In this document: positions 1 through 64,000 of the stretch, one piece after another
Layout: each line of letters begins with the position of its first letter
Numbering within the stretch: position 1 is the first letter of the stretch
NCBI RefSeq assembly: GCF_027359675.1
Contig: NZ_CP114786.1
Coordinates: forward strand, 1,988,501 to 2,052,500
Source of the DNA: Roseibium sp. Sym1
GTDB taxonomy: Bacteria; Pseudomonadota; Alphaproteobacteria; Rhizobiales; Stappiaceae
Direction: 5' to 3'
Length of the DNA: 64,000 bases
Notes under the pieces: generated by a model
Seen by the model: the letters and a program-made list of their open reading frames with translations, nothing else
Database searches by the model: none
What the model was told of the DNA's origin: nothing
Position numbers and translations under genes: made by a program

Positions 1-135
1 GTCATGGCCGTCGACGCCGGTCGGCGAACCGATGCCGGCAATCCGGCCGGTGTCGTCGACCGTCAGGGATCCGTCCAGGACCTCGTCCGCGAGGACGAGC
101 GTGGCGTTCTTGAAAACCTTGGGATGCGTGCTCAT
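1..135 (-). CDS. phnM: PhnM, N-terminal fragment (cut by window start)
   Basis: Only the first 45 codons are in the window, starting MSTHPKVFKNATLVLADEVL. The pattern of an N-terminal beta strand followed by VLDGSLTV matches the start of PhnM, the amidohydrolase-type diphosphatase that removes pyrophosphate from alpha-D-ribose 1-methylphosphonate 5-triphosphate in the C-P lyase pathway. The start codon overlaps the stop of the upstream DUF1045 gene (ATGA), so the two are translationally coupled. The metal-binding part lies outside the window; identity rests on the N-terminus and on operon position. Confidence 0.75.
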   Translation of the reverse strand, partial: MSTHPKVFKNATLVLADEVLDGSLTVDDTGRIAGIGSPTGVDGHD

Positions 136-881
136 ACAGTTTCCTCACGGGAGAGACGTTCTGCGCGGACAAGGGCGTCCTGCGGGGAAGCGCTGCCGGT
201 CAGTTCGAAAATCGTATGGACCGTGAACGGGGCTCCGCGTTCCGGTTCGGTGTAAAGCGCGACATGGCGGCAGGTGCGCTGCCTGCCCGTCACGGCGGCG
301 AAGCGTGCCCTGGCGGCGTCGGCCAGGAGGGCCGCTTCGCCATCGTCCTCCAGCTTGTTGGAGAGCGTCATGTGGAAGCGGAATTCATCGAAGATGTAAG
401 GGTAGCCCCACTGCCTTGTATAGGTATCGAGCTTGTCGCTGAGCCTGGCCTTGCGGCGCCGTTCCAGATCGGCTTCGGAAAGGGGCGCGCGGAACGGCTC
501 GAACCGGCGCACGCACAGGGCCGCGAAGGCGCGCAGGGCCGGCTCTTCCGCATCCGGGGTCAGCGCCAGGAAGCGGCCGAGCCGGTTGACGGACAGGCCC
601 GTGATCCCGTAGGGCGCGATTTCGCCCGCGAAGGTCTCGCAGGCTTCGACAAGCGCGGTTTCGCTCTGGCCGTCCGCCAGCGAAAACGGCGCCTTCAGCG
701 TACCGTGGAAGCCGTAGCGGCGCGGGTCGGTGGTGAGCGCGTGAAACCGCTCCGCACTGAGGCCCGGCACCGGCTGTTGCGGCAGGTCCCTGCCGGAAAA
801 GGTGTCCCGGCCAAGCCAGGCATTGCCGAGCTGCATCAGGGGATCATCGGCATCGGCGGCAAAATAGATCGCGTAGCGCAT
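132..881 (-). CDS. DUF1045 family phosphonate-metabolism protein (2H phosphoesterase-like)
   Basis: 249 aa, starting MRYAIYFAADADDPL. Two HxTx motifs are visible, HGTL at residues 59-62 and HMTL at 170-173, the hallmark of 2H phosphoesterases, which act on cyclic phosphates. The DUF1045 family is typical of alphaproteobacterial phn operons. I infer that it opens the 5-phosphoribosyl 1,2-cyclic phosphate made by C-P lyase, the job done by the unrelated PhnP in E. coli; no PhnP is seen in the visible part of this operon. It lies about 107 bp after phnL and overlaps phnM by ATGA. The family call is firm, the reaction is inferred. Confidence 0.88.
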   Translation of the reverse strand: MRYAIYFAADADDPLMQLGNAWLGRDTFSGRDLPQQPVPGLSAERFHALTTDPRRYGFHGTLKAPFSLADGQSETALVEACETFAGEIAPYGITGLSVNRLGRFLALTPDAEEPALRAFAALCVRRFEPFRAPLSEADLERRRKARLSDKLDTYTRQWGYPYIFDEFRFHMTLSNKLEDDGEAALLADAARARFAAVTGRQRTCRHVALYTEPERGAPFTVHTIFELTGSASPQDALVRAERLSREETV

Positions 882-988
882 GGTCAGATTCGCAAATTTG
901 ATTGGTGGCCCAAGAGGACCTAGAGGCAGGCAGTGACTGTTCTGTGACAGATCCCGCCTGCCCGCAAGTTTTTCCTCTTCCGGGTTTC

Positions 989-1699
989 TCAGGCCGCCTC
1001 GGCGGCGAAGCCGGTGACGTCGATGATCCGGTCGGCAATCTGCTCGCGCACGTCCTGGTCGTGGAGAATGCCGACCATGGCGACGCCCTTTGCCTTTTTC
1101 TCCTCCACCAGCCGGACCACAACGGCCCGGTTGGCGGCATCGAGCGAGGCGGTCGGCTCGTCGAGGAGCAGGATCGGGTAATGGGCGATGAAGCCCCGGG
1201 CGATGTTCACCCGCTGCTGTTCGCCGCCCGAGAAAGTCGCCGGCGGCAGGGTCCAGAGCCTTTCCGGCACGTTCAGCCGGGAGAGCAGCGCGCGGGCGGT
1301 GTCGACGCCCTCTTGTTCGCTGGCGCCCTGCGCGATCAGCGGTTCGGCGACGACGTCCTCGGCGGAAACCCTTGGAATGGTGCGCAGGAACTGGCTGACA
1401 TAGCCGATCGTGGCTTCGCGAAGGCTCAGCATCTTCCGCGGTTCGGCTCCGGCGATGTTGATGATCTCGTCTCCGGCGGTGACCAGGATCTGGCCCTCGT
1501 CGCAGCGGTAATTGCCGTAGATCATCTTCAGGATCGAGCTCTTGCCGGCGCCGGACGGGCCGCCGAGCACGACGCATTCGCCGGCATTGACCGAGAACTC
1601 GACCTTCTCGACCACGGGAATGGCGGTGCCGCCCTGCAGATGCATGGTGAAGGACTTGCCGACATTGTTGAGATAAAGGCGTACGGGCATATCTGGCAT
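989..1699 (-). CDS. phnL: C-P lyase ABC-type ATPase PhnL
   Basis: 236 aa ATPase with Walker A GGPSGAGKSS (46-55), signature SGGEQQR (157-163) and Walker B LLLDEP (177-182). PhnL associates with the C-P lyase machinery (PhnGHIJK) and, despite its ABC fold, is not paired with a membrane permease. The insertion after Walker A (YGNYRCDEGQI) is characteristic of PhnL. It starts 3 bp after the phnK stop. A start at the internal ATG three codons later (MPVRL) is equally possible. Confidence 0.93.
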   Translation of the reverse strand: MPDMPVRLYLNNVGKSFTMHLQGGTAIPVVEKVEFSVNAGECVVLGGPSGAGKSSILKMIYGNYRCDEGQILVTAGDEIINIAGAEPRKMLSLREATIGYVSQFLRTIPRVSAEDVVAEPLIAQGASEQEGVDTARALLSRLNVPERLWTLPPATFSGGEQQRVNIARGFIAHYPILLLDEPTASLDAANRAVVVRLVEEKKAKGVAMVGILHDQDVREQIADRIIDVTGFAAEAA

Positions 1700-1702
1700 C
1701 CT

Positions 1703-2491
1703 TTACACCTGGAGAATGGAGGAAACGAGCAGCTGGGTGTAGGGCTCGCGCGGATCGTCGAGCACCTGGTCGGTCAGGCCGCTTTCAATGACATTGCCGT
1801 GGCGCATCACCATGATCCGGTGCGACAGCAGCCGGGCAACGGCGAGATCGTGGGTGACGATCACCACCGACAGGCCGAGATCGGCGACCAGCCGGCGCAG
1901 CAGGTCCAGGAGACGGGCCTGCACGGAGACGTCAAGCCCGCCGGTCGGTTCGTCCATGAACACCAGCCGGGGGCGGGTCACCAGGTTGCGGGCGATCTGC
2001 AGGCGCTGGCGCATGCCGCCGGAGAACGAGCGCGGGTCGTCGTCGATGCGGTCACTGTCGATTTCCACCCGGCCCAGCCAGTCGTCGGCGGTGGCGCGGA
2101 TGTTGCCGTAATGGCGGTCGCCGACCGCCATCAGCCGCTCGCCGACATTGGCGCCGGCCGACACGTTCATGCGCAACCCGTCGGCAGCGTTCTGGTGCAC
2201 GAAGCCCCAGTCGGTGCGCATCAGCAGGCGCCGCTCGGCCTCGGTCAGCTGGTAGAGATTGCGCATGGCGCCGTCGCGCATGCGGTACTCGATGGCGCCG
2301 GCGGTCGGCGCCAGGCGGGTCGACAGGCAGTTGAGCAGGGTCGTCTTGCCGGAGCCGCTCTCGCCGACAATCGCCAGCACTTCGCCGGGCCAGAGGTCGA
2401 AGGAGACGTCCGCGCAGCCGACCCGGTCGCCGTAGTAGCGGGTGACGTTGTGGACCTGCAGCAGCGGGTCCTCGGCGTGAAAGGCATTCAT
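1703..2491 (-). CDS. phnK: C-P lyase ABC-type ATPase PhnK
   Basis: 262 aa. Walker A GESGSGKT (43-50), signature SGGMRQ (157-162), Walker B LVFMDEP (176-182). PhnK binds the PhnGHIJ core complex and couples ATP hydrolysis to phosphonate cleavage. The start MNAFHAEDPL overlaps the phnJ stop by ATGA. The reading frame is open further upstream, but that stretch is the out-of-frame shadow of the phnJ 3' end, so it is not included. Confidence 0.94.
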   Translation of the reverse strand: MNAFHAEDPLLQVHNVTRYYGDRVGCADVSFDLWPGEVLAIVGESGSGKTTLLNCLSTRLAPTAGAIEYRMRDGAMRNLYQLTEAERRLLMRTDWGFVHQNAADGLRMNVSAGANVGERLMAVGDRHYGNIRATADDWLGRVEIDSDRIDDDPRSFSGGMRQRLQIARNLVTRPRLVFMDEPTGGLDVSVQARLLDLLRRLVADLGLSVVIVTHDLAVARLLSHRIMVMRHGNVIESGLTDQVLDDPREPYTQLLVSSILQV

Positions 2492-3417
2492 CGGGCTGTC
2501 TCCTCTGCCTTGGTGCCGTCGAACTGGTGGGCCGCCGGGCTGGCGGCCATGGGGCCGAGATGGCCGTCCGCGCGCCGTTCCTCGCAATGGTCGCTGTCGG
2601 AGCAGACGAACATGCGCCCGCCCTGGTCATCGAGAATGACCTCGTCGAGATAGACATTCTCGGCGCCGCACAGGCCGCAGGGCTTGTCGAATTTTTGCAC
2701 CTCGAAGGGATAGTCCTCGAAGTCGAGGCTCTTGACCTTGGTATAGGGCGGAATGGCGTAGATGCGCTTCTCGCGGCCGGCGCCGTAAAGCTGCAGCGCG
2801 GCCATCTGGTCGATCTTCGGATTGTCGAATTTCGGCGTCGGCGACGGGTCCATCACGTAGCGGTCGTTGACCTTCACCGGATAGGCATAGGTGGTGGCGA
2901 TGTGGCCGTTTTTGGCGATGTCCTCGTAAAGCTTCACATGCATCAGGCCGTAATCTTCCAGCGCGTGCATCTTGCGGGTCTCCGTCTCGCGCGGCTCCAA
3001 AAACCGCAGCGGCTCGGGGATCGGCACCTGGAACACCAGCACCTGGTCCTCGGTGAGGGTCTTTTCCGGGATGCGGTGGCGGGTCTGGATGACGGTGGCC
3101 TCGGACGTCTCATAGGTGGTGCGGATGCCGGCGGTCTTTTCGAAGAAACCGCGCAGGGAGACCGCGTTGGTGGTGTCGTCCGAGCCCTGGTCGATCATCT
3201 TCAGGCAATCGTCACGCCCAAGGATAGCCGCCGTGACCTGCACCCCGCCGGTGCCCCAGCCATAGGGCATCGGCATCTCGCGGGAGGCGAACGGCACCTG
3301 GTAGCCCGGGATGGCGATGCCCTTCAGGATCGCGCGGCGGATCATGCGCTTGGTCTGTTCGTCCAGATAGGCGAAATTGTATTCGCCCTGATCGAAAATC
3401 TGAGCCGTGTCGTTCAT
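2488..3417 (-). CDS. phnJ: Carbon-phosphorus lyase subunit PhnJ
   Basis: 309 aa radical-SAM enzyme that cleaves the C-P bond of alpha-D-ribose 1-methylphosphonate 5-phosphate. Four cysteines are seen at 247, 250, 272 and 278. Their spacing (3, 22, 6) is the same as in the E. coli enzyme, where three bind the Fe-S cluster and the last supplies the thiyl radical. The start MNDTAQIFDQ is chosen because it overlaps the phnI stop by ATGA; the long upstream open frame is a shadow of phnI. It acts in the cytoplasm as part of PhnGHIJ. Confidence 0.97.
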   Translation of the reverse strand: MNDTAQIFDQGEYNFAYLDEQTKRMIRRAILKGIAIPGYQVPFASREMPMPYGWGTGGVQVTAAILGRDDCLKMIDQGSDDTTNAVSLRGFFEKTAGIRTTYETSEATVIQTRHRIPEKTLTEDQVLVFQVPIPEPLRFLEPRETETRKMHALEDYGLMHVKLYEDIAKNGHIATTYAYPVKVNDRYVMDPSPTPKFDNPKIDQMAALQLYGAGREKRIYAIPPYTKVKSLDFEDYPFEVQKFDKPCGLCGAENVYLDEVILDDQGGRMFVCSDSDHCEERRADGHLGPMAASPAAHQFDGTKAEETAR

Positions 3418-4547
3418 TCTGCGGCCTCCCGGGCTGCACGGCCCTCTTCCTTGTCGTTGTCTTCCTGGCGGCGTTTTTCGAACCACTCGTCCCGCATCTG
3501 GCGCACCAGGCCGAGCTCGGCCTGGAAGTCGACGTAATGCGGCAGTTTCAGGTGCTCGACGAAGCCGGTCGCCTGGATGTTGTCGGAATGGGACAGGACG
3601 AATTCGGTGTCCTGGGCCGGTGCGGTCTGTTCCTCGCCGAGCTCCTGCCAGCGCAGGGACCGGTCGACCATGGCCATGGACATGGCCTTGCGCTCGACCT
3701 GGCCGAAGACGAGGCCATAGCCGCGGGTGAAGGTCGGCGCGGTCTTGGCCGAGCCCTTGAACTGGTTGACCATCTGGCATTCGGTCACCTTGATGGTGCC
3801 GAGCGTGACGGCAAAGCCGAGTTCCTCGGCAAAGAACTCCACCTCGACTTCGCCGTAGCGGATCTCGCCGGCGAACGGATGCGTGCGGCCATAACCGCGC
3901 TGGGTGGAATAGGCGAGCGCCAGCAGGAAGCCCTCGTCGCCGCGGGCGAGGTTTTGAAGGCGCAAGTCCCGGTCGGCGGGAAAGGACAGCGGTTCGCGGG
4001 TCAGGTCGCCGACGGCCGCGTCCTCGTCGGTCACCGGATCCGGCTCCATCAGGCCTTCATCACCCAGAAGATCGGTGACGCGCGGCATGGCTGTGTCCTG
4101 CGGTTCGGCGGTCTCCACTTCAGGCTCTGCGCCGTCATCCTCCGCGGCCAGCGCGAAGTCGAGCAGCCGGTGGCTGTAGTCGAAAGTCGGGCCCAGAACC
4201 TGCCCGCCGGGCAGGTCCTTGTAGGTGGCCGACACGCGGCGCTCGACCAGCATGGCGCCGGTGTCGACGGGCCGGCTGTAGCCGAACCGCGGCAGCGTGG
4301 TGCGGTAGGCGCGCATCAGGAAGGCGGCCTCGATCAGGTCGCCCCTTGCCTGCTTGATGGCAAGCGCGGCGAGGCTCTCGTCATAGAGCGAGCCCTCGCC
4401 CATCACCCGGGCGACCGAGTGGCTGAGCTGTTCGGCGATCTGCTCCAGGGTGAGGGCCGGAACGGAGGTGTCGCCCCGGCGCCGCTTGGCGGTCAGCTTG
4501 TGGGCGTTGCGGATGGCCTTTTCGCCACCCTTGACGGCAACATACAT
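3414..4547 (-). CDS. phnI: C-P lyase complex subunit PhnI
   Basis: 377 aa, starting MYVAVKGGEKAIRNAHKL, a typical PhnI N-terminus. PhnI, with PhnG, H and L, displaces the adenine of ATP with the phosphonate, giving ribose 1-alkylphosphonate 5-triphosphate. The conserved C-terminal stretch with HSDNIQATGFVEHLKLPHY is present. There is an acidic insert around residues 133-165 (EDDGAEPEVETAEPQ) that looks like a lineage-specific loop. Spacing to phnH is 4 bp. The length fits the family. Confidence 0.96.
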   Translation of the reverse strand: MYVAVKGGEKAIRNAHKLTAKRRRGDTSVPALTLEQIAEQLSHSVARVMGEGSLYDESLAALAIKQARGDLIEAAFLMRAYRTTLPRFGYSRPVDTGAMLVERRVSATYKDLPGGQVLGPTFDYSHRLLDFALAAEDDGAEPEVETAEPQDTAMPRVTDLLGDEGLMEPDPVTDEDAAVGDLTREPLSFPADRDLRLQNLARGDEGFLLALAYSTQRGYGRTHPFAGEIRYGEVEVEFFAEELGFAVTLGTIKVTECQMVNQFKGSAKTAPTFTRGYGLVFGQVERKAMSMAMVDRSLRWQELGEEQTAPAQDTEFVLSHSDNIQATGFVEHLKLPHYVDFQAELGLVRQMRDEWFEKRRQEDNDKEEGRAAREAAE

Positions 4548-4551
4548 GGGC

Positions 4552-5184
4552 TCAAGCCTCCTGAAGCGTGATGCGGGTGGAGCGGGGCAGGGCGGCGGCT
4601 TCGGCCGCGCCCGCAAACACCAGGTCGATGCCGCGCGGGAACTGGCGATTGTTGGCGATCACCTGGTCCCAGAAGACCGGCGGCACCGGACCGGTGCGGA
4701 ACAGTTCGGTCTCCCGGATGCCCGGGCCTTCCAGCATCACCGCCGGGCCGGCGCTGAAGGTCTGGCCAGTGAGGATCGCCGTGGTCGAGCGGTCCGGATA
4801 TTCCAATGAGCCCTGGTTGAAGCTTGCCAGCGGGATCATGCTGACCGGGGCGCTGACCAGCGCAAACGAAGCCTCGACCGGCTCGCTGACAATCGGCGCG
4901 CCGGTGTGAAACCTGAGGAACTGCTTGACGGCTTCGCAGCTCATCAGCGGCTTGTCGAGCCAGACGGGGGTGTCATAGTCGATGAGGGTCAGTGCCAGCG
5001 CGGCGGCAACGGGCGTCAGCGGCGCGGGCGGGGTCAACCCACCGGTCGGGATCACCTGGCGCGTGCCCGGCCGGGCCATGGCGTTCATCACCGCGCGGAA
5101 ACAGCCTTGCGCGTCATGGACCGGGTCGGAGAACCCGGCGGCCAGCGGCGCCGCGCCGGTGTCGGCGATAGTTGCAAGCGTCAT
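4552..5184 (-). CDS. phnH: C-P lyase complex subunit PhnH
   Basis: 210 aa, from MTLATIADTGAAPLAAGF. It contains the PhnH signature stretch FRAVMNAMARPGT near residues 29-41. PhnH is a small structural and catalytic subunit of the PhnGHIJ core. The start shares one base with the phnG stop (TGATG), which fixes it. The frame upstream of this start is the shadow of phnG. Confidence 0.94.
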   Translation of the reverse strand: MTLATIADTGAAPLAAGFSDPVHDAQGCFRAVMNAMARPGTRQVIPTGGLTPPAPLTPVAAALALTLIDYDTPVWLDKPLMSCEAVKQFLRFHTGAPIVSEPVEASFALVSAPVSMIPLASFNQGSLEYPDRSTTAILTGQTFSAGPAVMLEGPGIRETELFRTGPVPPVFWDQVIANNRQFPRGIDLVFAGAAEAAALPRSTRITLQEA

Positions 5185-5654
5185 CAGTTGTCTCCCCGCA
5201 CCATGGTGAAGAAGTTGACCTTGGTGGCCTCGGTCTCTTCGCGGATGGTGTCTTTCCCGGTGGTCTGGGTCTCGGCCAGCGGCGCGATGACGTCGGCCTC
5301 GATCCGGGCCTTCATGTCGGCGCGCTGCCACAGCGCGTCGATGACGGCCGATTGCAGCGCCTTCTGCTTGTTGCGGCCGAGGCTGTAGGCGCTGCCGGTC
5401 TCGCCGCTTTCCAGGCGGACGACGCAGCGGGTCACGGTCACTTCGCCGAGATTGAACGGGCTGCCGGTGCCACCCATGCGGCCGCGCACCATCACCAGGC
5501 CGGTTTCCGGCTGGCGCACCAAATCGAAGGCGGGCGGGCTGAGGGTTTCGAATTTTTCGGCAACGGCCTCGGGCGAGCTTGCCGCAAGCGTCGCCATCAG
5601 GGCTTTGCGGGCACCGTTGGTGTCGGTCGGATCGGAAGTGGTGGTGTCTGTCAT
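5184..5654 (-). CDS. phnG: C-P lyase complex subunit PhnG
   Basis: 156 aa, from MTDTTTSDPTDTNGARKAL. It has the PhnG features KPETGLVMVRGR-like (QPETGLVMVRGR, about 63-74), FNLGEVTVTRCVVRL and YSLGRNKQKA. First gene of the minus-strand operon; it faces phnF across the operator at 5721-5736, so the whole operon is probably under PhnF control. Confidence 0.94.
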   Translation of the reverse strand: MTDTTTSDPTDTNGARKALMATLAASSPEAVAEKFETLSPPAFDLVRQPETGLVMVRGRMGGTGSPFNLGEVTVTRCVVRLESGETGSAYSLGRNKQKALQSAVIDALWQRADMKARIEADVIAPLAETQTTGKDTIREETEATKVNFFTMVRGDN

Positions 5655-5712
5655 GGATCGCGCCTTTTGGGTTGGGCGGTCATCTGGGAGAATGCGCAAG
5701 GGTCTAAACTTG

Positions 5713-5736
5713 ATTTGTCTATTTGTCTAGACAAAT
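5713..5736. promoter_or_regulatory. Candidate PhnF operator between phnG and phnF
   Basis: Perfect 16-bp palindrome ATTTGTCTAGACAAAT at 5721-5736, preceded directly by another copy of the half-site ATTTGTCT at 5713-5720. It sits between the divergent phnG and phnF starts. GTCTAGAC-type sites are bound by GntR-family HutC/PhnF repressors. The match in form and place is seen; binding is inferred. Confidence 0.72.
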
Positions 5737-5778
5737 AATCAGGTTGACTCTTTGGTACCGAAATTTGATGACGAGCGC

Positions 5779-6513
5779 ATGACGACCAACACCACTCTCG
5801 ACCGCAGCGCGGGGATTGCCGTCTGGCGGCAGATCATGGAAACGCTCAAGGCGGAAATCGTCAGCGGCGCGTTCGAAAAGGGCAGCCGCCTGCCGCCGGA
5901 ATCCGAACTTGCCACCCGCTTCGGCGTCAACCGGCACACGGTACGCCGCGCCATTGCCGCGCTGACCTCGGAAGGGATCCTGCGGGCCGACCAGGGCCGC
6001 GGCACCTTCGTCGCCTCAGCCCCCTTGAGCTACCCGATCGGGCCGCGCACGCGGTTTTCGGAAATCGTCTCCGGCCAGGACCGGGCCCCCGACGGCCGCC
6101 TGATCGGCTCGGCGGTGGAAGAGGCCGACGCCCTCCTCGCCAACCAATTGTCTGTGCCGCTCGGCACGCTTCTGATCCGGGTGGAGTCGTTACGCGTCGC
6201 CGACGGCATCCCGATGATCGTCGCCACCAGCTGGTTCGAGCAGGCGCGCGTTCCCAATTTCGTCGCCGACTATGCCGACACCGGCTCGATCACCCAGGCG
6301 CTGAACCGCGCCGGCATCACCGACTATAACCGCAAGGAAACCCGCATCACCGCCGAACTGGTCGAGGCAAGAGACGCCCAGCAACTCGGGATATCCTTGG
6401 GCCAGCCGGTGATGGTCGTCGAAAGCGTCAACCTCGACACGGACGGCAAGCCGCTGCAATACACCCGCGGGCGGATCGCGGCGGACCGGATGCAGTTGGT
6501 GGTGAGTGGGTGA
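5779..6513 (+). CDS. phnF: GntR/HutC-family repressor PhnF
   Basis: 244 aa. N-terminal winged helix (about residues 8-75, with the GntR signature GSRLPPESELATRFGVNRHT) and a C-terminal UTRA ligand domain ending in YTRGRIAADRM. Divergent from phnG across a perfect palindrome, so it is the likely local regulator of the C-P lyase operon. An upstream TTG (5752) in frame would add nine residues; the ATG is preferred because it begins the usual family N-terminus. Confidence 0.92.
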   Translation: MTTNTTLDRSAGIAVWRQIMETLKAEIVSGAFEKGSRLPPESELATRFGVNRHTVRRAIAALTSEGILRADQGRGTFVASAPLSYPIGPRTRFSEIVSGQDRAPDGRLIGSAVEEADALLANQLSVPLGTLLIRVESLRVADGIPMIVATSWFEQARVPNFVADYADTGSITQALNRAGITDYNRKETRITAELVEARDAQQLGISLGQPVMVVESVNLDTDGKPLQYTRGRIAADRMQLVVSG

Positions 6514-6787
6514 GGGGGGTTGGGAGGCGACCATCAGTTTGTGCGTGTCAGCTGACGGAAGTCGACAGTATGCATACCATGTAACGAGGCGTTCATGCTC
6601 GATGCCCTTGTCAACGCACGCCGAGCGTTGGCATATTCCAGTCTGAATTCGCGCTTGCAAAAGGTTGAGCGCAATCATGCAAGGGCCTGAACAACTTGCG
6701 GAGCGGAAAAATTTGCGAAGTGCTCCGAAGGCAGAACTGAGTTGATCCATTGATTGTTGGTGATGCTGATATAAGGAAGACGTCCAA

Positions 6788-8920
6788 GTGGAAATCATCA
6801 AGGGATCAGCTAGGAAACCGGTCTCAACGGAACGGCTCGTAGAAATCTTTGAAGACAATTTCTCTGATTTAGAGGGCGTCCTGTACGTCGGTTATCCGGT
6901 ATTATCTTCCTCTGACGAGTCCGTCTCTATTGATGCACTATTGATTTCTAGAGACCATGGTGTTGTTGCTATCAACTTGGTCGAAGGAAAAGACGCGGAA
7001 GGTTATGGGGAACATCAAGACGATGTTGCCAGCCTTTTGGATGCAAAATTCATGCAACATAAGGTGCTGCGTAAGGGCCGAAAACTCTTGGCAGTACCGG
7101 CGACCCTGACTTACGCTCCACTGCTTGATCCCGCGGAAGACGAAGACGAACACCGATTGGTGAACGATACAGATATCGTTGAGGCGATCAGATCGATAGA
7201 GTGGGATGATCCTCAGTTGTATGAGGCCGTCCTTTCTATCATTCAGTCGATTTCCACTATTCGCAGAAACCGACGTCGTCGGACCAACGAGCGAGCGGAC
7301 TCTCATGGCGCCGCTCTGCAAGCCCTAGAAGACTCGATTGCTAACTTGGATGCGCGGCAAAGTAAGGCAGTTATTGAGACAGTTGAGGGGGTTCAACGTA
7401 TTAGAGGGCTCGCTGGATCAGGTAAGACAATTGTGCTCGCACTAAAGGCTGCTTATCTTCATTCGCAGAACCCTAATTGGAAAATCGCAGTAACATTCAA
7501 CACGCGGTCTCTAAAAGAACAGTTCATGCGATTGATTGAGACTTTTGTCGTAGAACAAACAGGTGAGCAGCCAAACGAAAACATAAAAGTTATTAATGCT
7601 TGGGGGGCCCCGGGAGGCGCTAGTCGCACAGGTATTTACTACCAATTCTGTGTACAAAACGGAGCCACATATTTTGACTTCCAACAGGCTAAGGCAAAAT
7701 ACGGTTACGAAAAAGCTTTCGCTGGTGCTACCGCTGCTGCAATGTCCGAGGTGAAGTCGATTTCGCCGCTTTATGACGCAATCCTCATTGATGAAGCTCA
7801 AGACTTTGATCCAGCATTCTTGCAGTTGTGTTATCACTCGCTAAGTGCAGAAAAGCGGTTAGTTTACGCCTACGACGAATTGCAGTCGTTGACTGACGCC
7901 AGTCTGCCTGCACCTGAGGAGATTTTTGGTCTCGATAATCAAGGAAAACCCCTGGTAACATTCGATGGTACGGTAGCAAGCCAAGACATTATCCTGGACA
8001 AGTGTTACCGCAACTCCAGACCGGTGCTAGCATCTGCGCATGCTTTAGGCTTTGGCATCTATCGTGAACCGGATGAAAAACTGGGCACGGGACTAACCCA
8101 AATGTTTGATCGTGCAGAGCTTTGGACAGACGTTGGTTACGAAGTCCTCGACGGAGAACTAAAAGACGACAAGCGGGTGAAGCTGGGCCGAACAAAGTTG
8201 GCAAGTCCAGATTTTCTCGAAAACCCTGGCAAGGTCGAAGATTTAATAATTTTTGGTCATTTTCAGAATGCGAATGAGCAGGCGCACTGGATCGCCGACC
8301 AGATCGTTAAGAATATTTCGAACGATGAACTCCGCCCAGAAGACATAATCGTCATCAACCCCGACCCAATAAGCACAGCTAAGCAGGTCGGACCAATAAG
8401 GAAAATCCTGTTCGACAGAGGGATTCCTTCGCATCTCGCGGGGGTCGATACATCGGGAGATGTTTTCTTTAAGCCAGATGAGGGCTCTGTCGCCTTCACT
8501 GGAATATTCCGTGCCAAAGGCAACGAAGCGGGGATGGTTTATGTCATTAATGCTCAGGATTGCTATAGTTCATTCGGCGAAATCGGAAAAGTCAGAAACA
8601 GACTCTTTACCGCTATGACCCGAAGCAAAGCTTGGGTTCGTGTAATAGGACACGGCCCAAAAATGGAAGCACTCACTGCGGAGTACAACGAGATACTGCG
8701 CAATGATTATTGTCTAGACTTCGTATATCCGAACGAGCGACTAAGAGCGCGACTGCGTGTCGTAAATCGCGACATGTCAGCTGAAGAGAAGCAAAATGTG
8801 AAGTCTGCAAAGCAAAAAATGTCAACTCTAGTTCAACAGCTTGCTGCTGGTGATGTGCAGTTGGACGACCTGCCCGAGAAAGATCTTGAAACACTTCGCG
8901 AACTTCTAGGCAAGCATTGA
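6788..8920 (+). CDS. SF1 (UvrD/Rep-like) helicase with NERD-like nuclease N-terminus
   Basis: 710 aa from a GTG start with AAGGAAGA eight bases before it. Residues about 30-70 resemble a NERD/PD-(D/E)xK core: SIDALLISRDHG with D49, then LVEGK with E66 and K68. The helicase part has motif I GLAGSGKT (207-214), motif II LIDEAQDF (333-340) and a late AMTRSK motif typical of SF1A enzymes. Codon use is clearly A/T-richer than in the flanking genes, which suggests horizontal transfer. It shares a base with the next gene (TGATG), so the two form a unit. Role as an anti-phage or anti-plasmid enzyme is inferred; I do not recognise a named system. Confidence 0.85.
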   Translation: MEIIKGSARKPVSTERLVEIFEDNFSDLEGVLYVGYPVLSSSDESVSIDALLISRDHGVVAINLVEGKDAEGYGEHQDDVASLLDAKFMQHKVLRKGRKLLAVPATLTYAPLLDPAEDEDEHRLVNDTDIVEAIRSIEWDDPQLYEAVLSIIQSISTIRRNRRRRTNERADSHGAALQALEDSIANLDARQSKAVIETVEGVQRIRGLAGSGKTIVLALKAAYLHSQNPNWKIAVTFNTRSLKEQFMRLIETFVVEQTGEQPNENIKVINAWGAPGGASRTGIYYQFCVQNGATYFDFQQAKAKYGYEKAFAGATAAAMSEVKSISPLYDAILIDEAQDFDPAFLQLCYHSLSAEKRLVYAYDELQSLTDASLPAPEEIFGLDNQGKPLVTFDGTVASQDIILDKCYRNSRPVLASAHALGFGIYREPDEKLGTGLTQMFDRAELWTDVGYEVLDGELKDDKRVKLGRTKLASPDFLENPGKVEDLIIFGHFQNANEQAHWIADQIVKNISNDELRPEDIIVINPDPISTAKQVGPIRKILFDRGIPSHLAGVDTSGDVFFKPDEGSVAFTGIFRAKGNEAGMVYVINAQDCYSSFGEIGKVRNRLFTAMTRSKAWVRVIGHGPKMEALTAEYNEILRNDYCLDFVYPNERLRARLRVVNRDMSAEEKQNVKSAKQKMSTLVQQLAAGDVQLDDLPEKDLETLRELLGKH

Positions 8921-9594
8921 TGGCTGACATAAACTCAATAGCCTCAGAAATCCGAGATTTGACCGCCAAAATGATAGAAGTCGGATTATGTGTTGAACCG
9001 AACTTTCCAAGGCAAGCCAGCTACGCTTCTGACGATGGCGCTGTTGATGAGGTTTCGATCGCTGGATTGGAAGAGGTGTCGGTCGCGCTTCGCAATAGGC
9101 CATATGCAGAAACATATGAAGTCATTAGAGAAAAAAGGGCGTTCAATATGCGTCTCATCGATGGCGCACTGGTTCAGCTTCGGTATCGATTTAGAGGGGG
9201 GGAACTTCTCAAGCACGTGCTATCGTTCTATCCATCACCAGATTTACTGGAGTACCAAAATGATCCTGAAGTCTATGAAACCGACATTCTTTTTGCTGAA
9301 GTTGTAATGAAAGACATTGTTACTACTCCAATTAGATTCGATTTTGATCTTGCGGCATTCGAAGATTATGTGCATCCAGCTTCACATTTTACTGTGGGGC
9401 AGTACAGGAATTGCCGAATACCCGTTATCGGTGCATTGACGCCTCATAGATTTCTGAATTTTGTGCTCAGAGCATTTTACAATACTCCCTACCATGAGTT
9501 GTGCTCAGATTGGAGAAGGGTAGCTCAAGATTTTCCAATTACCGCTACAAAGCGTGAACGTTGCGACTTACACTGGAGCTTTTTTAACGAGTAA
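8920..9594 (+). CDS. DUF2290-like protein, partner of the helicase
   Basis: 224 aa, no signal peptide or membrane segment. The sequence resembles the DUF2290 family, with a central YRFRGGELLKHVLSFYPSP stretch and a C-terminal FVLRAFYNTPYH segment. The function is unknown. It is A/T-rich like the upstream helicase gene and is translationally coupled to it (the helicase stop TGA shares its last base with this ATG). The family assignment is from memory of the pattern and should be verified by a profile search. Confidence 0.7.
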   Translation: MADINSIASEIRDLTAKMIEVGLCVEPNFPRQASYASDDGAVDEVSIAGLEEVSVALRNRPYAETYEVIREKRAFNMRLIDGALVQLRYRFRGGELLKHVLSFYPSPDLLEYQNDPEVYETDILFAEVVMKDIVTTPIRFDFDLAAFEDYVHPASHFTVGQYRNCRIPVIGALTPHRFLNFVLRAFYNTPYHELCSDWRRVAQDFPITATKRERCDLHWSFFNE

Positions 9595-9810
9595 AAGTAG
9601 AAAACATTTTGAGTTTTATTAAAAACGGTACGGTCAATTCTATTTTACTCAAAACTCGCCACGAGTGTCCGTGTATTGTCGCCAAAAGCCCCGCACCTGA
9701 CGCGCAACGACAGACTGCAATCGGGACCTTGTAGCGCACCGAAAAATGTCAATTTAGGCACCTAAAGCAGCCCTTCATCTCGAACGCACCCCGCTCTACT
9801 GCCCCCTCCC

Positions 9811-10052
9811 CTGGGCCTCACCCCCCACGCACATCCCAGCACAATTACCAACAACACCACGGCACCACCACCAACGCACTCCCCGCAGCGACGAGCGCCG
9901 TGACGCCGGCGCAGGTGATGGAGGCGGCGGCTTCGGCGAAGGTGGAAGCCTTGGAGGCGACCTGGCGGCGGCGGAAGGTGGTGCGGCTAGCCCGGGTGCG
10001 GAACCGGAGCTGAGTCAGGATCGCGCAGGCCCCGAGATCATAGCGCCGGGGC
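9811..10052 (-). pseudogene. Decayed duplicate of the 3' end of the ABC permease gene at 16.0-17.6 kb
   Basis: The DNA and its minus-strand translation match the C-terminus of the permease encoded at 16043-17599: FRRRQVASKAST is shared exactly, followed by similar FAEAAASITCAGVTALVAAGS. There is no start codon context, no membrane-domain remainder and the match stops at about 10052. Both copies have the same orientation. The base changes are scattered, so the duplication is not recent. The stretch 9595-9810 before it shows no gene. Confidence 0.75.
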
Positions 10053-10106
10053 AGTGCGGCCCACAACGGCAACAGCTGCTTTTGCAAAGACGGCCGAGAC
10101 CGCCCC

Positions 10107-11111
10107 TCAAGCGGCCTTCTGCGTTTTGAGGTCCGCCAGGACCCCGGCGGCGAGTTCGAAGGAGCGGAGCCTGGCGGCGTGATCGTGGATCATGCCGGTG
10201 ACCATCAGTTCGTCCGGCCGGTGGCGCTCGATCAGCTCCTTCAGCCGGTCCCGGACCGTTGCAGGCGACCCGGTCGCCGAACACGACAGGGCATGATCGA
10301 CCTGTGACAGCACCGGCGCCGGAATTTCGGCCTCGATAGCGTTGGTCGGGCGGGGCAGCTTGCCGGGATTGCCGGAGCGCAGGCGGGCAAAGGCGAGGCG
10401 CTGGGAGGAGCGCAGGAAGTCCGCCTCCTCGTCGGTGTCCGCGACGCAGACACCGGCCGCCATCATGGCATGGGGCTCGGCCAGAAAAGCGGAGGGTTTG
10501 AAACCGGACCGGTAGATGGCGAGCGCTTCGGCCAGCATGTCCGGCGCGAAATGGGATGCGAAGGCATAGGGCAGGCCCAGAAAGGCCGCCAGTTGCGCGC
10601 CGTAGAGGCTGGACCCGAGGATCCAGACCGGGACCTGCGTTCCCTCGCCCGGAACCGCGCGCACCCTTGCGCCGTCCCGTGCCGGGCCGAGATAGGCGAT
10701 CAGGTCCGCGACATCCTGGGGGAAGCCGTCCTCGGGGGCCATGTGACGGCGCAGCGCCCGGGCGGTTTCCATGTCGGTTCCCGGCGCGCGGCCAAGCCCG
10801 AGATCGATCCGGCCGGGATAAAGCGTTGCCAGCGTCCCGAATTGTTCGGCGACCACGAGCGGGGCGTGGTTCGGCAGCATGATGCCGCCGGCGCCGACGC
10901 GCAGGGTCGAGGTTGCCCCGGCGACATGGCCGATGACGACGGCGGTCGCGGCGCTGGCGATGCCGGGCATGTTGTGGTGTTCGGCGAGCCAGAAGCGGTG
11001 ATAGCCGGCCTTCTCCGCCGTCCTGGCGAGGTCGACCGTATTGGCAAGCGCCTCGGCGGCCGTGCCGCCTTCCGGCACCGGCGACAGGTCGAGCAGCGAA
11101 AAATGTTGCAT
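10107..11111 (-). CDS. LLM-class flavin-dependent oxidoreductase (MsnO8-like)
   Basis: 334 aa with the bacterial luciferase-like TIM barrel: [12 protein letters not shown] at the start, [14 protein letters not shown] at about 40-53, [15 protein letters not shown] at about 71-85 and [14 protein letters not shown] at about 100-113, all typical of the luciferase-family oxidoreductase, group 1. Such enzymes use FMNH2 supplied by a reductase; the substrate cannot be read from sequence. It stands alone on the minus strand. Confidence 0.88.
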
Positions 11112-11148
11112 GGCGTCCTCCGGACCATTTGCGCCCCGCTCCCCGCAA

Positions 11149-11338
11149 GGTAGGGCAATCGCATTTGACAGACGACCCGTCCGCAGTCGCCAGTTTACCT
11201 CTCCCGCCGGGAGAGGTCGGACCGAAGGTCCGGGTGAGGGGACAGACCTCTTCGGTCTTCACAGGCATTTGTTCCCTCACCCCACCCCTCTCCCACCGGG
11301 AGAGGGAGCCAGGCACTGCCAAATGCGATTGCCCTGCC
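11149..11338. repeat. Palindromic MITE-like element with 22-bp terminal inverted repeats
   Basis: Ends 11149-11170 and 11317-11338 are inverted copies of each other with two mismatches; the perfect core is AGGGCAATCGCATTTG. Inside each end sits a hairpin, CCTCTCCC-CCGGGAGAGG type (11198-11216 and 11286-11306), and further inside GGTGAGGGGACA faces TGTTCCCTCACC. The whole 190 bp can fold into one long hairpin. It has no coding capacity. A shorter relative lies at 18655-18743. Confidence 0.8.
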
Positions 11339-12339
11339 CCGCAAGGGCGGAGAGGGGTGCAAGCGGCCTATCTGTTTCATGTCCGGCACGACGTCTCGGC
11401 AGTCTGCTGAAAACACGGTCGTTCAAACCGGACACTATCAGGCCCGTACCCTTGCCGGTTCACCTATTCATCGGCAATCGGCGATGCAAGTCCTGCGGCG
11501 CGTTTTTTAAGGATGCGCGGCGGCCGGCGGCGCGTCGCCGGTCCGGGCGCATCTTCGGGGGTGCCGGGCGCACGGGAGGGCCGCAAGACACAACGGCAGA
11601 CCGGCGGCTGTGGGCCGGTTCGACAGGCGGGGCAGGAGTCCCGGATGCAGGAATGCTGTCGTTTTTTCAATATCTTGCGGCTACTGTCGCGCCTGTCTCC
11701 GGAGGGCTGGAGGCGTGCCCCTGGCTGCCGGTTTCCGGTCCTGCCGCACCCTTGTCCGGATTACGGAGGCTTTACAAAGGCCGCAAATGGCGTCACCATA
11801 TGCGTGTATTGAAAATGATATGACACTTATTGATTGATTGCGGCGTTGGCCGCGGGACTGGCACTCCGGATCCTTTTTCAACCGGGATGCCAGCTTCAAG
11901 ACTACAGCGATGGAACCAGGTTTGGCCGCCGATTTCAGGATCGGCCGGATCGGGCGTTCAACCGGTCACGGAGGAATGTTTTCCGATCCGGCGCACCTTG
12001 CGTCCGTCTGACGGCGGGCCGGGTGCCGGAAAATGTATTTTTTTAGCGATGACACATCCGGCGCTCCACGGTTTTGCGTTCGAGCGTCCGGTGATCCGGC
12101 CAACAGTGAAGGGGTGACCCCAGCCGGTCTCTCGGTCGAATTTATTTTGAAGACCCGGTGCGCGCACAGCGTGACCGGGGCCGAGTGACGGCAATTCGGG
12201 GTCACTCCTGAAAAAGCACTGGCAACAGCACTGGCAAGAGCAATCGCAATCCGGCCGGCCGGGCGCCTCGACGGGTGTTCCGGCGACGGGGAGCGCTTGC
12301 CCGGACGCAGGAATTTGACTGCAGATTGGAGATATTTCA
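11339..12339. other. 1.0 kb stretch without a recognisable gene
   Basis: Open frames on both strands lack recognisable families and codon pattern. Seen in it: a low-complexity G/C-rich part (11500-11650), an A/T-richer patch near 11800-11850 that may hold a promoter, and a 12-bp tandem repeat AGCACTGGCAAC / AGCACTGGCAAG at 12215-12238 with a degraded third unit. It lies directly upstream of the protease-like gene pair and could hold its regulatory region. Confidence 0.5.
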
Positions 12340-14205
12340 GTGGCTATCGATTTATATGGAAAATGGCGGCTTGAGGTCGTCAAGGCGATCCACAACTGGG
12401 AAAACCGGTATGTGATCGACGGAGCGTCTTCCGGAGGAGGAACCTTCGACGGTGTCGTCGGCCCGGCGAAAGTCGTCGACGGCGTTCACTGGAAATTGCG
12501 CGCGGAATACCGCGAAAACGCGGGCGAGCCGTGGAAGGAATCGGACATGGTGATCGACGCGGCGCCCGACCGCATCGACATCAGGGCGACCATCGGCGCG
12601 GAAGACCCGCTGCCGCAGCCCGACTTCGAGGACATCGAATGGGACGCGCGCTGGCAGGGCGACACGCTGTTCGAGATCCCGGTCCGGCCGTTTGCCGTCC
12701 GGATCCTGGATCTCGGCCAGATGCCCGACGGCATCTTCGAGACGGCGATCGGCGTCTATTACATGGGCGTCAGGGTCGAGAACCACTGGGGGCTCGCCTT
12801 CGGGCCCGACCACGTGCTCGACATCACGCCGCAGAGCCGGGCGCAGCTCGCCGCGCGCGGCATCGACGTGATCGGCAGCTTCACCCAGCAGGAACTCGAC
12901 ATGCTCGGCCAGAAGCTGTCGGGAACCGGCATCAGCCTGGAAGGGCTGGAGCCGGACCGGTCCAGGGTGTTCTATTTCAAGATCGACGTGCGTGAGGCCG
13001 CGCCGCGCAAGCACGAGGTCACCTTTTCCGTCACCAACCGGGCCGGCATGGCCGATCCCGGCGATCCCCGCCGCTTCCAGACCAAGCAGATCTTCGTGTC
13101 ATCGTCCTATATCGACGAGACCACGGGGCAGATCGTTTCAGAGGTGCAGGAAGGCGAAATCCGCGTGCAGCTGCGCGAGGTCGCCATCGATCGGATCACG
13201 GCCAAGAAACGGCGCAGGCGCCTGGACGGCTCCGACGGCAAGGGCGGCGGCGACAAGCCGGGCCGGCGCGGCCGGCGCCGCAACCCGGGGGTAAAAGAGC
13301 TGCGGCGCGCGCTCGACGCGCTGCTGAAGGGCAAGGATATCGACCCCTGCCTGATCCAGAAACTGCTGACCTGCTACTGCAATTGCCGCGATCTGCCGGG
13401 CTTCCCGGGCGGTGGCGGCGGGTACGATCCGTCCGACCCCTGGGGCGGCGGCCGCGACCCGCGGTTCCCGGGCGACGGCAAATGGCAGTATCCGCCGTTT
13501 CTCGCCTTCCCGACCAGGTTCGACTACACGGTGACGCCGACGGATCCCTTCGAAGGCCAGTACGGGCCGCTGCCCTATGACGACCCCTGGTGGAAGGTGC
13601 TGCTGATCATCATCGCCGTGATCCTCCTGGTCGCGGGCATGATCGCGGAAGCCGCCGACATCGCCTACCAGGACGAGGACAATGTCATCGGCACCCTGGG
13701 AGCGTTCCAGCAGGACGACATCGACGCGGCGCTGTGCGTGATCGACACGGACCGGGCCCTGGCGATGAACACCGTTCTCGATGCGCAGTCGGACGAGGAT
13801 TTCCTCAATCCGCTGACGGCGCTGAACGGCATGGTCACCGCCGTGACCGGAAACGTGCTGACGGCCGCGGAGGTCGCCAACCTGCTCGCGCTGCCCTTTG
13901 ACGATCCGCAGCGCAAGGTGTTCAAATCCGGGGCGACCTCCGGCTTCACCCACGGCATCATGACCGCCTTGTCGCCGGTCGGGCACCCGGCGGCCAGCTG
14001 GAGCATCGACCAGCTGCAGATCACCCGGGATCCCGCGTTCGACGAGCCGACAAGCCAGCCGGGCGATTCCGGCTCGGTCTGGATCCATACGGATACTTTG
14101 CGCCCGGTGGGCCTGAACCACTCAGGTTCCGCCGACGGCTCGGGGGACAACGCCACCGCCTCGCTGCTTGAGGACGTCCAGCGTATCCTCAACATCACCA
14201 TCTGA
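12340..14205 (+). CDS. Large protein with C-terminal half of a trypsin-like protease (Asp and Ser, no His)
   Basis: 621 aa from a GTG preceded by GGAG. Residues 1-285 look like beta-rich domains of unknown type; 286-315 is strongly basic; 345-350 holds a small Cys cluster (CYCNC); 355-385 is Gly/Pro-rich; 417-437 is a hydrophobic membrane-like helix. After it, IGTLGAF (450-456), DIDAALCVI (460-468, D462), FKSGATSGFTHG (528-539) and QPGDSGSVW (573-581, S577) follow the order of the second half of Nal1-type trypsin-like proteases. The usual first half with the SNNHV histidine is absent here and is found in the next gene, 15 bp downstream. No signal peptide is seen. Confidence 0.7.
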   Translation: MAIDLYGKWRLEVVKAIHNWENRYVIDGASSGGGTFDGVVGPAKVVDGVHWKLRAEYRENAGEPWKESDMVIDAAPDRIDIRATIGAEDPLPQPDFEDIEWDARWQGDTLFEIPVRPFAVRILDLGQMPDGIFETAIGVYYMGVRVENHWGLAFGPDHVLDITPQSRAQLAARGIDVIGSFTQQELDMLGQKLSGTGISLEGLEPDRSRVFYFKIDVREAAPRKHEVTFSVTNRAGMADPGDPRRFQTKQIFVSSSYIDETTGQIVSEVQEGEIRVQLREVAIDRITAKKRRRRLDGSDGKGGGDKPGRRGRRRNPGVKELRRALDALLKGKDIDPCLIQKLLTCYCNCRDLPGFPGGGGGYDPSDPWGGGRDPRFPGDGKWQYPPFLAFPTRFDYTVTPTDPFEGQYGPLPYDDPWWKVLLIIIAVILLVAGMIAEAADIAYQDEDNVIGTLGAFQQDDIDAALCVIDTDRALAMNTVLDAQSDEDFLNPLTALNGMVTAVTGNVLTAAEVANLLALPFDDPQRKVFKSGATSGFTHGIMTALSPVGHPAASWSIDQLQITRDPAFDEPTSQPGDSGSVWIHTDTLRPVGLNHSGSADGSGDNATASLLEDVQRILNITI

Positions 14206-14220
14206 CGGAGTGCATGCGAC

Positions 14221-15993
14221 ATGGTTGAAATCAACGAAACCGTTGCCCGTATCCAGGCGAGCGTGCGCCGTCTGCGGGCAGAATATGCCGACGATCCCAA
14301 CGTGACCGCCATCGGCTTCGGCGCGCCCGAGCGCGGCGGCAAGCATCAGGACGGTCTGGCGATCCTCTTCTACGTCAACGAGAAACTGCCGTCCGAACGG
14401 GTCATCGAGACAAAGGGCTCGCGGCCGATCCCGAAGGAAATCGACGGCTTTCCGACCGATGTCCGGGACCAGAAATTCGTCAAGGGCTCCGTCGGTCAGC
14501 GCGACGAGCGCAAATACGATCCGCTGCTCGGCGGTCCGGCGTCCTCCAATTCCGAACAGCACGTGCTGTGGTTCAACGGCAATGGCACGCTGGGCATCCT
14601 GGGAACCGACAATGCGACCGGCGCGCCGGTCGGCCTGTCGAACTGGCACGTGTGGGCCGACGGCGGCTCGGCCGGCGACCAGATCATCCAGCCCGGGCAC
14701 CCGACCGGCGGCGATCACGTGGAGGCGATCGGCAAGGTGCTTGCCTGCGGGCCGCTGATCACGTCCCTGATCGAGTGGGAAAGCCCGGATCCGATCGCGG
14801 CGATCTGCTACGGCGGCGCCGCGGCGGCGGCGATCGCGGCGGCCTGTTCCGACTACAAGGACCAGACGCGCCGCGGCCAGGACGCAACCGTGCCGCCCGC
14901 CGGGGAAAAGACCCTGCGCGAGCGGGTCTCCAACGAGATCCTCTACTACGACCTGCCGCTGCCGGGCTATCCGTTCAAGGCCGAGACCATCTGGCGCTAC
15001 GAACGCGAAACGGACCAGCGGATCATGGTCCACGAGGAACGCGAGAAGGTCGCCAATGCCCAGTTCCTGCTCGGCAAGCAGGTCCTCACCGACAAGCCGG
15101 GCTACAATCCGGGCGAGCGGGCGACCATCTTCGCCTCGATCTGGGACTACCAGCTCGAGCGGACCTGCAACGACTACCACGTGGTCGCCCATCTGATCCC
15201 GCACGATCAGCCGACCACGGCCGTGCGCTCGATCCTGCAGCCGGTACCCTGCGACGAGGATCCCATGGGCGAAGAGGAAGACCTGGATTGCATCCGCTTC
15301 TTCGAGATGGAAAACGGCGAGGTCATCTACAAGGGCAGCTTCGACTGGCTCGGCTACCTGCAGCCCCAGCAGCAGAACATGGCGATCGTCAACTGGGGAG
15401 AGCCCGCCAAGGGCCTGCTGCTGCCGGCGCGCGGCATTCAGTTCAGCCATCCTCCCGTCTCCGAGGTCCGGATCAAGGTGGTGCAATACACCAGCCGGCC
15501 CGTCCGGCTGCGCGCCTTCGCAGGCGGCGCGCTCGTCGGCGAGGATGTGACGGACGGAACCCAGGGCGTGGTCCACACCCTCACGGTCAAGGGCAACGGC
15601 ATTTCCTCGACACACGTCATGGGCGGCGGCGGCGAGGCCGTGCTGATCGAGTATTGCGTCGAGGGTCTCGACCGGGAGGGCGATTTCCGGATCAATCTTC
15701 CTAAAGAGCAGCTCGAGGCGATCCTGAAGGATGCGCGCGAGGCGCGGATCGAGGTGAACGCGGCCAGGACCCGGCAATGCTGCTTCAGGGGATCGGTGCG
15801 CATCCCGGTGACGTCGAAACCCGGCAAGTGGGATGTCTACCTGACGGTCCAGAACATCAACAATGTTCCGGAGGGCACGAAGCCGGAAGTGGCTGCCCAG
15901 ACCATCGGCGGTCACCTGCTCAGCGCCCAGACGCTCAGCCCGTCCGGCTGCCTGGGCATCATGCTGCTGGATCACGTCTTCGACGTGATCTGA
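14221..15993 (+). CDS. Large protein with N-terminal half of a trypsin-like protease (His, no Ser)
   Basis: 590 aa. Residues 25-85 (NVTAIGFGAPE ... AILFYVNEKLPSERV ... IDGFPTDV) and 120-145 (NGTLGILGTDNATGAPVGLSNWHVWA) match the first half of Nal1-like trypsin-type proteases, giving H143 in the position of the catalytic histidine. The GDSGS segment is missing; after an Ala-rich stretch (199-208) the protein continues with about 350 residues of beta-type sequence of unknown family. The missing serine half is encoded by the upstream gene. The two genes are 15 bp apart and surely co-transcribed. No signal peptide is seen. Activity as a split enzyme is inferred. Confidence 0.72.
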   Translation: MVEINETVARIQASVRRLRAEYADDPNVTAIGFGAPERGGKHQDGLAILFYVNEKLPSERVIETKGSRPIPKEIDGFPTDVRDQKFVKGSVGQRDERKYDPLLGGPASSNSEQHVLWFNGNGTLGILGTDNATGAPVGLSNWHVWADGGSAGDQIIQPGHPTGGDHVEAIGKVLACGPLITSLIEWESPDPIAAICYGGAAAAAIAAACSDYKDQTRRGQDATVPPAGEKTLRERVSNEILYYDLPLPGYPFKAETIWRYERETDQRIMVHEEREKVANAQFLLGKQVLTDKPGYNPGERATIFASIWDYQLERTCNDYHVVAHLIPHDQPTTAVRSILQPVPCDEDPMGEEEDLDCIRFFEMENGEVIYKGSFDWLGYLQPQQQNMAIVNWGEPAKGLLLPARGIQFSHPPVSEVRIKVVQYTSRPVRLRAFAGGALVGEDVTDGTQGVVHTLTVKGNGISSTHVMGGGGEAVLIEYCVEGLDREGDFRINLPKEQLEAILKDAREARIEVNAARTRQCCFRGSVRIPVTSKPGKWDVYLTVQNINNVPEGTKPEVAAQTIGGHLLSAQTLSPSGCLGIMLLDHVFDVI

Positions 15994-16001
15994 CGCGGGT
16001 C

Positions 16002-16041
16002 GCCGGCCCGGACCATGACCAGAAGCCGGGTCCGGGCCGGC
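16002..16041. terminator. Strong GC hairpin between convergent genes
   Basis: Perfect 13-bp inverted repeat GCCGGCCCGGACC (16002-16014) and its complement (16029-16041) with a 14-nt loop, placed between the stop of the protease-half gene (15993) and the stop of the permease gene (16043). No U-tract follows on either strand. Likely acts as a bidirectional transcription barrier; it may also be a short repeat of the genome. Confidence 0.55.
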
Positions 16042-16042
16042 T

Positions 16043-17599
16043 TCAAGCCCTGAACCCGGCTGCGTCCTGCCTCGGCCTCACACCCCAGGCACTCCCCAGC
16101 ACGATCAAAAGCAGCACAAGCGGTGCTATCGCCAGCGGGCTGCCCGCCGCGACGAGGGCCGTTGCGCCCGCGCAGGAGATGGAGGCGCCGGCCTCCGCAA
16201 GGGTCGAGGCCTTCGAGGCGACCTGGCGGCGGCGGAAATTGGTGCGGCTGGCCTGGGCGCGGAACCAGAGCTGGATCAGGATCGCGCAGCTTGTCGCGAT
16301 CATGGCGCCGGTAAAGGTAACAAGCGCACCCGAGAGGGACAGGACGGCCAGTGCGAGGGTGATCGGCAGCAGAACCGCGGCGATCAGCGCTTGGGCGGCC
16401 AGGACTTTCGCCCCGAGGCGCGTGACGGGGGAGATGGGGGCCGTTGCGACGAGATCGGGCGCATCCTCGCCCGAGATCGTCAGCCAGGCGAGCCCGCCGG
16501 CCAGCTGGCCGACGGCCATCACGATCACCGGCGCAACCAGCACGGAAATCTCCGTGTTTTCGCCGAAACTGACCCAGAGCATCACGGCGGGCGGGACCAG
16601 ATAAAGCACCTGCATCAGCGTCTGGGACACCAGCCAGGGATCGCGGGCAATCAGCTTCAGTTCCTTGAAAACCAGCGCCCCGAGGGCCGAGCGGCTGCGG
16701 AAGGCCCGCTCTTTTACGCGTCTGCGTGGGCTGGTCTCGGCAACGCCGAGCGCCCGCACCACACTGCGGCGGAACTGGACCGCGCCGCACCAGGCGCCAG
16801 CGGCAAAAACGGTGACAGACCCTGCCAGCAACAGGAGCAGGACGCTTGCCTGACCGGCCACCGCATGCGCCGGAAACCACCAGAGCGAGCTTGCGCCCGG
16901 GACATGCAGGCTCAGGAAGTCCGCGTCAAAAAGCGCGAAGCGCGACATCGAGCCGAAGGAGAGGATCGCGACCACCTGCAATCCGATCAGGAAGGCCGCG
17001 CCGACGACCGCCGCCAGGATCTGCGCCAGAAGCCGCGTGCGCCCGGGCCCGGCCGTCCGGAACAGGGCAAGCGTTATCAGAATGCCCGCACCGGTCGCGG
17101 TCAACGAGGCGGCGAGGATGACCGGATAACCGGAAAGCCAATGGGCCCCGCCGAGGCTTGCCGCCACGTTCAGGAAGGGCGAGAGGACCAGCGCGGACAT
17201 GACCCAGCTGGTGACGGCCATCATGGCGATACGGACCAGGAAGAGGTCCCGGGAAGGCGCGGGCGAGGACAGGATCAGGTCGAGGTCGTCGCGGGCATAG
17301 AAGGCCCGCGTGACCGATTCAATTGCCTGCGACAGCATCATGGTGAAACTGAGCAGGACCGAGACCGAAATCACCGCCAGCACCGTCTGGTCGAGAGGGA
17401 GCCCGCCGGCAAACTGGGGAGCGAGCGCGGCATAGGCGATCAAGTGCAGGAGCGCGTAGAAAAGGCCCATGCCGATCAGCGTGCGCCTGAGGCTGGTGTT
17501 GCGCCAGCCGGAAAAGATCCAGGCCCAGTCGCGCCAGGCGAGCCGCAACTCATGCTTTGAAAAGCGCACCAGGGCCGAGGGCGCCAGGGCCCGGCTCAT
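16043..17599 (-). CDS. ABC-2 type exporter permease
   Basis: 518 aa with many hydrophobic segments spread over two halves, a basic loop around 290-310 and a cytosolic N-terminus with HELRLAWRDW. It resembles large ABC-2 permeases. It overlaps the ATPase gene upstream by ATGA, so the two make one transporter. The substrate is not evident. Its 3' end exists as a decayed second copy at 9811-10052. Confidence 0.82.
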   Translation of the reverse strand: MSRALAPSALVRFSKHELRLAWRDWAWIFSGWRNTSLRRTLIGMGLFYALLHLIAYAALAPQFAGGLPLDQTVLAVISVSVLLSFTMMLSQAIESVTRAFYARDDLDLILSSPAPSRDLFLVRIAMMAVTSWVMSALVLSPFLNVAASLGGAHWLSGYPVILAASLTATGAGILITLALFRTAGPGRTRLLAQILAAVVGAAFLIGLQVVAILSFGSMSRFALFDADFLSLHVPGASSLWWFPAHAVAGQASVLLLLLAGSVTVFAAGAWCGAVQFRRSVVRALGVAETSPRRRVKERAFRSRSALGALVFKELKLIARDPWLVSQTLMQVLYLVPPAVMLWVSFGENTEISVLVAPVIVMAVGQLAGGLAWLTISGEDAPDLVATAPISPVTRLGAKVLAAQALIAAVLLPITLALAVLSLSGALVTFTGAMIATSCAILIQLWFRAQASRTNFRRRQVASKASTLAEAGASISCAGATALVAAGSPLAIAPLVLLLIVLGSAWGVRPRQDAAGFRA

Positions 17600-18390
17600 G
17601 CCACTTTCTCGTCGAGGCCCGGCGTGTCTTCCGCCAGGGCCTCGCCCTGAGCGCCGCCGACGATGCCGAGGAAAATATCCTCCAGGGAATGGCCCTCGGC
17701 GCTGGCGCGCGTGCGCAAATCTGTCATGGTGCCTTCGGCAACGAGCTGGCCGCGCGCGATGATCCCGATCCGGTCGGCCATGCGTTCGGCAACCTCGAGG
17801 ATATGCGTCGTCATGATGACGGTCACGCCTCGGGCCACGAGATCGGTGAGCACCTGTTTCACCTGCCGGGCGGATCCCGCGTCGAGGCCCGTCAGCGGTT
17901 CATCGAGAATGATCAGGCGCGGTTCGTGGATCAGGGCGCCGGCCAGCGCCACCTTCTGGCGCATGCCCTTGGAGAACCCGCCGCAGCGCTCGCCCGCATG
18001 GGGGCCGAGCCCGAACGCCTCGAGCAGGCTGTCGGCCTTCGCTTGCGCGAAATCCGTCTCCATGCTCCAGAGGCCGGCCACGAATTCGAGATATTCAAGC
18101 GGTGTCAGCTTGTCATAGACCATCGGTTCGTCCGGCACCCATGCGAGGATCTTCTTTGCGGCAATGGGGTCCTTGAAGGCATCGATGCCGCAGATCTTGA
18201 CCGAGCCCGCATCGGCCTCCAGCAATCCTGCGACCATCCGGAGCGTGGTCGTCTTGCCGGCGCCGTTCGGGCCGAGCAGGGCATAGAATTCGCCCGCCTC
18301 CACCCTCAGCGAAAGATCGTTCACGGCGGGTTCGCCGAAGCGCTTGTGAAGATTGCGAATTTCGAGGGCAGCAGGGCTTGCGGTCGGCAT
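17596..18390 (-). CDS. ABC transporter ATP-binding protein
   Basis: 264 aa, with Walker A GPNGAGKTT (40-48), signature GFSKGMRQK (138-146; the S-K-G variant common in ABC-2 exporters) and Walker B LIILDEP (159-165), followed by HILEVAERMADR. It forms an exporter with the following permease (ATGA overlap). Starts MPTASPAALEIRNL. Confidence 0.9.
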   Translation of the reverse strand: MPTASPAALEIRNLHKRFGEPAVNDLSLRVEAGEFYALLGPNGAGKTTTLRMVAGLLEADAGSVKICGIDAFKDPIAAKKILAWVPDEPMVYDKLTPLEYLEFVAGLWSMETDFAQAKADSLLEAFGLGPHAGERCGGFSKGMRQKVALAGALIHEPRLIILDEPLTGLDAGSARQVKQVLTDLVARGVTVIMTTHILEVAERMADRIGIIARGQLVAEGTMTDLRTRASAEGHSLEDIFLGIVGGAQGEALAEDTPGLDEKVA

Positions 18391-18497
18391 CAGTCACTCG
18401 TTTGGACAAGGTTTCGACCAGCCTAGGTCAGGGATCTTTCGTTCCGGTAAAACCCGGGCAAGCGTTCTTCGACGATGTGCCGCTGGACAATCTCCGT

Positions 18498-18644
18498 GTC
18501 ACCCGGGGCAAGCGTAGCGCGGACCCGGAGCCCACTCGCGTGTCAGCTTGCGGATGCCCGTGACTGTTGTTGACGACGTGCCGCAAAATCCATCTCTCTG
18601 CAAACGGGTAGGCCCCGGGCCTCCCTTCGCGCGCCCGGGGTGAC
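18498..18644. repeat. Imperfect palindromic intergenic repeat (RIME-like)
   Basis: About 40 bp at each end (from GTGTCACCCGGGG at 18498 and towards CCCGGGGTGACAGCC) are inverted, imperfect copies of each other. Non-coding, G+C rich. The form is that of the mosaic palindromes of Rhizobiales intergenic regions. Together with the next element it fills the 350-bp gap before the SnoaL-like gene. Confidence 0.5.
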
Positions 18645-18654
18645 AGCCGTGGTC

Positions 18655-18743
18655 TCTGCATTTGGTCGGGCCTGTCCGCAGTCACCAGATTTACCTCTCC
18701 CACCGGGAGCGGGAGTTTGCGTCTGCCATATGCGGTTGCCTGC
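18655..18743. repeat. Internally deleted relative of the 11.15-kb MITE
   Basis: CATTTG near 18659, GTCCGCAGTCACCAG, TTTACCTCTCCCACCGGGAG and the end TGCCATATGCGGTTGCC align in order and orientation with the element at 11149-11338, but the central about 75 bp between the two CTCTCCC hairpins is missing. The sequence has decayed from a perfect inverted repeat. Loss by recombination between the two internal hairpins is the simple explanation. Confidence 0.65.
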
Positions 18744-18744
18744 C

Positions 18745-19122
18745 TCACAAGGGGGAAACGTCCACGTAAACGCGGTAGTCGGCAATGCGCCCGCTGTCCA
18801 GCTTCAGCCTTGTGGCAAAGGGCAGGGACAATTCGCTGTTGTCCTGACGCGTATAGTGAACCGACCCGGTGCAATAGACCGTTTTACCCTCGGAGCCGAT
18901 GTCATCGATGGTGTGGCGCATGGCTGAAATCGTGCCGAAAAAGGCGTTGTTGGCGTCGATCACGGCCTGTTTCCCGCAGAGTTCATCAAAATTGCCCAGG
19001 CGGAACCGCACGTCATCCGTGACGAGCTTGCCGATTGCCTTCGCGTTGAGATTGTCGACCGCGGAATAGAGCGTGGCGACGAGATCGCGGTGCGGATTGC
19101 TGGTCGGGCAGGTGATCTGCAT
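18745..19122 (-). CDS. SnoaL/NTF2-like protein
   Basis: 125 aa, starting MQITCPTSNPHRDLVATLYSAVDN. The pattern of N-terminal helices, then RFRLGNFDELCGKQAVIDANNAFF and a curved beta sheet (YCTGSVHYTRQDN) fits the nuclear transport factor 2 fold (SnoaL-like, nuclear transport factor 2 family). Function unknown; such proteins are small isomerases or binding proteins. The gene ends at the edge of the MITE relative. Confidence 0.72.
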   Translation of the reverse strand: MQITCPTSNPHRDLVATLYSAVDNLNAKAIGKLVTDDVRFRLGNFDELCGKQAVIDANNAFFGTISAMRHTIDDIGSEGKTVYCTGSVHYTRQDNSELSLPFATRLKLDSGRIADYRVYVDVSPL

Positions 19123-19179
19123 GGACTGTCTCCTTGAAGGTTTTGCGGCGTGGGGTTTTTTGTGGGGGGTGAAAGGGGC

Positions 19180-20112
19180 CTACCTGCTGCCGGCAAGCCG
19201 GCGGCGTGGCAGCGAAGCCCGGCTGTTGGAAAGGGCCATGCCGGCAAACAGCAGGACGGTCGAGAAGGCGAACCAGGGCGTGACCTGTTCACCGAAAAAG
19301 AATGCCCCGGCGGCAATGCCGGACAGCGTCACGAAATAGCCGACCTGGCTGAAGCCGACCCCGTCCGTGCGCCGATAAAGTTCAAAGGTCAGGACATAGC
19401 TGAGCGCCGTCACGGCGCACAGGCAAAGAACCGCCGGGAAAAGGCCGCCGGCAACTTGCGCCGGCACGTCGCTGCCACCCGGAAACAGCATCACCGGCAG
19501 GAACAGCACGGCTTGCGAGACAAGGGTGCCTGAGGCCAGCGCCAGGGGATTGGCGCCCGCGGGCATGGCCCGTTCCCGGTAGACATTGGCGATGGCGAGA
19601 AACAGCGGGGTGAGCATGGCTGCGGCAAGCCAGACAAGACCTGCTCCACCGCTCGTGTTCCCGCCGGCGGTTGCGGCGGTGACACCTGCAAGCCCGATCA
19701 GGATGCCGGCCAACCGGCGCATCGGCAGCAGCTTCCGGGCCGCCAGAGACGACAGGCAGAAGGTCAGAAGCGGCGACAGGGTGACCAGCATCGTGAACAG
19801 GCCGGCCGGGACCTGCTGCAGGGCGAAGTAACTCAGGACCTGAGGAACGGATACTCCGAGCAGGCCATTGACGAGGCAATAGAAAAGCACGGGCCGTGTG
19901 GCGAGGGCGGCAAGATCGCTACGGAACCTGAGGGCGAGAACACCGCACAGGACAAGGCCTGCTCCCAGAACCTGCCATTCGAACAGCAGCAGAGGCGAGA
20001 TCCCGCTCGTGACGACATGTTTGGCCAGCGAAAAATTGCCGCCCACCAGCGCACCGACCAACACGATCAACGGCAGGACGGTTTTCCGGGGATGCCTGTT
20101 TGCTGTGGTCAT
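19180..20112 (-). CDS. DMT-family (EamA) transporter
   Basis: 310 aa, inner-membrane carrier with about ten hydrophobic segments arranged as two EamA repeats. The ATG at 20112 is chosen because AGGAGG lies about ten bases before it. Substrate unknown; relatives export metabolites or amino acids. Divergent from a LysR gene, which probably controls it. Confidence 0.87.
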   Translation of the reverse strand: MTTANRHPRKTVLPLIVLVGALVGGNFSLAKHVVTSGISPLLLFEWQVLGAGLVLCGVLALRFRSDLAALATRPVLFYCLVNGLLGVSVPQVLSYFALQQVPAGLFTMLVTLSPLLTFCLSSLAARKLLPMRRLAGILIGLAGVTAATAGGNTSGGAGLVWLAAAMLTPLFLAIANVYRERAMPAGANPLALASGTLVSQAVLFLPVMLFPGGSDVPAQVAGGLFPAVLCLCAVTALSYVLTFELYRRTDGVGFSQVGYFVTLSGIAAGAFFFGEQVTPWFAFSTVLLFAGMALSNSRASLPRRRLAGSR

Positions 20113-20196
20113 TGACGCGAACTCCTCCTGTGCGGGGTTCACGACAATTTATTATGCGGGCCTGTGTTTACTATATCCTGCAAGATTGACTATTGG

Positions 20197-20211
20197 TTGA
20201 TCTCAAATCAA
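20197..20211. promoter_or_regulatory. Candidate LysR-type binding dyad
   Basis: TTGATCTCAAATCAA, a 5-bp dyad with the T-N11-A form, lies 14 bp before the lysR start and in the gap to the divergent transporter gene. Placement is right for autoregulation; the site is short, so confidence is low. Confidence 0.35.
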
Positions 20212-20224
20212 CAAAGAGACCCAA

Positions 20225-21160
20225 ATGGAAACGATCCCTGATTTTGCGGTCTTCGTCGCCGTTATCGAGCAAGGCAGTTTCTCCAAGGCTGCGGACCGTC
20301 TGGGCATTACCAAATCCGCGGTCAGCCGCAGGGTGACGCAGCTCGAGGCGCGCCTGGGTATCCAGCTCGTCAAGCGCAGTACCCGCAAACTCGCGCTGAC
20401 CGAGGCGGGCAGCCGATATTTCTCCCACGCGGCCGAGGCGGTGCACCAGGTCCAGTCTGCAGAGCGGGAAGCGGCCCTCTTCGGCAACGAGGCCATCGGC
20501 GAGATCAGGGTTCTGGCGCCGATGTCGTTCGGTGGTCGTCACCTGGTGCCGAGGCTGCCGGGATTTCTCGCGGCGCACCCGAAACTGAGTGTGGATGTGA
20601 CGCTTGACGACCGCATGATGAACCGGATCGACGGCAATTTCGATCTTGCGCTGCGGGCCGGCGATCTGCCTGATTCCGCGCAGATCGTGCGCAGGATCGC
20701 ACCACTTCGCAGCGTCATCTGCGCTTCCCCGGACTATGTCCGCCAGCACGGTGCTCCCGGAAAACCGGCCGACCTTGCGACCCGGAACTGCGTGATCTTT
20801 TCCTATTCCGACAACAGGGATGTCTGGGAATTCAGGTCTTCTCTGGGGCCGGAGAGGATCCCTGTTTCCGGAAACCTGAAAGTGAACAACAGCGATGCGT
20901 TGTGTTCGGCCCTGGTCGCGGGGGGCGGCATCGGCCGGGTGCCGACATTTGTTGCCAATGCCTTCCTTGCCAGCGGTGAGCTGACACGTCTCTTGCCGGA
21001 GTTCGAGATGCCCGCCAAGTCGCTGCACCTCCAGTTTCCGAGCCGGCAACTGATCCCGCGCGCCACCCGTTACCTGATCGATTATCTGGTGGAGAGTTTC
21101 GATCCCGAGTTGCCGTATTGGGACAGGGACATCGGACTGGATCCGCGCCCGGTGTCCTGA
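20225..21160 (+). CDS. LysR-family transcriptional regulator
   Basis: 311 aa. N-terminal winged HTH (residues 1-60, FSKAADRLGITKSAVSRRVTQ), then a substrate-binding domain of two lobes (about 90-290). Divergent from the DMT transporter, the usual sign of a regulator-target pair. It resembles the CrgA-like LysR branch. Confidence 0.92.
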   Translation: METIPDFAVFVAVIEQGSFSKAADRLGITKSAVSRRVTQLEARLGIQLVKRSTRKLALTEAGSRYFSHAAEAVHQVQSAEREAALFGNEAIGEIRVLAPMSFGGRHLVPRLPGFLAAHPKLSVDVTLDDRMMNRIDGNFDLALRAGDLPDSAQIVRRIAPLRSVICASPDYVRQHGAPGKPADLATRNCVIFSYSDNRDVWEFRSSLGPERIPVSGNLKVNNSDALCSALVAGGGIGRVPTFVANAFLASGELTRLLPEFEMPAKSLHLQFPSRQLIPRATRYLIDYLVESFDPELPYWDRDIGLDPRPVS

Positions 21161-21173
21161 CGGACCGCTGGGT

Positions 21174-21878
21174 TCAGGCGGGCTTCTTCAACCGCAGCAG
21201 CGTGAATAGCTTGAAGGGGGACAGGGTTTCCTCGCCCTCAAGCGTCAGGAAGGTCCTGCCGAGCACGCGGGATTTCGGGAATTCCGGATTCCAGCCGAGC
21301 CGGTGTCCGAAACGTTTCAGCCCCCGTTCCAGCGCGGCGCGCAGGCCCTTGTCCGCGGAGAAGTGATTGACCAGAATGACGGTGCCCCCGGGCTTGGTCA
21401 CGCGTTCCAGTTCCCGGATCACCTGATCCGGGTCCGGCACCACCGTCATCACGAACATGGCGACGACCACGTCGAAATGATTGTCCGGATAGGACATCTC
21501 GCCGGCGTCCATCACCTGGAGATCGTCGATGTTGCGCCTGCTTCCGTATTTTTTCCGAGCGCGCCTGAGCATGTCCTCGGACAGGTCGATGCCGCTGATG
21601 CGCAGATGGTCGGCGTAGAGAGGCAGGGACATGCCGGTGCCGACGCCGGCCTCCAGGACATGCCCGGTCAGCGCATTGACGTGATTGACCGTCGCGCGCC
21701 GTCCCCAGTAGAGCGGGCCGCTGAAGATGAGATCGTAGACCGGCGCCCAGCGGGCGTAGGCCGCAAGGACCGCGGAACCGTCCAGTTTCCGGCTGTCCCG
21801 GTCGGATCCGTTGAGCAAATTCCCGACTTTGCGGTTAAACCGTCGAATGCGTCTTGGGAGAATGCTGCTTTGACTCAT
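21174..21878 (-). CDS. pmtA: PmtA-type phosphatidylethanolamine N-methyltransferase
   Basis: 234 aa from the ATG giving MSQSSILPRR. Motif I VLEAGVGTGMSLPLY (74-88) and YDLIFSGPLYWGRR upstream are characteristic of the Rhodobacter-type PmtA, a soluble SAM-dependent enzyme that methylates phosphatidylethanolamine towards phosphatidylcholine. A GTG 39 bases earlier is also possible. Convergent with the LysR gene. A general class I methyltransferase cannot be ruled out. Confidence 0.8.
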   Translation of the reverse strand: MSQSSILPRRIRRFNRKVGNLLNGSDRDSRKLDGSAVLAAYARWAPVYDLIFSGPLYWGRRATVNHVNALTGHVLEAGVGTGMSLPLYADHLRISGIDLSEDMLRRARKKYGSRRNIDDLQVMDAGEMSYPDNHFDVVVAMFVMTVVPDPDQVIRELERVTKPGGTVILVNHFSADKGLRAALERGLKRFGHRLGWNPEFPKSRVLGRTFLTLEGEETLSPFKLFTLLRLKKPA

Positions 21879-22038
21879 GGAGACCACTTCTGAAATTGAA
21901 TTTTCGGCGATGTTCACGTGGGAATGATTGCTGTGATTTCAAATCATGGGGTGGGTCCCGCTCCTTCGAATGCCCGTGTCTGTGGCCGAGTAGACCGGAA
22001 AGTAGGCGATTTTTCAAATCGGGAGACATCAAGCCGGA

Positions 22039-23037
22039 TCAGAAAGCCGCGATCCGTTCGATGACCCAGAAGGCAGCCATGCTGCCGATCAGGTAGCTGG
22101 TCACGCGAACAAGGCCAGCACGCAGGCCGAGAACGGCGGGAACAAGGCGGGTGACCAGCGCGAACGCCGCCAGCACGAGCATCACAAACAGGATCTGGCC
22201 AAGTTCGACGCCGAAGTTGAAGGCAAGAAGGGCCAGCGGTATGTCGCCTTCCGGCAGGCCGATTTCGCGCAATGCGCCGGCAAAACCGAGGCCGTGCACA
22301 AGGCCGAAGCCGAAGGTGACGATCCAGGGCGCGTTTTCGGTGACCCGGTCGCGCCGCCCGGGAGGCAGCGTCAGTTCATAGGCCAGGAACACGATGGACA
22401 GGGCGATCACCGCTTCGACCGGGGGCGAGGGCAGGGTCAATATGCCCAGGGTCGCCGCGGCGAGCGTCAGGCTGTGGGCGGCAGTGAAGGCGGTGATTGC
22501 CCAGAAAAGCCTTGCGCGGCCACGCACCAGCAGCAGAAGCGCAAAGACAAACAGCAGGTGATCGAGCCCTTCGAGGATGTGTGTGATCCCCAGGCCCGTG
22601 TAGCTGGTGAAGATCTCGCGGATGCCGGCCTGTCCGGGAATTGAAAAGCCGGGCTCGCTTGCGGTCAGGCGGTGAACCTGGCCTTCTCCGGGCGTCAATT
22701 CATAGCGGACCAGGACATCCGTGCTGGTCCGCTCCAGTCCGTCGATGCGCAAGGTGCCGCCGGCCAGCCCGCCCGGGCAGTCGGCTATCCAGGAGGAGGA
22801 CCAGGCGCGCCCGTCGAAAGCGGGGGGCGCGGGCGGCCGCTTGCCGCAAGGTTCCGGCAGGCGCACGTCGATCGGCATGGGCTTTCCGCCGACATCCGGT
22901 ACCCGCCAGGTCACGCGCCAGGTGTCCGGCCCGAAGGGAACCAGCTCCAGGTAGCCGGGGTCGAGGGCGTGGGCAGACACCTTCTGAGGCAGCCAGATGA
23001 CACAAAGGAGGAGAAGGACGGGAACAAGCCGGGTCAT
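22039..23037 (-). CDS. HupE/UreJ-2 family membrane protein
   Basis: 332 aa. Signal peptide (about 1-23, ...VSAHA), a periplasmic beta domain of about 130 residues, then six to seven membrane helices with conserved histidines: GITHILEGLDHLLFVF, TAAHSLTLA and FGFGLVHGLGFAG. The family is related to HupE nickel carriers, but this subtype has no proven substrate; metal transport is an inference. It overlaps the parvulin gene upstream by ATGA. Confidence 0.87.
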   Translation of the reverse strand: MTRLVPVLLLLCVIWLPQKVSAHALDPGYLELVPFGPDTWRVTWRVPDVGGKPMPIDVRLPEPCGKRPPAPPAFDGRAWSSSWIADCPGGLAGGTLRIDGLERTSTDVLVRYELTPGEGQVHRLTASEPGFSIPGQAGIREIFTSYTGLGITHILEGLDHLLFVFALLLLVRGRARLFWAITAFTAAHSLTLAAATLGILTLPSPPVEAVIALSIVFLAYELTLPPGRRDRVTENAPWIVTFGFGLVHGLGFAGALREIGLPEGDIPLALLAFNFGVELGQILFVMLVLAAFALVTRLVPAVLGLRAGLVRVTSYLIGSMAAFWVIERIAAF

Positions 23038-23876
23038 TGTGTTGCCAGGACTTCGTTCGCCGCGGGCAGGGTCACGGTGTAGCGTTCAAGCATCGCGTCC
23101 GAAAAGGCCTCGCGCATCTGTCGCGCCTTCCGGGCGCGCCATTCGCTCTGAACGTCTTCCCTGATTTCGGTCAGTGGTGGCAGAACGGCCGGCCTGCGCT
23201 CGGTAACCCGCACCAGGTGGCGGCCGTAACCGCTCTCCACCGGTCCCTGCCAGGTGTTCAGGGGCAGATCCGCAAGCGCGGCGTGAAAACCATTGCCGAA
23301 TGTCCGGTCGATCACCTGGGCCTGGGTGACGGGAACGGAGGGCGGCAGGAGGCTCGCATTGCCGAAGCCTGCCGGGTCCGCGCCCTCTTTCAAAGCTGCA
23401 AAAAGGTCCGCAATGCGGTCGTCGTCCATTTCCTCGGGCAAGAGGATCTGGTCGAAGGCCAGCCGTGCCGGCTGTTTGAACCGGTCCGGGTTTTCGGCCA
23501 GGAACGCCTCGAGTTCCTCGTCGCCTGGAACAAGCGTACCGGCACCGGATTCCGCAAGGAATTCCATTTTCAGCTTCAAGCGCTGGCGGATCACCGGGTC
23601 GCCCCGGTCCAGTCCGAGCTCAAGCGCCTCGCGGACAAAGGCTTCCTCGAGCGCCCAGGACCGCATCAGCCCGGCGAGTTCGTCCGGTGTCGGCGGACGG
23701 TTCCATGTGGCGGCAAACCGGTCTGCGATTCGCCCGGCCTCGCCGGCCGACAGCGTGATCGTGTCAGCGGGTGGCAGGACCGGTTCCTCGGCGGTCAGCG
23801 CGTAGCCGGCGAAGACCAGTCCGCCGATGGCGAAGAAATGAACCAGCGGAGATTTCAGCAGTTTCTGAAGGATCAT
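23034..23876 (-). CDS. Membrane-anchored PpiC-type peptidyl-prolyl isomerase
   Basis: 280 aa. N-terminal anchor (LVHFFAIGGLVFAGYAL), then an about 200-residue periplasmic part with helical chaperone region and a parvulin-like domain ending GRHLVRVTERRPAVLPPLTEI. The start ATG (23876) follows GAGGTG; the upstream GTG lies inside that sequence and is less likely. Lies between the HupE/UreJ-2 and SphA-like genes on the same strand. Confidence 0.8.
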   Translation of the reverse strand: MILQKLLKSPLVHFFAIGGLVFAGYALTAEEPVLPPADTITLSAGEAGRIADRFAATWNRPPTPDELAGLMRSWALEEAFVREALELGLDRGDPVIRQRLKLKMEFLAESGAGTLVPGDEELEAFLAENPDRFKQPARLAFDQILLPEEMDDDRIADLFAALKEGADPAGFGNASLLPPSVPVTQAQVIDRTFGNGFHAALADLPLNTWQGPVESGYGRHLVRVTERRPAVLPPLTEIREDVQSEWRARKARQMREAFSDAMLERYTVTLPAANEVLATQ

Positions 23877-23915
23877 GAATTGGCTTAGCACCTCAAGGGA
23901 ACGGCCTGTTCCGAA

Positions 23916-24902
23916 CTATTTTGCACCGCCAAGCGGGATTGTCACGGTCAGAAAGGCGGAGGTTCCTTCAAGCCGGTTTTCGGCGGCGAATTCCCTGTAG
24001 ACCTTGATCCGTGTCGCCACGGGCGTTGTGCCCAGCTGGAAATTGTAGCCCGCCGTTCCGCCGAGGGCGGCCACGCGTCCCTCGAAATCGCCGAGCCTGG
24101 CACCGGGGCCGCTGTCCGGGCTGACCTGCTGGTAGAAATAGCCGACCAGTCCGGCCGAGAATTGCGGCGAAAAGGTTTTGGTCACGGCACCTTCGAAATG
24201 GAACTCGGTGCCGGTGGTATAGTTGGTTGCCGGGTTTTCGCCGTTGAAGGTGATGCCGGCCAGGCCGGACACTTCCCATCCGCTCTGAGGGTCGAACCAG
24301 GTCACGCCGCCATTGAGGTCGAGGCCCCAGCGGTGGAAGGCGACATTGGCGATTTCGCCTTCCTGGTAGTCGCCGATGGGCACGTTGACGAGAAAGCCGG
24401 CGACCCAGTGCCAGTTGCCGTTGTGCCAGCCCAGGGATGCGCCGACGACCGGATCGCCGATGGTGAAAACGGTGTCGGATGTCGATGCGCCAAGTTGACC
24501 GCCAGCCAGTGCGAGGTTGGCGTTCACATTCTGCCCACCCCACGGCAGGGTTGCCTGCAGGGCCAGGTTGCCGCCCAGAACCGGTTGCGGCAGCACCCAG
24601 AGACCCGTGGCGAGATCGATATAGGCGGTGGCGTCGATATTGGCGACGATGCTGCCGCCGATCGGCAGGTCGCGGCTGGCGCCGGCCGAGCCGGAATAGA
24701 CATAGACGTCGTTCTGGAAATAGGCGCCCGGTCCGGGCATCACCGCTGCGAACGGTCCCTTTGACCCAAGCAAATAGAATCCGGTGCCGCTTTCGGCGGC
24801 GTTGGCATCAACGGGTGCGGAGAGAAGGCCGGCAAGGGCCGCGAAAACCGTGACCTGCAGGCGCCGGGTTCTCAATGCGTTCCGAATCTTCGCGAAAGCC
24901 AT
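23916..24902 (-). CDS. SphA-like/MetA-pathway outer-membrane protein
   Basis: 328 aa with a signal peptide (cleavage near VDANA-AES, residue 35) and alternating beta strands throughout, ending in a hydrophobic strand (FLTVTIPLGGAK). The N-terminus GTGFYLLGSKGPFAAVMPGPG and the family pattern fit the phenol-degradation MetA-type (SphA family) beta-barrels, thought to be outer-membrane pores or binding proteins for hydrophobic compounds. Precedes the parvulin gene by about 40 bp. Confidence 0.8.
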   Translation of the reverse strand: MAFAKIRNALRTRRLQVTVFAALAGLLSAPVDANAAESGTGFYLLGSKGPFAAVMPGPGAYFQNDVYVYSGSAGASRDLPIGGSIVANIDATAYIDLATGLWVLPQPVLGGNLALQATLPWGGQNVNANLALAGGQLGASTSDTVFTIGDPVVGASLGWHNGNWHWVAGFLVNVPIGDYQEGEIANVAFHRWGLDLNGGVTWFDPQSGWEVSGLAGITFNGENPATNYTTGTEFHFEGAVTKTFSPQFSAGLVGYFYQQVSPDSGPGARLGDFEGRVAALGGTAGYNFQLGTTPVATRIKVYREFAAENRLEGTSAFLTVTIPLGGAK

Positions 24903-24945
24903 ATCTCACTCCTTCCACATCGCGAGGTCTTGGCGATAGCAGGTC

Positions 24946-26898
24946 CTAACCACCTCCCGGCGCGTACCAGATCGGTGACGTGTAGGCGCGTTCCGTGACG
25001 GTCATCGGCACGTCGTCCGCAAAATCCGCGTCGGCGAAATAGGCGGCGTCATAGGCGGTCCAGCGGGGCGTCGGGATCTCGAGAACCCGGACATAGTAAA
25101 AGGCCTTCAGGGCCGGGTCGAAGTCCGGGTCCTGCCAGACCGCGATGAGTTCCGGCGCGCCGATGGTGTTGGTCCAGGTGGCCTCGGCCACGTCCACCGT
25201 GCTGCCCACGAGCGGCACCTTGCCGTCCGCATCCGGTTGCCGGTCGCCCGACCAGGCAACATCGTGGATCTTTTCCTGCAAGCCTCCGTCCGCATCGACC
25301 CAGCCCTTGATGATCTGGATGCGGTCGAGATTGCCGGACAGCGGATCCTTGAGGGCGGCGACAAGAAAGTTCGGTGCGGTGCCGCCGTCCGGGGCGGGGG
25401 GCAGGTCGCCGCCCATGGGAACGCCCTTGCCGTAGCCGACGGCGCCGGGGTCGCGGCGGTGGGCGTCGTCCGGCACGAACTCCCAGCCACCGAAGAAGCG
25501 CACGCCGATCCGCGTGCCGGTGGTGCCGTAGACCTCCTTGCGCTTCATCGTGTCCCAGATGGAGGCGCGGGTGTTTTCCGGGGCCCAGACAGCGGTCAGG
25601 CCCGACGCGCCGAGCTGCCAGTCCTTGATGATGCGGCCCTCGAAATCGAACGCATTGCCGGTGGAGCGTTCCGGCCCGGGCTCGCTGGCCGGAAACTTGC
25701 CGAAAAAGTTGTTCTCCTCCGCCGAGGAGATGCCGGTGTGGTCGTCGGTCGATCCGAGCATGCCGAACTTGAACGGGTTGGTGCCGAGTTCGTCCTCGAG
25801 TTTCAGGCCGCGCTTCAGGGCCTGCCGCGCATATTCGTATTCGATCATGCCGGGTTCCTTGGGCACCACGTTGAGGTTGCCCTTGTCCCAGATCTCGAAA
25901 TTCGCGAATTCATCCGCAGGTGCCAGGCTCGGGTGCTGCTCCGAGGTGCCCTTGCTCTGGGTCACTTCCACGAGGGGCTCGAAGCGGGCGCGGGCCTCGG
26001 CCCAGGCAGCGTCGATGGGCTTGCCGTCCGGGGTCTCGGTCGCGAACATGAGACCGTTGGAAAGATTGCCGTTATGGGGCACCGCCAGCACCTTGCCGCC
26101 GGTTTTCTCTTCATACATCGCCATCCAGTCCCAGAGCTCGTTCGGGATCTCGGTGTCGAAGGTGGTCAGGGGACGGACCATATCGGCTTTCGCCTTGCCG
26201 TCGCGATAGACGACATTGCGGTGCAGGTTGTTGCCGCCGCCATAGTTGGAGGTCCACTCGTAGCCGATCAGCGCGGTGAAGGTTCCCGGGTCGTCATGGC
26301 CCTCGACGATGTCCGTCATCTTGCGCCACATGTCGAACTGGGTGTCCGTGTCGGTGACCGCTTCAGGCAGCTTGCCCTGGCCCTGCAGCGTGATCATCTC
26401 GATGACGACCTTGGCCGCGGCATCACCGCCGGCATTCATGCCCTTGTTCCATTCCTTCAGCTTGGGATCGGCCATGAAGGCGGGCTCGCCCGCCAGAACG
26501 CCGGCCATGATGCCGAGGGCGTCCGAGTGATCCGCGACCATCATGAAGTCGTAAGGGCGGGACAGCCTGACCTTCTGGCCCGTGCTCGAGGTGATCTCCT
26601 CTCCCTTGGCATAGCGCAAGGCCTCGTCCGGAGACACGCGCGTTCCGGCGGCAATGGCGTCCGGCGACCAGGACGTGTGCAGGTGGATCTCTCCCCAGAG
26701 CGGGCGGCCGGGAAAATTCCGGCCGGCATAGGGCGAGTAACCCGGCTGGTTGAAGAAGCGACCGACCTCGGACGGGGTGATGGTGCCTCCATCCGTGGTC
26801 ACGCTGTCCTGGGCCTGACCAGCGGATGAAAGAAAAAGCGCTCCGGCCGACACCAGGAGCGCTGAAGGAAACCTTGAAATACGGTATGGCGACGTCAT
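24946..26898 (-). CDS. DUF3604 protein, exported, PHP-like metal site
   Basis: 650 aa. Signal peptide to about residue 30 (SAGQAQ). Metal-type motifs appear in order: GEIHLHTSWSPDA (69-81, H72, H74), VADHSDALG (121-129), VPHNGNLSNG and GSTDDHTG. This matches DUF3604, a family distantly like PHP phosphoesterases with no proven reaction. GAGGAGC precedes the ATG by about eight bases; open frame further upstream is spurious. First gene of a four-gene minus-strand cluster. Confidence 0.9.
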   Translation of the reverse strand: MTSPYRISRFPSALLVSAGALFLSSAGQAQDSVTTDGGTITPSEVGRFFNQPGYSPYAGRNFPGRPLWGEIHLHTSWSPDAIAAGTRVSPDEALRYAKGEEITSSTGQKVRLSRPYDFMMVADHSDALGIMAGVLAGEPAFMADPKLKEWNKGMNAGGDAAAKVVIEMITLQGQGKLPEAVTDTDTQFDMWRKMTDIVEGHDDPGTFTALIGYEWTSNYGGGNNLHRNVVYRDGKAKADMVRPLTTFDTEIPNELWDWMAMYEEKTGGKVLAVPHNGNLSNGLMFATETPDGKPIDAAWAEARARFEPLVEVTQSKGTSEQHPSLAPADEFANFEIWDKGNLNVVPKEPGMIEYEYARQALKRGLKLEDELGTNPFKFGMLGSTDDHTGISSAEENNFFGKFPASEPGPERSTGNAFDFEGRIIKDWQLGASGLTAVWAPENTRASIWDTMKRKEVYGTTGTRIGVRFFGGWEFVPDDAHRRDPGAVGYGKGVPMGGDLPPAPDGGTAPNFLVAALKDPLSGNLDRIQIIKGWVDADGGLQEKIHDVAWSGDRQPDADGKVPLVGSTVDVAEATWTNTIGAPELIAVWQDPDFDPALKAFYYVRVLEIPTPRWTAYDAAYFADADFADDVPMTVTERAYTSPIWYAPGGG

Positions 26899-27173
26899 CA
26901 CAGTGCTCCTCGAAAACGAGTGCGTTGAAGTCCTGGCAGCGGCTTCAGCCGCGTCCCGGAACCCCTGGGCGCATCCGGCTGCACTACCTTGAAATGAATT
27001 GCTCCGGTTGAACCAATAGAAACATACAAGTCGGCAATACGCGAGGGTGACGTTGGGTAAAATCGAGTTTTGATTTAGTCTGGGAGGAAACGTGCGGTCC
27101 GGTTCCCCGGAGCTGAATATCCGCAGGGTTCCGCCATCCCGGAGAGAGACGGCGGACCGTTTTTTCCGGTTCC

Positions 27174-28019
27174 TCAGTCCAGTGTCACCGCCTCGATACG
27201 GCCTTCCAGCATATGCGGCAGATAGAGCACGCCGCCCTGGGCTCCGATGTCGGCAAGTCCGGCCGGTTCGGACCCGATCTCGATTGCCGCCTTGTCCGCC
27301 GTGATCGTGAAGATCTTGCCGTTGATCCAGTCGTTCAGAACCAGTTTGCCGTCGAGACGCACGATCCCGTCGATATTGCCGACGTCGGGGACAAGCACCG
27401 AGATCTTTTTGCTCGCCGGGTCGATGCTGAGCAGACTGCCCGGCGCTTCCGTTGTGAAATCGTTCTGGAGACCGCTGCCCCAGGACCCGACCAGCAGATG
27501 TCCTTCGTCCCACAGCACGCCATTGGGATGATTGAGCTCCGGTGTTTCCAGCCACTTTTTAAGACGGCCGTCCGCGTAGCGCCAGATCGTGTTTGCCATC
27601 ATGTCCGAGACAAAGACAGCCTCGCCGCTGGTGGTGACATCGTTGAGAAAGATGGCGCCGTCTGCCGGGAGGGAGTCCAGAAGCGCCCCCGTTGCGGCAT
27701 CGACGACGCGCAGATGCGTGAGGTCGGCGGCGAAAATCTTGCCGTCCATGAGCGCCATGCCCTTGGGTGCATCCATGCCGGTGGCCCAGTTCGTGTCCAG
27801 AACCTGGCCGTCCCGCGACAGCAGTGCCAGGTGGCCGTTGCCGTCAACCGCGTTGGGAGCGCCCTCCATGACGCTGACGACAAGGCGGTCGTTGGCCGGG
27901 TCGAACAGAACCGATTCAGGCATGTCGAAACCCTCGGTTGACCACAGCGTGCCCGCTTGCGCGGCGAGGGAAGTGGCACCGAGAAGGAGAGCGGCGGCGA
28001 GGGATGTCCTGATGTGCAT
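27174..28019 (-). CDS. Exported SMP-30/gluconolactonase-like beta-propeller protein
   Basis: 281 aa. Signal peptide (1-22, ...AAQA). Repeats of about 40-45 residues with the pattern DGKIFAADLTHLRVVDAATG and GKLVLNDWINGKIF suggest a six-bladed propeller of the SMP-30/NHL kind. Possible lactonase, but the metal-binding residues are not clear to me. Divergent from the XRE regulator at 28147; 26899-27173 upstream of DUF3604 shows no gene. Confidence 0.75.
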   Translation of the reverse strand: MHIRTSLAAALLLGATSLAAQAGTLWSTEGFDMPESVLFDPANDRLVVSVMEGAPNAVDGNGHLALLSRDGQVLDTNWATGMDAPKGMALMDGKIFAADLTHLRVVDAATGALLDSLPADGAIFLNDVTTSGEAVFVSDMMANTIWRYADGRLKKWLETPELNHPNGVLWDEGHLLVGSWGSGLQNDFTTEAPGSLLSIDPASKKISVLVPDVGNIDGIVRLDGKLVLNDWINGKIFTITADKAAIEIGSEPAGLADIGAQGGVLYLPHMLEGRIEAVTLD

Positions 28020-28146
28020 TGGAAGTCCTTTCAGAAGCGGTTGATACCCGGCTTCGAATGCAAAAATCGGACTTCTCTTGCAAATCTGAAAAAATTGGTA
28101 TCAAAAAACGATACTGAATCATGGGCTATAAGGATCAGGCGAGACA

Positions 28147-28890
28147 ATGCGCGGCGACACGTTCAAAATTCTGCAGGGCGTCCTGAAGGCGCGCGGCATG
28201 ACCTATGCGGATCTGGCGGGGCATATGGATGTTTCCGAACCGACCGTGAAGCGGATCTTTGCCGGGCATGACTGCAAGTTGAGCCGGCTTCTGGAGATTT
28301 GCGACATCCTTGACGTGCCGCTGGCGGATGTCCTGCACCGGGCCGGGCGCAACTCGGAAGAGGCCAGCCTGCTGCCGGTGGCGACCGAGGCGAGGCTCGC
28401 CGCCGACCCGTCGTTGTTCTACCTGTTCATTCTTCTGCGTGAACCGATCCCGCAACAGGAGATCGAGCGGCGCTTCGGCCTGTCCGGAGACGACATGTTC
28501 CGGCTTGGCCGTGGACTGGAGGCCCTTGGCCTGGCGGAGGTTCACCCGGGCAACCGGATCCGGATCACGCGGAGCGAACCGTTCCGGTTTCGCCCCGACG
28601 GACCGCTGATCCCCCTGCTGAAGGAAATCAACACGCGTTTTCTCGGCCAGGTGATCGAGGCAAGAGGCGGCAACCAGGGAGCCTTTTTCACGCTTTCGCG
28701 GCGGATGCTGCCCGATACAGGCGCCTTCATTCTGCGCGAGATCGAGACGCTCAAGGAGACCGTTGCCGAACTGGCCCGGCAGGACCAGATGGTCTCGCGC
28801 GACGAAGACCTGACCACCTTCAAGCTGACCGGTGCCTTCGCACCGGTGAGCTTTCCCGACATTCTGACGATTGCGCCGCAGACCCGGTGA
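28147..28890 (+). CDS. XRE-family helix-turn-helix regulator
   Basis: 247 aa. HTH in residues 5-60 (YADLAGHMDVSEPTVKRIF), then an about 180-residue domain of no known family that may bind a ligand. The upstream gap to the SMP-30 gene holds a GTATC-N7-GATAC dyad near 28096, a possible operator. It ends one base before the convergent CYTH-CHAD gene. Confidence 0.85.
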   Translation: MRGDTFKILQGVLKARGMTYADLAGHMDVSEPTVKRIFAGHDCKLSRLLEICDILDVPLADVLHRAGRNSEEASLLPVATEARLAADPSLFYLFILLREPIPQQEIERRFGLSGDDMFRLGRGLEALGLAEVHPGNRIRITRSEPFRFRPDGPLIPLLKEINTRFLGQVIEARGGNQGAFFTLSRRMLPDTGAFILREIETLKETVAELARQDQMVSRDEDLTTFKLTGAFAPVSFPDILTIAPQTR

Positions 28891-28891
28891 G

Positions 28892-30457
28892 TCAGGTCCA
28901 GAACTTCGATGTCTGGCGGGTGGCGTCCCAGTACCCCTTGGCATGCTGCCAACTGGCCTGGCACTGGGCCTCGTGCCAGCCGATGACGAAGCCGATTGCC
29001 CGGGCGGCTTCCGGGGACTTCTTTTCGAGGGCGCGGCATTTGTCCGGCAGGGTCTCTGCCATGGCGACGTCGTTGAGATAACCGAAAATGTCCTGGAGCT
29101 TCTTCATGCGCTTCAGGAACGGTTTGACCGTGTCACCCGGGAAGAGGCTGCCGAAAAACTCGATGCCGTAGCGCATCTTCTTCATCGCCTTGCGCATCTC
29201 GTGGCGCTCCGTGATGCTCAGGTCCTCAAGACGCTTGCCATAGCGCAGAACCTTCTTCCACTGCTTGGCGAGCGCCTTGCTCGCGTAGGTCTCGATCGGC
29301 TGGGCCAGCTGGGCTGTCTGGTCGACATTTTCCGGATCGAGCCAGCCGCGGCCTTCCGTGTAGGCGGCGAGGTCGAGCAGGAATGCGTTCACATCGGCCG
29401 ATGTCAAATGGTTGGCAAGCGTGGCGCGCGTGTCCTGATCGCGGGCAGCGTTCAGGTGCGCCAGAAGCGTGTCGAGGGACAGGCTCTGCGGCGCCTTGTC
29501 GACCAGCGGCGCGACGATTTCATCCAGAAGAACGTCCAGGTCGCGCAAGGCACCCGCTTCGCCCGCAATGGTGCGGGCCATTGCGTCCAGTGGCCCCATG
29601 CTCGCCGGATTGAGCGCGGGTTTGAACAGGCGGAAGGCGCTGCGCAACCTCCGCAGGCCTATGCGGAGCTGGTGCGGGCCTTCCGGATCATCGGAGGCGA
29701 GCACCGCCAGGCGGTTCTCGGAAATCTGCGTCAGACAGGAGCGGAGAACATCGCGAAAGGCAAGTTCGGTGCTCGTGCCACTGGTGAAACGGATGTCTTC
29801 GGCAAAATAGGGTTTGCGTTCCTCCGGCACCTGGCCTTCGGCAAAGCGGTATCCGCGTTCAGCCTTGCTATAAGGCGAAAACCGGAACGGGACATCACAG
29901 AGCAGCGCCCTGGCAGCTTCGAAAAGAGCCAGGCTCGGACCGGATTTCAGCTCCATTTCCAGTTCGACCAATGGCTGCGTGCCGGTGCCGGCCAGAATGT
30001 TGCCGGTGTCGAAGGCGAGCTCGATATGAGTCCCGTCGCTTTCCCGCGTGAGCTGCCGCGTGGTCCGTTTCATGACCGTTTCGAAACATTCCGTCAGCGG
30101 GGCATCGCCGGTGATTTCGACCAGTTTGTCGCGGACGGTTTCGTCTTCGATGACAGCAAAATCGAGTGCCCGGCCCGGGACCGGATGCTCCGCCTCGACC
30201 GGAGACGACAGGCCGCCCATGACGCCGGTGCCGAGCTTGGCGGTCTGCACCCAGCTGCGGCCTGCCTTGCGCACCCGGAGCGAGATCCTTGCCTTGCGCA
30301 GGTCCTGATCCGGCGTGTCGTAATAGATCGACTGCAGTGTCTTGGTGACCGAGCGGCCGGCCGTAAATCCGGGAATGGTGCCGGCGCGCCTGATGGCGTC
30401 CTGGGCCGTCGGTTCCAGTTCGAGCTTGAGCTCGATCTCACGTCCTGATTTGCTCAT
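28892..30457 (-). CDS. CYTH and CHAD domain protein (inorganic triphosphatase-like)
   Basis: 521 aa. N-terminal CYTH domain (1-about 200) with the ExExK signature REIELKLELEP (E7, E9, K11), then a helical CHAD domain (about 220-510) with conserved histidines and basic residues such as PHQLRIGLRRLRSAFRLF. CYTH enzymes hydrolyse triphosphates; CHAD domains bind polyphosphate. Single gene, cytoplasmic. Confidence 0.93.
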   Translation of the reverse strand: MSKSGREIELKLELEPTAQDAIRRAGTIPGFTAGRSVTKTLQSIYYDTPDQDLRKARISLRVRKAGRSWVQTAKLGTGVMGGLSSPVEAEHPVPGRALDFAVIEDETVRDKLVEITGDAPLTECFETVMKRTTRQLTRESDGTHIELAFDTGNILAGTGTQPLVELEMELKSGPSLALFEAARALLCDVPFRFSPYSKAERGYRFAEGQVPEERKPYFAEDIRFTSGTSTELAFRDVLRSCLTQISENRLAVLASDDPEGPHQLRIGLRRLRSAFRLFKPALNPASMGPLDAMARTIAGEAGALRDLDVLLDEIVAPLVDKAPQSLSLDTLLAHLNAARDQDTRATLANHLTSADVNAFLLDLAAYTEGRGWLDPENVDQTAQLAQPIETYASKALAKQWKKVLRYGKRLEDLSITERHEMRKAMKKMRYGIEFFGSLFPGDTVKPFLKRMKKLQDIFGYLNDVAMAETLPDKCRALEKKSPEAARAIGFVIGWHEAQCQASWQHAKGYWDATRQTSKFWT

Positions 30458-30579
30458 GCAGAATTTCTAGCCAAGCCAAAAAGGCTTGTCCACAAGAAGC
30501 GCACAATTTGCGCTTTTGTTTCCAGGCTAAGCAATTTGCCGCCAGGACGGTCCGGCCGCGGATCATGGGGCCGGCAATG

Positions 30580-31074
30580 TCAGCCGATCAGTTTGTTCAC
30601 CGCGCCCTTCAGCCGCTCGACCACGCGGGACTGATAGTGCAGGTACCAGGGAACCGGTTTCTGATTGAACGCAAGCTTGCGGATATAGACGGGGACTTCC
30701 CAGACGGCGGTGGTGCCGGCGGGAAAGAACAGCGAGACACCGGGTTTGCCTTTGTAAACGGTTCCGTTCTCGTCGGTGATGGTGACTTCACCTTCCAGGA
30801 ACATGACCGATTCATCCCAGCCGTAATGCCACTTGAACTTTCCGGCCGTGCAGGACCAGTGACAGGCGTCGCCCCAACCGAACTTGTGGCTTGCAAGACG
30901 TTTACACATGGCCTGCGGGGCGCCTTCCAGTATCCATTCGGGCCGGATCGGTGCCGCTTCGAGCTGTGCCTTTTCGACGCGGTCGATTACAAAAAGGCGC
31001 CTGCTGTCATGCTCTTCGTTCGGAATGGAGCCGGCATGTTTTTTTGCACGCGCGGTGGTATCTGCCAACGACAT
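30580..31074 (-). CDS. Cupin-fold protein
   Basis: 164 aa, starting MSLADTTARAKKHAGSIP after a GGGGAG site. The core WHYGWDESVMFLEGEVTITDENG followed by KPGVSLFFPAGTTAVWEVP has the shape of the two cupin motifs. Function unknown; proteins of this size often bind small ligands or sugars. The gap 31075-31361 shows no gene. Confidence 0.75.
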   Translation of the reverse strand: MSLADTTARAKKHAGSIPNEEHDSRRLFVIDRVEKAQLEAAPIRPEWILEGAPQAMCKRLASHKFGWGDACHWSCTAGKFKWHYGWDESVMFLEGEVTITDENGTVYKGKPGVSLFFPAGTTAVWEVPVYIRKLAFNQKPVPWYLHYQSRVVERLKGAVNKLIG

Positions 31075-31361
31075 GTGATTCTCCCCGATCATTTGATTTT
31101 CAATTGGGGCCATGGTGCTTGCAAATCGCTTAAAACGTGACCGGTTTCGACCCGATCCGGCCCGGGCAACGAGGGTTTTGACGAGCAGGGTTAAAAGAGA
31201 ATTAAGCGGTGCGGTCAAATTGGACAGATCGCCGGAACTCCGGCGGCTCCGGTGAACCGGAAAGACGGCTTCACGGGCGAAAAAGGAACGCTGTGACCCT
31301 TCCGCCTCTAACGGCTTGCATCGGACAAGGGCACATGATAGGGACCCAATCCGGTGTCAGT

Positions 31362-31446
31362 GCCCCTCTGGCGGAACTGGTAGACGCGCGGGATTCAAAA
31401 TCCCGTTCCTTCGGGAGTGCCGGTTCGATTCCGGCGGGGGGCACCA
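31362..31446 (+). tRNA. tRNA-Leu (anticodon CAA)
   Basis: 85 nt from GCCCCTC to CCA. The acceptor stem pairs GCCCCTC with GGGGGGC; the anticodon arm CGGGA-TTCAAAA-TCCCG gives anticodon CAA; there is a long variable arm (GTTCCTTCGGGAGT) as in class II tRNA; the T arm is CCGGTTCGATTCCGG. The 3' CCA is encoded. The gene is a known type of integration site, and an integrase remnant follows. Confidence 0.97.
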
Positions 31447-31607
31447 AACGGCTTACTCATAGCTACTCATACCAGATACCAATCTCTTAAAAATCAATAG
31501 TTTAATGGGTTTTGGGTGCTCATGGTGACACATGGCAAACCCTTGTAACACCTCTGAAATTGGGTAACGATTTGGGTATTACCCACTGCCCAATCGGAGC
31601 GTTGCCA

Positions 31608-31919
31608 ATGGCCCTCTCGGACTTCGCCTGCAAAAGCGCCAAGGCAAAGGAGAAGCCGTACCGCCTCTCAGACGGCGACGGCCTATACCTGCTGGTGCAG
31701 AAGAACGGCTCAAAGCTCTGGGCTAAAGGAAACCATGCCAAGGCAGAAGTGCTTTCCAAACGCCTGCATGCCGGTATGGTTGGAGTGAACACGTTCATGA
31801 TCGCGCATGCCGAAACCCCCTTCGGTGGTGTGGATCATTCCGGCATGGGACGCGAAGGCGGGCGCGACGCCGTCAAGGACTATCGGAACACCAGGCTCTC
31901 ACACATCATGGCAGGTTGA
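31608..31919 (+). pseudogene. Integrase stub fused to aldehyde dehydrogenase C-terminus
   Basis: 103 codons in one open frame. Residues 1-40 (MALSDFACKSAKAKEKPYRL, then LSDGDGLYLLVQKNGSKLWAK) are the N-terminal arm-binding (DUF4102-type) domain of a tRNA-directed tyrosine integrase. From about 31728 the frame continues as the C-terminus of an aldehyde dehydrogenase (RLHAGMVGVNTFMIAHAETP, FGGVDHSGMGREGG). Neither part can work alone: the catalytic domains of both are gone. A deletion that removed the integrated element and most of the dehydrogenase explains it. The tail lies 3 bp before the aldolase gene, as in the intact operon. Confidence 0.85.
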
Positions 31920-31922
31920 AAC

Positions 31923-32696
31923 ATGTCGAGTTTTTCAAATCCGTTGCGGCAGGTCTGGGCTGAAGGGCGGGTCGCGGCAAACGGCTGGCTGGCGGTCCCC
32001 TCTGTTTTGAGTGTCGAGGCTATGGCGGTGGCCGGCTGGGACGTCATGACGGTCGACATGCAGCACGGAACGGCCGACTACGCGGATCTGCTGTCGCTTT
32101 TGCCGGTGATTGAAAAATCGGGCTCTGCCTCGCTGGTCCGGGTTCCCTGGGTGGACGAGGCGGCCATCATGCGCGCACTGGATGCCGGGGCCATGGGTAT
32201 CATTGCCCCGATGATCGAAACAGCTGCCGATGCGGAACGTTTTGTCTCGGCGTGCCTCTATCCCCCCGAAGGCGGCAGAAGTTCGGGACCGATTAGGGCG
32301 CGGCTGGCCCTGGGGGCGGACTATCAGCAACACGTCAACAGGGAAATCGTCACCCTCGCGATGATCGAGACGAAATCCGCGGTCGAGGACCTTGAAGCCA
32401 TCCTCAAGGTTCCCGGCCTGACCGGCGTCTATATCGGCCCGTCCGATCTCGGGTCCGCGTTCGGGCATGGCCCGGGTTTCGACCGGGCCGAATCCGAAGT
32501 TCTCGACCTGATCGAACACATCCGGAAAACCACCGCGGCCGCGGGGCTCAAGTGCTGCCTGCATTGCGGCACGCCGTCTTATGCACGCGGCGCGGCGGAC
32601 CGGGGCATGGACCTGGTGACGATCAGCTCCGATGCGCGCTTCATCGAGGCCGGGGCCATCGAGGCCGTTTCTCAGTTTCGCCAATCCGGTGTCTGA
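31923..32696 (+). CDS. HpcH/HpaI-family aldolase
   Basis: 257 aa TIM-barrel aldolase. Typical segments: GWDVMTVDMQHGTADYADLL (about 38-57), GAMGIIAPMIETAADAERFV and TGVYIGPSDLGSAFG, the class II pyruvate-dependent aldolase pattern. Probably cleaves a 2-keto-3-deoxy sugar acid or a 4-hydroxy-2-oxo acid. It once followed an aldehyde dehydrogenase gene of which only the tail remains, so it may have lost its promoter. Confidence 0.9.
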   Translation: MSSFSNPLRQVWAEGRVAANGWLAVPSVLSVEAMAVAGWDVMTVDMQHGTADYADLLSLLPVIEKSGSASLVRVPWVDEAAIMRALDAGAMGIIAPMIETAADAERFVSACLYPPEGGRSSGPIRARLALGADYQQHVNREIVTLAMIETKSAVEDLEAILKVPGLTGVYIGPSDLGSAFGHGPGFDRAESEVLDLIEHIRKTTAAAGLKCCLHCGTPSYARGAADRGMDLVTISSDARFIEAGAIEAVSQFRQSGV

Positions 32697-32742
32697 CAGA
32701 CCGGTCGCGATCAAGCTCCGGAAGACGTGGCCAAACCCTGAG

Positions 32743-32773
32743 CCCGTGACCGGGCCTGGGCGGCCGGGGCCGG
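32743..32773. repeat. 31-bp repeat, copy 1
   Basis: Starts CCCGTGACCGGGCCTGGG and continues with GGCCGGGGCCGG. A second copy with one mismatch lies at 39188-39218 in the same orientation. The two bracket the isomerase/transporter/AraC block. Probably a dispersed genomic repeat. Confidence 0.55.
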
Positions 32774-32820
32774 GCGACTTGCCGGCTGATCTCGTCTCAC
32801 CTTAAGCGGCAATCGCCCTG

Positions 32821-34245
32821 TCAAACGTGGATTACATCCAGCCCAAGCAACTTTCCCAATCTGTCTATCTTTCCGGATATGTGCCCGATGCCGACCGCGC
32901 AATGATGGGCGGGTCCCGCAGCGTTCCATTTTTCCACGAACTTGCGGGCGCCGCTCGGAAAACGGTACCGGCTGTTGGTGTTGCCGATCTCGAGGATCGG
33001 GCCCGGAACCGACTCGCCTTCAGCGCACAGAAGCTCGACACGGCCTTCGCGTTCGACCACCGACAGCAGGGTCACCGGACCGTGGCGGACCGACATTTCC
33101 ACGCTGACGCCGGCCCCGACCTTGCCGTGATAGACTTCGAGAGGTCGTACCTTGGTCTTGCCTTCGGCAATTTTCGTGTGCCCGGGGCCGTCATGCCCCA
33201 TCAGGACAACGTCGTCGTCATAGTCCATGGCGTAATATTCGGTGAAGGATCCGCCGGCGCCGAAACTGTCCATGATCTTCATTGCCTGCGCATTCTTGAC
33301 TTCGTACTCGCCGGCGACCGGGACGCCGGACGCGGTCAGCAGCGAGCAGCCGAGAATGACCGACGTGATGACGTCCTCATGATCGTTGTCGGGAACGGAT
33401 TCGTAGTAGTAGGCCATGGAGCCGATGTCGTGCCGTTCGACCAGCGTCTTCAGCGCGGCAGCCGTGCGCGCGGCGCGCTTCAGTTCGGCAGGGTCACAAT
33501 CGGGCTGGATATCGAATTCCAGCTCTATCCTGCTCAGCATGTCGGCGACGTCTTCCTCCGGCAAGGCGCGGCGAATGTCCGCCAGTTCGTCGATCTCCAT
33601 GATTTCGATCTGAGTTCCGAAGGCGGCGCATTGGGCGGTCATGTCCGAATAGATGTCCAGCATGCCGTTGTAATAGCGGCCCATGACCCCGAGCCGGTTA
33701 TGCGCCATGACATGGGCGACCCGCGCGGCTTCGATCCAGTCCTCGATTTCACCGTCGACATGGGCGTCACCTTCCAGGACACCGGTGACCTGGTGGAAAC
33801 GGATGCCGGCGCGCGTGAACACGTTGGCGATTTCCGGCACGGGGCAGGCCGCGCAATGGGCCAGCCATTCACCGGTCATGGTTGTTCTGCTGCCGATGGC
33901 GTTGAAGGCCGAATAGTCTATCGCGCGCACCGGCTGCAGGTTCAGAATAATGACCGGCACCCCGGCGCGCTTCACCACGGGAAGGACCGTCGAGGAAAGC
34001 GCATAGGTCGTCACATAGAGGAAAATGACGTCGACATCGGTGCTGCGGAATTCGTGGCCGGCCTCGACCGCCTTCTGGGGCGTGTCGATGAGACCGAGAT
34101 TGACAACGTCCACGCCGGGACGGTCGAGCTTGGCTTCGACAATGTCGACATATCCCTTCAGCCGCTCCTCAAGGCCGGGAAATTGCGGCCAGTAGGCGTC
34201 GAGCCCGATGCCGAAGAGCCCGGCTTTCAAGTTCCGTTTTGTCAT
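32821..34245 (-). CDS. L-fucose/L-arabinose isomerase-family protein
   Basis: 474 aa from MTKRNLKAGLFGIGLDAYWP, with the CGGAG site before the ATG. The N-terminal Rossmann-like domain (FLYVTTYALSSTVLPVVKRA) and the C-terminal part with GHDGPGHTKIAEGKTKV fit the FucI/AraA-related family (COG2407). Expected to interconvert an aldose and a ketose; the exact sugar is not readable. It is 25 bp after the transporter gene on the same strand, so the transported sugar is its likely substrate. Confidence 0.87.
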   Translation of the reverse strand: MTKRNLKAGLFGIGLDAYWPQFPGLEERLKGYVDIVEAKLDRPGVDVVNLGLIDTPQKAVEAGHEFRSTDVDVIFLYVTTYALSSTVLPVVKRAGVPVIILNLQPVRAIDYSAFNAIGSRTTMTGEWLAHCAACPVPEIANVFTRAGIRFHQVTGVLEGDAHVDGEIEDWIEAARVAHVMAHNRLGVMGRYYNGMLDIYSDMTAQCAAFGTQIEIMEIDELADIRRALPEEDVADMLSRIELEFDIQPDCDPAELKRAARTAAALKTLVERHDIGSMAYYYESVPDNDHEDVITSVILGCSLLTASGVPVAGEYEVKNAQAMKIMDSFGAGGSFTEYYAMDYDDDVVLMGHDGPGHTKIAEGKTKVRPLEVYHGKVGAGVSVEMSVRHGPVTLLSVVEREGRVELLCAEGESVPGPILEIGNTNSRYRFPSGARKFVEKWNAAGPAHHCAVGIGHISGKIDRLGKLLGLDVIHV

Positions 34246-34270
34246 GATTGGTCTCCGGTAATACTTTCGG

Positions 34271-36844
34271 TCAGCCTTGGAGGCGGACCCGCAACTGGTC
34301 GAGGCCGACGGCAAGGAGAAGCACGACGCCGCGGGTGACGTCCTGCCAGAAGCTGGATACGTTGAGCAGTGTCAGGCCGTTGTTGAGCGTGCCGAGGATC
34401 AGGACCGCGATCAGGGTCCCCCAGACGGACCCGCGTCCGCCGAACAGACTTGTGCCCCCCAGGATGATGGCCGCGATGATGGTCAGCAAATGCGGCCCGG
34501 CCGCATTCGGTGCGGCGGCGCCCAGCATCGCGGCAAGCACGATCCCAGCCAGGGCGCCGGACAGTCCGGACAGCACATAGAGAATGATCTGGGTGCGCTG
34601 AACCGGCACGCCCAGCAACGTGCTGGCGTCGGCGTTGCCGCCCGTCGCGTAGACGAAGCGGCCGAACGGCGTGCGCGACAGCAGCAGCCAGAAGGCAACA
34701 AAAACAGTCACCATGAGAAGGACCGGCACCGGCAGGCCGAACAGGCGTCCGGAACCGAGCCAGTTGAAGGCCGGCAGGAAGAGCGGCTTGGACAGTCCGC
34801 CCGTCAGCACCATGGACAATCCGGTGAAGATGCTCATGGTGCCGAGGGTCACGATCAGCGGATTGAGCCTCAACCCGGTTGCGATCAGGCCGTTCAGAAG
34901 ACCGACGGAGCCGCCGGCCAGCAGCGCAACGAAGCACCCGGCCCAGATGTTGATGCCGGCGGCATGCATCAACGCGACGATCACGCCGGAGAGCCCGGCA
35001 ACGGCGGCAACCGAAAGATCGAGGCCGCCGCCGATGATGAGCGGCGTACCGGCGGCGGCCATCAGGCCGATAAACGCCATGTTGGTGCCGATCGTCGACA
35101 GGTTGCCCGTCGTCAGGAAGTAGGGCGACAGCACCGAAAAGACGGCCAGCAGAACCACGTAGAAAACAAGCAGCATGAACAGCCCCGCCGTCGGCCGGGC
35201 AAGAAAGGTCGCCAGCGCGCCACCGCGCTTCCGCGATTGTTGCTGTTTGTCTGCCTGCGAAGCGGCCGGAGTGGTCTCGGTCTCGCTCATTTGGCTTTCT
35301 CCTGGATATTGGGTTTCGGGGCTGGCGGCGCGCAGCAGATCCGCAGCGTCGGCTTCCGGCCCGAAGTCTCCTAGTTTCCTGCCGTCGGCCATGACCATCG
35401 TGCGGTCGGCCAGGCCGGCGATTTCTTCGGCATCCGACGACACCAGCAGGATGCCGAGCCCCTGTTCCGCCAGTGTCCTGATTTCGTCGTAAATCTCGCG
35501 GCGCGCGCCCAGGTCGACGCCGCGGGTCGGTTCCTCGAGGATAAGGAAATCGGGTGATCCTTCCAGCCAGCGCGCAAGGCAGACCTTCTGCTGATTGCCG
35601 CCGGAAAGGAGCCGGATTTCCTGTTCCGGTCCGGTCGTTCGAACGCCGAGCGTCTCGATCCAGTGCTGGGTTGCGGCACCTTCCCGCTCCCGGTCGACCA
35701 CACCGTGCCGCGTGAATTTTTTCAGGAACGGAAGCGTCGTGTTCTCACGCACCGACAGGATACCGACAAGACCCTCGCTCTTGCGTTCGGCGGCAACGAA
35801 GGCGAGTCCGTCGCGGACGCTATCGCGGGGCGAGGTCGGCGAGAACGGTGCGCCCTTGAACTTCGCCTGCCGGACCTGCACCTGGCTCCGTCCGCCATAA
35901 AGCGCGCGTCCGATCTGTTCCGCACCCGACCCGACCAGGCCGAACACGCCGAACACTTCACCCCGACGCACCTGGAAGGACACGTCCTGGAATGCGCCGG
36001 GCAGGCTCATTCCCTCGACGGATAGAATCGGCTCGTTGTGGGAAAGGTCGCCGGCCTTTTCCGGATAGAGCTGTCCAAGCTCACTGCCCAGCATCGCCGT
36101 GAGGACAGTGTCCTGGTCGGTTTCGGCCGTCGAAAAATTACCGCGCACATCCCCGTCGCGCAGAACGACAATGCGGTCGCAAAGACGGAAGACTTCGTCC
36201 AGGTAATGGGAAATGTAGATGATCGTGACGCCCTGCAGCCTGAGGCGCTCGATGACTTCGAAGAGCGTCCTGACCTCGGCTTCTGCCAGTGTCGCGGTCG
36301 GTTCGTCCATGATCAGGACGCGTGCGTCTCCCACGAGAGCGCGTGCGATTTCAACAATACGCTGCTGGGGAAGCGACAGGGACCCCATGCGCGTGTGCGG
36401 ATCGATATGGCCGAGGCCGAGCCGGTCCAGGTAGTCCGCCGCTGTCCGCTCCATGTCGCCGCGGTCGATCCACGGCATGCCCAGAAAGCGCCGGCGCGGC
36501 AGGTCCGCGATGCAGATGTTTTCGGCGACCGTCAGGTCCGGATGCACGGAAAGCTCCTGTGGCATCAGCCTGATCCCCGCGGCAATGGCGTCCTGCGGCG
36601 TTTCGATCTTCACGCGGTGGCCATCGACGCTGATTTCGCCGCCCTCGGAGGAATACACCCCGGAAAGTATCTTCATCAGCGTCGATTTTCCGGCGCCATT
36701 GGCTCCCAGAAGGCCGATGATTTCGCCTGTGCCCGCGGTCAGGGAAACCTCACGCAGCACGGGCACGCCGAAGAACGACTTGGAGACCCGGTCTATGCGG
36801 AGCCGTTCGGCACGGCTCCGCTCCATGTTGACGGTGTCGAGCAT
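34271..36844 (-). CDS. Fused sugar ABC transporter: RbsA-type ATPase plus RbsC-type permease
   Basis: 857 aa in one uninterrupted frame. Residues 1-510 are a double nucleotide-binding protein: Walker A GANGAGKST (48-56), LSLPQQR (156-162), DEPTA (180-184), then a second half with the degenerate GLVGSGAEQ and LLSGGNQQK (412-420). Residues 511-550 are a charged linker and 550-857 a permease with about nine hydrophobic helices. These are normally two proteins. An ATG at residue 519 (35290) with AGGAG eight bases before it (35299-35303) still looks like a normal permease start, so a free permease may also be made. Confidence 0.88.
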   Translation of the reverse strand: MLDTVNMERSRAERLRIDRVSKSFFGVPVLREVSLTAGTGEIIGLLGANGAGKSTLMKILSGVYSSEGGEISVDGHRVKIETPQDAIAAGIRLMPQELSVHPDLTVAENICIADLPRRRFLGMPWIDRGDMERTAADYLDRLGLGHIDPHTRMGSLSLPQQRIVEIARALVGDARVLIMDEPTATLAEAEVRTLFEVIERLRLQGVTIIYISHYLDEVFRLCDRIVVLRDGDVRGNFSTAETDQDTVLTAMLGSELGQLYPEKAGDLSHNEPILSVEGMSLPGAFQDVSFQVRRGEVFGVFGLVGSGAEQIGRALYGGRSQVQVRQAKFKGAPFSPTSPRDSVRDGLAFVAAERKSEGLVGILSVRENTTLPFLKKFTRHGVVDREREGAATQHWIETLGVRTTGPEQEIRLLSGGNQQKVCLARWLEGSPDFLILEEPTRGVDLGARREIYDEIRTLAEQGLGILLVSSDAEEIAGLADRTMVMADGRKLGDFGPEADAADLLRAASPETQYPGESQMSETETTPAASQADKQQQSRKRGGALATFLARPTAGLFMLLVFYVVLLAVFSVLSPYFLTTGNLSTIGTNMAFIGLMAAAGTPLIIGGGLDLSVAAVAGLSGVIVALMHAAGINIWAGCFVALLAGGSVGLLNGLIATGLRLNPLIVTLGTMSIFTGLSMVLTGGLSKPLFLPAFNWLGSGRLFGLPVPVLLMVTVFVAFWLLLSRTPFGRFVYATGGNADASTLLGVPVQRTQIILYVLSGLSGALAGIVLAAMLGAAAPNAAGPHLLTIIAAIILGGTSLFGGRGSVWGTLIAVLILGTLNNGLTLLNVSSFWQDVTRGVVLLLAVGLDQLRVRLQG

Positions 36845-36848
36845 CGTC

Positions 36849-38024
36849 TCAGCTTTCGGGCAGAATGGACTCGTAGCCCTTGAGCCAGTCCTGGGTCTTG
36901 AGATCGCCCAGGTAGGCGTCGAACTCCTCCTGCGGGAACGCGTAGTCGATCCCGGCCCCTTCCTGGCAGTCGTATTCGGAGTAGAACTCGCAAATATTGC
37001 CCTTGGTCACCATCTGGTGCGTGACGAACATGGCATCCGGCACGTCTTTTCCGGCGAGACTGGAAAGCGCGAGCGGGATCAGGTAGTTGCCGTAATCGCC
37101 CGGAAAAGATCCGGTTGCCGCAACGAGTTTCGGATCTGTCGCGAGGGCTTCCGCCTCGTCGGCGCCGTTGCCGACGGCGATCGCGGTTTCGGCGCGGCCC
37201 GCCGCACGCACGGCCTGCAACATGCCGATGGTCGCCTGGTCATTGATCGCGATGATCATGATCGGTGCTCCCGGCGGGATGCGTCCGAGCACGTTGGACA
37301 TCTGCGTATAGGCTTCCTGCAGCGTGTTCTTGGTGTCGATCTCGATGACGTTCTCTTCCGGGAAGCCTTCGCTCAGCGCCATGAAACCGGCGCGCTGCCC
37401 GTCCGTGCGCATGCGCGGAATGGCACCGGATTGCGGCAATGCCCCGATCACCAGATAGCCTTCGTTCAGCCGTTCGCCGAATTGTTCCTTCGCGGCGGTC
37501 GCCAGATAGGAGCCGCCCATGAAACCGGACTTCGGATTGTTGACACCGAAAAAGTTGGCACCGGGCATGGGAATGTCGATCGCCGTGACGGCTATGCCGG
37601 CATTGTCGAAGACCTGCATGATCTGCTGGCCGAAATTGGCGTCGGTCTGGAATTCGATCACATAATCGACATCGCGCTGCGTGAAGCTGTTTGCGTTGGA
37701 AAGCGCGGTCGGCCCATCCAGGCGGTTGTCGGCGATGACCAGTTCGATGCCGGCAGCTTCCGCGTTCTCGACGATGCCGTTTTCGACAAGCACGCCGAAG
37801 GCGATGTCACGCTGAAGGTTGGCGAAGCCGAAGACATACTTGTCCCCGTTCCTGGGCGCCGTGACCCCAGCCGCTTCCGATACCATTTCCTGCATGGCTT
37901 CGGCCGGCAGCCTCTTGCCGTCGAAAGCCTGAGGATCAAACCCGTGAAAGTCTTCAGCTGCGGCCTGGGCCGCAAGTATGCTCATGCTCACAGTGCATGC
38001 GAGCGTCATGGCAGAACGTATCAT
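36849..38024 (-). CDS. Periplasmic sugar-binding protein of the ABC transporter
   Basis: 391 aa with a signal peptide (1-23, ...AAQAAAE). Two Rossmann-type lobes in the RbsB/LacI-like arrangement (YVFGFANLQRDIAFGVLV near 63-80, QMVTKGNICEFYSEYDC late). First gene of the minus-strand transport operon, 4 bp before the ATPase-permease gene. It is larger than RbsB, with an N-terminal extension of about 55 residues. Three cysteines near the C-terminus may form a disulphide. Confidence 0.88.
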   Translation of the reverse strand: MIRSAMTLACTVSMSILAAQAAAEDFHGFDPQAFDGKRLPAEAMQEMVSEAAGVTAPRNGDKYVFGFANLQRDIAFGVLVENGIVENAEAAGIELVIADNRLDGPTALSNANSFTQRDVDYVIEFQTDANFGQQIMQVFDNAGIAVTAIDIPMPGANFFGVNNPKSGFMGGSYLATAAKEQFGERLNEGYLVIGALPQSGAIPRMRTDGQRAGFMALSEGFPEENVIEIDTKNTLQEAYTQMSNVLGRIPPGAPIMIIAINDQATIGMLQAVRAAGRAETAIAVGNGADEAEALATDPKLVAATGSFPGDYGNYLIPLALSSLAGKDVPDAMFVTHQMVTKGNICEFYSEYDCQEGAGIDYAFPQEEFDAYLGDLKTQDWLKGYESILPES

Positions 38025-38199
38025 TGTTTCCTCCCTTGCCGCAGCCCTCCTTGCCGCAGCGAAAAGTTTGCCGATTCAACAATCGACGTTGAGGCCACTT
38101 CAAAAAATGATCCTCGCTGATTAGTGTAGCAATTATGACAGTCCGTGACATTGGGGCTTGTTTCGGATTATTGACATAAAGCATACAAAAAATGATACG

Positions 38200-39081
38200 A
38201 TGAAAGATCCAGAGAACTATTTCGTCTACGTTCCCGAAAACCGGCTTTGCCTGGCCTGGGGCTGCATGGCACTTTCCAGCGGGTACACGAAAATTCCTCC
38301 GGGATCGCAATATCCGCCCGCGCGCCATCCCGATGACCACCATTTCAACTGGGCGCGGGGGCGTATCCTGCGCGCCTACCAGATCGTCCATATCAGTGCC
38401 GGCCGCGGCCGTTTGGAATTCGGCGAAAACCGCAGGGCTCACAGGATCTCCGCAGGGGACGTGTTTCTGCTCTTTCCCAATGTCTGGCACCGCTACGCTC
38501 CCGATGATGACAGCGGCTGGACCGAACACTGGATCGAATGCAAGGGGGCCGCATTCGATTTCGTCCGCGACAGCGGATTGCTCGACCCCGGCCAGCCCGT
38601 CGTGCGGCATGCGTCCGGTACCGAGGCGGTGTTTGCGAAAATCCACGAACTGGCGCGCCACGACCTCCTGCTGAACCAGCCGCTCGTTTCGACGATGGGG
38701 CTTCAGCTCCTGGCGCAGATCTGTCAGGCGCGCGGGCTGCCGGAGAACGGCGCCGCCCGCCTCGTGGACCGGGCGAGAATGATCCTCATGGAGCGGTGCG
38801 CCGACCAGATGGCCATCGAGGATGTCGCATCCGAACTTGGGGTCAGCTATTCCTACCTGCGCCGGCTGTTCAAGGCCGAAACCGGCATGTCGGCGAAGCA
38901 GTACCAGATGGGGGTGCGGATTCAGCGGGCGTGTGATCTGCTCGACAACACCGACAAATCCATCAAGGAGATCGCCGGACTGCTGGGGTTCAACTCCGCA
39001 TTCCACTTCTCGAGCCAGTTCCATCACGCCATTGGCCAGTCTCCCACGCACTGGCGAGCGAGAAACGACGCCTCCGCATGA
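38200..39081 (+). CDS. AraC-family transcriptional regulator
   Basis: 293 aa. N-terminal cupin-like sensor (HISAGRGRLEFGENR) and C-terminal pair of HTH motifs (AIEDVASELGVSYSYLRRLF and IKEIAGLLGFNSAFHFSSQF). Divergent from the binding-protein gene, so it is the likely sugar-responsive activator of that operon. The ATG is preferred over an upstream TTG at 38158. No clear ribosome-binding site is seen. Confidence 0.9.
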   Translation: MKDPENYFVYVPENRLCLAWGCMALSSGYTKIPPGSQYPPARHPDDHHFNWARGRILRAYQIVHISAGRGRLEFGENRRAHRISAGDVFLLFPNVWHRYAPDDDSGWTEHWIECKGAAFDFVRDSGLLDPGQPVVRHASGTEAVFAKIHELARHDLLLNQPLVSTMGLQLLAQICQARGLPENGAARLVDRARMILMERCADQMAIEDVASELGVSYSYLRRLFKAETGMSAKQYQMGVRIQRACDLLDNTDKSIKEIAGLLGFNSAFHFSSQFHHAIGQSPTHWRARNDASA

Positions 39082-39140
39082 AGCGGTGCATATCGATGTT
39101 TTCCGCCGGTCTCCAGGTTGGGTGACGCCAGGATCCCGTT

Positions 39141-39172
39141 GTCCCGGCGGGTGCCAAACCCGTATCCGGGAC
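39141..39172. terminator. Hairpin between convergent araC-type gene and exported-protein gene
   Basis: GTCCCGG (39141-39147) pairs with CCGGGAC (39166-39172), with an inner CGGGT / ACCCG stem. It sits in the 150-bp gap between two convergent genes. No U-tract, so a weak call as terminator. Confidence 0.4.
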
Positions 39173-39187
39173 CGCGGGAAAATCGTG

Positions 39188-39218
39188 CCCGTGACCTGGC
39201 CTGGGCGGCCGGGGCCGG
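39188..39218. repeat. 31-bp repeat, copy 2
   Basis: Same as the repeat at 32743-32773 except for one base (CCCGTGACCTGGCC here). G+C-rich, with GGCCGGGGCCGG at the end. Same orientation. Confidence 0.55.
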
Positions 39219-39231
39219 ATCATCGCCCGGC

Positions 39232-39912
39232 CTATTTGAACGTCACCGTGTCGAGGGCCAGGGATGCGCTGGTTTCGTATATGTCCTCGACACTCCTGAT
39301 CCTGCCCTGGCGCGGATGCCCGACGGCAATCCCGATGACGCCATCGCGGGTGTCCGGTTTTGCCAGCGCGACAAGCCGGACGAGCAGCTGGTCGCCGTCC
39401 TTGTTCACGAAATTGCCGACGACTTCAGAGGCGGGCAGGTCGCCGATCATGACCTTGCGGCGAACATTCACCCGTGTGGTGTCCGGGGTCGTGCCCAGTT
39501 TCTTCAGGAGCTCGATGGCGAAATAGTCCCCGACTTCGAGCCGTTTCTGCGGGTCGTCGGTTTTCAGGGTGTAGGTGACGATCTGGAGGGACGAGAAGAT
39601 GCGCTGTGCGGCGTCATCGGTGGTGAAGTAGATCTTGATCGGACCGCCGCCGGACGGTTTCGCCTGGGCGAGGATCCGTTGGGCCTCGCGGCGGGGAGCG
39701 GCAAGACTGAACGCCGCGGGGACAGCGATCCCGTGCTTTTGGGCGAAATCCTCGTTGACCGTGTAGATCGTCGAGAACTTGATGCCGCGGGCTTCGAACG
39801 GGGTCAGCTTGACGGTTCCGTCCGCCCGGATCTCCTGGGCGGATGAAGCCAGGGGTGTTGTAGTGACGGCGGCCAGAGCCAACGCCGCAATGAATTTGGC
39901 GGTACTCCTCAT
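39232..39912 (-). CDS. Exported protein of unknown function
   Basis: 226 aa with a signal peptide (1-25, ...ASSAQE). AGGGAGGAA precedes the ATG by about six bases. The mature part is a single soluble domain with a charged beta pattern (KIYFTTDDAAQRIFSSLQIV, NVRRKVMIGDLPASEVVGNF). I do not recognise the family. Convergent with the AraC gene. Confidence 0.75.
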   Translation of the reverse strand: MRSTAKFIAALALAAVTTTPLASSAQEIRADGTVKLTPFEARGIKFSTIYTVNEDFAQKHGIAVPAAFSLAAPRREAQRILAQAKPSGGGPIKIYFTTDDAAQRIFSSLQIVTYTLKTDDPQKRLEVGDYFAIELLKKLGTTPDTTRVNVRRKVMIGDLPASEVVGNFVNKDGDQLLVRLVALAKPDTRDGVIGIAVGHPRQGRIRSVEDIYETSASLALDTVTFK

Positions 39913-40123
39913 GAGTTCCTCCCTAGGCGTGAGGACGGTCAGCATTCGCAGGATAATACCAGAGAGTGCCGGAAAATCCGCCCTCGTGGCCGCATGCGTG
40001 ACCGGTCCGTCCACGGATCCGCAGGACGCGGCCTGTTCCCGAACTGCCAGGACGTTCACTTTAACGGCATGTCCGCGATTTCCCTGGATGACTTTTTGCG
40101 ACGCAAAGGCTATGGGAAGCGCC

Positions 40124-40702
40124 ATGATCAGACGCCTTTATGACTGGACCCTGTCCCTTGCCGCCGGACCGCGCGCACCTGTCGCGCTGGGCTCCGTTTC
40201 CTTTGTCGAAAGCTCGGTCTTTCCGATCCCGCCGGACATCCTGCTGATCCCGATGGTGATCGCCCGGCGCGAGAAGGCCTGGTGGTACGCGCTGTTATGC
40301 ACGCTGACCTCTGTTGTCGGCGGTATTTTCGGCTATCTGATCGGGCTGTTCCTGTTCGAACAGGTTGCGGTCCCGATCCTGACTTTTTACGGCAAGATGG
40401 CGTTTGTCGAGGAATTCAAGGAGATCTACAACCAGTATGGCTGGTGGTTTGTCTTTATTGCCGGACTGACACCGTTTCCCTACAAGGTGATCACGATCGC
40501 CTCGGGTGCGCTCGGGTTGAGCCTGCCGGTTTTCATCATGGCGAGCATCGTCTCGCGCGGGCTTCGCTTCTTTGTCGTCGCGGCCCTGCTCTACTTCTTC
40601 GGTCCGCCGATCAAGGATTTCATCGAAAAGCGCCTCGGTCTCATGTTCACCCTATTCGTGGTGTTGCTGGTCGGCGGTTTTGTCCTTTTGAAATATCTGT
40701 AA
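40124..40702 (+). CDS. YqaA-family (DedA-like/VTT) membrane protein
   Basis: 192 aa with about five hydrophobic segments. SFVESSVFPIPPDILLIPMV and GWWFVFIAGLTPFPYKVITI are the conserved VTT/DedA-type segments; such proteins act in lipid scrambling or membrane homeostasis. GGGAAG lies six bases before the chosen ATG; an ATG 12 bases earlier is also in frame. It is followed by dsbB after 14 bp, so it shares an operon. Confidence 0.88.
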   Translation: MIRRLYDWTLSLAAGPRAPVALGSVSFVESSVFPIPPDILLIPMVIARREKAWWYALLCTLTSVVGGIFGYLIGLFLFEQVAVPILTFYGKMAFVEEFKEIYNQYGWWFVFIAGLTPFPYKVITIASGALGLSLPVFIMASIVSRGLRFFVVAALLYFFGPPIKDFIEKRLGLMFTLFVVLLVGGFVLLKYL

Positions 40703-40716
40703 AAAGTGAGGATCTG

Positions 40717-41241
40717 ATGTCTCAGGATCGCATGGCGAAAAGCATTTCGGGTCTGGTGCTGCTCGGCGGGCTGGTGGTGATCGCGACCGCCTGGGGTTTC
40801 CAGCTGATCGGCGGCTATACCCCTTGCGAGCTCTGCCTGGAACAGCGCGTGCCCTATTACGTCGGCTTGCCCCTGACCGCGCTGGCACTGGTGCTGATGG
40901 CGATGGGCCGGTCCGGACTGGCGCTCCTGACGCTTCTGGGCGTCGCTGCCGTGTTTGCCTACGGTTCGGGCCTCGGGATCTATCAGGCCGGCGCCGAATG
41001 GGAGTTCTGGCAGGGGCCGACCGATTGCGGCGGCGGCGGGGCCGCGCCGGGCTCTGCGACCAGCTTGCTGCAATCCCTGCAATCGACGCGCCTGGTCAGC
41101 TGCACCGAAGCCAGCTGGCGGATGTTCGGTCTGTCCTTTGCCGGCTGGAACGCGGTTGCCTCCGCCGGACTTGCTGGTCTGGCATTGCTGGCGGCTTTGC
41201 TGTTGAAACGGCAGGGCAACGCGGTCAAAGTGGAAGCATGA
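40717..41241 (+). CDS. dsbB: Disulfide bond formation protein DsbB
   Basis: 174 aa, four membrane helices. The redox pairs are visible: CELC (C37, C40) in the first periplasmic loop and C104 with C129 in the second; E-x-R follows in CLEQRVPYY. It reoxidises DsbA and passes electrons to quinone. Lies between yqaA and a small membrane protein gene, with which it overlaps by ATGA. Confidence 0.9.
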   Translation: MSQDRMAKSISGLVLLGGLVVIATAWGFQLIGGYTPCELCLEQRVPYYVGLPLTALALVLMAMGRSGLALLTLLGVAAVFAYGSGLGIYQAGAEWEFWQGPTDCGGGGAAPGSATSLLQSLQSTRLVSCTEASWRMFGLSFAGWNAVASAGLAGLALLAALLLKRQGNAVKVEA

Positions 41242-41492
41242 GCGGACCCAACCACCCCAAGGAAAAGCAGCGCGAGGAGGCGCTTCACGCCCTTGACCGG
41301 GTCGAAGCCGAGAGCGAGACCATCGTCGGCTCGACCTTCGTGCGTATGGCCGACCGCGCCAAAAAGCACATGAGCGCGGCGGACAAGGACGAGAATGACG
41401 AGATCGAGGTCTGGGGGACCCGGATCGGCCGGGGGCTCGGACTGGTTTTTGCCATAGGACTGGTGATTTACCTCGCCGTTACCTACCTCTAG
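41238..41492 (+). CDS. Small single-pass membrane protein in the dsbB operon
   Basis: 84 aa. A charged cytosolic part (1-about 58, rich in E, K, D) and one C-terminal hydrophobic helix (GLGLVFAIGLVIYLAVTYL). Overlaps dsbB by ATGA. Family not known to me. Its TAG stop lies inside the CTAG sequence that borders the MITE inserted right after it, so the last codons may differ from the original gene. Confidence 0.72.
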   Translation: MSGPNHPKEKQREEALHALDRVEAESETIVGSTFVRMADRAKKHMSAADKDENDEIEVWGTRIGRGLGLVFAIGLVIYLAVTYL

Positions 41493-41758
41493 GTGACGGA
41501 CTCATAAATGAAGACGAAATGGCATGGAAAATAGCAAAATACCGCCAGGAAGGGTGCGTGGAGCGGGCTTTTTGCCCGGTCAAGCGCGCTGACGACGCGG
41601 AGTGAAGCTATTTTCATGTCCTTCGGATTTGACCGAATTGGGCTTCCTCAGCGTCGCGAAAGGCTTGAAAATGAACCACATTTCCTGCGCTTTCGCTCCT
41701 TGATGAAGACCAATTCGCCTCAAACCAGTTCATCTTCATTTATGAGTCCGTCACCTAG
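41489..41758. repeat. MITE with 22-bp inverted ends and CTAG target duplication
   Basis: Left end GTGACGGACTCATAAATGAA (41493 on) and right end TTCATTTATGAGTCCGTCAC (to 41754) are perfect inverted repeats, over 22 bp in full, flanked on both sides by CTAG. There is no transposase frame. The form (4-bp YTAR-type target) is that of IS5-group elements. Directly after it, GGTCCGTCACCTAG repeats the last bases of the end plus CTAG, which looks like the remains of a second insertion. Confidence 0.82.
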
Positions 41759-41822
41759 GGTCCGTCACCTAGCTCTGACCAGGCTCACGCCTTGAAACAC
41801 CGGAAGCGTTAAAGGAACCGTC

Positions 41823-42260
41823 ATGGCATCCGTCCGGCCGATCAGCCACAGTGGCTGGTCTGATCGCAAAGCACCAGAACTGGAAGATTTCGAAGCCATG
41901 GCCAGCGAGGTCCTGGCCGGTCTTCCGGATGACCTTCTGCTGCGGTGCGGTCATCTGCAGATCAGCCTGGCCGACTATGCGCCCGACGATGTCCTGGACG
42001 CGCTCGGCATCGAGGACCCGCATGATCTGCTGGGCCTGTTCGAAGGATTTGGCCTGACGGAAGGTGAGGTCACCGACCGGACCGGGCAGATGCCCAACCG
42101 GATCTGGCTGTTCCGCCGGCCGATCCTGGACTACTGGGCAGCCATGGACGAAACGCTTGGCGACGTCGTCGCGCATGTCCTGATCCACGAGATCGGCCAT
42201 CATTTCGGACTGTCCGACCAGGACATGGAACGCATTGAGGCCGCGGCCGACAACAGATAG
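41823..42260 (+). CDS. Zincin-like metallopeptidase-family protein
   Basis: 145 aa with the zinc-binding HEIGH at 122-126 (VLIHEIGHHFGLSD). The small size and the WLFRRPILDYWA stretch fit the minimal metallopeptidase family (DUF1025, MMP-type fold). No signal peptide, so cytoplasmic. Substrate unknown. Confidence 0.9.
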   Translation: MASVRPISHSGWSDRKAPELEDFEAMASEVLAGLPDDLLLRCGHLQISLADYAPDDVLDALGIEDPHDLLGLFEGFGLTEGEVTDRTGQMPNRIWLFRRPILDYWAAMDETLGDVVAHVLIHEIGHHFGLSDQDMERIEAAADNR

Positions 42261-42303
42261 CCGGCCACGGCCCCAATTAATTCAATCGACCTTCAAGAGC
42301 GCC

Positions 42304-42843
42304 TTATTCGGCAGCTTCCTTCTGTGCCCGGGCGATCGACTCGACGATCAGCTTCTTGGCGGCGTCCGCCCCTTCCACACCGGTGACCTTCACCCACTTG
42401 CCGGGCTCCAGGTCCTTGTAGTGCTCGAAGAAATGCTTGACCTGCGCCATGGTGATGTCCGGCAGGTCGGCAATGTCATTGATGTCGTCGTAGCGCTTGG
42501 TCAGCTTGTGCGTCGGCACGGCGATGATCTTTTCGTCCTGGCCGGACTCGTCTTCCATCAGGAGGACGCCGATCGGGCGGCAGTTCATGATTGCACCCGG
42601 AACGATCGGCCGCTGGTTGACGACGACCACGTCAATCGGATCACCGTCGCCACACAGGGTGTGCGGCACGAAGCCGTAATTGCCCGGGTAGCGCATCGGC
42701 GTATAGAGGAAGCGGTCGACATACATGGCGCCGGCTTCCTTATCCATTTCGTATTTGATCGGCTCACCGCCGACGGACACCTCGATGATGACGTTGATGT
42801 CTTCCGGCGGGTTCTTGCCAATCGGCACGGCGTCCATACGCAT
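42304..42843 (-). CDS. ppa: Inorganic pyrophosphatase
   Basis: 179 aa, type I pyrophosphatase. The signature [10 protein letters not shown] (65-74, D66, D68, D71) and [11 protein letters not shown] (52-62) are present, as are the E21 and K30 positions. Hydrolyses PPi to phosphate in the cytoplasm. Full length. Confidence 0.97.
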
Positions 42844-42980
42844 TTAGAAAAACTCCTGTTGATCGCTGCTGCGTCTATCGCAATCCCGCCGGGGAAGTTC
42901 AAGCCTTTAATTTTTGCATTGCACCTAATTGATTAACGTGCCTTCCTTTCCGAAGGTGGAGACAATCGGGAGATGCAATC

Positions 42981-43559
42981 ATGAGACGGGCCTGGTCCGG
43001 TATTACACGCCTCTGCGGCCTTTTTGCGGTCTTGCTCGGTTCCGTCGCAGGGGTATCCGCTGCCGGGATCGACAGCGCCTACACCAAGATCCAGCTGCAA
43101 AACTGCACCCAGGTCGAGACGGCCTCGGATGAAGGCACCTTTGCCGGCGCCTGGGAATGCCCTGGCTATCGGGGCCAGCCGGTCTATGTTGCCGAGGGCG
43201 ATTTGCGCATGTTCATTTCCTTCGGTCCGGACGCGGGGAACGAACCCGCCGCCAGGCAGACACTGCCGAATTTCAACACGGTCAACGAGACGCTGGAGTG
43301 GCGCCTGCGCGCAGGCGTTCCCTTCGCCACGATCCTGCGCTGGTTCCCGAGCCTCGACGAAGGCGCCCGCACCGGCAGCATCCTGATCGTGACCCAGCTG
43401 GTGCCGGGTGGCAGTACCTGCCAGATCGCGAGGGTCGACGCCCAGGCCAATGCCAATGCCAATGTCCTGGCCCGGCAGGCGGCCGATACGATGGCCGGCG
43501 GGTACGACTGTTCGCAGCCGCCGCAGATCCTGGGCAATCCCGGCGCCTTGCAGTGGTGA
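42981..43559 (+). CDS. Exported protein of unknown function
   Basis: 192 aa with a signal peptide (1-about 27, ...GVSAA). Mature part has four cysteines (NCTQVET, WECPGYRG, STCQIAR, YDCSQPP) likely to form two disulphides. QIARVDAQANANANVLARQA near the end is conserved-looking. Family not recognised. Single gene. Confidence 0.75.
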   Translation: MRRAWSGITRLCGLFAVLLGSVAGVSAAGIDSAYTKIQLQNCTQVETASDEGTFAGAWECPGYRGQPVYVAEGDLRMFISFGPDAGNEPAARQTLPNFNTVNETLEWRLRAGVPFATILRWFPSLDEGARTGSILIVTQLVPGGSTCQIARVDAQANANANVLARQAADTMAGGYDCSQPPQILGNPGALQW

Positions 43560-43602
43560 GGCGCCGTTGCCCGCGCCGTGTCCGGTCAGCCGGCTGTCCC
43601 GG

Positions 43603-44139
43603 TCATGAATGCGGGTCCGGCCAGGCATAGATCGACAATTCGAGCCTGCGTCCGCCCAGCCTGTACCAGGATTTCGACACAAGCCGGCCGCCAACGGCCT
43701 TGTAGAAGGCGCGTGCCGGCTGATTGTCGCTGAGCACCTGGATCGCAAGGCCCTGCATGTGTCGTGCCGCGAGGGTTTCCCGCACGTGCTCGAACAGTGT
43801 GCGGCCGAAACCGAGGCCCTGATATTCCGGCTTGAGGTACAGCTCGTAGATTTCACCTTCCATGCCCGTGTCGCGCAGGCGGCAGGGGCCGTAGGTGGCA
43901 TAGCCCGCGGGCACACCGGCAATGCTGAGGATCTTGATGTCGACGCCGCGGGCCAGCGCGCCGCGCCACCAGCTGCTGCCACGCCGGGTGATCATCTTCT
44001 GCAGGTCAACACCGTGCAGGACCCCGCGGTAGGCACCGAGCCAGGCCTGGCTGTGAATGCCTGCAAGTGCGTCGCAATCCGCGGTCCTGGCCGCGCGAAG
44101 ATCGATCAGGTCGGTGGTCATTCTGGGAAAAGGATACAT
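43603..44139 (-). CDS. GNAT-family N-acetyltransferase
   Basis: 178 aa. The acetyl-CoA motif is YLKPEYQGLGFGRTLFEHV, with NQPARAFYKAVGG after it. Substrate unknown. Two starts are possible: MYPFPRMTTD at 44139 has GGGGA before it and is used here; MTTDLIDLRAA at 44121 would begin as many relatives do. Confidence 0.87.
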   Translation of the reverse strand: MYPFPRMTTDLIDLRAARTADCDALAGIHSQAWLGAYRGVLHGVDLQKMITRRGSSWWRGALARGVDIKILSIAGVPAGYATYGPCRLRDTGMEGEIYELYLKPEYQGLGFGRTLFEHVRETLAARHMQGLAIQVLSDNQPARAFYKAVGGRLVSKSWYRLGGRRLELSIYAWPDPHS

Positions 44140-44254
44140 CAAGTCCCCGATTGGGGAAGAGACAATTGCGGCGCCGAAGGTGAAAAATGGTCCCTTTCGC
44201 GGGAAGCCTGAAAAAAATGCCAATGCCCGCGACGCGGAGGCAAAACAGAGAGCG

Positions 44255-44395
44255 CCAAATGAAAAGGGCCGGCGTATAGCCGGCCCTTCAGTTGCCCTAA
44301 TGTTTGACTCACTAAATCTGGTAGACCTGTAGAGACCCCGGGGGGCTGGGGGGCTAATGCATTCCGCGATCCCTACCGATCGTACCCATCAGGGT
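44255..44395 (-). ncRNA. Candidate small RNA with terminator
   Basis: On the minus strand, a possible promoter TTGGCC (44426-44431) - 18 bp - TATTAT (44402-44407) is followed about 110-130 nt later by a perfect hairpin AAGGGCCGGC / GCCGGCCCTT (44262-44286) and then TTTTCATTT. No coding frame fits between. The transcript would hold two CCCCCC runs, which could pair with G-rich ribosome-binding sites. Not matched to any known RNA family; prediction only. Confidence 0.35.
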
Positions 44396-44407
44396 ATGAT
44401 GATAATA

Positions 44408-44685
44408 TGGGTGGTTAAAATGGCTGGCCAAGGGCTGGAATGCGGCAAAATCATGGAAATTTGCGCATTCTTTCTGGGCAAAGTGCCGTTACGTACGTTT
44501 TTGATGATTTTCAAGAGAAACACATGCGTAAAATTGCCGGTGCAGGAGGCGCTTGAATTGCATTCTTGACCCGCGGACTTGCCATCCACCCCCAAGACAA
44601 CGCAAGATGAAGCTTAGGTGACAGGCATTGCCGGGCGTGATTCCCTGAAGCCTTGTGCGAAACCGCAAACGAAAATGGAGGCGGA
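44408..44685. other. Gap before the DUF2794 gene without a recognisable gene
   Basis: About 280 bp, less G+C-rich than the neighbours, with only short frames of no known family. It may hold the DUF2794 promoter and upstream sequence for the candidate small RNA. Confidence 0.4.
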
Positions 44686-45075
44686 ATGAGCGAAGCCGAT
44701 GACAGCGCGTTTCAGCGCGGCGCGGGTATGACCCAGGCGCCGCAGCATCAACCGGCTCCCCCTCCCAAACCTGTCGTTGCCTTCAACCGGCGTGAACTCG
44801 ATACCATCCTGCGGCTCTACGGCCGCATGGTCGCCGACGGCGAATGGCGGGACTATGCCATTGATCTCCTGAAGGACCGGGCGGTGTTTTCCGTGTTCCG
44901 GCGGACCTCCGAGATGCCGCTCTACCGGATCGAGAAGGATCCGAAGCTGGCCCGGCGCCAGGGCGCCTATTCGGTGGTCGCCACCGGCGGCATGATCCTC
45001 AAGCGCGGCCATGACTTGGCACAGGTCCTGCGCGTTCTCGAAAAGAAGAAGCACCTTCGCGTCGTCGAGGTCTGA
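44686..45075 (+). CDS. DUF2794 family protein
   Basis: 129 aa from the ATG after TGGAGGCGG. The core FNRRELDTILRLYGRMVADG, EWRDYAIDLLKDRAVFSVFR and LYRIEKDP is the DUF2794 pattern, found mainly in Alphaproteobacteria. No known function; a compact cytoplasmic domain follows a disordered N-terminal 30 residues. Confidence 0.9.
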   Translation: MSEADDSAFQRGAGMTQAPQHQPAPPPKPVVAFNRRELDTILRLYGRMVADGEWRDYAIDLLKDRAVFSVFRRTSEMPLYRIEKDPKLARRQGAYSVVATGGMILKRGHDLAQVLRVLEKKKHLRVVEV

Positions 45076-45238
45076 GGGGCGGCAACAGGCCTGCGCGTGG
45101 ACGATGGCCTCCAGCTTGGTCGGCCAAAGCACCGCAGGCACCGGTATTTTTCCCTGAGCAATCCTCTGTCTTGTCGTCCCGGATCGCGCTGCGCCTGACC
45201 GGAATGACGGCGGTTGGATATGCGGTCGCGGCGGCACA

Positions 45239-45268
45239 CAAAAAAGCCCGGCTGAGCCGGGCTTTTCC
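45239..45268 (-). terminator. Rho-independent terminator of the Bax-inhibitor-like gene
   Basis: AAAGCCCGGCTGAGCCGGGCTTTT: a 7-bp GC stem extended by A/T pairs, followed by TTTTTT on the minus strand, about 20 bp after the stop at 45290. It can work in both directions. Confidence 0.85.
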
Positions 45269-45289
45269 GCTTGTTCTGTCTGCCGGCGC

Positions 45290-46072
45290 TTATTCGCGGT
45301 TGCCGAACAGCTGCAGCAGCATCAGGAACATGTTGATGAAGTCGAGGTAGAGACGCAGGGCGCCCATCACGGACTTCTTGGTGGCGACTTCGCCGCTGTC
45401 ACCTTCGTAGTACATTTCCTTGATCTGCTGGGTGTCGTAGGCGGTCAGGCCGGCGAACACCAGGACACCGATCACGGAGATCGCGAACTGAAGGGCGGAA
45501 GAGGCCATGAAAATGTTCACGATCGAGGCAATGATGATGCCGATCAGACCCATGAACAGGAACGAGCCCCAGCCGGACAGGTCCTTCTTGGTGGTGTAGC
45601 CGAAGAGGCTGAGGGCACCGAAGGACGCGGCCGTGATGAAGAACACGCGTGCGATCGATCCGCCAGTATAGACGAGGAAGATCGAGGACAGGGAGATGCC
45701 CATGATGGCCGAATAGATCAGGAACATGGTCCGAGCGGAGCTGGCGCTCATGGACTGGATCCGGAAGGACAGCCACATCACCATGCCGAGCGGAGCCAGC
45801 ATGACGACCCATTTCAGCGGGCTGCCATAAAGCGTGACGCCAAGCTGTGTCAGCATCTGGCCGTTGCCGAGGCTCGCGACGGCCGCGCTCGGGTCGGAGG
45901 TGGTTGCCAGCATCGAAGTTGCCAGCGCGAAGAACCCGGTCAGCGCGAGGCCGATGGTCATGTAGTTGTAGACGCCCAGCATGTAGGCGCGCAGGCCCTG
46001 ATCAATGCCGGCCTCGGCGCGTGTGCCGGCGGCCTGATAGACGCCTTGAGATTGACGGTCAAAGGTCGACAT
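45290..46072 (-). CDS. Bax inhibitor-1/YccA-family membrane protein
   Basis: 260 aa with seven hydrophobic segments. Family marks: YNYMTIGLALTGFFAL, AIMGISLSSIFLVYTGGS, FVFAGLTAYDTQQIKEMYY and the C-terminal LYLDFINMFLMLLQLFG. Probable proton-sensitive calcium leak channel or FtsH modulator, as known for the family. The ATG giving MSTFDRQSQG is used; an upstream GTG frame is unlikely. Confidence 0.93.
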   Translation of the reverse strand: MSTFDRQSQGVYQAAGTRAEAGIDQGLRAYMLGVYNYMTIGLALTGFFALATSMLATTSDPSAAVASLGNGQMLTQLGVTLYGSPLKWVVMLAPLGMVMWLSFRIQSMSASSARTMFLIYSAIMGISLSSIFLVYTGGSIARVFFITAASFGALSLFGYTTKKDLSGWGSFLFMGLIGIIIASIVNIFMASSALQFAISVIGVLVFAGLTAYDTQQIKEMYYEGDSGEVATKKSVMGALRLYLDFINMFLMLLQLFGNRE

Positions 46073-46243
46073 GGTCGTGGTAATCCCCTTTTTGAACCAC
46101 ATGTTGCAGGCGACATCGCTCACAACACAATTCCCTCAACATATGGGAAAATACGGTATCAAGCTCAAGACGTGAAATCTGAAAATTTCGTAATCTTTGC
46201 GCCCGAGACCGTATTTTATGCCAATAAGCTTAAGAGATCACGC

Positions 46244-47017
46244 TTATTTCATGGCCTTGAGGCGGGATTCGATCTGGCGATCGCAGGTGCCGCCGGGATT
46301 GCGCACGATTTCCTCGGACGCGAAATCCAGGATTTCCGTGTCCTTGTCGCGCATCTGCTCGACGGTCACGCCCGGCTTGAACCACTGCAGGACCGCGTAA
46401 TCGCCGCCCGCATCGGTCAGGAAGGCGATCGGCTTGCCGTCCTCGGTGATGCCCATGCGGCCGACGCGGACTTCCTCAATCGCAACCTTGCGGGCTTCCC
46501 CGTCAATGGTCAGGCGCGACTTCTGAACGTTGAGTTTTTTCAGCTTGGAGCCGGAGGTGCCGTTCCAGTTGCCGTAGAAGCGCTTGCCCTTTTTCTCGAC
46601 CGACAGGCAGGAATTTTCGAAATTCGGAATGGACAGGCGCTCGGCGGTGACCTCGATCGGATCCTCGCCCTTGGGCGCGAGCGTGTATTTCATCGAGTTG
46701 TCGCCGGTGCGATAGACCCGGATGCCGACCGGCGTGTAGCCGCTGTCGTTGATCGTACGGGTGAAAAAGTCGAACTGGTTGGCGTCGTTGGTGCCGGCGC
46801 GGCGGTAGAGCCACCGTTTCGGCAGGCCATCCTCGAAGACCAGCCAGTCGCTGACGACAAGGCCGCGGGTGCCTTCCGGCGTGTTCAACTGCCAGACACC
46901 GGTGTGAAACGGACTTTCCGCCGTTGCGGCGGGCGCAAACGACAGGATGGCGACCGCCGCAACAGCCGCAGCTTTGGCAAAGCTCTTCAGATAAGAAACT
47001 TGGGTGAATTCAAACAT
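46244..47017 (-). CDS. Exported protein of unknown function
   Basis: 257 aa with a signal peptide (about 1-33, ...PAATAES). The mature part is beta-rich with a cysteine pair (NSCLSVEKKG and GTCDRQIES). Family not recognised. Single gene between the Bax-inhibitor-like gene and the YbbP-like gene, all on the minus strand. Confidence 0.75.
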   Translation of the reverse strand: MFEFTQVSYLKSFAKAAAVAAVAILSFAPAATAESPFHTGVWQLNTPEGTRGLVVSDWLVFEDGLPKRWLYRRAGTNDANQFDFFTRTINDSGYTPVGIRVYRTGDNSMKYTLAPKGEDPIEVTAERLSIPNFENSCLSVEKKGKRFYGNWNGTSGSKLKKLNVQKSRLTIDGEARKVAIEEVRVGRMGITEDGKPIAFLTDAGGDYAVLQWFKPGVTVEQMRDKDTEILDFASEEIVRNPGGTCDRQIESRLKAMK

Positions 47018-47183
47018 GGACGACGACCCTCTAACATACTTGTCCGGACCCGAACCGGATAGCCAAGATTAGGTCAGTATGCAAGTTGCGCGGGGCCGAA
47101 GTTTGACGGAAACTGCTTGGGCAATATGAAAATTTCCCGACAGGTCCCGTCGAAATGACATGACCCGCCGGGAATAGTTCGTG

Positions 47184-49766
47184 TTAGAGATTTCGTAATA
47201 CCGGCGCAGGTTTTTCGCCAAGGATGCGCCAGGTGCCGATGAGACCGAAGCCGACCGTCAGGACCAGGGCCACCAGCGCGGCGCCTGCCGCCGTGACCGG
47301 CATCAGCACAAACGACCCGTCCATGATCTGCGTGATCACGTACCAGGCCGCGATCCCGCCGGCGACCAGGGCGAACAGAGCGGTCGCCAGACCCAGAATG
47401 GCATATTCCAGCCCGTAGGCCAGGATCAGACGGGTGCGGGTTGCCCCGAGGGTTTTCAGGATGACGGCGTCATAGATCCGGCTGCGATGCCCCGCGGCGA
47501 GCGCTCCGGCCAGCACAAGGACACTGGCGATCAGCGTGATCGAGCTGGCCCCGCGTATGGCCCATGCGAGCTGTGCCACCAGGTCGTTCACCTGTGTGAT
47601 CGCATCCTTGACCCGGACCGCGGTTACGGTCGGATAGGTATTCGACACGGTCTTGAGAAGGGCAAGCTCCGTCTCCGCCGGCACGTCCTCCGCCCAGCCG
47701 AGGGTCATGAGATGGGCATGGGGGGCGCCGGCGAAGGTGTTGGGGGAGAACACCATGACGAAATTGATGGCGAGCGACTGCCATTCCACGTCACGCAGAT
47801 TGGCGATTTCCGCGGTGATTTCGCGGCCGAGGACGTTGACGGTGATCCTGTCGCCGATCTTCAGGCCGAGATCGGTCGCGGCTTCCGCGTCGAAGGAGAC
47901 AAGCGGCACACCGGAATAGTCCTGCGGCCACCAGTCGCCTTCCACCAGCTTGGAATTTTTCGGCAGGCTTGCGTCATAGGTGATGCCGCGGTCGCCCCGC
48001 AGCACCCAGTCGGAGCCTTCGCGTGCCGGTTCGAATTCCTCGGACGGGATGTCGTTCAGGCTGACGATCCGGCCGCGCAGCATGGGCACGCTCTGCAAGT
48101 TGCCGTCCGGTGCCTCCGCCGTCAGCAACGCCTCGAAGGCGTCGCGCTCGTGGCTCTGGATATCGACAAAGAAGAAGCTCGGCGCCTTGTCGGCGATGGT
48201 TGCGGTCAGTTCCCGGCGCAGGTTGCCGTCGATCAGCGCAAGCGCGACAAGCAGGGAAAGCCCGAGCCCGAGCGACAGCACCACGGACGGGGTGAGCGCG
48301 CCCGGCCGGTGAATGTTGGCGATGGCCAGCCGGAGTTCCGTCGAGCGTACCGTCGGCAAACGCCGGGCAACGGCCATGATCAGGCGGGCGACGAGCACCA
48401 GGAGCACGAAGGCGCCGGCCGACGCGGCGATGTAGATGCCGGCCATGCGGGTGTCATGGGCCAGCGTGACCGCGATCGCGGCGAGAAGGCCGACCGTGAC
48501 GGCCGTGGCGAACAGGTAGCGCTTGCGCGGCAGCTTGGTGCCGCCCGTGACGATGTCGCGGAAGAGGGCGGTCGGCGGCACGTCATGGGCCCGGCCAAGC
48601 GGCCAGAGGGCGAAGGCCAGCGCCGTCAACAGGCCGTATAGCAGCCCCAGGGCCAGTTCGTTCGGATAGATGCCGGCGGCCAGCTTGACCGGCAGCACGC
48701 TTTCAAGGGCCGCGCCTGCCGCGAACGGGATCAATGCGCCGGCGACAAGACCGATGGCAATGCCGATCAGGGCCAGGATCAGCATCTGTACCAGGTAGAC
48801 CTTGAAAACGAAATCGCCGGTCGCGCCCATGCACTTGAAGCTGGCAATGACTTCGCGCTTGGTTTCCAGGTAAGCCCGAATGGCATTGGCCACGCCGACA
48901 CCGCCGACAACAAGCGCGGTCAGGCCGACAAGGGTCAGGAACTGGGCAAAGCGGTCGATGCTGCGCTGCAGGCCGGGAGAGGCATTGGCCCTGGAGCGGA
49001 TGCGCCAGCCGGCGTCCGGCTGGGCCGTCCGGGCCTCCTCGACGATCCGCTCCAGCGCTTCGAGGCGCGGTGCGGGGTCGAGACGGACCCGGTAGTGCCA
49101 GCGCACCAGGCTGCCGGGCTGGACGAGGCCTGTTTCCGGCAGGGCGGCGTCGGAGACCATCAGGCGTGGACCGAATTCCATGCCGCCCGCGAGCTTGTCG
49201 GGCTCCGCCGCAATCGTGTCCGTGATGCGCACGGTGCCGCGGCCGAGCGAGACCGTGTCGCCGACGTTGAGGTCCAGGCGTGCCAGCAGGGCGGGGTCCG
49301 CGACGGCGCCCCAGATCCCGTCGGTCTGTGCCAGGGCATCTTCAAGCGGTTCGCCGCCCGTCAGGCCGATGGTCCCGTAGAGAGGATAGGCGCCATCGAC
49401 GGCCTTCAGCTCCACCAGGGCCTGTTCACCGGCCTCGGGAAGGCGGGCCATGGCGCGCATGGTGGCGACGCGGGAGACGCTGCCGAGATCCTCCAGATAG
49501 GCAAGCTTGGCGGGGTCGGCCTCACGATGAATGAGGCGGAACGACAGGTCGCCTCCCAGGATGGCCTGACCTTCCCTGGAAATGCCTTCGGTCAGCGCGC
49601 GCGAAACGGAGGTGACGCCGGCAATGGCGGCAACGCCAAGCGCGATGCAGGCGATGAAGATGTAAAATCCCTTGAGCCCGCCGCGCAGCTCCCTGAACGC
49701 GAAGCGTGTCGCGAGGCGGAAGGTCTGCTGTCCGGCGCCTCCTGTTCCTGCCACGAAACCGCTCAT
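47184..49766 (-). CDS. ABC permease of the YbbP/FtsX type
   Basis: 860 aa. An N-terminal helix, a large periplasmic domain, then two FtsX-type blocks of three to four helices each (about 255-400 and 735-850). Together with the ATPase encoded just upstream (ATGA overlap) it forms the YbbA-YbbP complex; the neighbouring divergent tesA completes the same order as in E. coli. Role in lipoprotein or lysophospholipid handling is inferred from context. Confidence 0.9.
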   Translation of the reverse strand: MSGFVAGTGGAGQQTFRLATRFAFRELRGGLKGFYIFIACIALGVAAIAGVTSVSRALTEGISREGQAILGGDLSFRLIHREADPAKLAYLEDLGSVSRVATMRAMARLPEAGEQALVELKAVDGAYPLYGTIGLTGGEPLEDALAQTDGIWGAVADPALLARLDLNVGDTVSLGRGTVRITDTIAAEPDKLAGGMEFGPRLMVSDAALPETGLVQPGSLVRWHYRVRLDPAPRLEALERIVEEARTAQPDAGWRIRSRANASPGLQRSIDRFAQFLTLVGLTALVVGGVGVANAIRAYLETKREVIASFKCMGATGDFVFKVYLVQMLILALIGIAIGLVAGALIPFAAGAALESVLPVKLAAGIYPNELALGLLYGLLTALAFALWPLGRAHDVPPTALFRDIVTGGTKLPRKRYLFATAVTVGLLAAIAVTLAHDTRMAGIYIAASAGAFVLLVLVARLIMAVARRLPTVRSTELRLAIANIHRPGALTPSVVLSLGLGLSLLVALALIDGNLRRELTATIADKAPSFFFVDIQSHERDAFEALLTAEAPDGNLQSVPMLRGRIVSLNDIPSEEFEPAREGSDWVLRGDRGITYDASLPKNSKLVEGDWWPQDYSGVPLVSFDAEAATDLGLKIGDRITVNVLGREITAEIANLRDVEWQSLAINFVMVFSPNTFAGAPHAHLMTLGWAEDVPAETELALLKTVSNTYPTVTAVRVKDAITQVNDLVAQLAWAIRGASSITLIASVLVLAGALAAGHRSRIYDAVILKTLGATRTRLILAYGLEYAILGLATALFALVAGGIAAWYVITQIMDGSFVLMPVTAAGAALVALVLTVGFGLIGTWRILGEKPAPVLRNL

Positions 49767-50470
49767 GCCGAAACGTCCGCGCGGCTTTCAACCCGGGTTT
49801 CCTCGATTTCTCCGGAGCGGACCCGGATCATGCGCGCGCATCTTGCCGCGAGGCCCGGATCGTGGGTGACCAGGACCAGTGTGGTGTTGCGCGCCTTCTG
49901 GGCGGCAAACATCAGGTCGACGATCTGCGCGCCGGTGTCGTCGTCGAGATTGCCGGTCGGCTCGTCCGCGATCAGGATTTCCGGTTCCACCACGAGGGCC
50001 CGGGCCACGGCGACACGCTGCTGTTCGCCGCCCGAGAGCTGGGCCGGATAATGGGACATGCGATGGCCGAGGCCAACGGCGTCCAGCTCTGACCTGGCCT
50101 TGTCGAAGGCGGCGGGGTCGCCCGCAAGCTCCAGCGGTACGGCGACGTTTTCCAGGGCGGTCATGTTGGGGACGAGGTGAAAGGACTGGAAGATGATGCC
50201 GACGTTCCGGCCCCGGAACCTGGCAAGCTGGTCCTCGGACAGCGGGCCGAGCTCCGAGCCGGCCACGCTCACGAGACCTTCATCCGCGCGTTCGAGACCG
50301 GCCATGACCATCAGGAGCGTCGACTTGCCGGAGCCGGACGGGCCGACCAGGCCCACAGAGGTGCCCTTTTCGATTTCCAGGTCGATCCCCTTCAGGATAT
50401 GCACCCGGCCGGCGCCTTCGCCGAGGGTCAGGTGGACATCTTTGAGGGTGATGGCAGGCGAATTTGTCAT
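49763..50470 (-). CDS. ABC ATPase of the YbbA/LolD type
   Basis: 235 aa, with Walker A GPSGSGKST (43-51), QLSGGEQQRVAVARAL and ADEPTGNLDD. MacB/LolD-class ATPase that drives a mechanotransmission-type permease. An ATG one codon earlier is also possible; AAAGG fits the second ATG better. Confidence 0.93.
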   Translation of the reverse strand: MTNSPAITLKDVHLTLGEGAGRVHILKGIDLEIEKGTSVGLVGPSGSGKSTLLMVMAGLERADEGLVSVAGSELGPLSEDQLARFRGRNVGIIFQSFHLVPNMTALENVAVPLELAGDPAAFDKARSELDAVGLGHRMSHYPAQLSGGEQQRVAVARALVVEPEILIADEPTGNLDDDTGAQIVDLMFAAQKARNTTLVLVTHDPGLAARCARMIRVRSGEIEETRVESRADVSA

Positions 50471-50593
50471 CATATGACCTTTACAACGGGCGCATGATCG
50501 TCTTCCTGACAGATGCATGCCCTCGACATTGGAGCGCTCTGCGACCATATGGGCCTGATGTGATGCGTCTTCCAGTCCTGAAAGAGAGTTCGC

Positions 50594-51223
50594 GTGAACC
50601 GGTTTCTTGCCTGCCTCGCCCTGTTGTTCATCGGTTTGACGACCTTCCCGGCCCGTTCCGAGACGCTCAAGCTCGTTGTGCTGGGCGACAGCCTGACCGC
50701 CGGCTACCAGCTTCCCGCGGGCGACGGCTTTCCGGAAAAGCTGCAGGCGGCGCTGGCCGAAAAGGGGCAGGCGGTCGAGGTCGTCAACGCGGGTGTCTCG
50801 GGCGATACCTCCACCGGCGGACTGTCGCGTCTGGACTGGTCGGTGGGGCCTGATGCCGATGCGGTGATCGTCGAGCTGGGGGCCAATGACGCGTTGCGCG
50901 GCATTTCGCCGGAGGTGACCCGCAGGAATATCGAGGAGATCACCCGGCGGCTGCGCGAGCGCGGCATCGCGGTGCTGCTCGCCGGGATGCTGGCGCCGCG
51001 CAATCTCGGTCCCGAATATGCCGAGATGTTCGATCCGATCTATGCGGATATCGCCAGCGCCCATGACGCCCTGCTCTATCCGTTTTTCCTTGAGGGCGTC
51101 GCGCTAGACCCGAGCCTCAACCTCGCCGACGGAATGCATCCCAACTCCAGGGGTGTCGAGGTTATCGTTGAAAACATTTTGCCGAAAGTCGAAGCGCTTT
51201 TGGCCAAAGCCCAATCGTCTTGA
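50594..51223 (+). CDS. tesA: SGNH-type esterase TesA
   Basis: 209 aa from a GTG start with AAAGAGAG before it. Signal peptide (1-22). SGNH blocks: GDSLTAG (31-37, catalytic S33), GAND (96-99) and DGMHPN (179-184, D179, H182). Periplasmic thioesterase/lysophospholipase. Divergent from ybbA-ybbP. Confidence 0.93.
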   Translation: MNRFLACLALLFIGLTTFPARSETLKLVVLGDSLTAGYQLPAGDGFPEKLQAALAEKGQAVEVVNAGVSGDTSTGGLSRLDWSVGPDADAVIVELGANDALRGISPEVTRRNIEEITRRLRERGIAVLLAGMLAPRNLGPEYAEMFDPIYADIASAHDALLYPFFLEGVALDPSLNLADGMHPNSRGVEVIVENILPKVEALLAKAQSS

Positions 51224-51299
51224 CGACGTTTGACCTGTTCAGGGGTGGACGCCGACCGGCGTCCGGGGTGCCCCATTTCAAAACGTGAAGGATTGCCTT

Positions 51300-52352
51300 A
51301 TGGAAAAGCGCCGTCTTGGCCGCACGGAAATAGAGGTGAGTGCTCTTTGCCTCGGAACGATGACTTTCGGCGAACAGAATTCGGAAGCCGAAGGTCATGC
51401 GCAGATGGATTACGCCCTTGAAAAGGGCATCAATTTCTTTGACGCAGCCGAACTCTACCCGATCCCGCCGAAAAGGGAGACGCAAGGCCGGACGGAGCGC
51501 ATCATCGGCTCCTGGTTCAAGACGTCCGGCAACCGCGACCAGGTCATCATGGCGACCAAGGTGGTCGGCCGGACCGACATGGACTGGTTCCGCGACAACG
51601 GCGACAAAGGCCGGCTGACCCGCGCGCAGATCGAGTTTGCGGTCGACCGGAGCCTGAAAAACCTCCAGACCGATTATATCGACCTTTACCAGATCCACTG
51701 GCCCGACCGGAATGTCTCCGGCTTCGGGTCCAACCCGACCCGCTGGCTGGACGTTGACCCGGCTGAAGAGGAAAACAGCATCCAGTCGACCCTGGAGGTT
51801 CTGGGCGACCTGGTGAAGTCCGGCAAGGTGCGCCATATCGGCGTCTCGAATGAAAGCACCTGGGGCACGATGCGCTACGTCACGGCGTCCGAGCTCTACG
51901 ATGTGCCCCGCGTGGCTTCGATCCAGAACGCCTATTCGCTGGTCAACCGCACCTTCGAAACCGGCCTTGCCGAAGTGGCGCGGCGCGAGGACGTCGGGCT
52001 GCTGGCCTATTCGGCCCTGGCCCAGGGGTATCTCACCGGCAAGTATCGGGACGGCGCCCTGCCGGCCGGAGCCCGCAAGACCCTGTTCGACCGGCTGCAG
52101 CGCTACGAGCATCCGCGTGCGATCGAGGCGGTCAACGCCTATCTGGACCTGGCGAAGGACGCAGGTCTCGACCCGTCGCAGATGGCACTCGCCTTCGCCA
52201 TGTCGCGGTCCTTCGTGACGTCGGTCATTCTCGGCGCCACCCGCATGGACCAGCTGGAAACGGATATCGGTGCCGCCGAACTGACCCTGAGCAGCGATGT
52301 GCTGGAGAAGATCGACGCCCTGCACCAGGAGTTCGGCAACCCGGCGCCCTAG
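51300..52352 (+). CDS. tas: Tas-type aldo/keto reductase
   Basis: 350 aa. CLGTMTFGEQNSEAEGHAQM near the start and YSLVNRTFETGLAEV are close to E. coli Tas, an NADP(H)-dependent aldo-keto reductase. The catalytic Tyr lies in AAELYPIPP. The ATG at 51300 is chosen over a GTG five codons earlier because of the AAGGATT site. Confidence 0.93.
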   Translation: MEKRRLGRTEIEVSALCLGTMTFGEQNSEAEGHAQMDYALEKGINFFDAAELYPIPPKRETQGRTERIIGSWFKTSGNRDQVIMATKVVGRTDMDWFRDNGDKGRLTRAQIEFAVDRSLKNLQTDYIDLYQIHWPDRNVSGFGSNPTRWLDVDPAEEENSIQSTLEVLGDLVKSGKVRHIGVSNESTWGTMRYVTASELYDVPRVASIQNAYSLVNRTFETGLAEVARREDVGLLAYSALAQGYLTGKYRDGALPAGARKTLFDRLQRYEHPRAIEAVNAYLDLAKDAGLDPSQMALAFAMSRSFVTSVILGATRMDQLETDIGAAELTLSSDVLEKIDALHQEFGNPAP

Positions 52353-52383
52353 CCTGGTTTCAACAGAATCAAATCATGCGCGG

Positions 52384-52416
52384 GATGCCGGGTCTGTGAC
52401 GAACAGGCCCGGCATC
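52384..52416 (+). terminator. GC hairpin after tas
   Basis: GATGCCGGG (52384-52392) and CCCGGCATC (52408-52416) form a 9-bp stem, with CTGT / ACAG able to extend it inwards, 32 bp after the tas stop. No U-run follows. Confidence 0.5.
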
Positions 52417-52530
52417 TGCCTGTAAGCGGCCTGGATTTCGAAAGGCGGGACAAGAGCTTAGAATTTTGTCTTGCGATTTTCGGGAAGTTGATTCCTCATG
52501 GAATTATCAGCGACAGCGGAGGGAAAACCC

Positions 52531-53067
52531 ATGCCGCGCCTATTCACAGGCCTTGAGATTCCGTCGGAGACGGGCCTCATGCTTTCAATGCTCCGGGGAG
52601 GCCTTCGGGGCGCCCGCTGGATCGATCCGGAAAACTATCACCTGACCCTGCGTTTCATCGGCGACATCGATGACCGCACCGCCGACGAGGTCGTGGAAGC
52701 GCTCGACAGGATCCGGCGCGACCCGATCGAGATCCGGCTGACGGGTCTCGGGTCGTTCGGCAACGGCAAGCCGCACGCGGTCTGGGCCCGGGTCGAGCCG
52801 AGCACCCAGCTGGCGGACCTGCAGGCGGAACAGGAGCGCATCCTGCAGCGCCTGCACCTGCCGGCGGAGCGGCGCAAATACATTCCCCATGTCACGATCG
52901 CGCGCTGCAAGACCTCGACCAACGAGGATGTTGCCAAGTGGCTGAGCGAGCGCGGCAATTTCCAGGCGCCGCCTTTCGTGGCGGGCCGGTTCGTGCTGTT
53001 CTCCGCGAAGGCCAGCGTGGGAGGAGGGCCGTACCTGGTCGAGGAGGCCTATCCCCTGGCGGCCTGA
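52531..53067 (+). CDS. thpR: RNA 2',3'-cyclic phosphodiesterase
   Basis: 178 aa, 2H phosphoesterase. HLTL (37-40) and HVTI (120-123) are the two catalytic HxTx motifs. Acts on 2',3'-cyclic phosphate ends of RNA. GGAGG lies about eight bases before the chosen ATG (MPRLFTGLEIP); an ATG 33 bases upstream is less likely. Confidence 0.93.
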   Translation: MPRLFTGLEIPSETGLMLSMLRGGLRGARWIDPENYHLTLRFIGDIDDRTADEVVEALDRIRRDPIEIRLTGLGSFGNGKPHAVWARVEPSTQLADLQAEQERILQRLHLPAERRKYIPHVTIARCKTSTNEDVAKWLSERGNFQAPPFVAGRFVLFSAKASVGGGPYLVEEAYPLAA

Positions 53068-53198
53068 GCGCGACCGCAGCACAGATCCGGCAGCGGTCGT
53101 CCACGATGGCCGCGGCAGCGGAGGAGCTTTCTTCGACCGTGACCGGGATGTCCGGCGCAGCGCCCGCCACGCAGGACGCCGCGGTGCCGTCCTGCGCT

Positions 53199-54383
53199 TC
53201 AGCCGGAAGACCGCCCGAGCAAGCCCGCGTAGACGTCCAGTGTTTTCGAGCACATGGTCTCGACGGAAAAATTCTGGCGGACATGGGCGAGCGCCCGGTC
53301 CGTCATTTCTTTCCGAAGATCCGGATCCTGCTGCAGGGCTTGCCGGATGGCTGTTGCCAGCGCCGCCGGATCTCCCGGCGGAACCCGCCAGCCGGTGCGT
53401 TCTTCCTCGCTGGCCTGCGGCGGTGCCAGCACGGTTTCCGGAACGGCGCCCAGATCAGAGACGATGACAGGCACGGAGGCTGCCTGCGCTTCGACGGCCG
53501 CGCGGCCGAAAGCTTCGGGTTCCGTCGAGGCGACCACCGCCAGATCGGCCAGAGCCATTGCCGCCGGGACATCGGCGCAATGCCCGACCAGCCGCACGCG
53601 ATCCTGCAGGCCATTGTCGGCAATCAGTCTCTTCAGTTCGGCCATGTAACCGTCGCGCCCCTGGGGGTCTCCGGCGAGAATGGCCAGAGGTTTGCCGATC
53701 TCCGCTTCCATCAGATGGGCCATCGCCTCGATCAGCACCTTCTGACCCTTCCACGCGGTCAGGCGCGCCATGTTGACGATGATGGGATGGCCCGAGGGGA
53801 TGCCCCACTGGTCCTTCAGAGCCTGCCGGCGCAGCGCACTGACATTGGCCGGATCGAGGCCCCGAAGGTCCGAGCCGCGCTGGATCACGGTGATCCGGTC
53901 TTTTGAAAAGGGGTGCCGGTCCGCGACAAGACCGGCGATGAAATGAGAATTGGCAATCACCGCATCGCCCCGGGCCATCACGGAATTGTACCAGGCTTTC
54001 AGGGCGTTCGATTGATTGTAGGTGCCGTGATAGGTGGTGACAAATGGCGTCCCGGTTCGGCGCGCGGCCCACAGGGCCGACCAGGCAGGCGCGCGGCTCC
54101 TGGCGTGAACGATGCTGACGTTGCGCAGGCGGATGAGCTCGGCCAGACGGGCTGAATTCTTCCAGATCGTCAGCGGGTTCTTGCACTTGACGGGGAGCGT
54201 TATGTGTTCGGCACCGCAGGCCGTCAGGTCCGGGACCAGTTGCCCGCCCTGGCTGACCACGAGGGCCGTGCCGCCCGCCTCGATGATTGCCTTTGCCACG
54301 TCAAGCGTCGTGCGTTCCGCGCCGCCGGAATTCAGGTCCGGGATCACTTGCAGGATCGTGGTTGCTGGAGGCAGCTGCGACAA
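53199..54383 (-). CDS. Glycosyltransferase family 4 protein
   Basis: 394 aa, GT-B fold. N-terminal PDLNSGGAERTTLDVAKAI and C-terminal STEPEAFGRAAVEAQAASVP with the EPE-type motif. TTG start, with GGAG seven bases before it and no earlier or near ATG. Predicted to add a sugar to a surface polysaccharide or lipid A core; the acceptor is unknown. Confidence 0.9.
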   Translation of the reverse strand: MSQLPPATTILQVIPDLNSGGAERTTLDVAKAIIEAGGTALVVSQGGQLVPDLTACGAEHITLPVKCKNPLTIWKNSARLAELIRLRNVSIVHARSRAPAWSALWAARRTGTPFVTTYHGTYNQSNALKAWYNSVMARGDAVIANSHFIAGLVADRHPFSKDRITVIQRGSDLRGLDPANVSALRRQALKDQWGIPSGHPIIVNMARLTAWKGQKVLIEAMAHLMEAEIGKPLAILAGDPQGRDGYMAELKRLIADNGLQDRVRLVGHCADVPAAMALADLAVVASTEPEAFGRAAVEAQAASVPVIVSDLGAVPETVLAPPQASEEERTGWRVPPGDPAALATAIRQALQQDPDLRKEMTDRALAHVRQNFSVETMCSKTLDVYAGLLGRSSG

Positions 54384-54434
54384 GTCGGGTCTCCGGAAAT
54401 CTTTTCAAGACGGGGCGTCTGTGCAAAGGCTTGC

Positions 54435-55238
54435 ATGAAAACGGATCAGCATGAGAGCCATAATATGGGGACGAGCGAACCGCAATTCATCAGCGTCGGA
54501 AAAGATGCCGACATTCGCCGGATCGCGGTGCTGAGACAGCCGGGCCAACAGCCCGGGGTCATGTGGCTGTCCGGGTTCAAGTCCGACATGAACGGCACCA
54601 AGGCGGAAGCGCTCGCGGTTTCCGGGGCGGGCCGCGGCCAGGAGGTCGTGCGTTTCGATTATTCCGGCCATGGCCTGTCCGATGGTGATTTTGAAAAGGC
54701 CTGTGTATCCGACTGGCTGGAAGAGGCCGCAGCCGTGTTCGACGCGTTCTGTTCCGGCGAGACGGTTCTTGTCGGCTCCTCCATGGGCGGCTGGATTGCC
54801 TTGCTCCTGGCCCTGAGCCGCAAGTCCGGCGGCAAGATCAAGGGGCTTGTCCTGATCGCGCCGGCGGTGGATTTCACCGAGGACCTGATGTGGAACCAGC
54901 GTTTTACCGACGAAATTCGGCGGACGATCCTTGAAAAGGGCCGCTGGGAGCAGCCCTCGGCCTACGGGGACGTTCCTTATGTCATCACCCGCAAGCTGAT
55001 CGAGGACGGACGCGATCATCTTCTCTTCGGCAAGCCTTTGCAAACCGGCTGTCCGGTGACGATCCTGCAGGGCGCGGAGGATCCGGACGTGCCCGCCAGC
55101 CATGCCCAAAGGCTTGTCGAGGCCCTGCCACAGGACGATGTCACCTTCACCCTGGTGCCCGACGGCGATCACCGCCTGTCGCGCCCGCAGGACATCGAGC
55201 TGCTGCTCAGGGCGGTCGAGGAGATGTCCGGCCGGTAG
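54435..55238 (+). CDS. Alpha/beta hydrolase
   Basis: 267 aa. Oxyanion/strand segment WLSGFKSDMNGTKA, FDYSGHGLSDG, nucleophile elbow GSSMGG (S116), an acid in QGAEDPDVPASH and histidine in DGDHRLS. It resembles small carboxylesterases and the palmitoyl-protein thioesterase-like ABHD10 group. An ATG at 54465 is an alternative start. Confidence 0.88.
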   Translation: MKTDQHESHNMGTSEPQFISVGKDADIRRIAVLRQPGQQPGVMWLSGFKSDMNGTKAEALAVSGAGRGQEVVRFDYSGHGLSDGDFEKACVSDWLEEAAAVFDAFCSGETVLVGSSMGGWIALLLALSRKSGGKIKGLVLIAPAVDFTEDLMWNQRFTDEIRRTILEKGRWEQPSAYGDVPYVITRKLIEDGRDHLLFGKPLQTGCPVTILQGAEDPDVPASHAQRLVEALPQDDVTFTLVPDGDHRLSRPQDIELLLRAVEEMSGR

Positions 55239-55249
55239 GCGCAATGCCG

Positions 55250-55891
55250 TCAGACCGGCATCGTCTCGGCTCCCTGTTTCCGGACCCGGTACCAGGCCCA
55301 GAACAGGCGGGCGGCGACGGCGCGGTGCGGCGACCAATCGGCTGCGATTGCATCAAGAGCCTTTTGCGGCGGCCTTTCCGGCAGATCGAGTGCCTGATGC
55401 ACGGCGACCTGAAGGGCCAGGTCGCCGCTGGGAAAGACGTCCGGATGACCGGCGCAGAACAACAGGAATATGTCCGCGGTCCAGCGGCCGATGCCCTTGA
55501 CGGCGCACAGCCGGGCATGGGCCTCCTCCGCCGGAGCCTCGGCAAGACGGGCGAGGTCCAGTCCGTCCCGGCAAGCGGCCGACATGGCGCGCAAGGTCCT
55601 GATCTTTGGCCGGGACAGGCCCGCCCCGGCCAGATCCTCGTCTGAAAACCTCTCCAGGTCGTCCGCGGTCAGTGGCGAAACAAGAGCCTGAAGGCGTGCA
55701 AAGATGGCCGCTGCACTGGCAACGGAGACCTGCTGCCCGGTGACGATCTGGGCCAGACCCTCGAAATTCGCCGCGCGGCGGCGCAGGGGAAGCGGGCCGG
55801 CGACCGAGGCGATCCGTGCCAGGCGGCTGTCGGCCGCGACCAGCGCCGCCAGGCCGGTTCGGATGTCATCATCGGTCGCAATCGGCTTCAT
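55250..55891 (-). CDS. alkA: DNA-3-methyladenine glycosylase II
   Basis: 213 aa, HhH-GPD fold. Helix-hairpin-helix AVKGIGRWTADIFLLF (130-145) and catalytic Asp in FPSGDLAL (D157). Removes alkylated bases. It lacks the N-terminal domain of E. coli AlkA, as is common in alphaproteobacteria. Convergent with the hydrolase gene. Confidence 0.92.
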   Translation of the reverse strand: MKPIATDDDIRTGLAALVAADSRLARIASVAGPLPLRRRAANFEGLAQIVTGQQVSVASAAAIFARLQALVSPLTADDLERFSDEDLAGAGLSRPKIRTLRAMSAACRDGLDLARLAEAPAEEAHARLCAVKGIGRWTADIFLLFCAGHPDVFPSGDLALQVAVHQALDLPERPPQKALDAIAADWSPHRAVAARLFWAWYRVRKQGAETMPV

Positions 55892-55968
55892 GGTCGCGAT
55901 CCCTGGTCGCCAAGAGATTGTGCCGGGCCCTCTTGCAAGGGGAGGCCGGAATGATAGGTAGGACCTGA

Positions 55969-56889
55969 ATGATCCGCCCGCGTCAACCCGGCACCGCACC
56001 ACAGATGACCAAACCCGTTTTTCGCTTCGCGCCCTCGCCAAATGGGCATCTGCATCTTGGCCATGCGCTGTCGGCCCTGCTGAATGCCCGCGCCGCGGTC
56101 GCCTTGAGCGGCCGATTGCTGGTGCGGGTGGAGGATATTGACCAGGCCCGCTGCACACCCGGGCTTGAGCTGGAGATGTTTGAAGACCTGGCCTGGCTCG
56201 GCCTGACCTGGGATGAACCGGTCCTGCGGCAGTCGGAGTCCTTTCCCCAGTACCGCGCAGCGCTGGAGCGGCTTCAGGACATGGGGCTGGTCTACCCGGC
56301 CTACCTGACGCGGGCGGAGATCCGGAAACATGTCGCCGGCTTCGAGGCGAACGGCGGCGGTTGGCCCCGCGATCCCGACGGGGCGCCGCTCTATCCCGGT
56401 GATGCCGCCGTGCTCAGCGGCCGGGACATTGCCGAGCGCGCCGATAGCGACGCACCCTTTGCCCTGCGCCTCGACATGAAACAGGCGCTGGAACGGATCG
56501 GCCGGCCGTTGACCTGGCTGGAGGCGGGGGCCGAGGGGGAGGCGCTGTTCGATCCGGCGGTGCCGGTCACGGCGGATCCAGCCGCATGGGGCGACGTGGT
56601 GCTGGCGCGCAAGGATACGCCGACCAGCTATCACCTCTCCGTGGTGGTGGACGACGCCCGCCAGGGCATCACCGATGTGGTCAGGGGCAAGGATCTCTAC
56701 CATGCCACCAGCGTGCACCGGGTGCTGCAGGAACTGCTCCAGCTGGACGCGCCGGTTTACCGGCACCACCGGCTGATTCTGGGCGAGGACGGCCGAAAGC
56801 TGTCGAAGTCGAACAGGGACACCAGCATACGGTCGTTGCGCGAGGCCGGCATGAGCCATGCGGAGCTGCGCAGGCGGATCGGGCTCTAG
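55969..56889 (+). CDS. gluQ: Glutamyl-Q tRNA(Asp) synthetase GluQRS
   Basis: 306 aa truncated GluRS-like enzyme: FAPSPNGHLHLGHALSALLN holds the HIGH-type motif and KLSKS the KMSKS-type one; the anticodon-binding domain is missing. It glutamylates queuosine in tRNA-Asp. The zinc-binding cysteines of the E. coli enzyme are absent in the YPAYLTRAEIRKH region. It overlaps the convergent AEC gene by a few bases. Confidence 0.9.
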   Translation: MIRPRQPGTAPQMTKPVFRFAPSPNGHLHLGHALSALLNARAAVALSGRLLVRVEDIDQARCTPGLELEMFEDLAWLGLTWDEPVLRQSESFPQYRAALERLQDMGLVYPAYLTRAEIRKHVAGFEANGGGWPRDPDGAPLYPGDAAVLSGRDIAERADSDAPFALRLDMKQALERIGRPLTWLEAGAEGEALFDPAVPVTADPAAWGDVVLARKDTPTSYHLSVVVDDARQGITDVVRGKDLYHATSVHRVLQELLQLDAPVYRHHRLILGEDGRKLSKSNRDTSIRSLREAGMSHAELRRRIGL

Positions 56890-57860
56890 GGTAGGCTCAG
56901 GCCGAACCAGGCGTCCAGAAACCATATCCAGAGGCTGGTCGTCACGATCGCGCTCAAGGTCGTGGTGGTGATCGCGTTGGCGGACATGGCATGCCCTGTC
57001 CCGTAGCGGTTGGCGAAGACGTAGGCGTTGACGCCGGTCGGGCAGCTTGCCGTCAGGGTGGCGACGGCGGTCCAGAGCGGCGGCAGCCGGAAGACAAAGT
57101 CACCGATCACGAAGACGGCGGCCGGCAACACGAAGATCTTGATCACGCCGAGCAGGAGCCCCGGCACGACATTGCCGCGCATGCCGTATTGCACGAGGCT
57201 CATTCCGAGCGAGAGCAGTGCCAGGGGCAGGGCCGTGGCGGCGATCCGGTTCAGCACGTCCGCTCCGATCTCCGGAAGTTCAAGTCCGGTCATCCGCCAG
57301 GCAAAAGCGATGATGATCGTGATCACAAGCGGGTTCATGAAGACGGTGCGCAGCGCGCCGACGGCCATCTGCGCGAAAGGCGGGGTGGCGGTGCCGCTGT
57401 CGACCGCCGCCGCGCGCTCCATGATCACGGCCATCCCCACGGTCATGACGGCCAGATGGATCGAGATGATCAGGAGCAGGGGGACAAGGCCGTCGTCGCC
57501 GTAGACCGCCGAGATGAGCGGCAGTCCGACCATGATCGTGTTGGCGAACGCGGCCGAGATGCCGCCGATGGCGCCGGCACGGGCATCGCGCGCAAAGCCT
57601 TTCCGGATGACCAGCGTGCCGAGCGCAAAAGCAATGCCGACGCCGAGGAAATAGGTTACCCAGAGCGCAACGGGCAACCCCGTTGACAGGTCCGCGCCGA
57701 TCAGGGTCCGGAAGACCAGGATCGGAATGGCGACCACATAGACAAACTGGCCGAGCGCCTCGCTGGCGCTTTCCTTGAGCACCTTGAACTTGGCGAGCGC
57801 ATAGCCGATGCCGATCAGGACGAAAACGGGAGCGACAATCGTGAAGGTTTGCGCAAGCAT
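56886..57860 (-). CDS. AEC-family transporter
   Basis: 324 aa, about ten membrane helices in two halves, of the auxin-efflux-carrier type (PVFVLIGIGYALAKFKVL at the start, TASCPTGVNAYVFANRYG late). Relatives move malonate or malate; substrate unknown here. Gene overlaps the end of gluQ on the other strand. Confidence 0.9.
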   Translation of the reverse strand: MLAQTFTIVAPVFVLIGIGYALAKFKVLKESASEALGQFVYVVAIPILVFRTLIGADLSTGLPVALWVTYFLGVGIAFALGTLVIRKGFARDARAGAIGGISAAFANTIMVGLPLISAVYGDDGLVPLLLIISIHLAVMTVGMAVIMERAAAVDSGTATPPFAQMAVGALRTVFMNPLVITIIIAFAWRMTGLELPEIGADVLNRIAATALPLALLSLGMSLVQYGMRGNVVPGLLLGVIKIFVLPAAVFVIGDFVFRLPPLWTAVATLTASCPTGVNAYVFANRYGTGHAMSANAITTTTLSAIVTTSLWIWFLDAWFGLSLP

Positions 57861-58042
57861 GAAAACGTCATTCCGGAACGGTTAGGAACGGGACAGGAAG
57901 GCTGCCGGGTACAACCGGAACGGGACCGGATAGACAGCAGACGGTCATCGGGGTAAGCAACGGTATGAGGCATACTTGGCTTTTTGGCGCCCGCCTGGCA
58001 AGCCCTGTTGATGTCCGGAACAGGTGAAGGAATCGGGGCTGC

Positions 58043-59185
58043 ATGGCGGATCGGGACGAGGACGGTGTCAAGCTTGCGCTGCTGGCCCACGATCTGAGAA
58101 CGCCGCTTGCGGCCATGCGGCTGACCGCCGAGCTCATCGGCAAGGGGCCGCTCAACGGAACCCAGAGCGAACAGCTGTCGATCCTGATCCGCTCCATCGA
58201 TGCACTGACGCAGATGACCGGCGACCTTGTCGCGGAAGCAGGGCCGGGCACCGCGCCGGAGGGGGCTCCGAGCCGGGTTGACGTCGTCGTCGGAGAAGTC
58301 ACCGACCTGTTTCAGATCGCGGCGAACGCCAAGGGCCTCACGCTCGAGCTGCAGGTCGGCGAAGGCGGACGGGACCTTTGGACAGGCAAGTCGGCCGCGC
58401 TGCGGCGCGTGTTGACCACGCTCCTGGACAATGCTGTCAAATACACCGCGACCGGCGGTGTCCATGTGGAGTTGACCGGCTATGAGGCGGGGGACGCGGA
58501 ACACGGTGACGCGGCCCGGGCGAGACTCTCGGTCACGGACAGCGGACCGGGCATAGACCCGGAGGAAGGCGCCCGGTTGTTCCGTCCTTTCGTGCGTGGC
58601 CGCCACGGCCGCGAAACGGGGGCGGGCAGCGGGCTGGGGCTCTGGGGCACCGAACTTCTGGTCGAGGACATGAACGGGCATCTCACGCTTGAGCGGCCCG
58701 AGCGCGGGGGCAGCCGTTTCGTGGTTGATTTCCCCGTTGCAAGGGAAGGCGAGGCCTTGCCGGCTTCCTCCGGAAGCACGCCTGCAGAACAGCCTGTTTC
58801 CGCGCTGCCGCCGATGCATGTGCTTGTGGTCGACGACAATGAGACCAATTGCAGGCTGCTCTCGGCTCTGCTGGAGTCCTTTGGCATTACAGCCGATGTC
58901 GCCCGGTCCGGTGAACAGGCAATCGCACTGGCGGAAAAGGGCCGCTACGATGCGGCGCTCCTGGATCTGCACATGCCGGAAATGAGTGGTGTGGAGACGG
59001 CCGAGCAGTTGCGGGTATTCCGCAGCGAGCGCGAGCTTCCCCTGATTGCGGTCACGGCAGCGTTGGAATCCGCCGGCGATCACCGGCTCGAGGAGGCCGG
59101 GTTCCAGCACATGCTTACCAAACCGCTGTCGCCGGCCGATCTCTATGCTGCCATGCAGCTGGTTCACCGGCTGAAGCGGCAGTAG
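58043..59185 (+). CDS. Sensorless hybrid histidine kinase
   Basis: 380 aa. The protein starts almost at the H-box (LLAHDLRTPLAAM, H16), then N-box LLDNAVKY (N130), G-boxes DSGPGI (166-171) and GSGLGLWG, followed by a receiver with phospho-acceptor D308 (ALLDLHMPEMSG). There is no sensor domain and no membrane helix, so input must come from a partner or from the receiver. No HPt domain and no partner gene nearby. Confidence 0.92.
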   Translation: MADRDEDGVKLALLAHDLRTPLAAMRLTAELIGKGPLNGTQSEQLSILIRSIDALTQMTGDLVAEAGPGTAPEGAPSRVDVVVGEVTDLFQIAANAKGLTLELQVGEGGRDLWTGKSAALRRVLTTLLDNAVKYTATGGVHVELTGYEAGDAEHGDAARARLSVTDSGPGIDPEEGARLFRPFVRGRHGRETGAGSGLGLWGTELLVEDMNGHLTLERPERGGSRFVVDFPVAREGEALPASSGSTPAEQPVSALPPMHVLVVDDNETNCRLLSALLESFGITADVARSGEQAIALAEKGRYDAALLDLHMPEMSGVETAEQLRVFRSERELPLIAVTAALESAGDHRLEEAGFQHMLTKPLSPADLYAAMQLVHRLKRQ

Positions 59186-59276
59186 ACACATCCCAATAGT
59201 CAGGCAAAACCTGACGATCAGGCAATTCCCGAGAAATAGGTGTGCGTTCGATCGCGCCGGCTTGTGGCGGCTGATT

Positions 59277-59906
59277 TCAGCCCGACAACCTCGCCGCGGC
59301 CTCGATCGCGTGTTCGAGCCGGTCGTCGCCCCAGTAAAGTTCTCCGTCTGCAAGGACAAAACTCGGCGCGCCGAAAATGCCGCGCTCTTCGGCGTCCGTT
59401 ACCGCCGCGCGCAGGCCGATCTTGGTTTCCCTGGAATGCGCAGCGGCCAGTGTGCTCTTGGCCGGGGCTCCGGCTTCCAGCAGCAAGTCGGCCATCAGCG
59501 CCTCGTCGGAAATGTCCAGTCCCTGCGCGAACTCGGCAATGAAGACGGCGCGGGTGAATGCTCCGATCCAGGACTGGTCGCGGCCCGCATGGGCGACGCG
59601 GGCGGCCAGGAGGCTCTGTTGCGGGAACGGAACGGGCAGGGAGAAGGGCAGACCATAACCCTCGCAGAGCCGTTCCATGTCACGCAGCATGTAGCTGCCC
59701 TTGGCCTGGTAGAGATTGAAGGGCGAGGTGGACCAACCGTTTTTCTTGAAAATCGGCCCCAGCAGAAATGGACGCCAGACGATCGAGACCTCCCGATCCC
59801 GGGCCAGCGTTTCGATGCGCATTGCAGAAAGATAGCTGTAGGTGGACGCGAATTCGTACCAGAATTCGAGTGTTGGCCGGTCGTTCCGAGGCACTGATTC
59901 ATTCAT
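59277..59906 (-). CDS. 2-hydroxychromene-2-carboxylate isomerase-like (DsbA fold)
   Basis: 209 aa, kappa-class GST/DsbA fold. LEFWYEFASTYSYLSAMRIE near the start with Ser in place of a redox cysteine, and GIFGAPSFVLADGELYWGDDRL at the end are the HCCA-isomerase marks. Uses glutathione. Often acts on aromatic intermediates; here no aromatic pathway lies near. Confidence 0.9.
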   Translation of the reverse strand: MNESVPRNDRPTLEFWYEFASTYSYLSAMRIETLARDREVSIVWRPFLLGPIFKKNGWSTSPFNLYQAKGSYMLRDMERLCEGYGLPFSLPVPFPQQSLLAARVAHAGRDQSWIGAFTRAVFIAEFAQGLDISDEALMADLLLEAGAPAKSTLAAAHSRETKIGLRAAVTDAEERGIFGAPSFVLADGELYWGDDRLEHAIEAAARLSG

Positions 59907-60027
59907 CGTGCCGGAGGATCTAGCGGACGGCGGATTGTTGGGCACCTTCCGAATTCTCCGAATACCCTGTGGCGCCTGCCCGCAGGAGGGGATTGGACAG
60001 GCCGTCGGGATGCGCTAAAGAGCTGCC

Positions 60028-60873
60028 ATGAAGCCGATCCGTCCCGTTTATCATAATCTGAAGCGCCGTCTTGGCAACATGGCCAAGTGGTCAACCGGCC
60101 ATCCCATGCCCGCGGTCGGCCTACTGGTCTGTCTGGTCTCGCTGTTTTTTCTCGCCTTTCCGGAAACGGATCTGCGGGCCAGCGGGCTGTTCTACTACGG
60201 GGACGCGGGGTTTGCGGCGCAGGATGTCGACTTCCTGCGCAAGGTCCGGCATCTCGGGCCGTTTCTCGTTCGCGTCATCGCCGTTTCCTGCGTTGCGGTC
60301 CTGCTCTTGAAGCTTTTCATACCGGGGCGTCCACCGATCCTGCCGCTCAGACAACCACTGTTCCTGCTGTCGACGCTTATCCTGGGACCGGGTGTATTGG
60401 TGAACCTGGTGCTGAAGAACAACTGGGGACGGCCCAGGCCTCGCTCCGTCGAGGAATTCGGCGGCGACCTGCCGTTCCAGCCGGTCTGGAAGATCACCGA
60501 TCACTGCGACAGCAACTGTTCCTTTGTTTCCGGGGAGGCGTCCGCGGCCATGTGGCTGCTGGCCATCGTGTTCCTGCTGCCGGCGAGCTGGCGCAAGGCC
60601 GCGCTGGCCTTCCTGATTCCACTCGGACTGATCCTGTCGGTCAACCGGGTCGCATTCGGCGGTCATTTCCTGTCCGACACCCTGATTTCCTGGGGGCTGA
60701 CGCTGCTTGTCATTCTCACCGTCTACCGGCTGCTCTACATCAGGCAACCGCCGCTGGTGAGCGACCGACAGCTAGATGAATGGTTCACCAGGCGCGGGCG
60801 GGCCTTGCAGCGGCTTCTGGCCGGAGCCGGGCGCCGCCTTCGTGGCGCGGCACGGGTGTTCTCGCAACACTGA
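60028..60873 (+). CDS. PAP2-family membrane phosphatase
   Basis: 281 aa, about six helices. The three PAP2 motifs are KNNWGRPRPR (130-139), CSFVSGEAS (164-172) and NRVAFGGHFLSD (206-217, R207, H213, D217). The second motif has SGE where classical enzymes have SGH, as in a membrane-lipid subgroup. Candidate lipid A or undecaprenyl/phosphatidyl-phosphate phosphatase. Confidence 0.88.
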   Translation: MKPIRPVYHNLKRRLGNMAKWSTGHPMPAVGLLVCLVSLFFLAFPETDLRASGLFYYGDAGFAAQDVDFLRKVRHLGPFLVRVIAVSCVAVLLLKLFIPGRPPILPLRQPLFLLSTLILGPGVLVNLVLKNNWGRPRPRSVEEFGGDLPFQPVWKITDHCDSNCSFVSGEASAAMWLLAIVFLLPASWRKAALAFLIPLGLILSVNRVAFGGHFLSDTLISWGLTLLVILTVYRLLYIRQPPLVSDRQLDEWFTRRGRALQRLLAGAGRRLRGAARVFSQH

Positions 60874-60887
60874 GCCGGTGGCGTTTG

Positions 60888-61145
60888 TCACTTCCGAGGC
60901 CGGGTTCGCTTCAGGATCCTGGCAATTTGCAGCGGCGACCGTTCCTCGACCCAGGTGATTGCGCTGTTCAGGTGCCGGGTCTTGCGGCGGCGGCTGCGCA
61001 GGGAGCGCGCGGCGCTCCGGCTCGTGCCGACGATCACGATCATGCCAAGCGCCAGCAACGGCACACCCGTCGGAATGGGCATCCACACCGTTGCAAGGCC
61101 GGCAAGGATCAGGACTGCCGCGAGAGACCACCACAGGATTTTCAT
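60888..61145 (-). CDS. Small membrane protein (PGPGW-like)
   Basis: 85 aa with two hydrophobic helices (about 2-22 and 26-42) and a very basic tail (RSLRSRRRKTRH). The MPIPTGVPLLALGMIVIV turn between helices is like that of the PGPGW/DUF454-type small membrane proteins. No known function. Convergent with the PAP2 gene, 14 bp apart. Confidence 0.7.
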   Translation of the reverse strand: MKILWWSLAAVLILAGLATVWMPIPTGVPLLALGMIVIVGTSRSAARSLRSRRRKTRHLNSAITWVEERSPLQIARILKRTRPRK

Positions 61146-61204
61146 GGTTCATGCCAAGGGAATTGACCGGGACTGCAATCAATACAGCGCTCTGTGAGAC
61201 GGAT

Positions 61205-61693
61205 TTATGAACCTTGCGGTGCGCCTGATCGCGGTTGTCCGGCTCCCGTCAGCGAATCGAGCAGGTCGACGCAGCCGGCGCGCACCAGCCGCAGGACGTG
61301 GTCAAAGCCGTCCGGACCGCCATAGTAAGGGTCCGGCACGTCCCGTTCAGGGGCATTCAGCAGAAGGCGGATCCGTGCGGATCCGCCGGCGGTCCGGAAC
61401 TTCAGGGTCTCAAGGTTGTCGCGGTCCATGGCCACGATCGTATCGAAACGGTGAAAGTCCTCCGTGCAGACCTGCCGTGCCCGTTGCGCACTGATGTCCA
61501 ATCCGTGCCGGGCGGCGACATCGATCGAACGTGGGTCCGGAGGGTTTCCAATGTGCCAGGCACCGGTGCCCGCCGATTCGACCGTAAACCGGCCGGTCTG
61601 GCCGGCCTCCTCGACGAGCGTGCGGAAAACGCCTTCCGCCAGCGGCGAACGGCAGATATTGCCAAGACAGACAAACAGGACGGCGTGGTTCAC
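61205..61693 (-). CDS. Low-molecular-weight protein tyrosine phosphatase
   Basis: 162 aa from a GTG start after GGAAAGGGAAA. The P-loop CLGNICRS (C9 to R15) and the general acid in VPDPYYGG are present. Dephosphorylates Tyr kinases or sugar phosphates in other bacteria. Single gene. Confidence 0.93.
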   Translation of the reverse strand: MNHAVLFVCLGNICRSPLAEGVFRTLVEEAGQTGRFTVESAGTGAWHIGNPPDPRSIDVAARHGLDISAQRARQVCTEDFHRFDTIVAMDRDNLETLKFRTAGGSARIRLLLNAPERDVPDPYYGGPDGFDHVLRLVRAGCVDLLDSLTGAGQPRSGAPQGS

Positions 61694-61857
61694 ATGTTTC
61701 CCTTTCCGAGGACAGGCGCGAAGCGTGCCGTCTTCGTCCCGGGATTGCAATTGCCGCGTCGCGGGCGCACGGTTCTTTATCGGCCGGACCGGCCCGGTTC
61801 GCCGCAATGATCCGGTGCTGCAGACGGGACAAGCACGAGATCCTGTAGGAGGAGCAG

Positions 61858-62157
61858 ATGGCAGAACGATTGAAACCGGAAGATCGTGCCGCGGGGTTGA
61901 AGGCCTTGCCGGAGTGGCATCTGTGTGAAGGCCGGGAAGCCATATCCAGATCCTTCAAGCTGCACGATTTTCGACAGGCCTTTGCCTTCATGACCCAAAT
62001 CGCGCTTGTTGCGGAAAAGATGAACCATCATCCGGAATGGTCGAATGTCTATCGCAATGTCGACGTCACGCTGTCGACACATGATGTCGGCGGCTTGAGC
62101 CAGCTGGATCTGAAGCTGGCCGCCGAAATCGACAGGATCGCAGGATCTTATGGATAG
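61858..62157 (+). CDS. phhB: 4a-hydroxytetrahydrobiopterin dehydratase
   Basis: 99 aa, pterin-4a-carbinolamine dehydratase. The active-site pattern MNHHPEWSNVY (55-65) and TLSTHDVGGLS (71-81) is complete. Recycles the pterin of an aromatic amino-acid hydroxylase. GGAGGAG lies just before the ATG. Confidence 0.94.
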   Translation: MAERLKPEDRAAGLKALPEWHLCEGREAISRSFKLHDFRQAFAFMTQIALVAEKMNHHPEWSNVYRNVDVTLSTHDVGGLSQLDLKLAAEIDRIAGSYG

Positions 62158-62252
62158 GGTACTCTCCCGCCAAAGGCATCGCCGTCCCGGCTCGCCCTGC
62201 AATTTCAGTCGCTAGCTGACCTGGCCGGATGCGGCACGTGAACGGACTGTGG

Positions 62253-62468
62253 CTAGCCGCCCTTGGCCAGCACAAAGCGATGACCGCTGTCCGTCCGCTC
62301 GGCCTCAAGCAGCGCGTGGCCGTTTTCGCGGCAGAAATGCGGAATATCGATTTCGGCCATGGGGTCGGTGGTGAGCACGGTCAGCCGGTCGCCGTCGTTC
62401 AGGCGCGTCAGGGCCTTGCGGGTCTTGAGGACGGGAAGAGGGCATTTCAGGCCCTTGAGATCAAGCAT
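62253..62468 (-). CDS. TusA-family sulfur carrier
   Basis: 71 aa with the CPxP-type active site KCPLP (C9). Small sulphur-transfer protein for tRNA thiolation or sulphur metabolism. No other tus genes nearby. The start ATG gives MLDLKGLKCPLPVLK. Confidence 0.9.
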   Translation of the reverse strand: MLDLKGLKCPLPVLKTRKALTRLNDGDRLTVLTTDPMAEIDIPHFCRENGHALLEAERTDSGHRFVLAKGG

Positions 62469-62748
62469 GGTCGCTGTCGACACCGAATGGACTCCGTGCA
62501 ATGGCCAGATTTTGCATAACATAGTCTGGAAATCACGGCGGGACAGGCATTCATACAAGTTTAGGAAGTGAAAACTAGGTTGTTTTCACAGGATCTTGCG
62601 GACGCCGACAAAAACCGGCTTGAGCCGGTGCGACGCCTGGATGTGCACACGGACCGGTCGGCGGCTGCAGGCCGGCGGAGCCATGGCAGGTGTTTTCAGG
62701 AAACAATGTCGGCTGCCGGACGTCACGGTGCAGGAGCAGGATGGCTGG

Positions 62749-63573
62749 ATGAAAACGGGATTTTGGAACGTTGCGTGGGTTGCTCTTTCGCTGGTTGCCC
62801 TTCTGGCCGTCCCGGCGAAAGCCGAGCCGGGAGAGATCAGGCTCGTCACGCAGAGTTTTGCACCCTTGCAATGGGACAATCACGGCAAGCCGGACGGTTA
62901 TGTGACAGCCTATCTGCTGGCGGCCGCGGAGCGGGTCAGGGAGATCGTTCCCGTCACGGTCACCGGGTTTGATTTCCTGCCGTGGAAACGGGCCATGCTG
63001 ACGGCAGAGACGTCTCCCAACGTGCTGTTCTTTTCACTGTCCCGCACGCCCGAACGGGAAGACAGGTTCCACTGGTTGGGCGAGGTGTCGCCCTATGGCC
63101 AGTATTTCTATCAGCTGGCGTCGCGGCCGAAGATCGACGTGGAACGCATTGAGGAATTGCGTGATCTCGATGTCAGGATCGGCGTGCAGGACGGCAGCAA
63201 TCTACTCGCATACCTCAAGAAACTCGGCTTCGAGGGCTCGGGAACGCTCGTACCGATCACGGATTTTCACCAGGGCATTGAAATGCTCTATCTCGGCCGG
63301 GTCGACATGCTGCCCCTGACCGGATTTCTGGCCGAGGCAAGCGCATGCAAGCAGGGATATGACGGCAGCCAGCTGCGGCCGGTCATTTTCGTCGAGGCCC
63401 TGGCAAAGCCGCTCTGGGCGGTTTTCAGCAAGGGCACGGATCCCGATCTGGTCGAGGCTTTCCGGGCGGAAATGGCCGCGCTGAAGGACGAGGGGTTCCT
63501 GAGCGCCCAGATCCGTGAGCATCAGGCCAATTGGGAAACCCTTGCCTGCGGTGCCCTGACGGCAGGCCACTGA
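62749..63573 (+). CDS. Periplasmic solute-binding protein (family 3)
   Basis: 274 aa with a signal peptide (1-25, ...PAKAE). The pattern IRLVTQSFAPLQWDNHGKPD and DLDVRIGVQDGSNLLAYLKK fits the extracellular SBP family 3 type; no ABC permease is adjacent. The start is placed at MKTGFWNVAW, with AGGA about ten bases upstream. Confidence 0.85.
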   Translation: MKTGFWNVAWVALSLVALLAVPAKAEPGEIRLVTQSFAPLQWDNHGKPDGYVTAYLLAAAERVREIVPVTVTGFDFLPWKRAMLTAETSPNVLFFSLSRTPEREDRFHWLGEVSPYGQYFYQLASRPKIDVERIEELRDLDVRIGVQDGSNLLAYLKKLGFEGSGTLVPITDFHQGIEMLYLGRVDMLPLTGFLAEASACKQGYDGSQLRPVIFVEALAKPLWAVFSKGTDPDLVEAFRAEMAALKDEGFLSAQIREHQANWETLACGALTAGH

Positions 63574-63615
63574 CGGCCGTCGAGACTTTACAATTTCCGG
63601 ATCGGATGACAATTC

Positions 63616-64000
63616 ATGAGTGAGCAGACGATTTCCTCCCTCGACGTGCTTGATTTCTGGTGGCAGGCGGGCTCGTCGAAATGGTTCGCCAAGGACGACA
63701 AGTTCGACAAGCGGTGCAAGCAGACATTTCTCGGTGCCATCGAGGCCGCCGCGGCGGGAGATCTGGACGGCTGGAGAGACACTCCGGACGGGTCGCTTGC
63801 CCTTGTGCTGTTGCTCGACCAGTTCACGCGCAATGTCTACCGGGGCAGTCCGGACGCGTTCAAGGCGGATGCCAAGGCCGTCGAAGTCGCGGAAGGTGCT
63901 CTTGCGAAGGGATATGACAGAGCCTTCCCGAAGGACGGCAGGGGATTTTTCTATTTTCCGTTCGAACATTCGGAAGACATGGCGCACCAGGAACGCGCGG
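63616..64000 (+). CDS. DUF924 family protein (cut by window end)
   Basis: First 128 codons, from MSEQTISSLDVLDFWWQAGS. LLDQFTRNVYRGSPDAF and GRGFFYFPFEHSEDM are the DUF924 marks, a helical TPR-like domain of unknown role. The frame is open to the window edge. It starts 42 bp after the binding-protein gene and may share its transcript. Confidence 0.9.
   Translation, partial: MSEQTISSLDVLDFWWQAGSSKWFAKDDKFDKRCKQTFLGAIEAAAAGDLDGWRDTPDGSLALVLLLDQFTRNVYRGSPDAFKADAKAVEVAEGALAKGYDRAFPKDGRGFFYFPFEHSEDMAHQERA

Follow-up and report, generated by a model that had tools for sequence, protein, structure and literature searches.

Two adjacent genes that probably encode the complementary chains of one split, circularly permuted trypsin-like protease

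The window analyzed here is a stretch of 64,000 nucleotides from Roseibium sp. Sym1 (NZ_CP114786.1, positions 1,988,501 to 2,052,500). It contains two adjacent genes, A and B, each of which carries one half of a Nal1-like trypsin domain, the second half in the upstream gene and the first half in the downstream one. As the original prediction had it, the open reading frames lie 15 nucleotides apart; they share the same frame. In window coordinates, the features are:

12340 to 14205, plus strand: gene A, 621 residues, GTG start; N-terminal domain, scaffold part 1, hydrophobic helix 1 and C-terminal Asp/Ser half
12340 to 12663, plus strand: A residues 1-108, N-terminal region, for which no counterpart was found in family X (see below; the hhalign alignment of X with A starts at A 109)
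12664 to 13581, plus strand: scaffold part 1 (A residues 109-414), with homology to the N-terminal region of X, the single-chain family (hhalign E 4e-26)
13582 to 13671, plus strand: A residues 415-444, DPWWK hydrophobic helix 1, common to X (alignments, hydropathy)
13672 to 14202, plus strand: the Asp- and Ser-bearing second half of the trypsin domain, A residues 445-621 (hhalign E 5e-12 against single-chain relatives; hmmsearch 2.2e-17)
13723 to 13725, plus strand: D462, putative catalytic Asp (121/121 rows)
14068 to 14070, plus strand: S577 in GDSGS, putative nucleophile (120/120 ungapped rows, among them P0211 with its damaged end)
14206 to 14220, plus strand: 15-nt spacer, with GGAG at 14207-14210 before the ATG of B
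14221 to 15993, plus strand: gene B, 590 residues; N-terminal His half, helix 2 and scaffold part 2
14221 to 14775, plus strand: B residues 1-185, first half of the trypsin domain with His (hhalign E 1.6e-22, B 12-185 against single-chain relatives; hmmsearch 1.3e-29)
14647 to 14649, plus strand: H143 in LSNWHVWA, putative catalytic His (121/121 rows)
14776 to 14895, plus strand: hydrophobic, Ala-rich helix 2 together with an ACSD..RGQ motif, both common to X (B residues 186-225)
14896 to 15990, plus strand: scaffold part 2 (B residues 226-590), which is partly homologous to X's C-terminal region

The three putative catalytic residues lie where they had been predicted, D462 in DIDAALCVI, S577 in GDSGS and H143 in LSNWHVWA. 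The GGAG in the spacer is likely the ribosome-binding site of B. The stretch of A from 417 to 437, predicted to be a membrane-like helix, is indeed strongly hydrophobic (best 19-residue Kyte-Doolittle mean 2.92, from residue 420), and no signal peptide is seen by eye. Helix 1, being membrane-like, sits awkwardly with a cytoplasmic dimer, a point that we counted against the interpretation favored below.

We find that the two halves are complementary. On a profile of 12 single-chain proteases (334 positions), five B sequences match at 4-170 and five A sequences at 168-318; two further B matches have E values of 2 and 3.9. No common region between the A and B profiles was found by hhalign; in these two comparisons, no hidden His half turned up in A and no hidden Ser half in B. 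One candidate for a hidden His half in A, H594, was rejected, as it is a His that the family conserves downstream of its Ser motif and that the four single-chain relatives aligned also have. Among the matches listed, a loose His motif occurs in 7 of 120 A relatives and 74 of 120 members of family X, of which the strict motif leaves 1 and 2; the examples shown (TNAHV, QTNIHV) fall in the scaffold. His precedes Ser in all 12 single-chain relatives, which were selected for carrying both motifs. Positions 33-149 of the B profile yield nine PDB matches at E<=10, all of them NARROW LEAF 1 (NAL1), a weak match given a best E of 0.0035, and a PDB search with the A profile gives no protease. Neither protein gives anything above the cut-offs in Pfam, NCBIfam or PADLOC, nor with phmmer against PDB sequences; a match of B to MG2 (E 0.019) is under the family cut-off.

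In alignments of 121 rows, the query and 120 relatives among the matches listed, H143 and D462 are each conserved in 121/121 and S577 in 120/120, one row being gapped, probably P0224, a fragment. G575 and D576 are each found in 119/120. The end of P0211 is unrelated, apparently frameshifted, and lacks GDSG; the Ser aligned there is probably a chance match. The strict SN-x-HV motif is present in all 120 B relatives among the matches listed and GDSG in 118 of the 120 A relatives, the end of the other two being damaged or cut. The assignment of D462 as the catalytic Asp rests on profile alignment and invariance: hhalign aligns it to the Asp of the single-chain proteases, but for the window's A it falls outside the main match given by HMMER. 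When five A sequences are compared with the single-chain profile, the main match starts past the Asp position in three, the window's A included, and in the A protein P0188 that position aligns with a different Asp. Two Nal1-like hallmarks, a His in conserved SN-x-HV and a Ser in GDSG, are present, but Asp and Ser are in A and His is in B, rather than all three in order in one chain; with its triad parts so divided, the pair would work like the Nal1-like trypsin family without being a normal member of it.

What are the large additional domains, originally described as being of unknown type? The extra parts do exist, but for the most part they are two pieces of one scaffold that elsewhere forms a single chain. 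That chain is family X (about 498 residues; named 'choice-of-anchor X domain-containing protein' by some sources), in which the other parts of A and B are joined by the two hydrophobic helices without any protease. Family X comprises 330 relatives, of which 120 are listed, and GDSG occurs in none of these 120. X aligns with B at E 9e-26 over B 164-282 (hhalign), and the X profile matches the window at 13504-13755, running on through helix 1, at 14809-15063 and at 15817-15924; B between 15063 and 15817 is uncovered. From DPWWK to RGQ the distance in X is 83-89 residues (10 checked). A and B contain the parts of X, but on two chains with the protease halves between them instead of in one. Since the extra domains amount to one X-like scaffold, A and B appear as a scaffold cut inside a circularly permuted protease that lies between the helices.

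The split layout recurs at other loci. A is directly upstream of B in all nine loci with a full-length B (the window, L002-L008 and L052), which bears on the original question of whether the genes occur together in related genomes and points to an enzyme whose activity depends on assembly of its two parts. No locus with only one of the two genes is seen among the nine read; unpaired entries do occur among the matches listed, where at least 55 A/B pairs could be matched by the length of their contig. A pair on a Methylocystis plasmid retains all three residues at identities of 35 and 32%. A plasmid scan with B gave eight records, two of which, from this one plasmid, hold most of B (the neighboring A was examined in one of the two) and six of which match the His half only. 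No family X member was found on plasmids and no A relative on viral contigs; viral contigs scanned with B gave one locus, a single-chain protease, and with X one locus, beside phage-like genes. No A-B fusion is seen in the ORFs of six loci (L002, L004-L008) or in a frame-by-frame reading of L003, and long frames in L005 and L007 were rejected as fusions because they are out-of-frame readings. Proteins more than 1.75 times as long as the query fall outside the protein search, which could have missed a long fusion.

Do the two chains evolve together? Across 61 A/B pairs (effective number 45), evolutionary distances of the A and B scaffolds correlate at 0.928. The Ser half correlates better with the His half of the other chain (0.823) than with its own scaffold (0.701), in 200 of 200 bootstraps. 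The His half correlates alike with A's scaffold (0.822), B's scaffold (0.804) and the Ser half (0.823), the last being above B's scaffold in 56% of bootstraps; as it tracks the two scaffolds about as closely as the Ser half, the two-module picture holds from the Ser half's side only. Combinations of Ser half and His half make up 7.9% of all inter-chain column pairs, yet they account for 10 of the 30 most strongly covarying pairs and 20 of the 100 most strongly covarying ones, counts reached by none of 100 row shuffles and by 0 to 11 of 2000 label permutations; shared ancestry can inflate such covariation, and hub columns recur among the top pairs. Among the 30 top-ranking pairs, those between N-terminal A and the His half are likewise enriched (4 pairs, 2.3-fold).

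We judge, with a probability of about 0.76, that the products of A and B make up one serine protease, an obligate heterodimer in which assembly would create the active site. The original prediction had left open a joint active site or halves kept for binding only; invariance, gene pairing, complementarity, covariation and the existence of X without protease favor the former. In the proposed mechanism, the shared scaffold, made up of the N-terminal part of A, both helices and the C-terminal part of B, would hold the chains together, and a circularly permuted Nal1-like trypsin domain would be placed between the two helices. The Asp/Ser half would continue from helix 1 and end at the stop codon of A, whereas the His half would start at the start codon of B and lead into helix 2. 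This placement around the stop and start codons implies that the A/B junction corresponds to the natural ends of the protease domain, which would be opened between His and Asp. On assembly, B would contribute H143 and A would contribute D462 and S577 to one triad, and neither chain would cut alone. The sequences themselves show the motifs, invariance, complementarity, gene pairing, scaffold homology and covariation; the physical assembly, the triad geometry and the activity we infer.

It is also conceivable, though we consider it rather unlikely, that A and B assemble and complete one trypsin fold that serves as a non-catalytic recognition or assembly module. Trypsin-like MamO sets a precedent (PMC4794232), in which catalysis was lost while another function stayed. 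Such a module sits poorly with the near or full invariance of the catalytic positions over the 121 rows, against a mean share of the majority residue in the protease halves of about 0.67-0.70, and with the fact that no clean loss of a triad residue is seen among the matches listed. We give still less credence to the idea that the halves do not meet in one A/B dimer, being separate binding domains or pairing with a complete single-chain protease elsewhere. Single-chain relatives do occur within the same genus, including two pair-carrying genomes (G011 and G020), and the His half tracks A's scaffold as closely as it tracks the Ser half. However, inter-chain covariation is concentrated on Ser half and His half, the halves are complementary, X is devoid of the entire protease, and a search of the window's own genome with the B profile yields B itself as its single match.

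A sequencing or annotation error, by which a frameshift would have split a single gene, is the kind of explanation that the common frame and the 15-nt spacing would invite. It was rejected and has a negligible probability, since all nine loci read, which belong to distant bacteria, show the same split, with B out of A's frame in several of them; moreover, because the halves are in swapped order, a single frameshift could not yield a normal protease. For the heterodimeric protease that we favor, the origin may have been a tandem protease duplication followed by loss of opposite halves. In trees of both halves with 12 single-chain rows and midpoint rooting, the pair sequences fall in one clade, with support of 0.15 for the His half and 0.815 for the Ser half; a single origin of the pair is only suggested.

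The genomic context offers a lead to function, with these features:

6788 to 9594, plus strand: Helicase + DUF2290 anti-phage pair, upstream, in the variable spot of A and B (PADLOC E 5e-300 and 3e-78)
9810 to 10049, plus strand: left copy of an imperfect direct repeat of a permease gene 3' end (79% over 242 bp, self-comparison)
16070 to 16311, plus strand: right copy of this repeat (self-comparison)

The repeat copies flank a stretch of about 6.0 kb with a luciferase-like gene, A and B; the relative G034 has one copy. Comparison of the variable spot shows that a relative carries an Argonaute system there, and a Cellulomonas locus has type I restriction in its context. A defence context around the pair is not supported in L002, L003, L004 and L007, with one to two neighbors tested each, and neither A nor B matches any known anti-phage family (PADLOC-DB 2.0.0, E<=1). 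The use of A and B as a protease that assembles conditionally and acts in conflicts between genomes, phage defence for example, is weakly supported. As a tentative and doubtful extension, the pair might be a switchable protease, a permuted trypsin cut between His and Asp and threaded on scaffold helices, catalytic only while assembled, and a stand-alone two-gene conflict module, perhaps anti-phage, that has spread horizontally through bacteria and archaea.

If the heterodimer holds, A and B would be a natural split trypsin-like enzyme whose triad is shared by two genes and conserved over very distant hosts, and evolution would have cut and permuted one of the best-known enzyme folds with function retained. 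The pair would offer ready proteins for the study of assembly-gated proteolysis. The scaffold family X, of unknown function, would be the version of this machine that lacks the protease, so that its role could be tested by comparison.

The original prediction held that no bacterial protease of this layout had been described, and none was found within the literature results searched. NAL1 of plants has its entire protease in one chain. It resembles B through the weak profile match (PDB 7y77, 8hat, 8pml and others), but A and B are cut between His and Asp and their order is swapped. Bacterial single-chain Nal1-like trypsins belong, by profile comparison, to the same protease family, yet unlike A and B they are uncut and unpermuted, and family X is like A and B in being a one-chain version of their scaffold with both helices, unlike them in having no protease. 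NS2 of hepatitis C virus is a homodimeric cysteine protease. It has a composite active site (PMC5819835), as is proposed for A and B, whereas A and B are two different genes, each with part of a trypsin-like triad. The single-chain relative at L012 is fused to Endonuclease_NS and, we infer, belongs to System 3, the trypsin-NucA conflict system outlined in PMC7159879; in that system Endonuclease_NS is fused or adjacent, whereas Pfam finds no nuclease domain in A or B and no Endonuclease_NS in the four neighbors scanned with them. PMC12799240, the main text of which does not contain the word 'split', reports nuclease-protease pairs in Hachiman, AVAST, Lamassu and DRT. These are like A and B in being two-gene cassettes with a trypsin-like protease that move between contexts, but differ in that the protease is paired with an MBL-fold nuclease and forms a fusion with a further defence enzyme.

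The trypsin-like domain under study is carried by two adjacent open reading frames:

12340-14205, same strand as gene B: gene A, an open reading frame of 621 aa
14221-15993, same strand as gene A: gene B, an open reading frame of 590 aa

The 15-nt spacer between them contains GGAG. The C-terminal part of A holds DIDAALCVI (D462), GATSGFTHG and GDSGS (S577), and the N-terminal part of B holds NVTAIGFGAPE, IDGFPTDV and LSNWHVWA (H143); thus the two-gene layout and the motifs of the original prediction are all found where it placed them. A protein search that scored just the 8000 candidates with most words in common returned, at E<=1e-3, 132 relatives of B and 133 of A, with source names including Roseibium, Archangium, Cellulomonas, Streptomyces, Nostoc, Saprospirales, the archaeon Salinigranum and a Thorarchaeota MAG; the best 120 of each are listed. 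In alignments of 121 rows, H143 of B and D462 of A are kept in 121 of 121, and S577 of A in 120 of 120 with one gapped row, probably the fragment P0224; the 120 include P0211, which has a damaged end without GDSG. The strict His motif (SN-x-HV) is present in all of the best 120 of the 132 B relatives and GDSG in 118 of the best 120 of the 133 A relatives.

Genomes of the window's genus also hold single-chain proteases in which His precedes Asp and Ser (L012, L015, L016, L017). By profile comparison, residues 12-185 of B align to residues 13-189 of L012 (E 1.6e-22) and residues 405-621 of A to its residues 129-335 (E 5e-12, convincing only from near A 448), while the A and B profiles have nothing in common. 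On a separate profile of 334 positions, made of 12 distinct single-chain proteases, the matches of five B sequences all lie in positions 4-170 and those of five A sequences in 168-318, so that the two ranges overlap by at most 3 positions. The main matches of three of the five A sequences, the window's A among them, begin past the Asp position; the P0213 match (169-317) covers it, P0188 aligns a different Asp there, and P0233 has a weak additional match across it (E 0.053). A search of PDB sequences with the B profile gave nine matches at E<=10, all of them NARROW LEAF 1 (best E 0.0035), and the A profile found no protease. In L012, a Nal1-like trypsin is joined to a DNA/RNA non-specific endonuclease (Endonuclease_NS), and L015, 71% identical to it, looks to have the same fusion. 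Five plasmid records (Rhizobium, Streptomyces, Tsukamurella) match the His half of B in genes annotated as DNA/RNA non-specific endonuclease.

What are the remaining parts of the two proteins? The original prediction described large extra domains of unknown type; large non-protease parts do exist, and together they form, for the most part, one scaffold, which occurs as a single chain in a family that we call X. A single 496-aa protein in G544, a genome of the Cellulomonas phylum, matches positions 112-414 of the A profile as well as positions 196-288 and 541-577 of the B profile, and has no protease part. It has 330 relatives, mostly of about 498 aa and with source names from several phyla, the best 120 of which (P0242-P0361) are 58-99% identical to the reference protein:

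L041:7991-9481, minus strand: X protein, reference of the family

In profile comparison, the match of X to A (4e-26) starts at residue 109, spans helix 1 and trails weakly into the Ser half; its match to B covers residues 164-282 (9e-26). The X profile also finds A and B back within the window. GDSG is found in none of the 120 best X relatives and the strict SN-x-HV motif in two (SNIHV, SNVHV), both resembling the QTNIHV of the scaffold. The two hydrophobic helices are consecutive in X; in A/B they are separated by the protease, with its Ser half after helix 1 and its His half before helix 2. Conservation in A and B is highest at these helices, with a mean majority share of 0.778 and 0.830, versus 0.62-0.70 elsewhere. 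Their 19-residue hydropathy means are 2.9 for helix 1, which is membrane-like, and a weaker 1.8 for helix 2; the medians in X are 3.2 and 2.0. X is rare in genomes: apart from A and B themselves, none was found in the 398 and 399 genomes searched, nor was any found on plasmids. The only feature assigned to X by annotation is a 25-residue 'choice-of-anchor X' match, a term for which we found no open-access paper. On a viral contig (L050:7167-9506), X adjoins a 273-aa protein without a Pfam match, near genes that appear phage-like by eye. P0014, P0114 and P0120 are longer B relatives (738-747 aa), in which a scaffold domain appears to be repeated.

Do the two genes always occur together, a point that the original prediction proposed to check? 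A lies directly upstream of B in seven of seven genome loci found with B, and in nine of nine full-length-B loci, all bacterial, once the loci in the window and on a Methylocystis parvus plasmid are included. The plasmid pair, 35% identical to A and 32% to B, retains His, Asp and GDSGS. When the best 120 relatives of each are paired by the length of their contigs, 55 unambiguous pairs result, archaeal ones included, and two further lengths are ambiguous. On contigs >10 kb, 21 B and 20 A entries have no partner within the listed 120, which does not amount to absence: these entries include P0001 and P0088, yet L003 and L008, loci on contigs with the same lengths as theirs, hold A. The pair is rare and patchy in distribution; full-length B occurs in three of 61 genomes (the window's, G011, G020), and full-length A in a single genome out of 398 from the window's phylum and a single one out of 296 from the Cellulomonas phylum, each time the genome on which the search was centred.

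Distances within A and within B correlate at 0.936 over the 55 pairs (maximum of 1000 shuffles, 0.30). When modules are compared over 61 pairs (effective number 45), the two scaffolds correlate at 0.928 and the Ser and His halves at 0.823. Correlation of the Ser half with its own scaffold (0.701) is below the latter value in 200 of 200 bootstraps, and with the B scaffold (0.726) in 97.5%. The His half correlates with the A scaffold at 0.822, on par with 0.823, and with the B scaffold at 0.804, lower in only 56% of bootstraps; these correlations with both scaffolds argue against two cleanly separate modules. In a ranking by corrected mutual information, the top 30, 60, 100 and 200 inter-chain column pairs include 10, 13, 20 and 34 of Ser half with His half, a class making up 7.9% of all such pairs; these counts were reached by none of 100 row shuffles and by 2, 11, 0 and 2 of 2000 entropy-matched label permutations, controls that leave shared ancestry in the counts. 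Certain columns recur among the top pairs, and N-terminal A with the His half is also raised (4 pairs in the top 30).

The surroundings of the pair include the following:

6788-9594: helicase and DUF2290 anti-phage pair, upstream of A/B
9810-10049 and 16070-16311: imperfect direct repeat of a permease gene 3' end, 79% over 242 bp

A helicase and DUF2290-type pair has been reported to inhibit phage T7 (PMC9122126). In the related genome G034 the flanks of the spot align, and a class II Argonaute with its Helical-REase partner (L072:3023-6495) replaces the helicase pair, a luciferase-like gene and A/B; the spot is probably a defence hotspot in the window's genus. The repeat copies flank the luciferase-like gene, A and B, and the sequence is present once in the G034 stretch, an arrangement that resembles the trace of a ~6-kb insertion. 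Elsewhere, the Cellulomonas pair adjoins a type I restriction gene, and the pair on the Methylocystis plasmid has a Mu-type transposase, accompanied by TniB and TniQ, at a distance of about 4 kb. At L002, L003, L004 and L007, the one to two neighbours tested per locus proved to be ordinary genes (regulator, cupin, kinase, receptor, esterase, MatE); at L006 and L008 the tested neighbours gave no Pfam match. Given defence-linked neighbours at some loci and ordinary ones at others, a defence role for the pair is a lead, not a result.

The original prediction knew of no bacterial protease with this layout; in agreement, none of the titles and abstract openings listed by our searches of open-access literature, several of which matched many more papers than they listed, describes a trypsin-like protease divided between two genes, and the word 'split' is absent from the main texts of two relevant papers, PMC7159879 and PMC12799240. 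In the most likely mechanism, the scaffold joins A and B as they fold, and the assembled chains would complete one permuted trypsin domain with the predicted triad H143(B)-D462(A)-S577(A). A stops and B starts at the point where a normal protease domain would have its ends, which fits an origin by tandem duplication and subsequent loss of a different half from each copy. A natural guess at the reason for the cut is a safeguard against activity prior to assembly. In chymotrypsin-like folds the catalytic Asp sits in the first barrel; with the cut between His and Asp, the first barrel would therefore itself comprise both chains.
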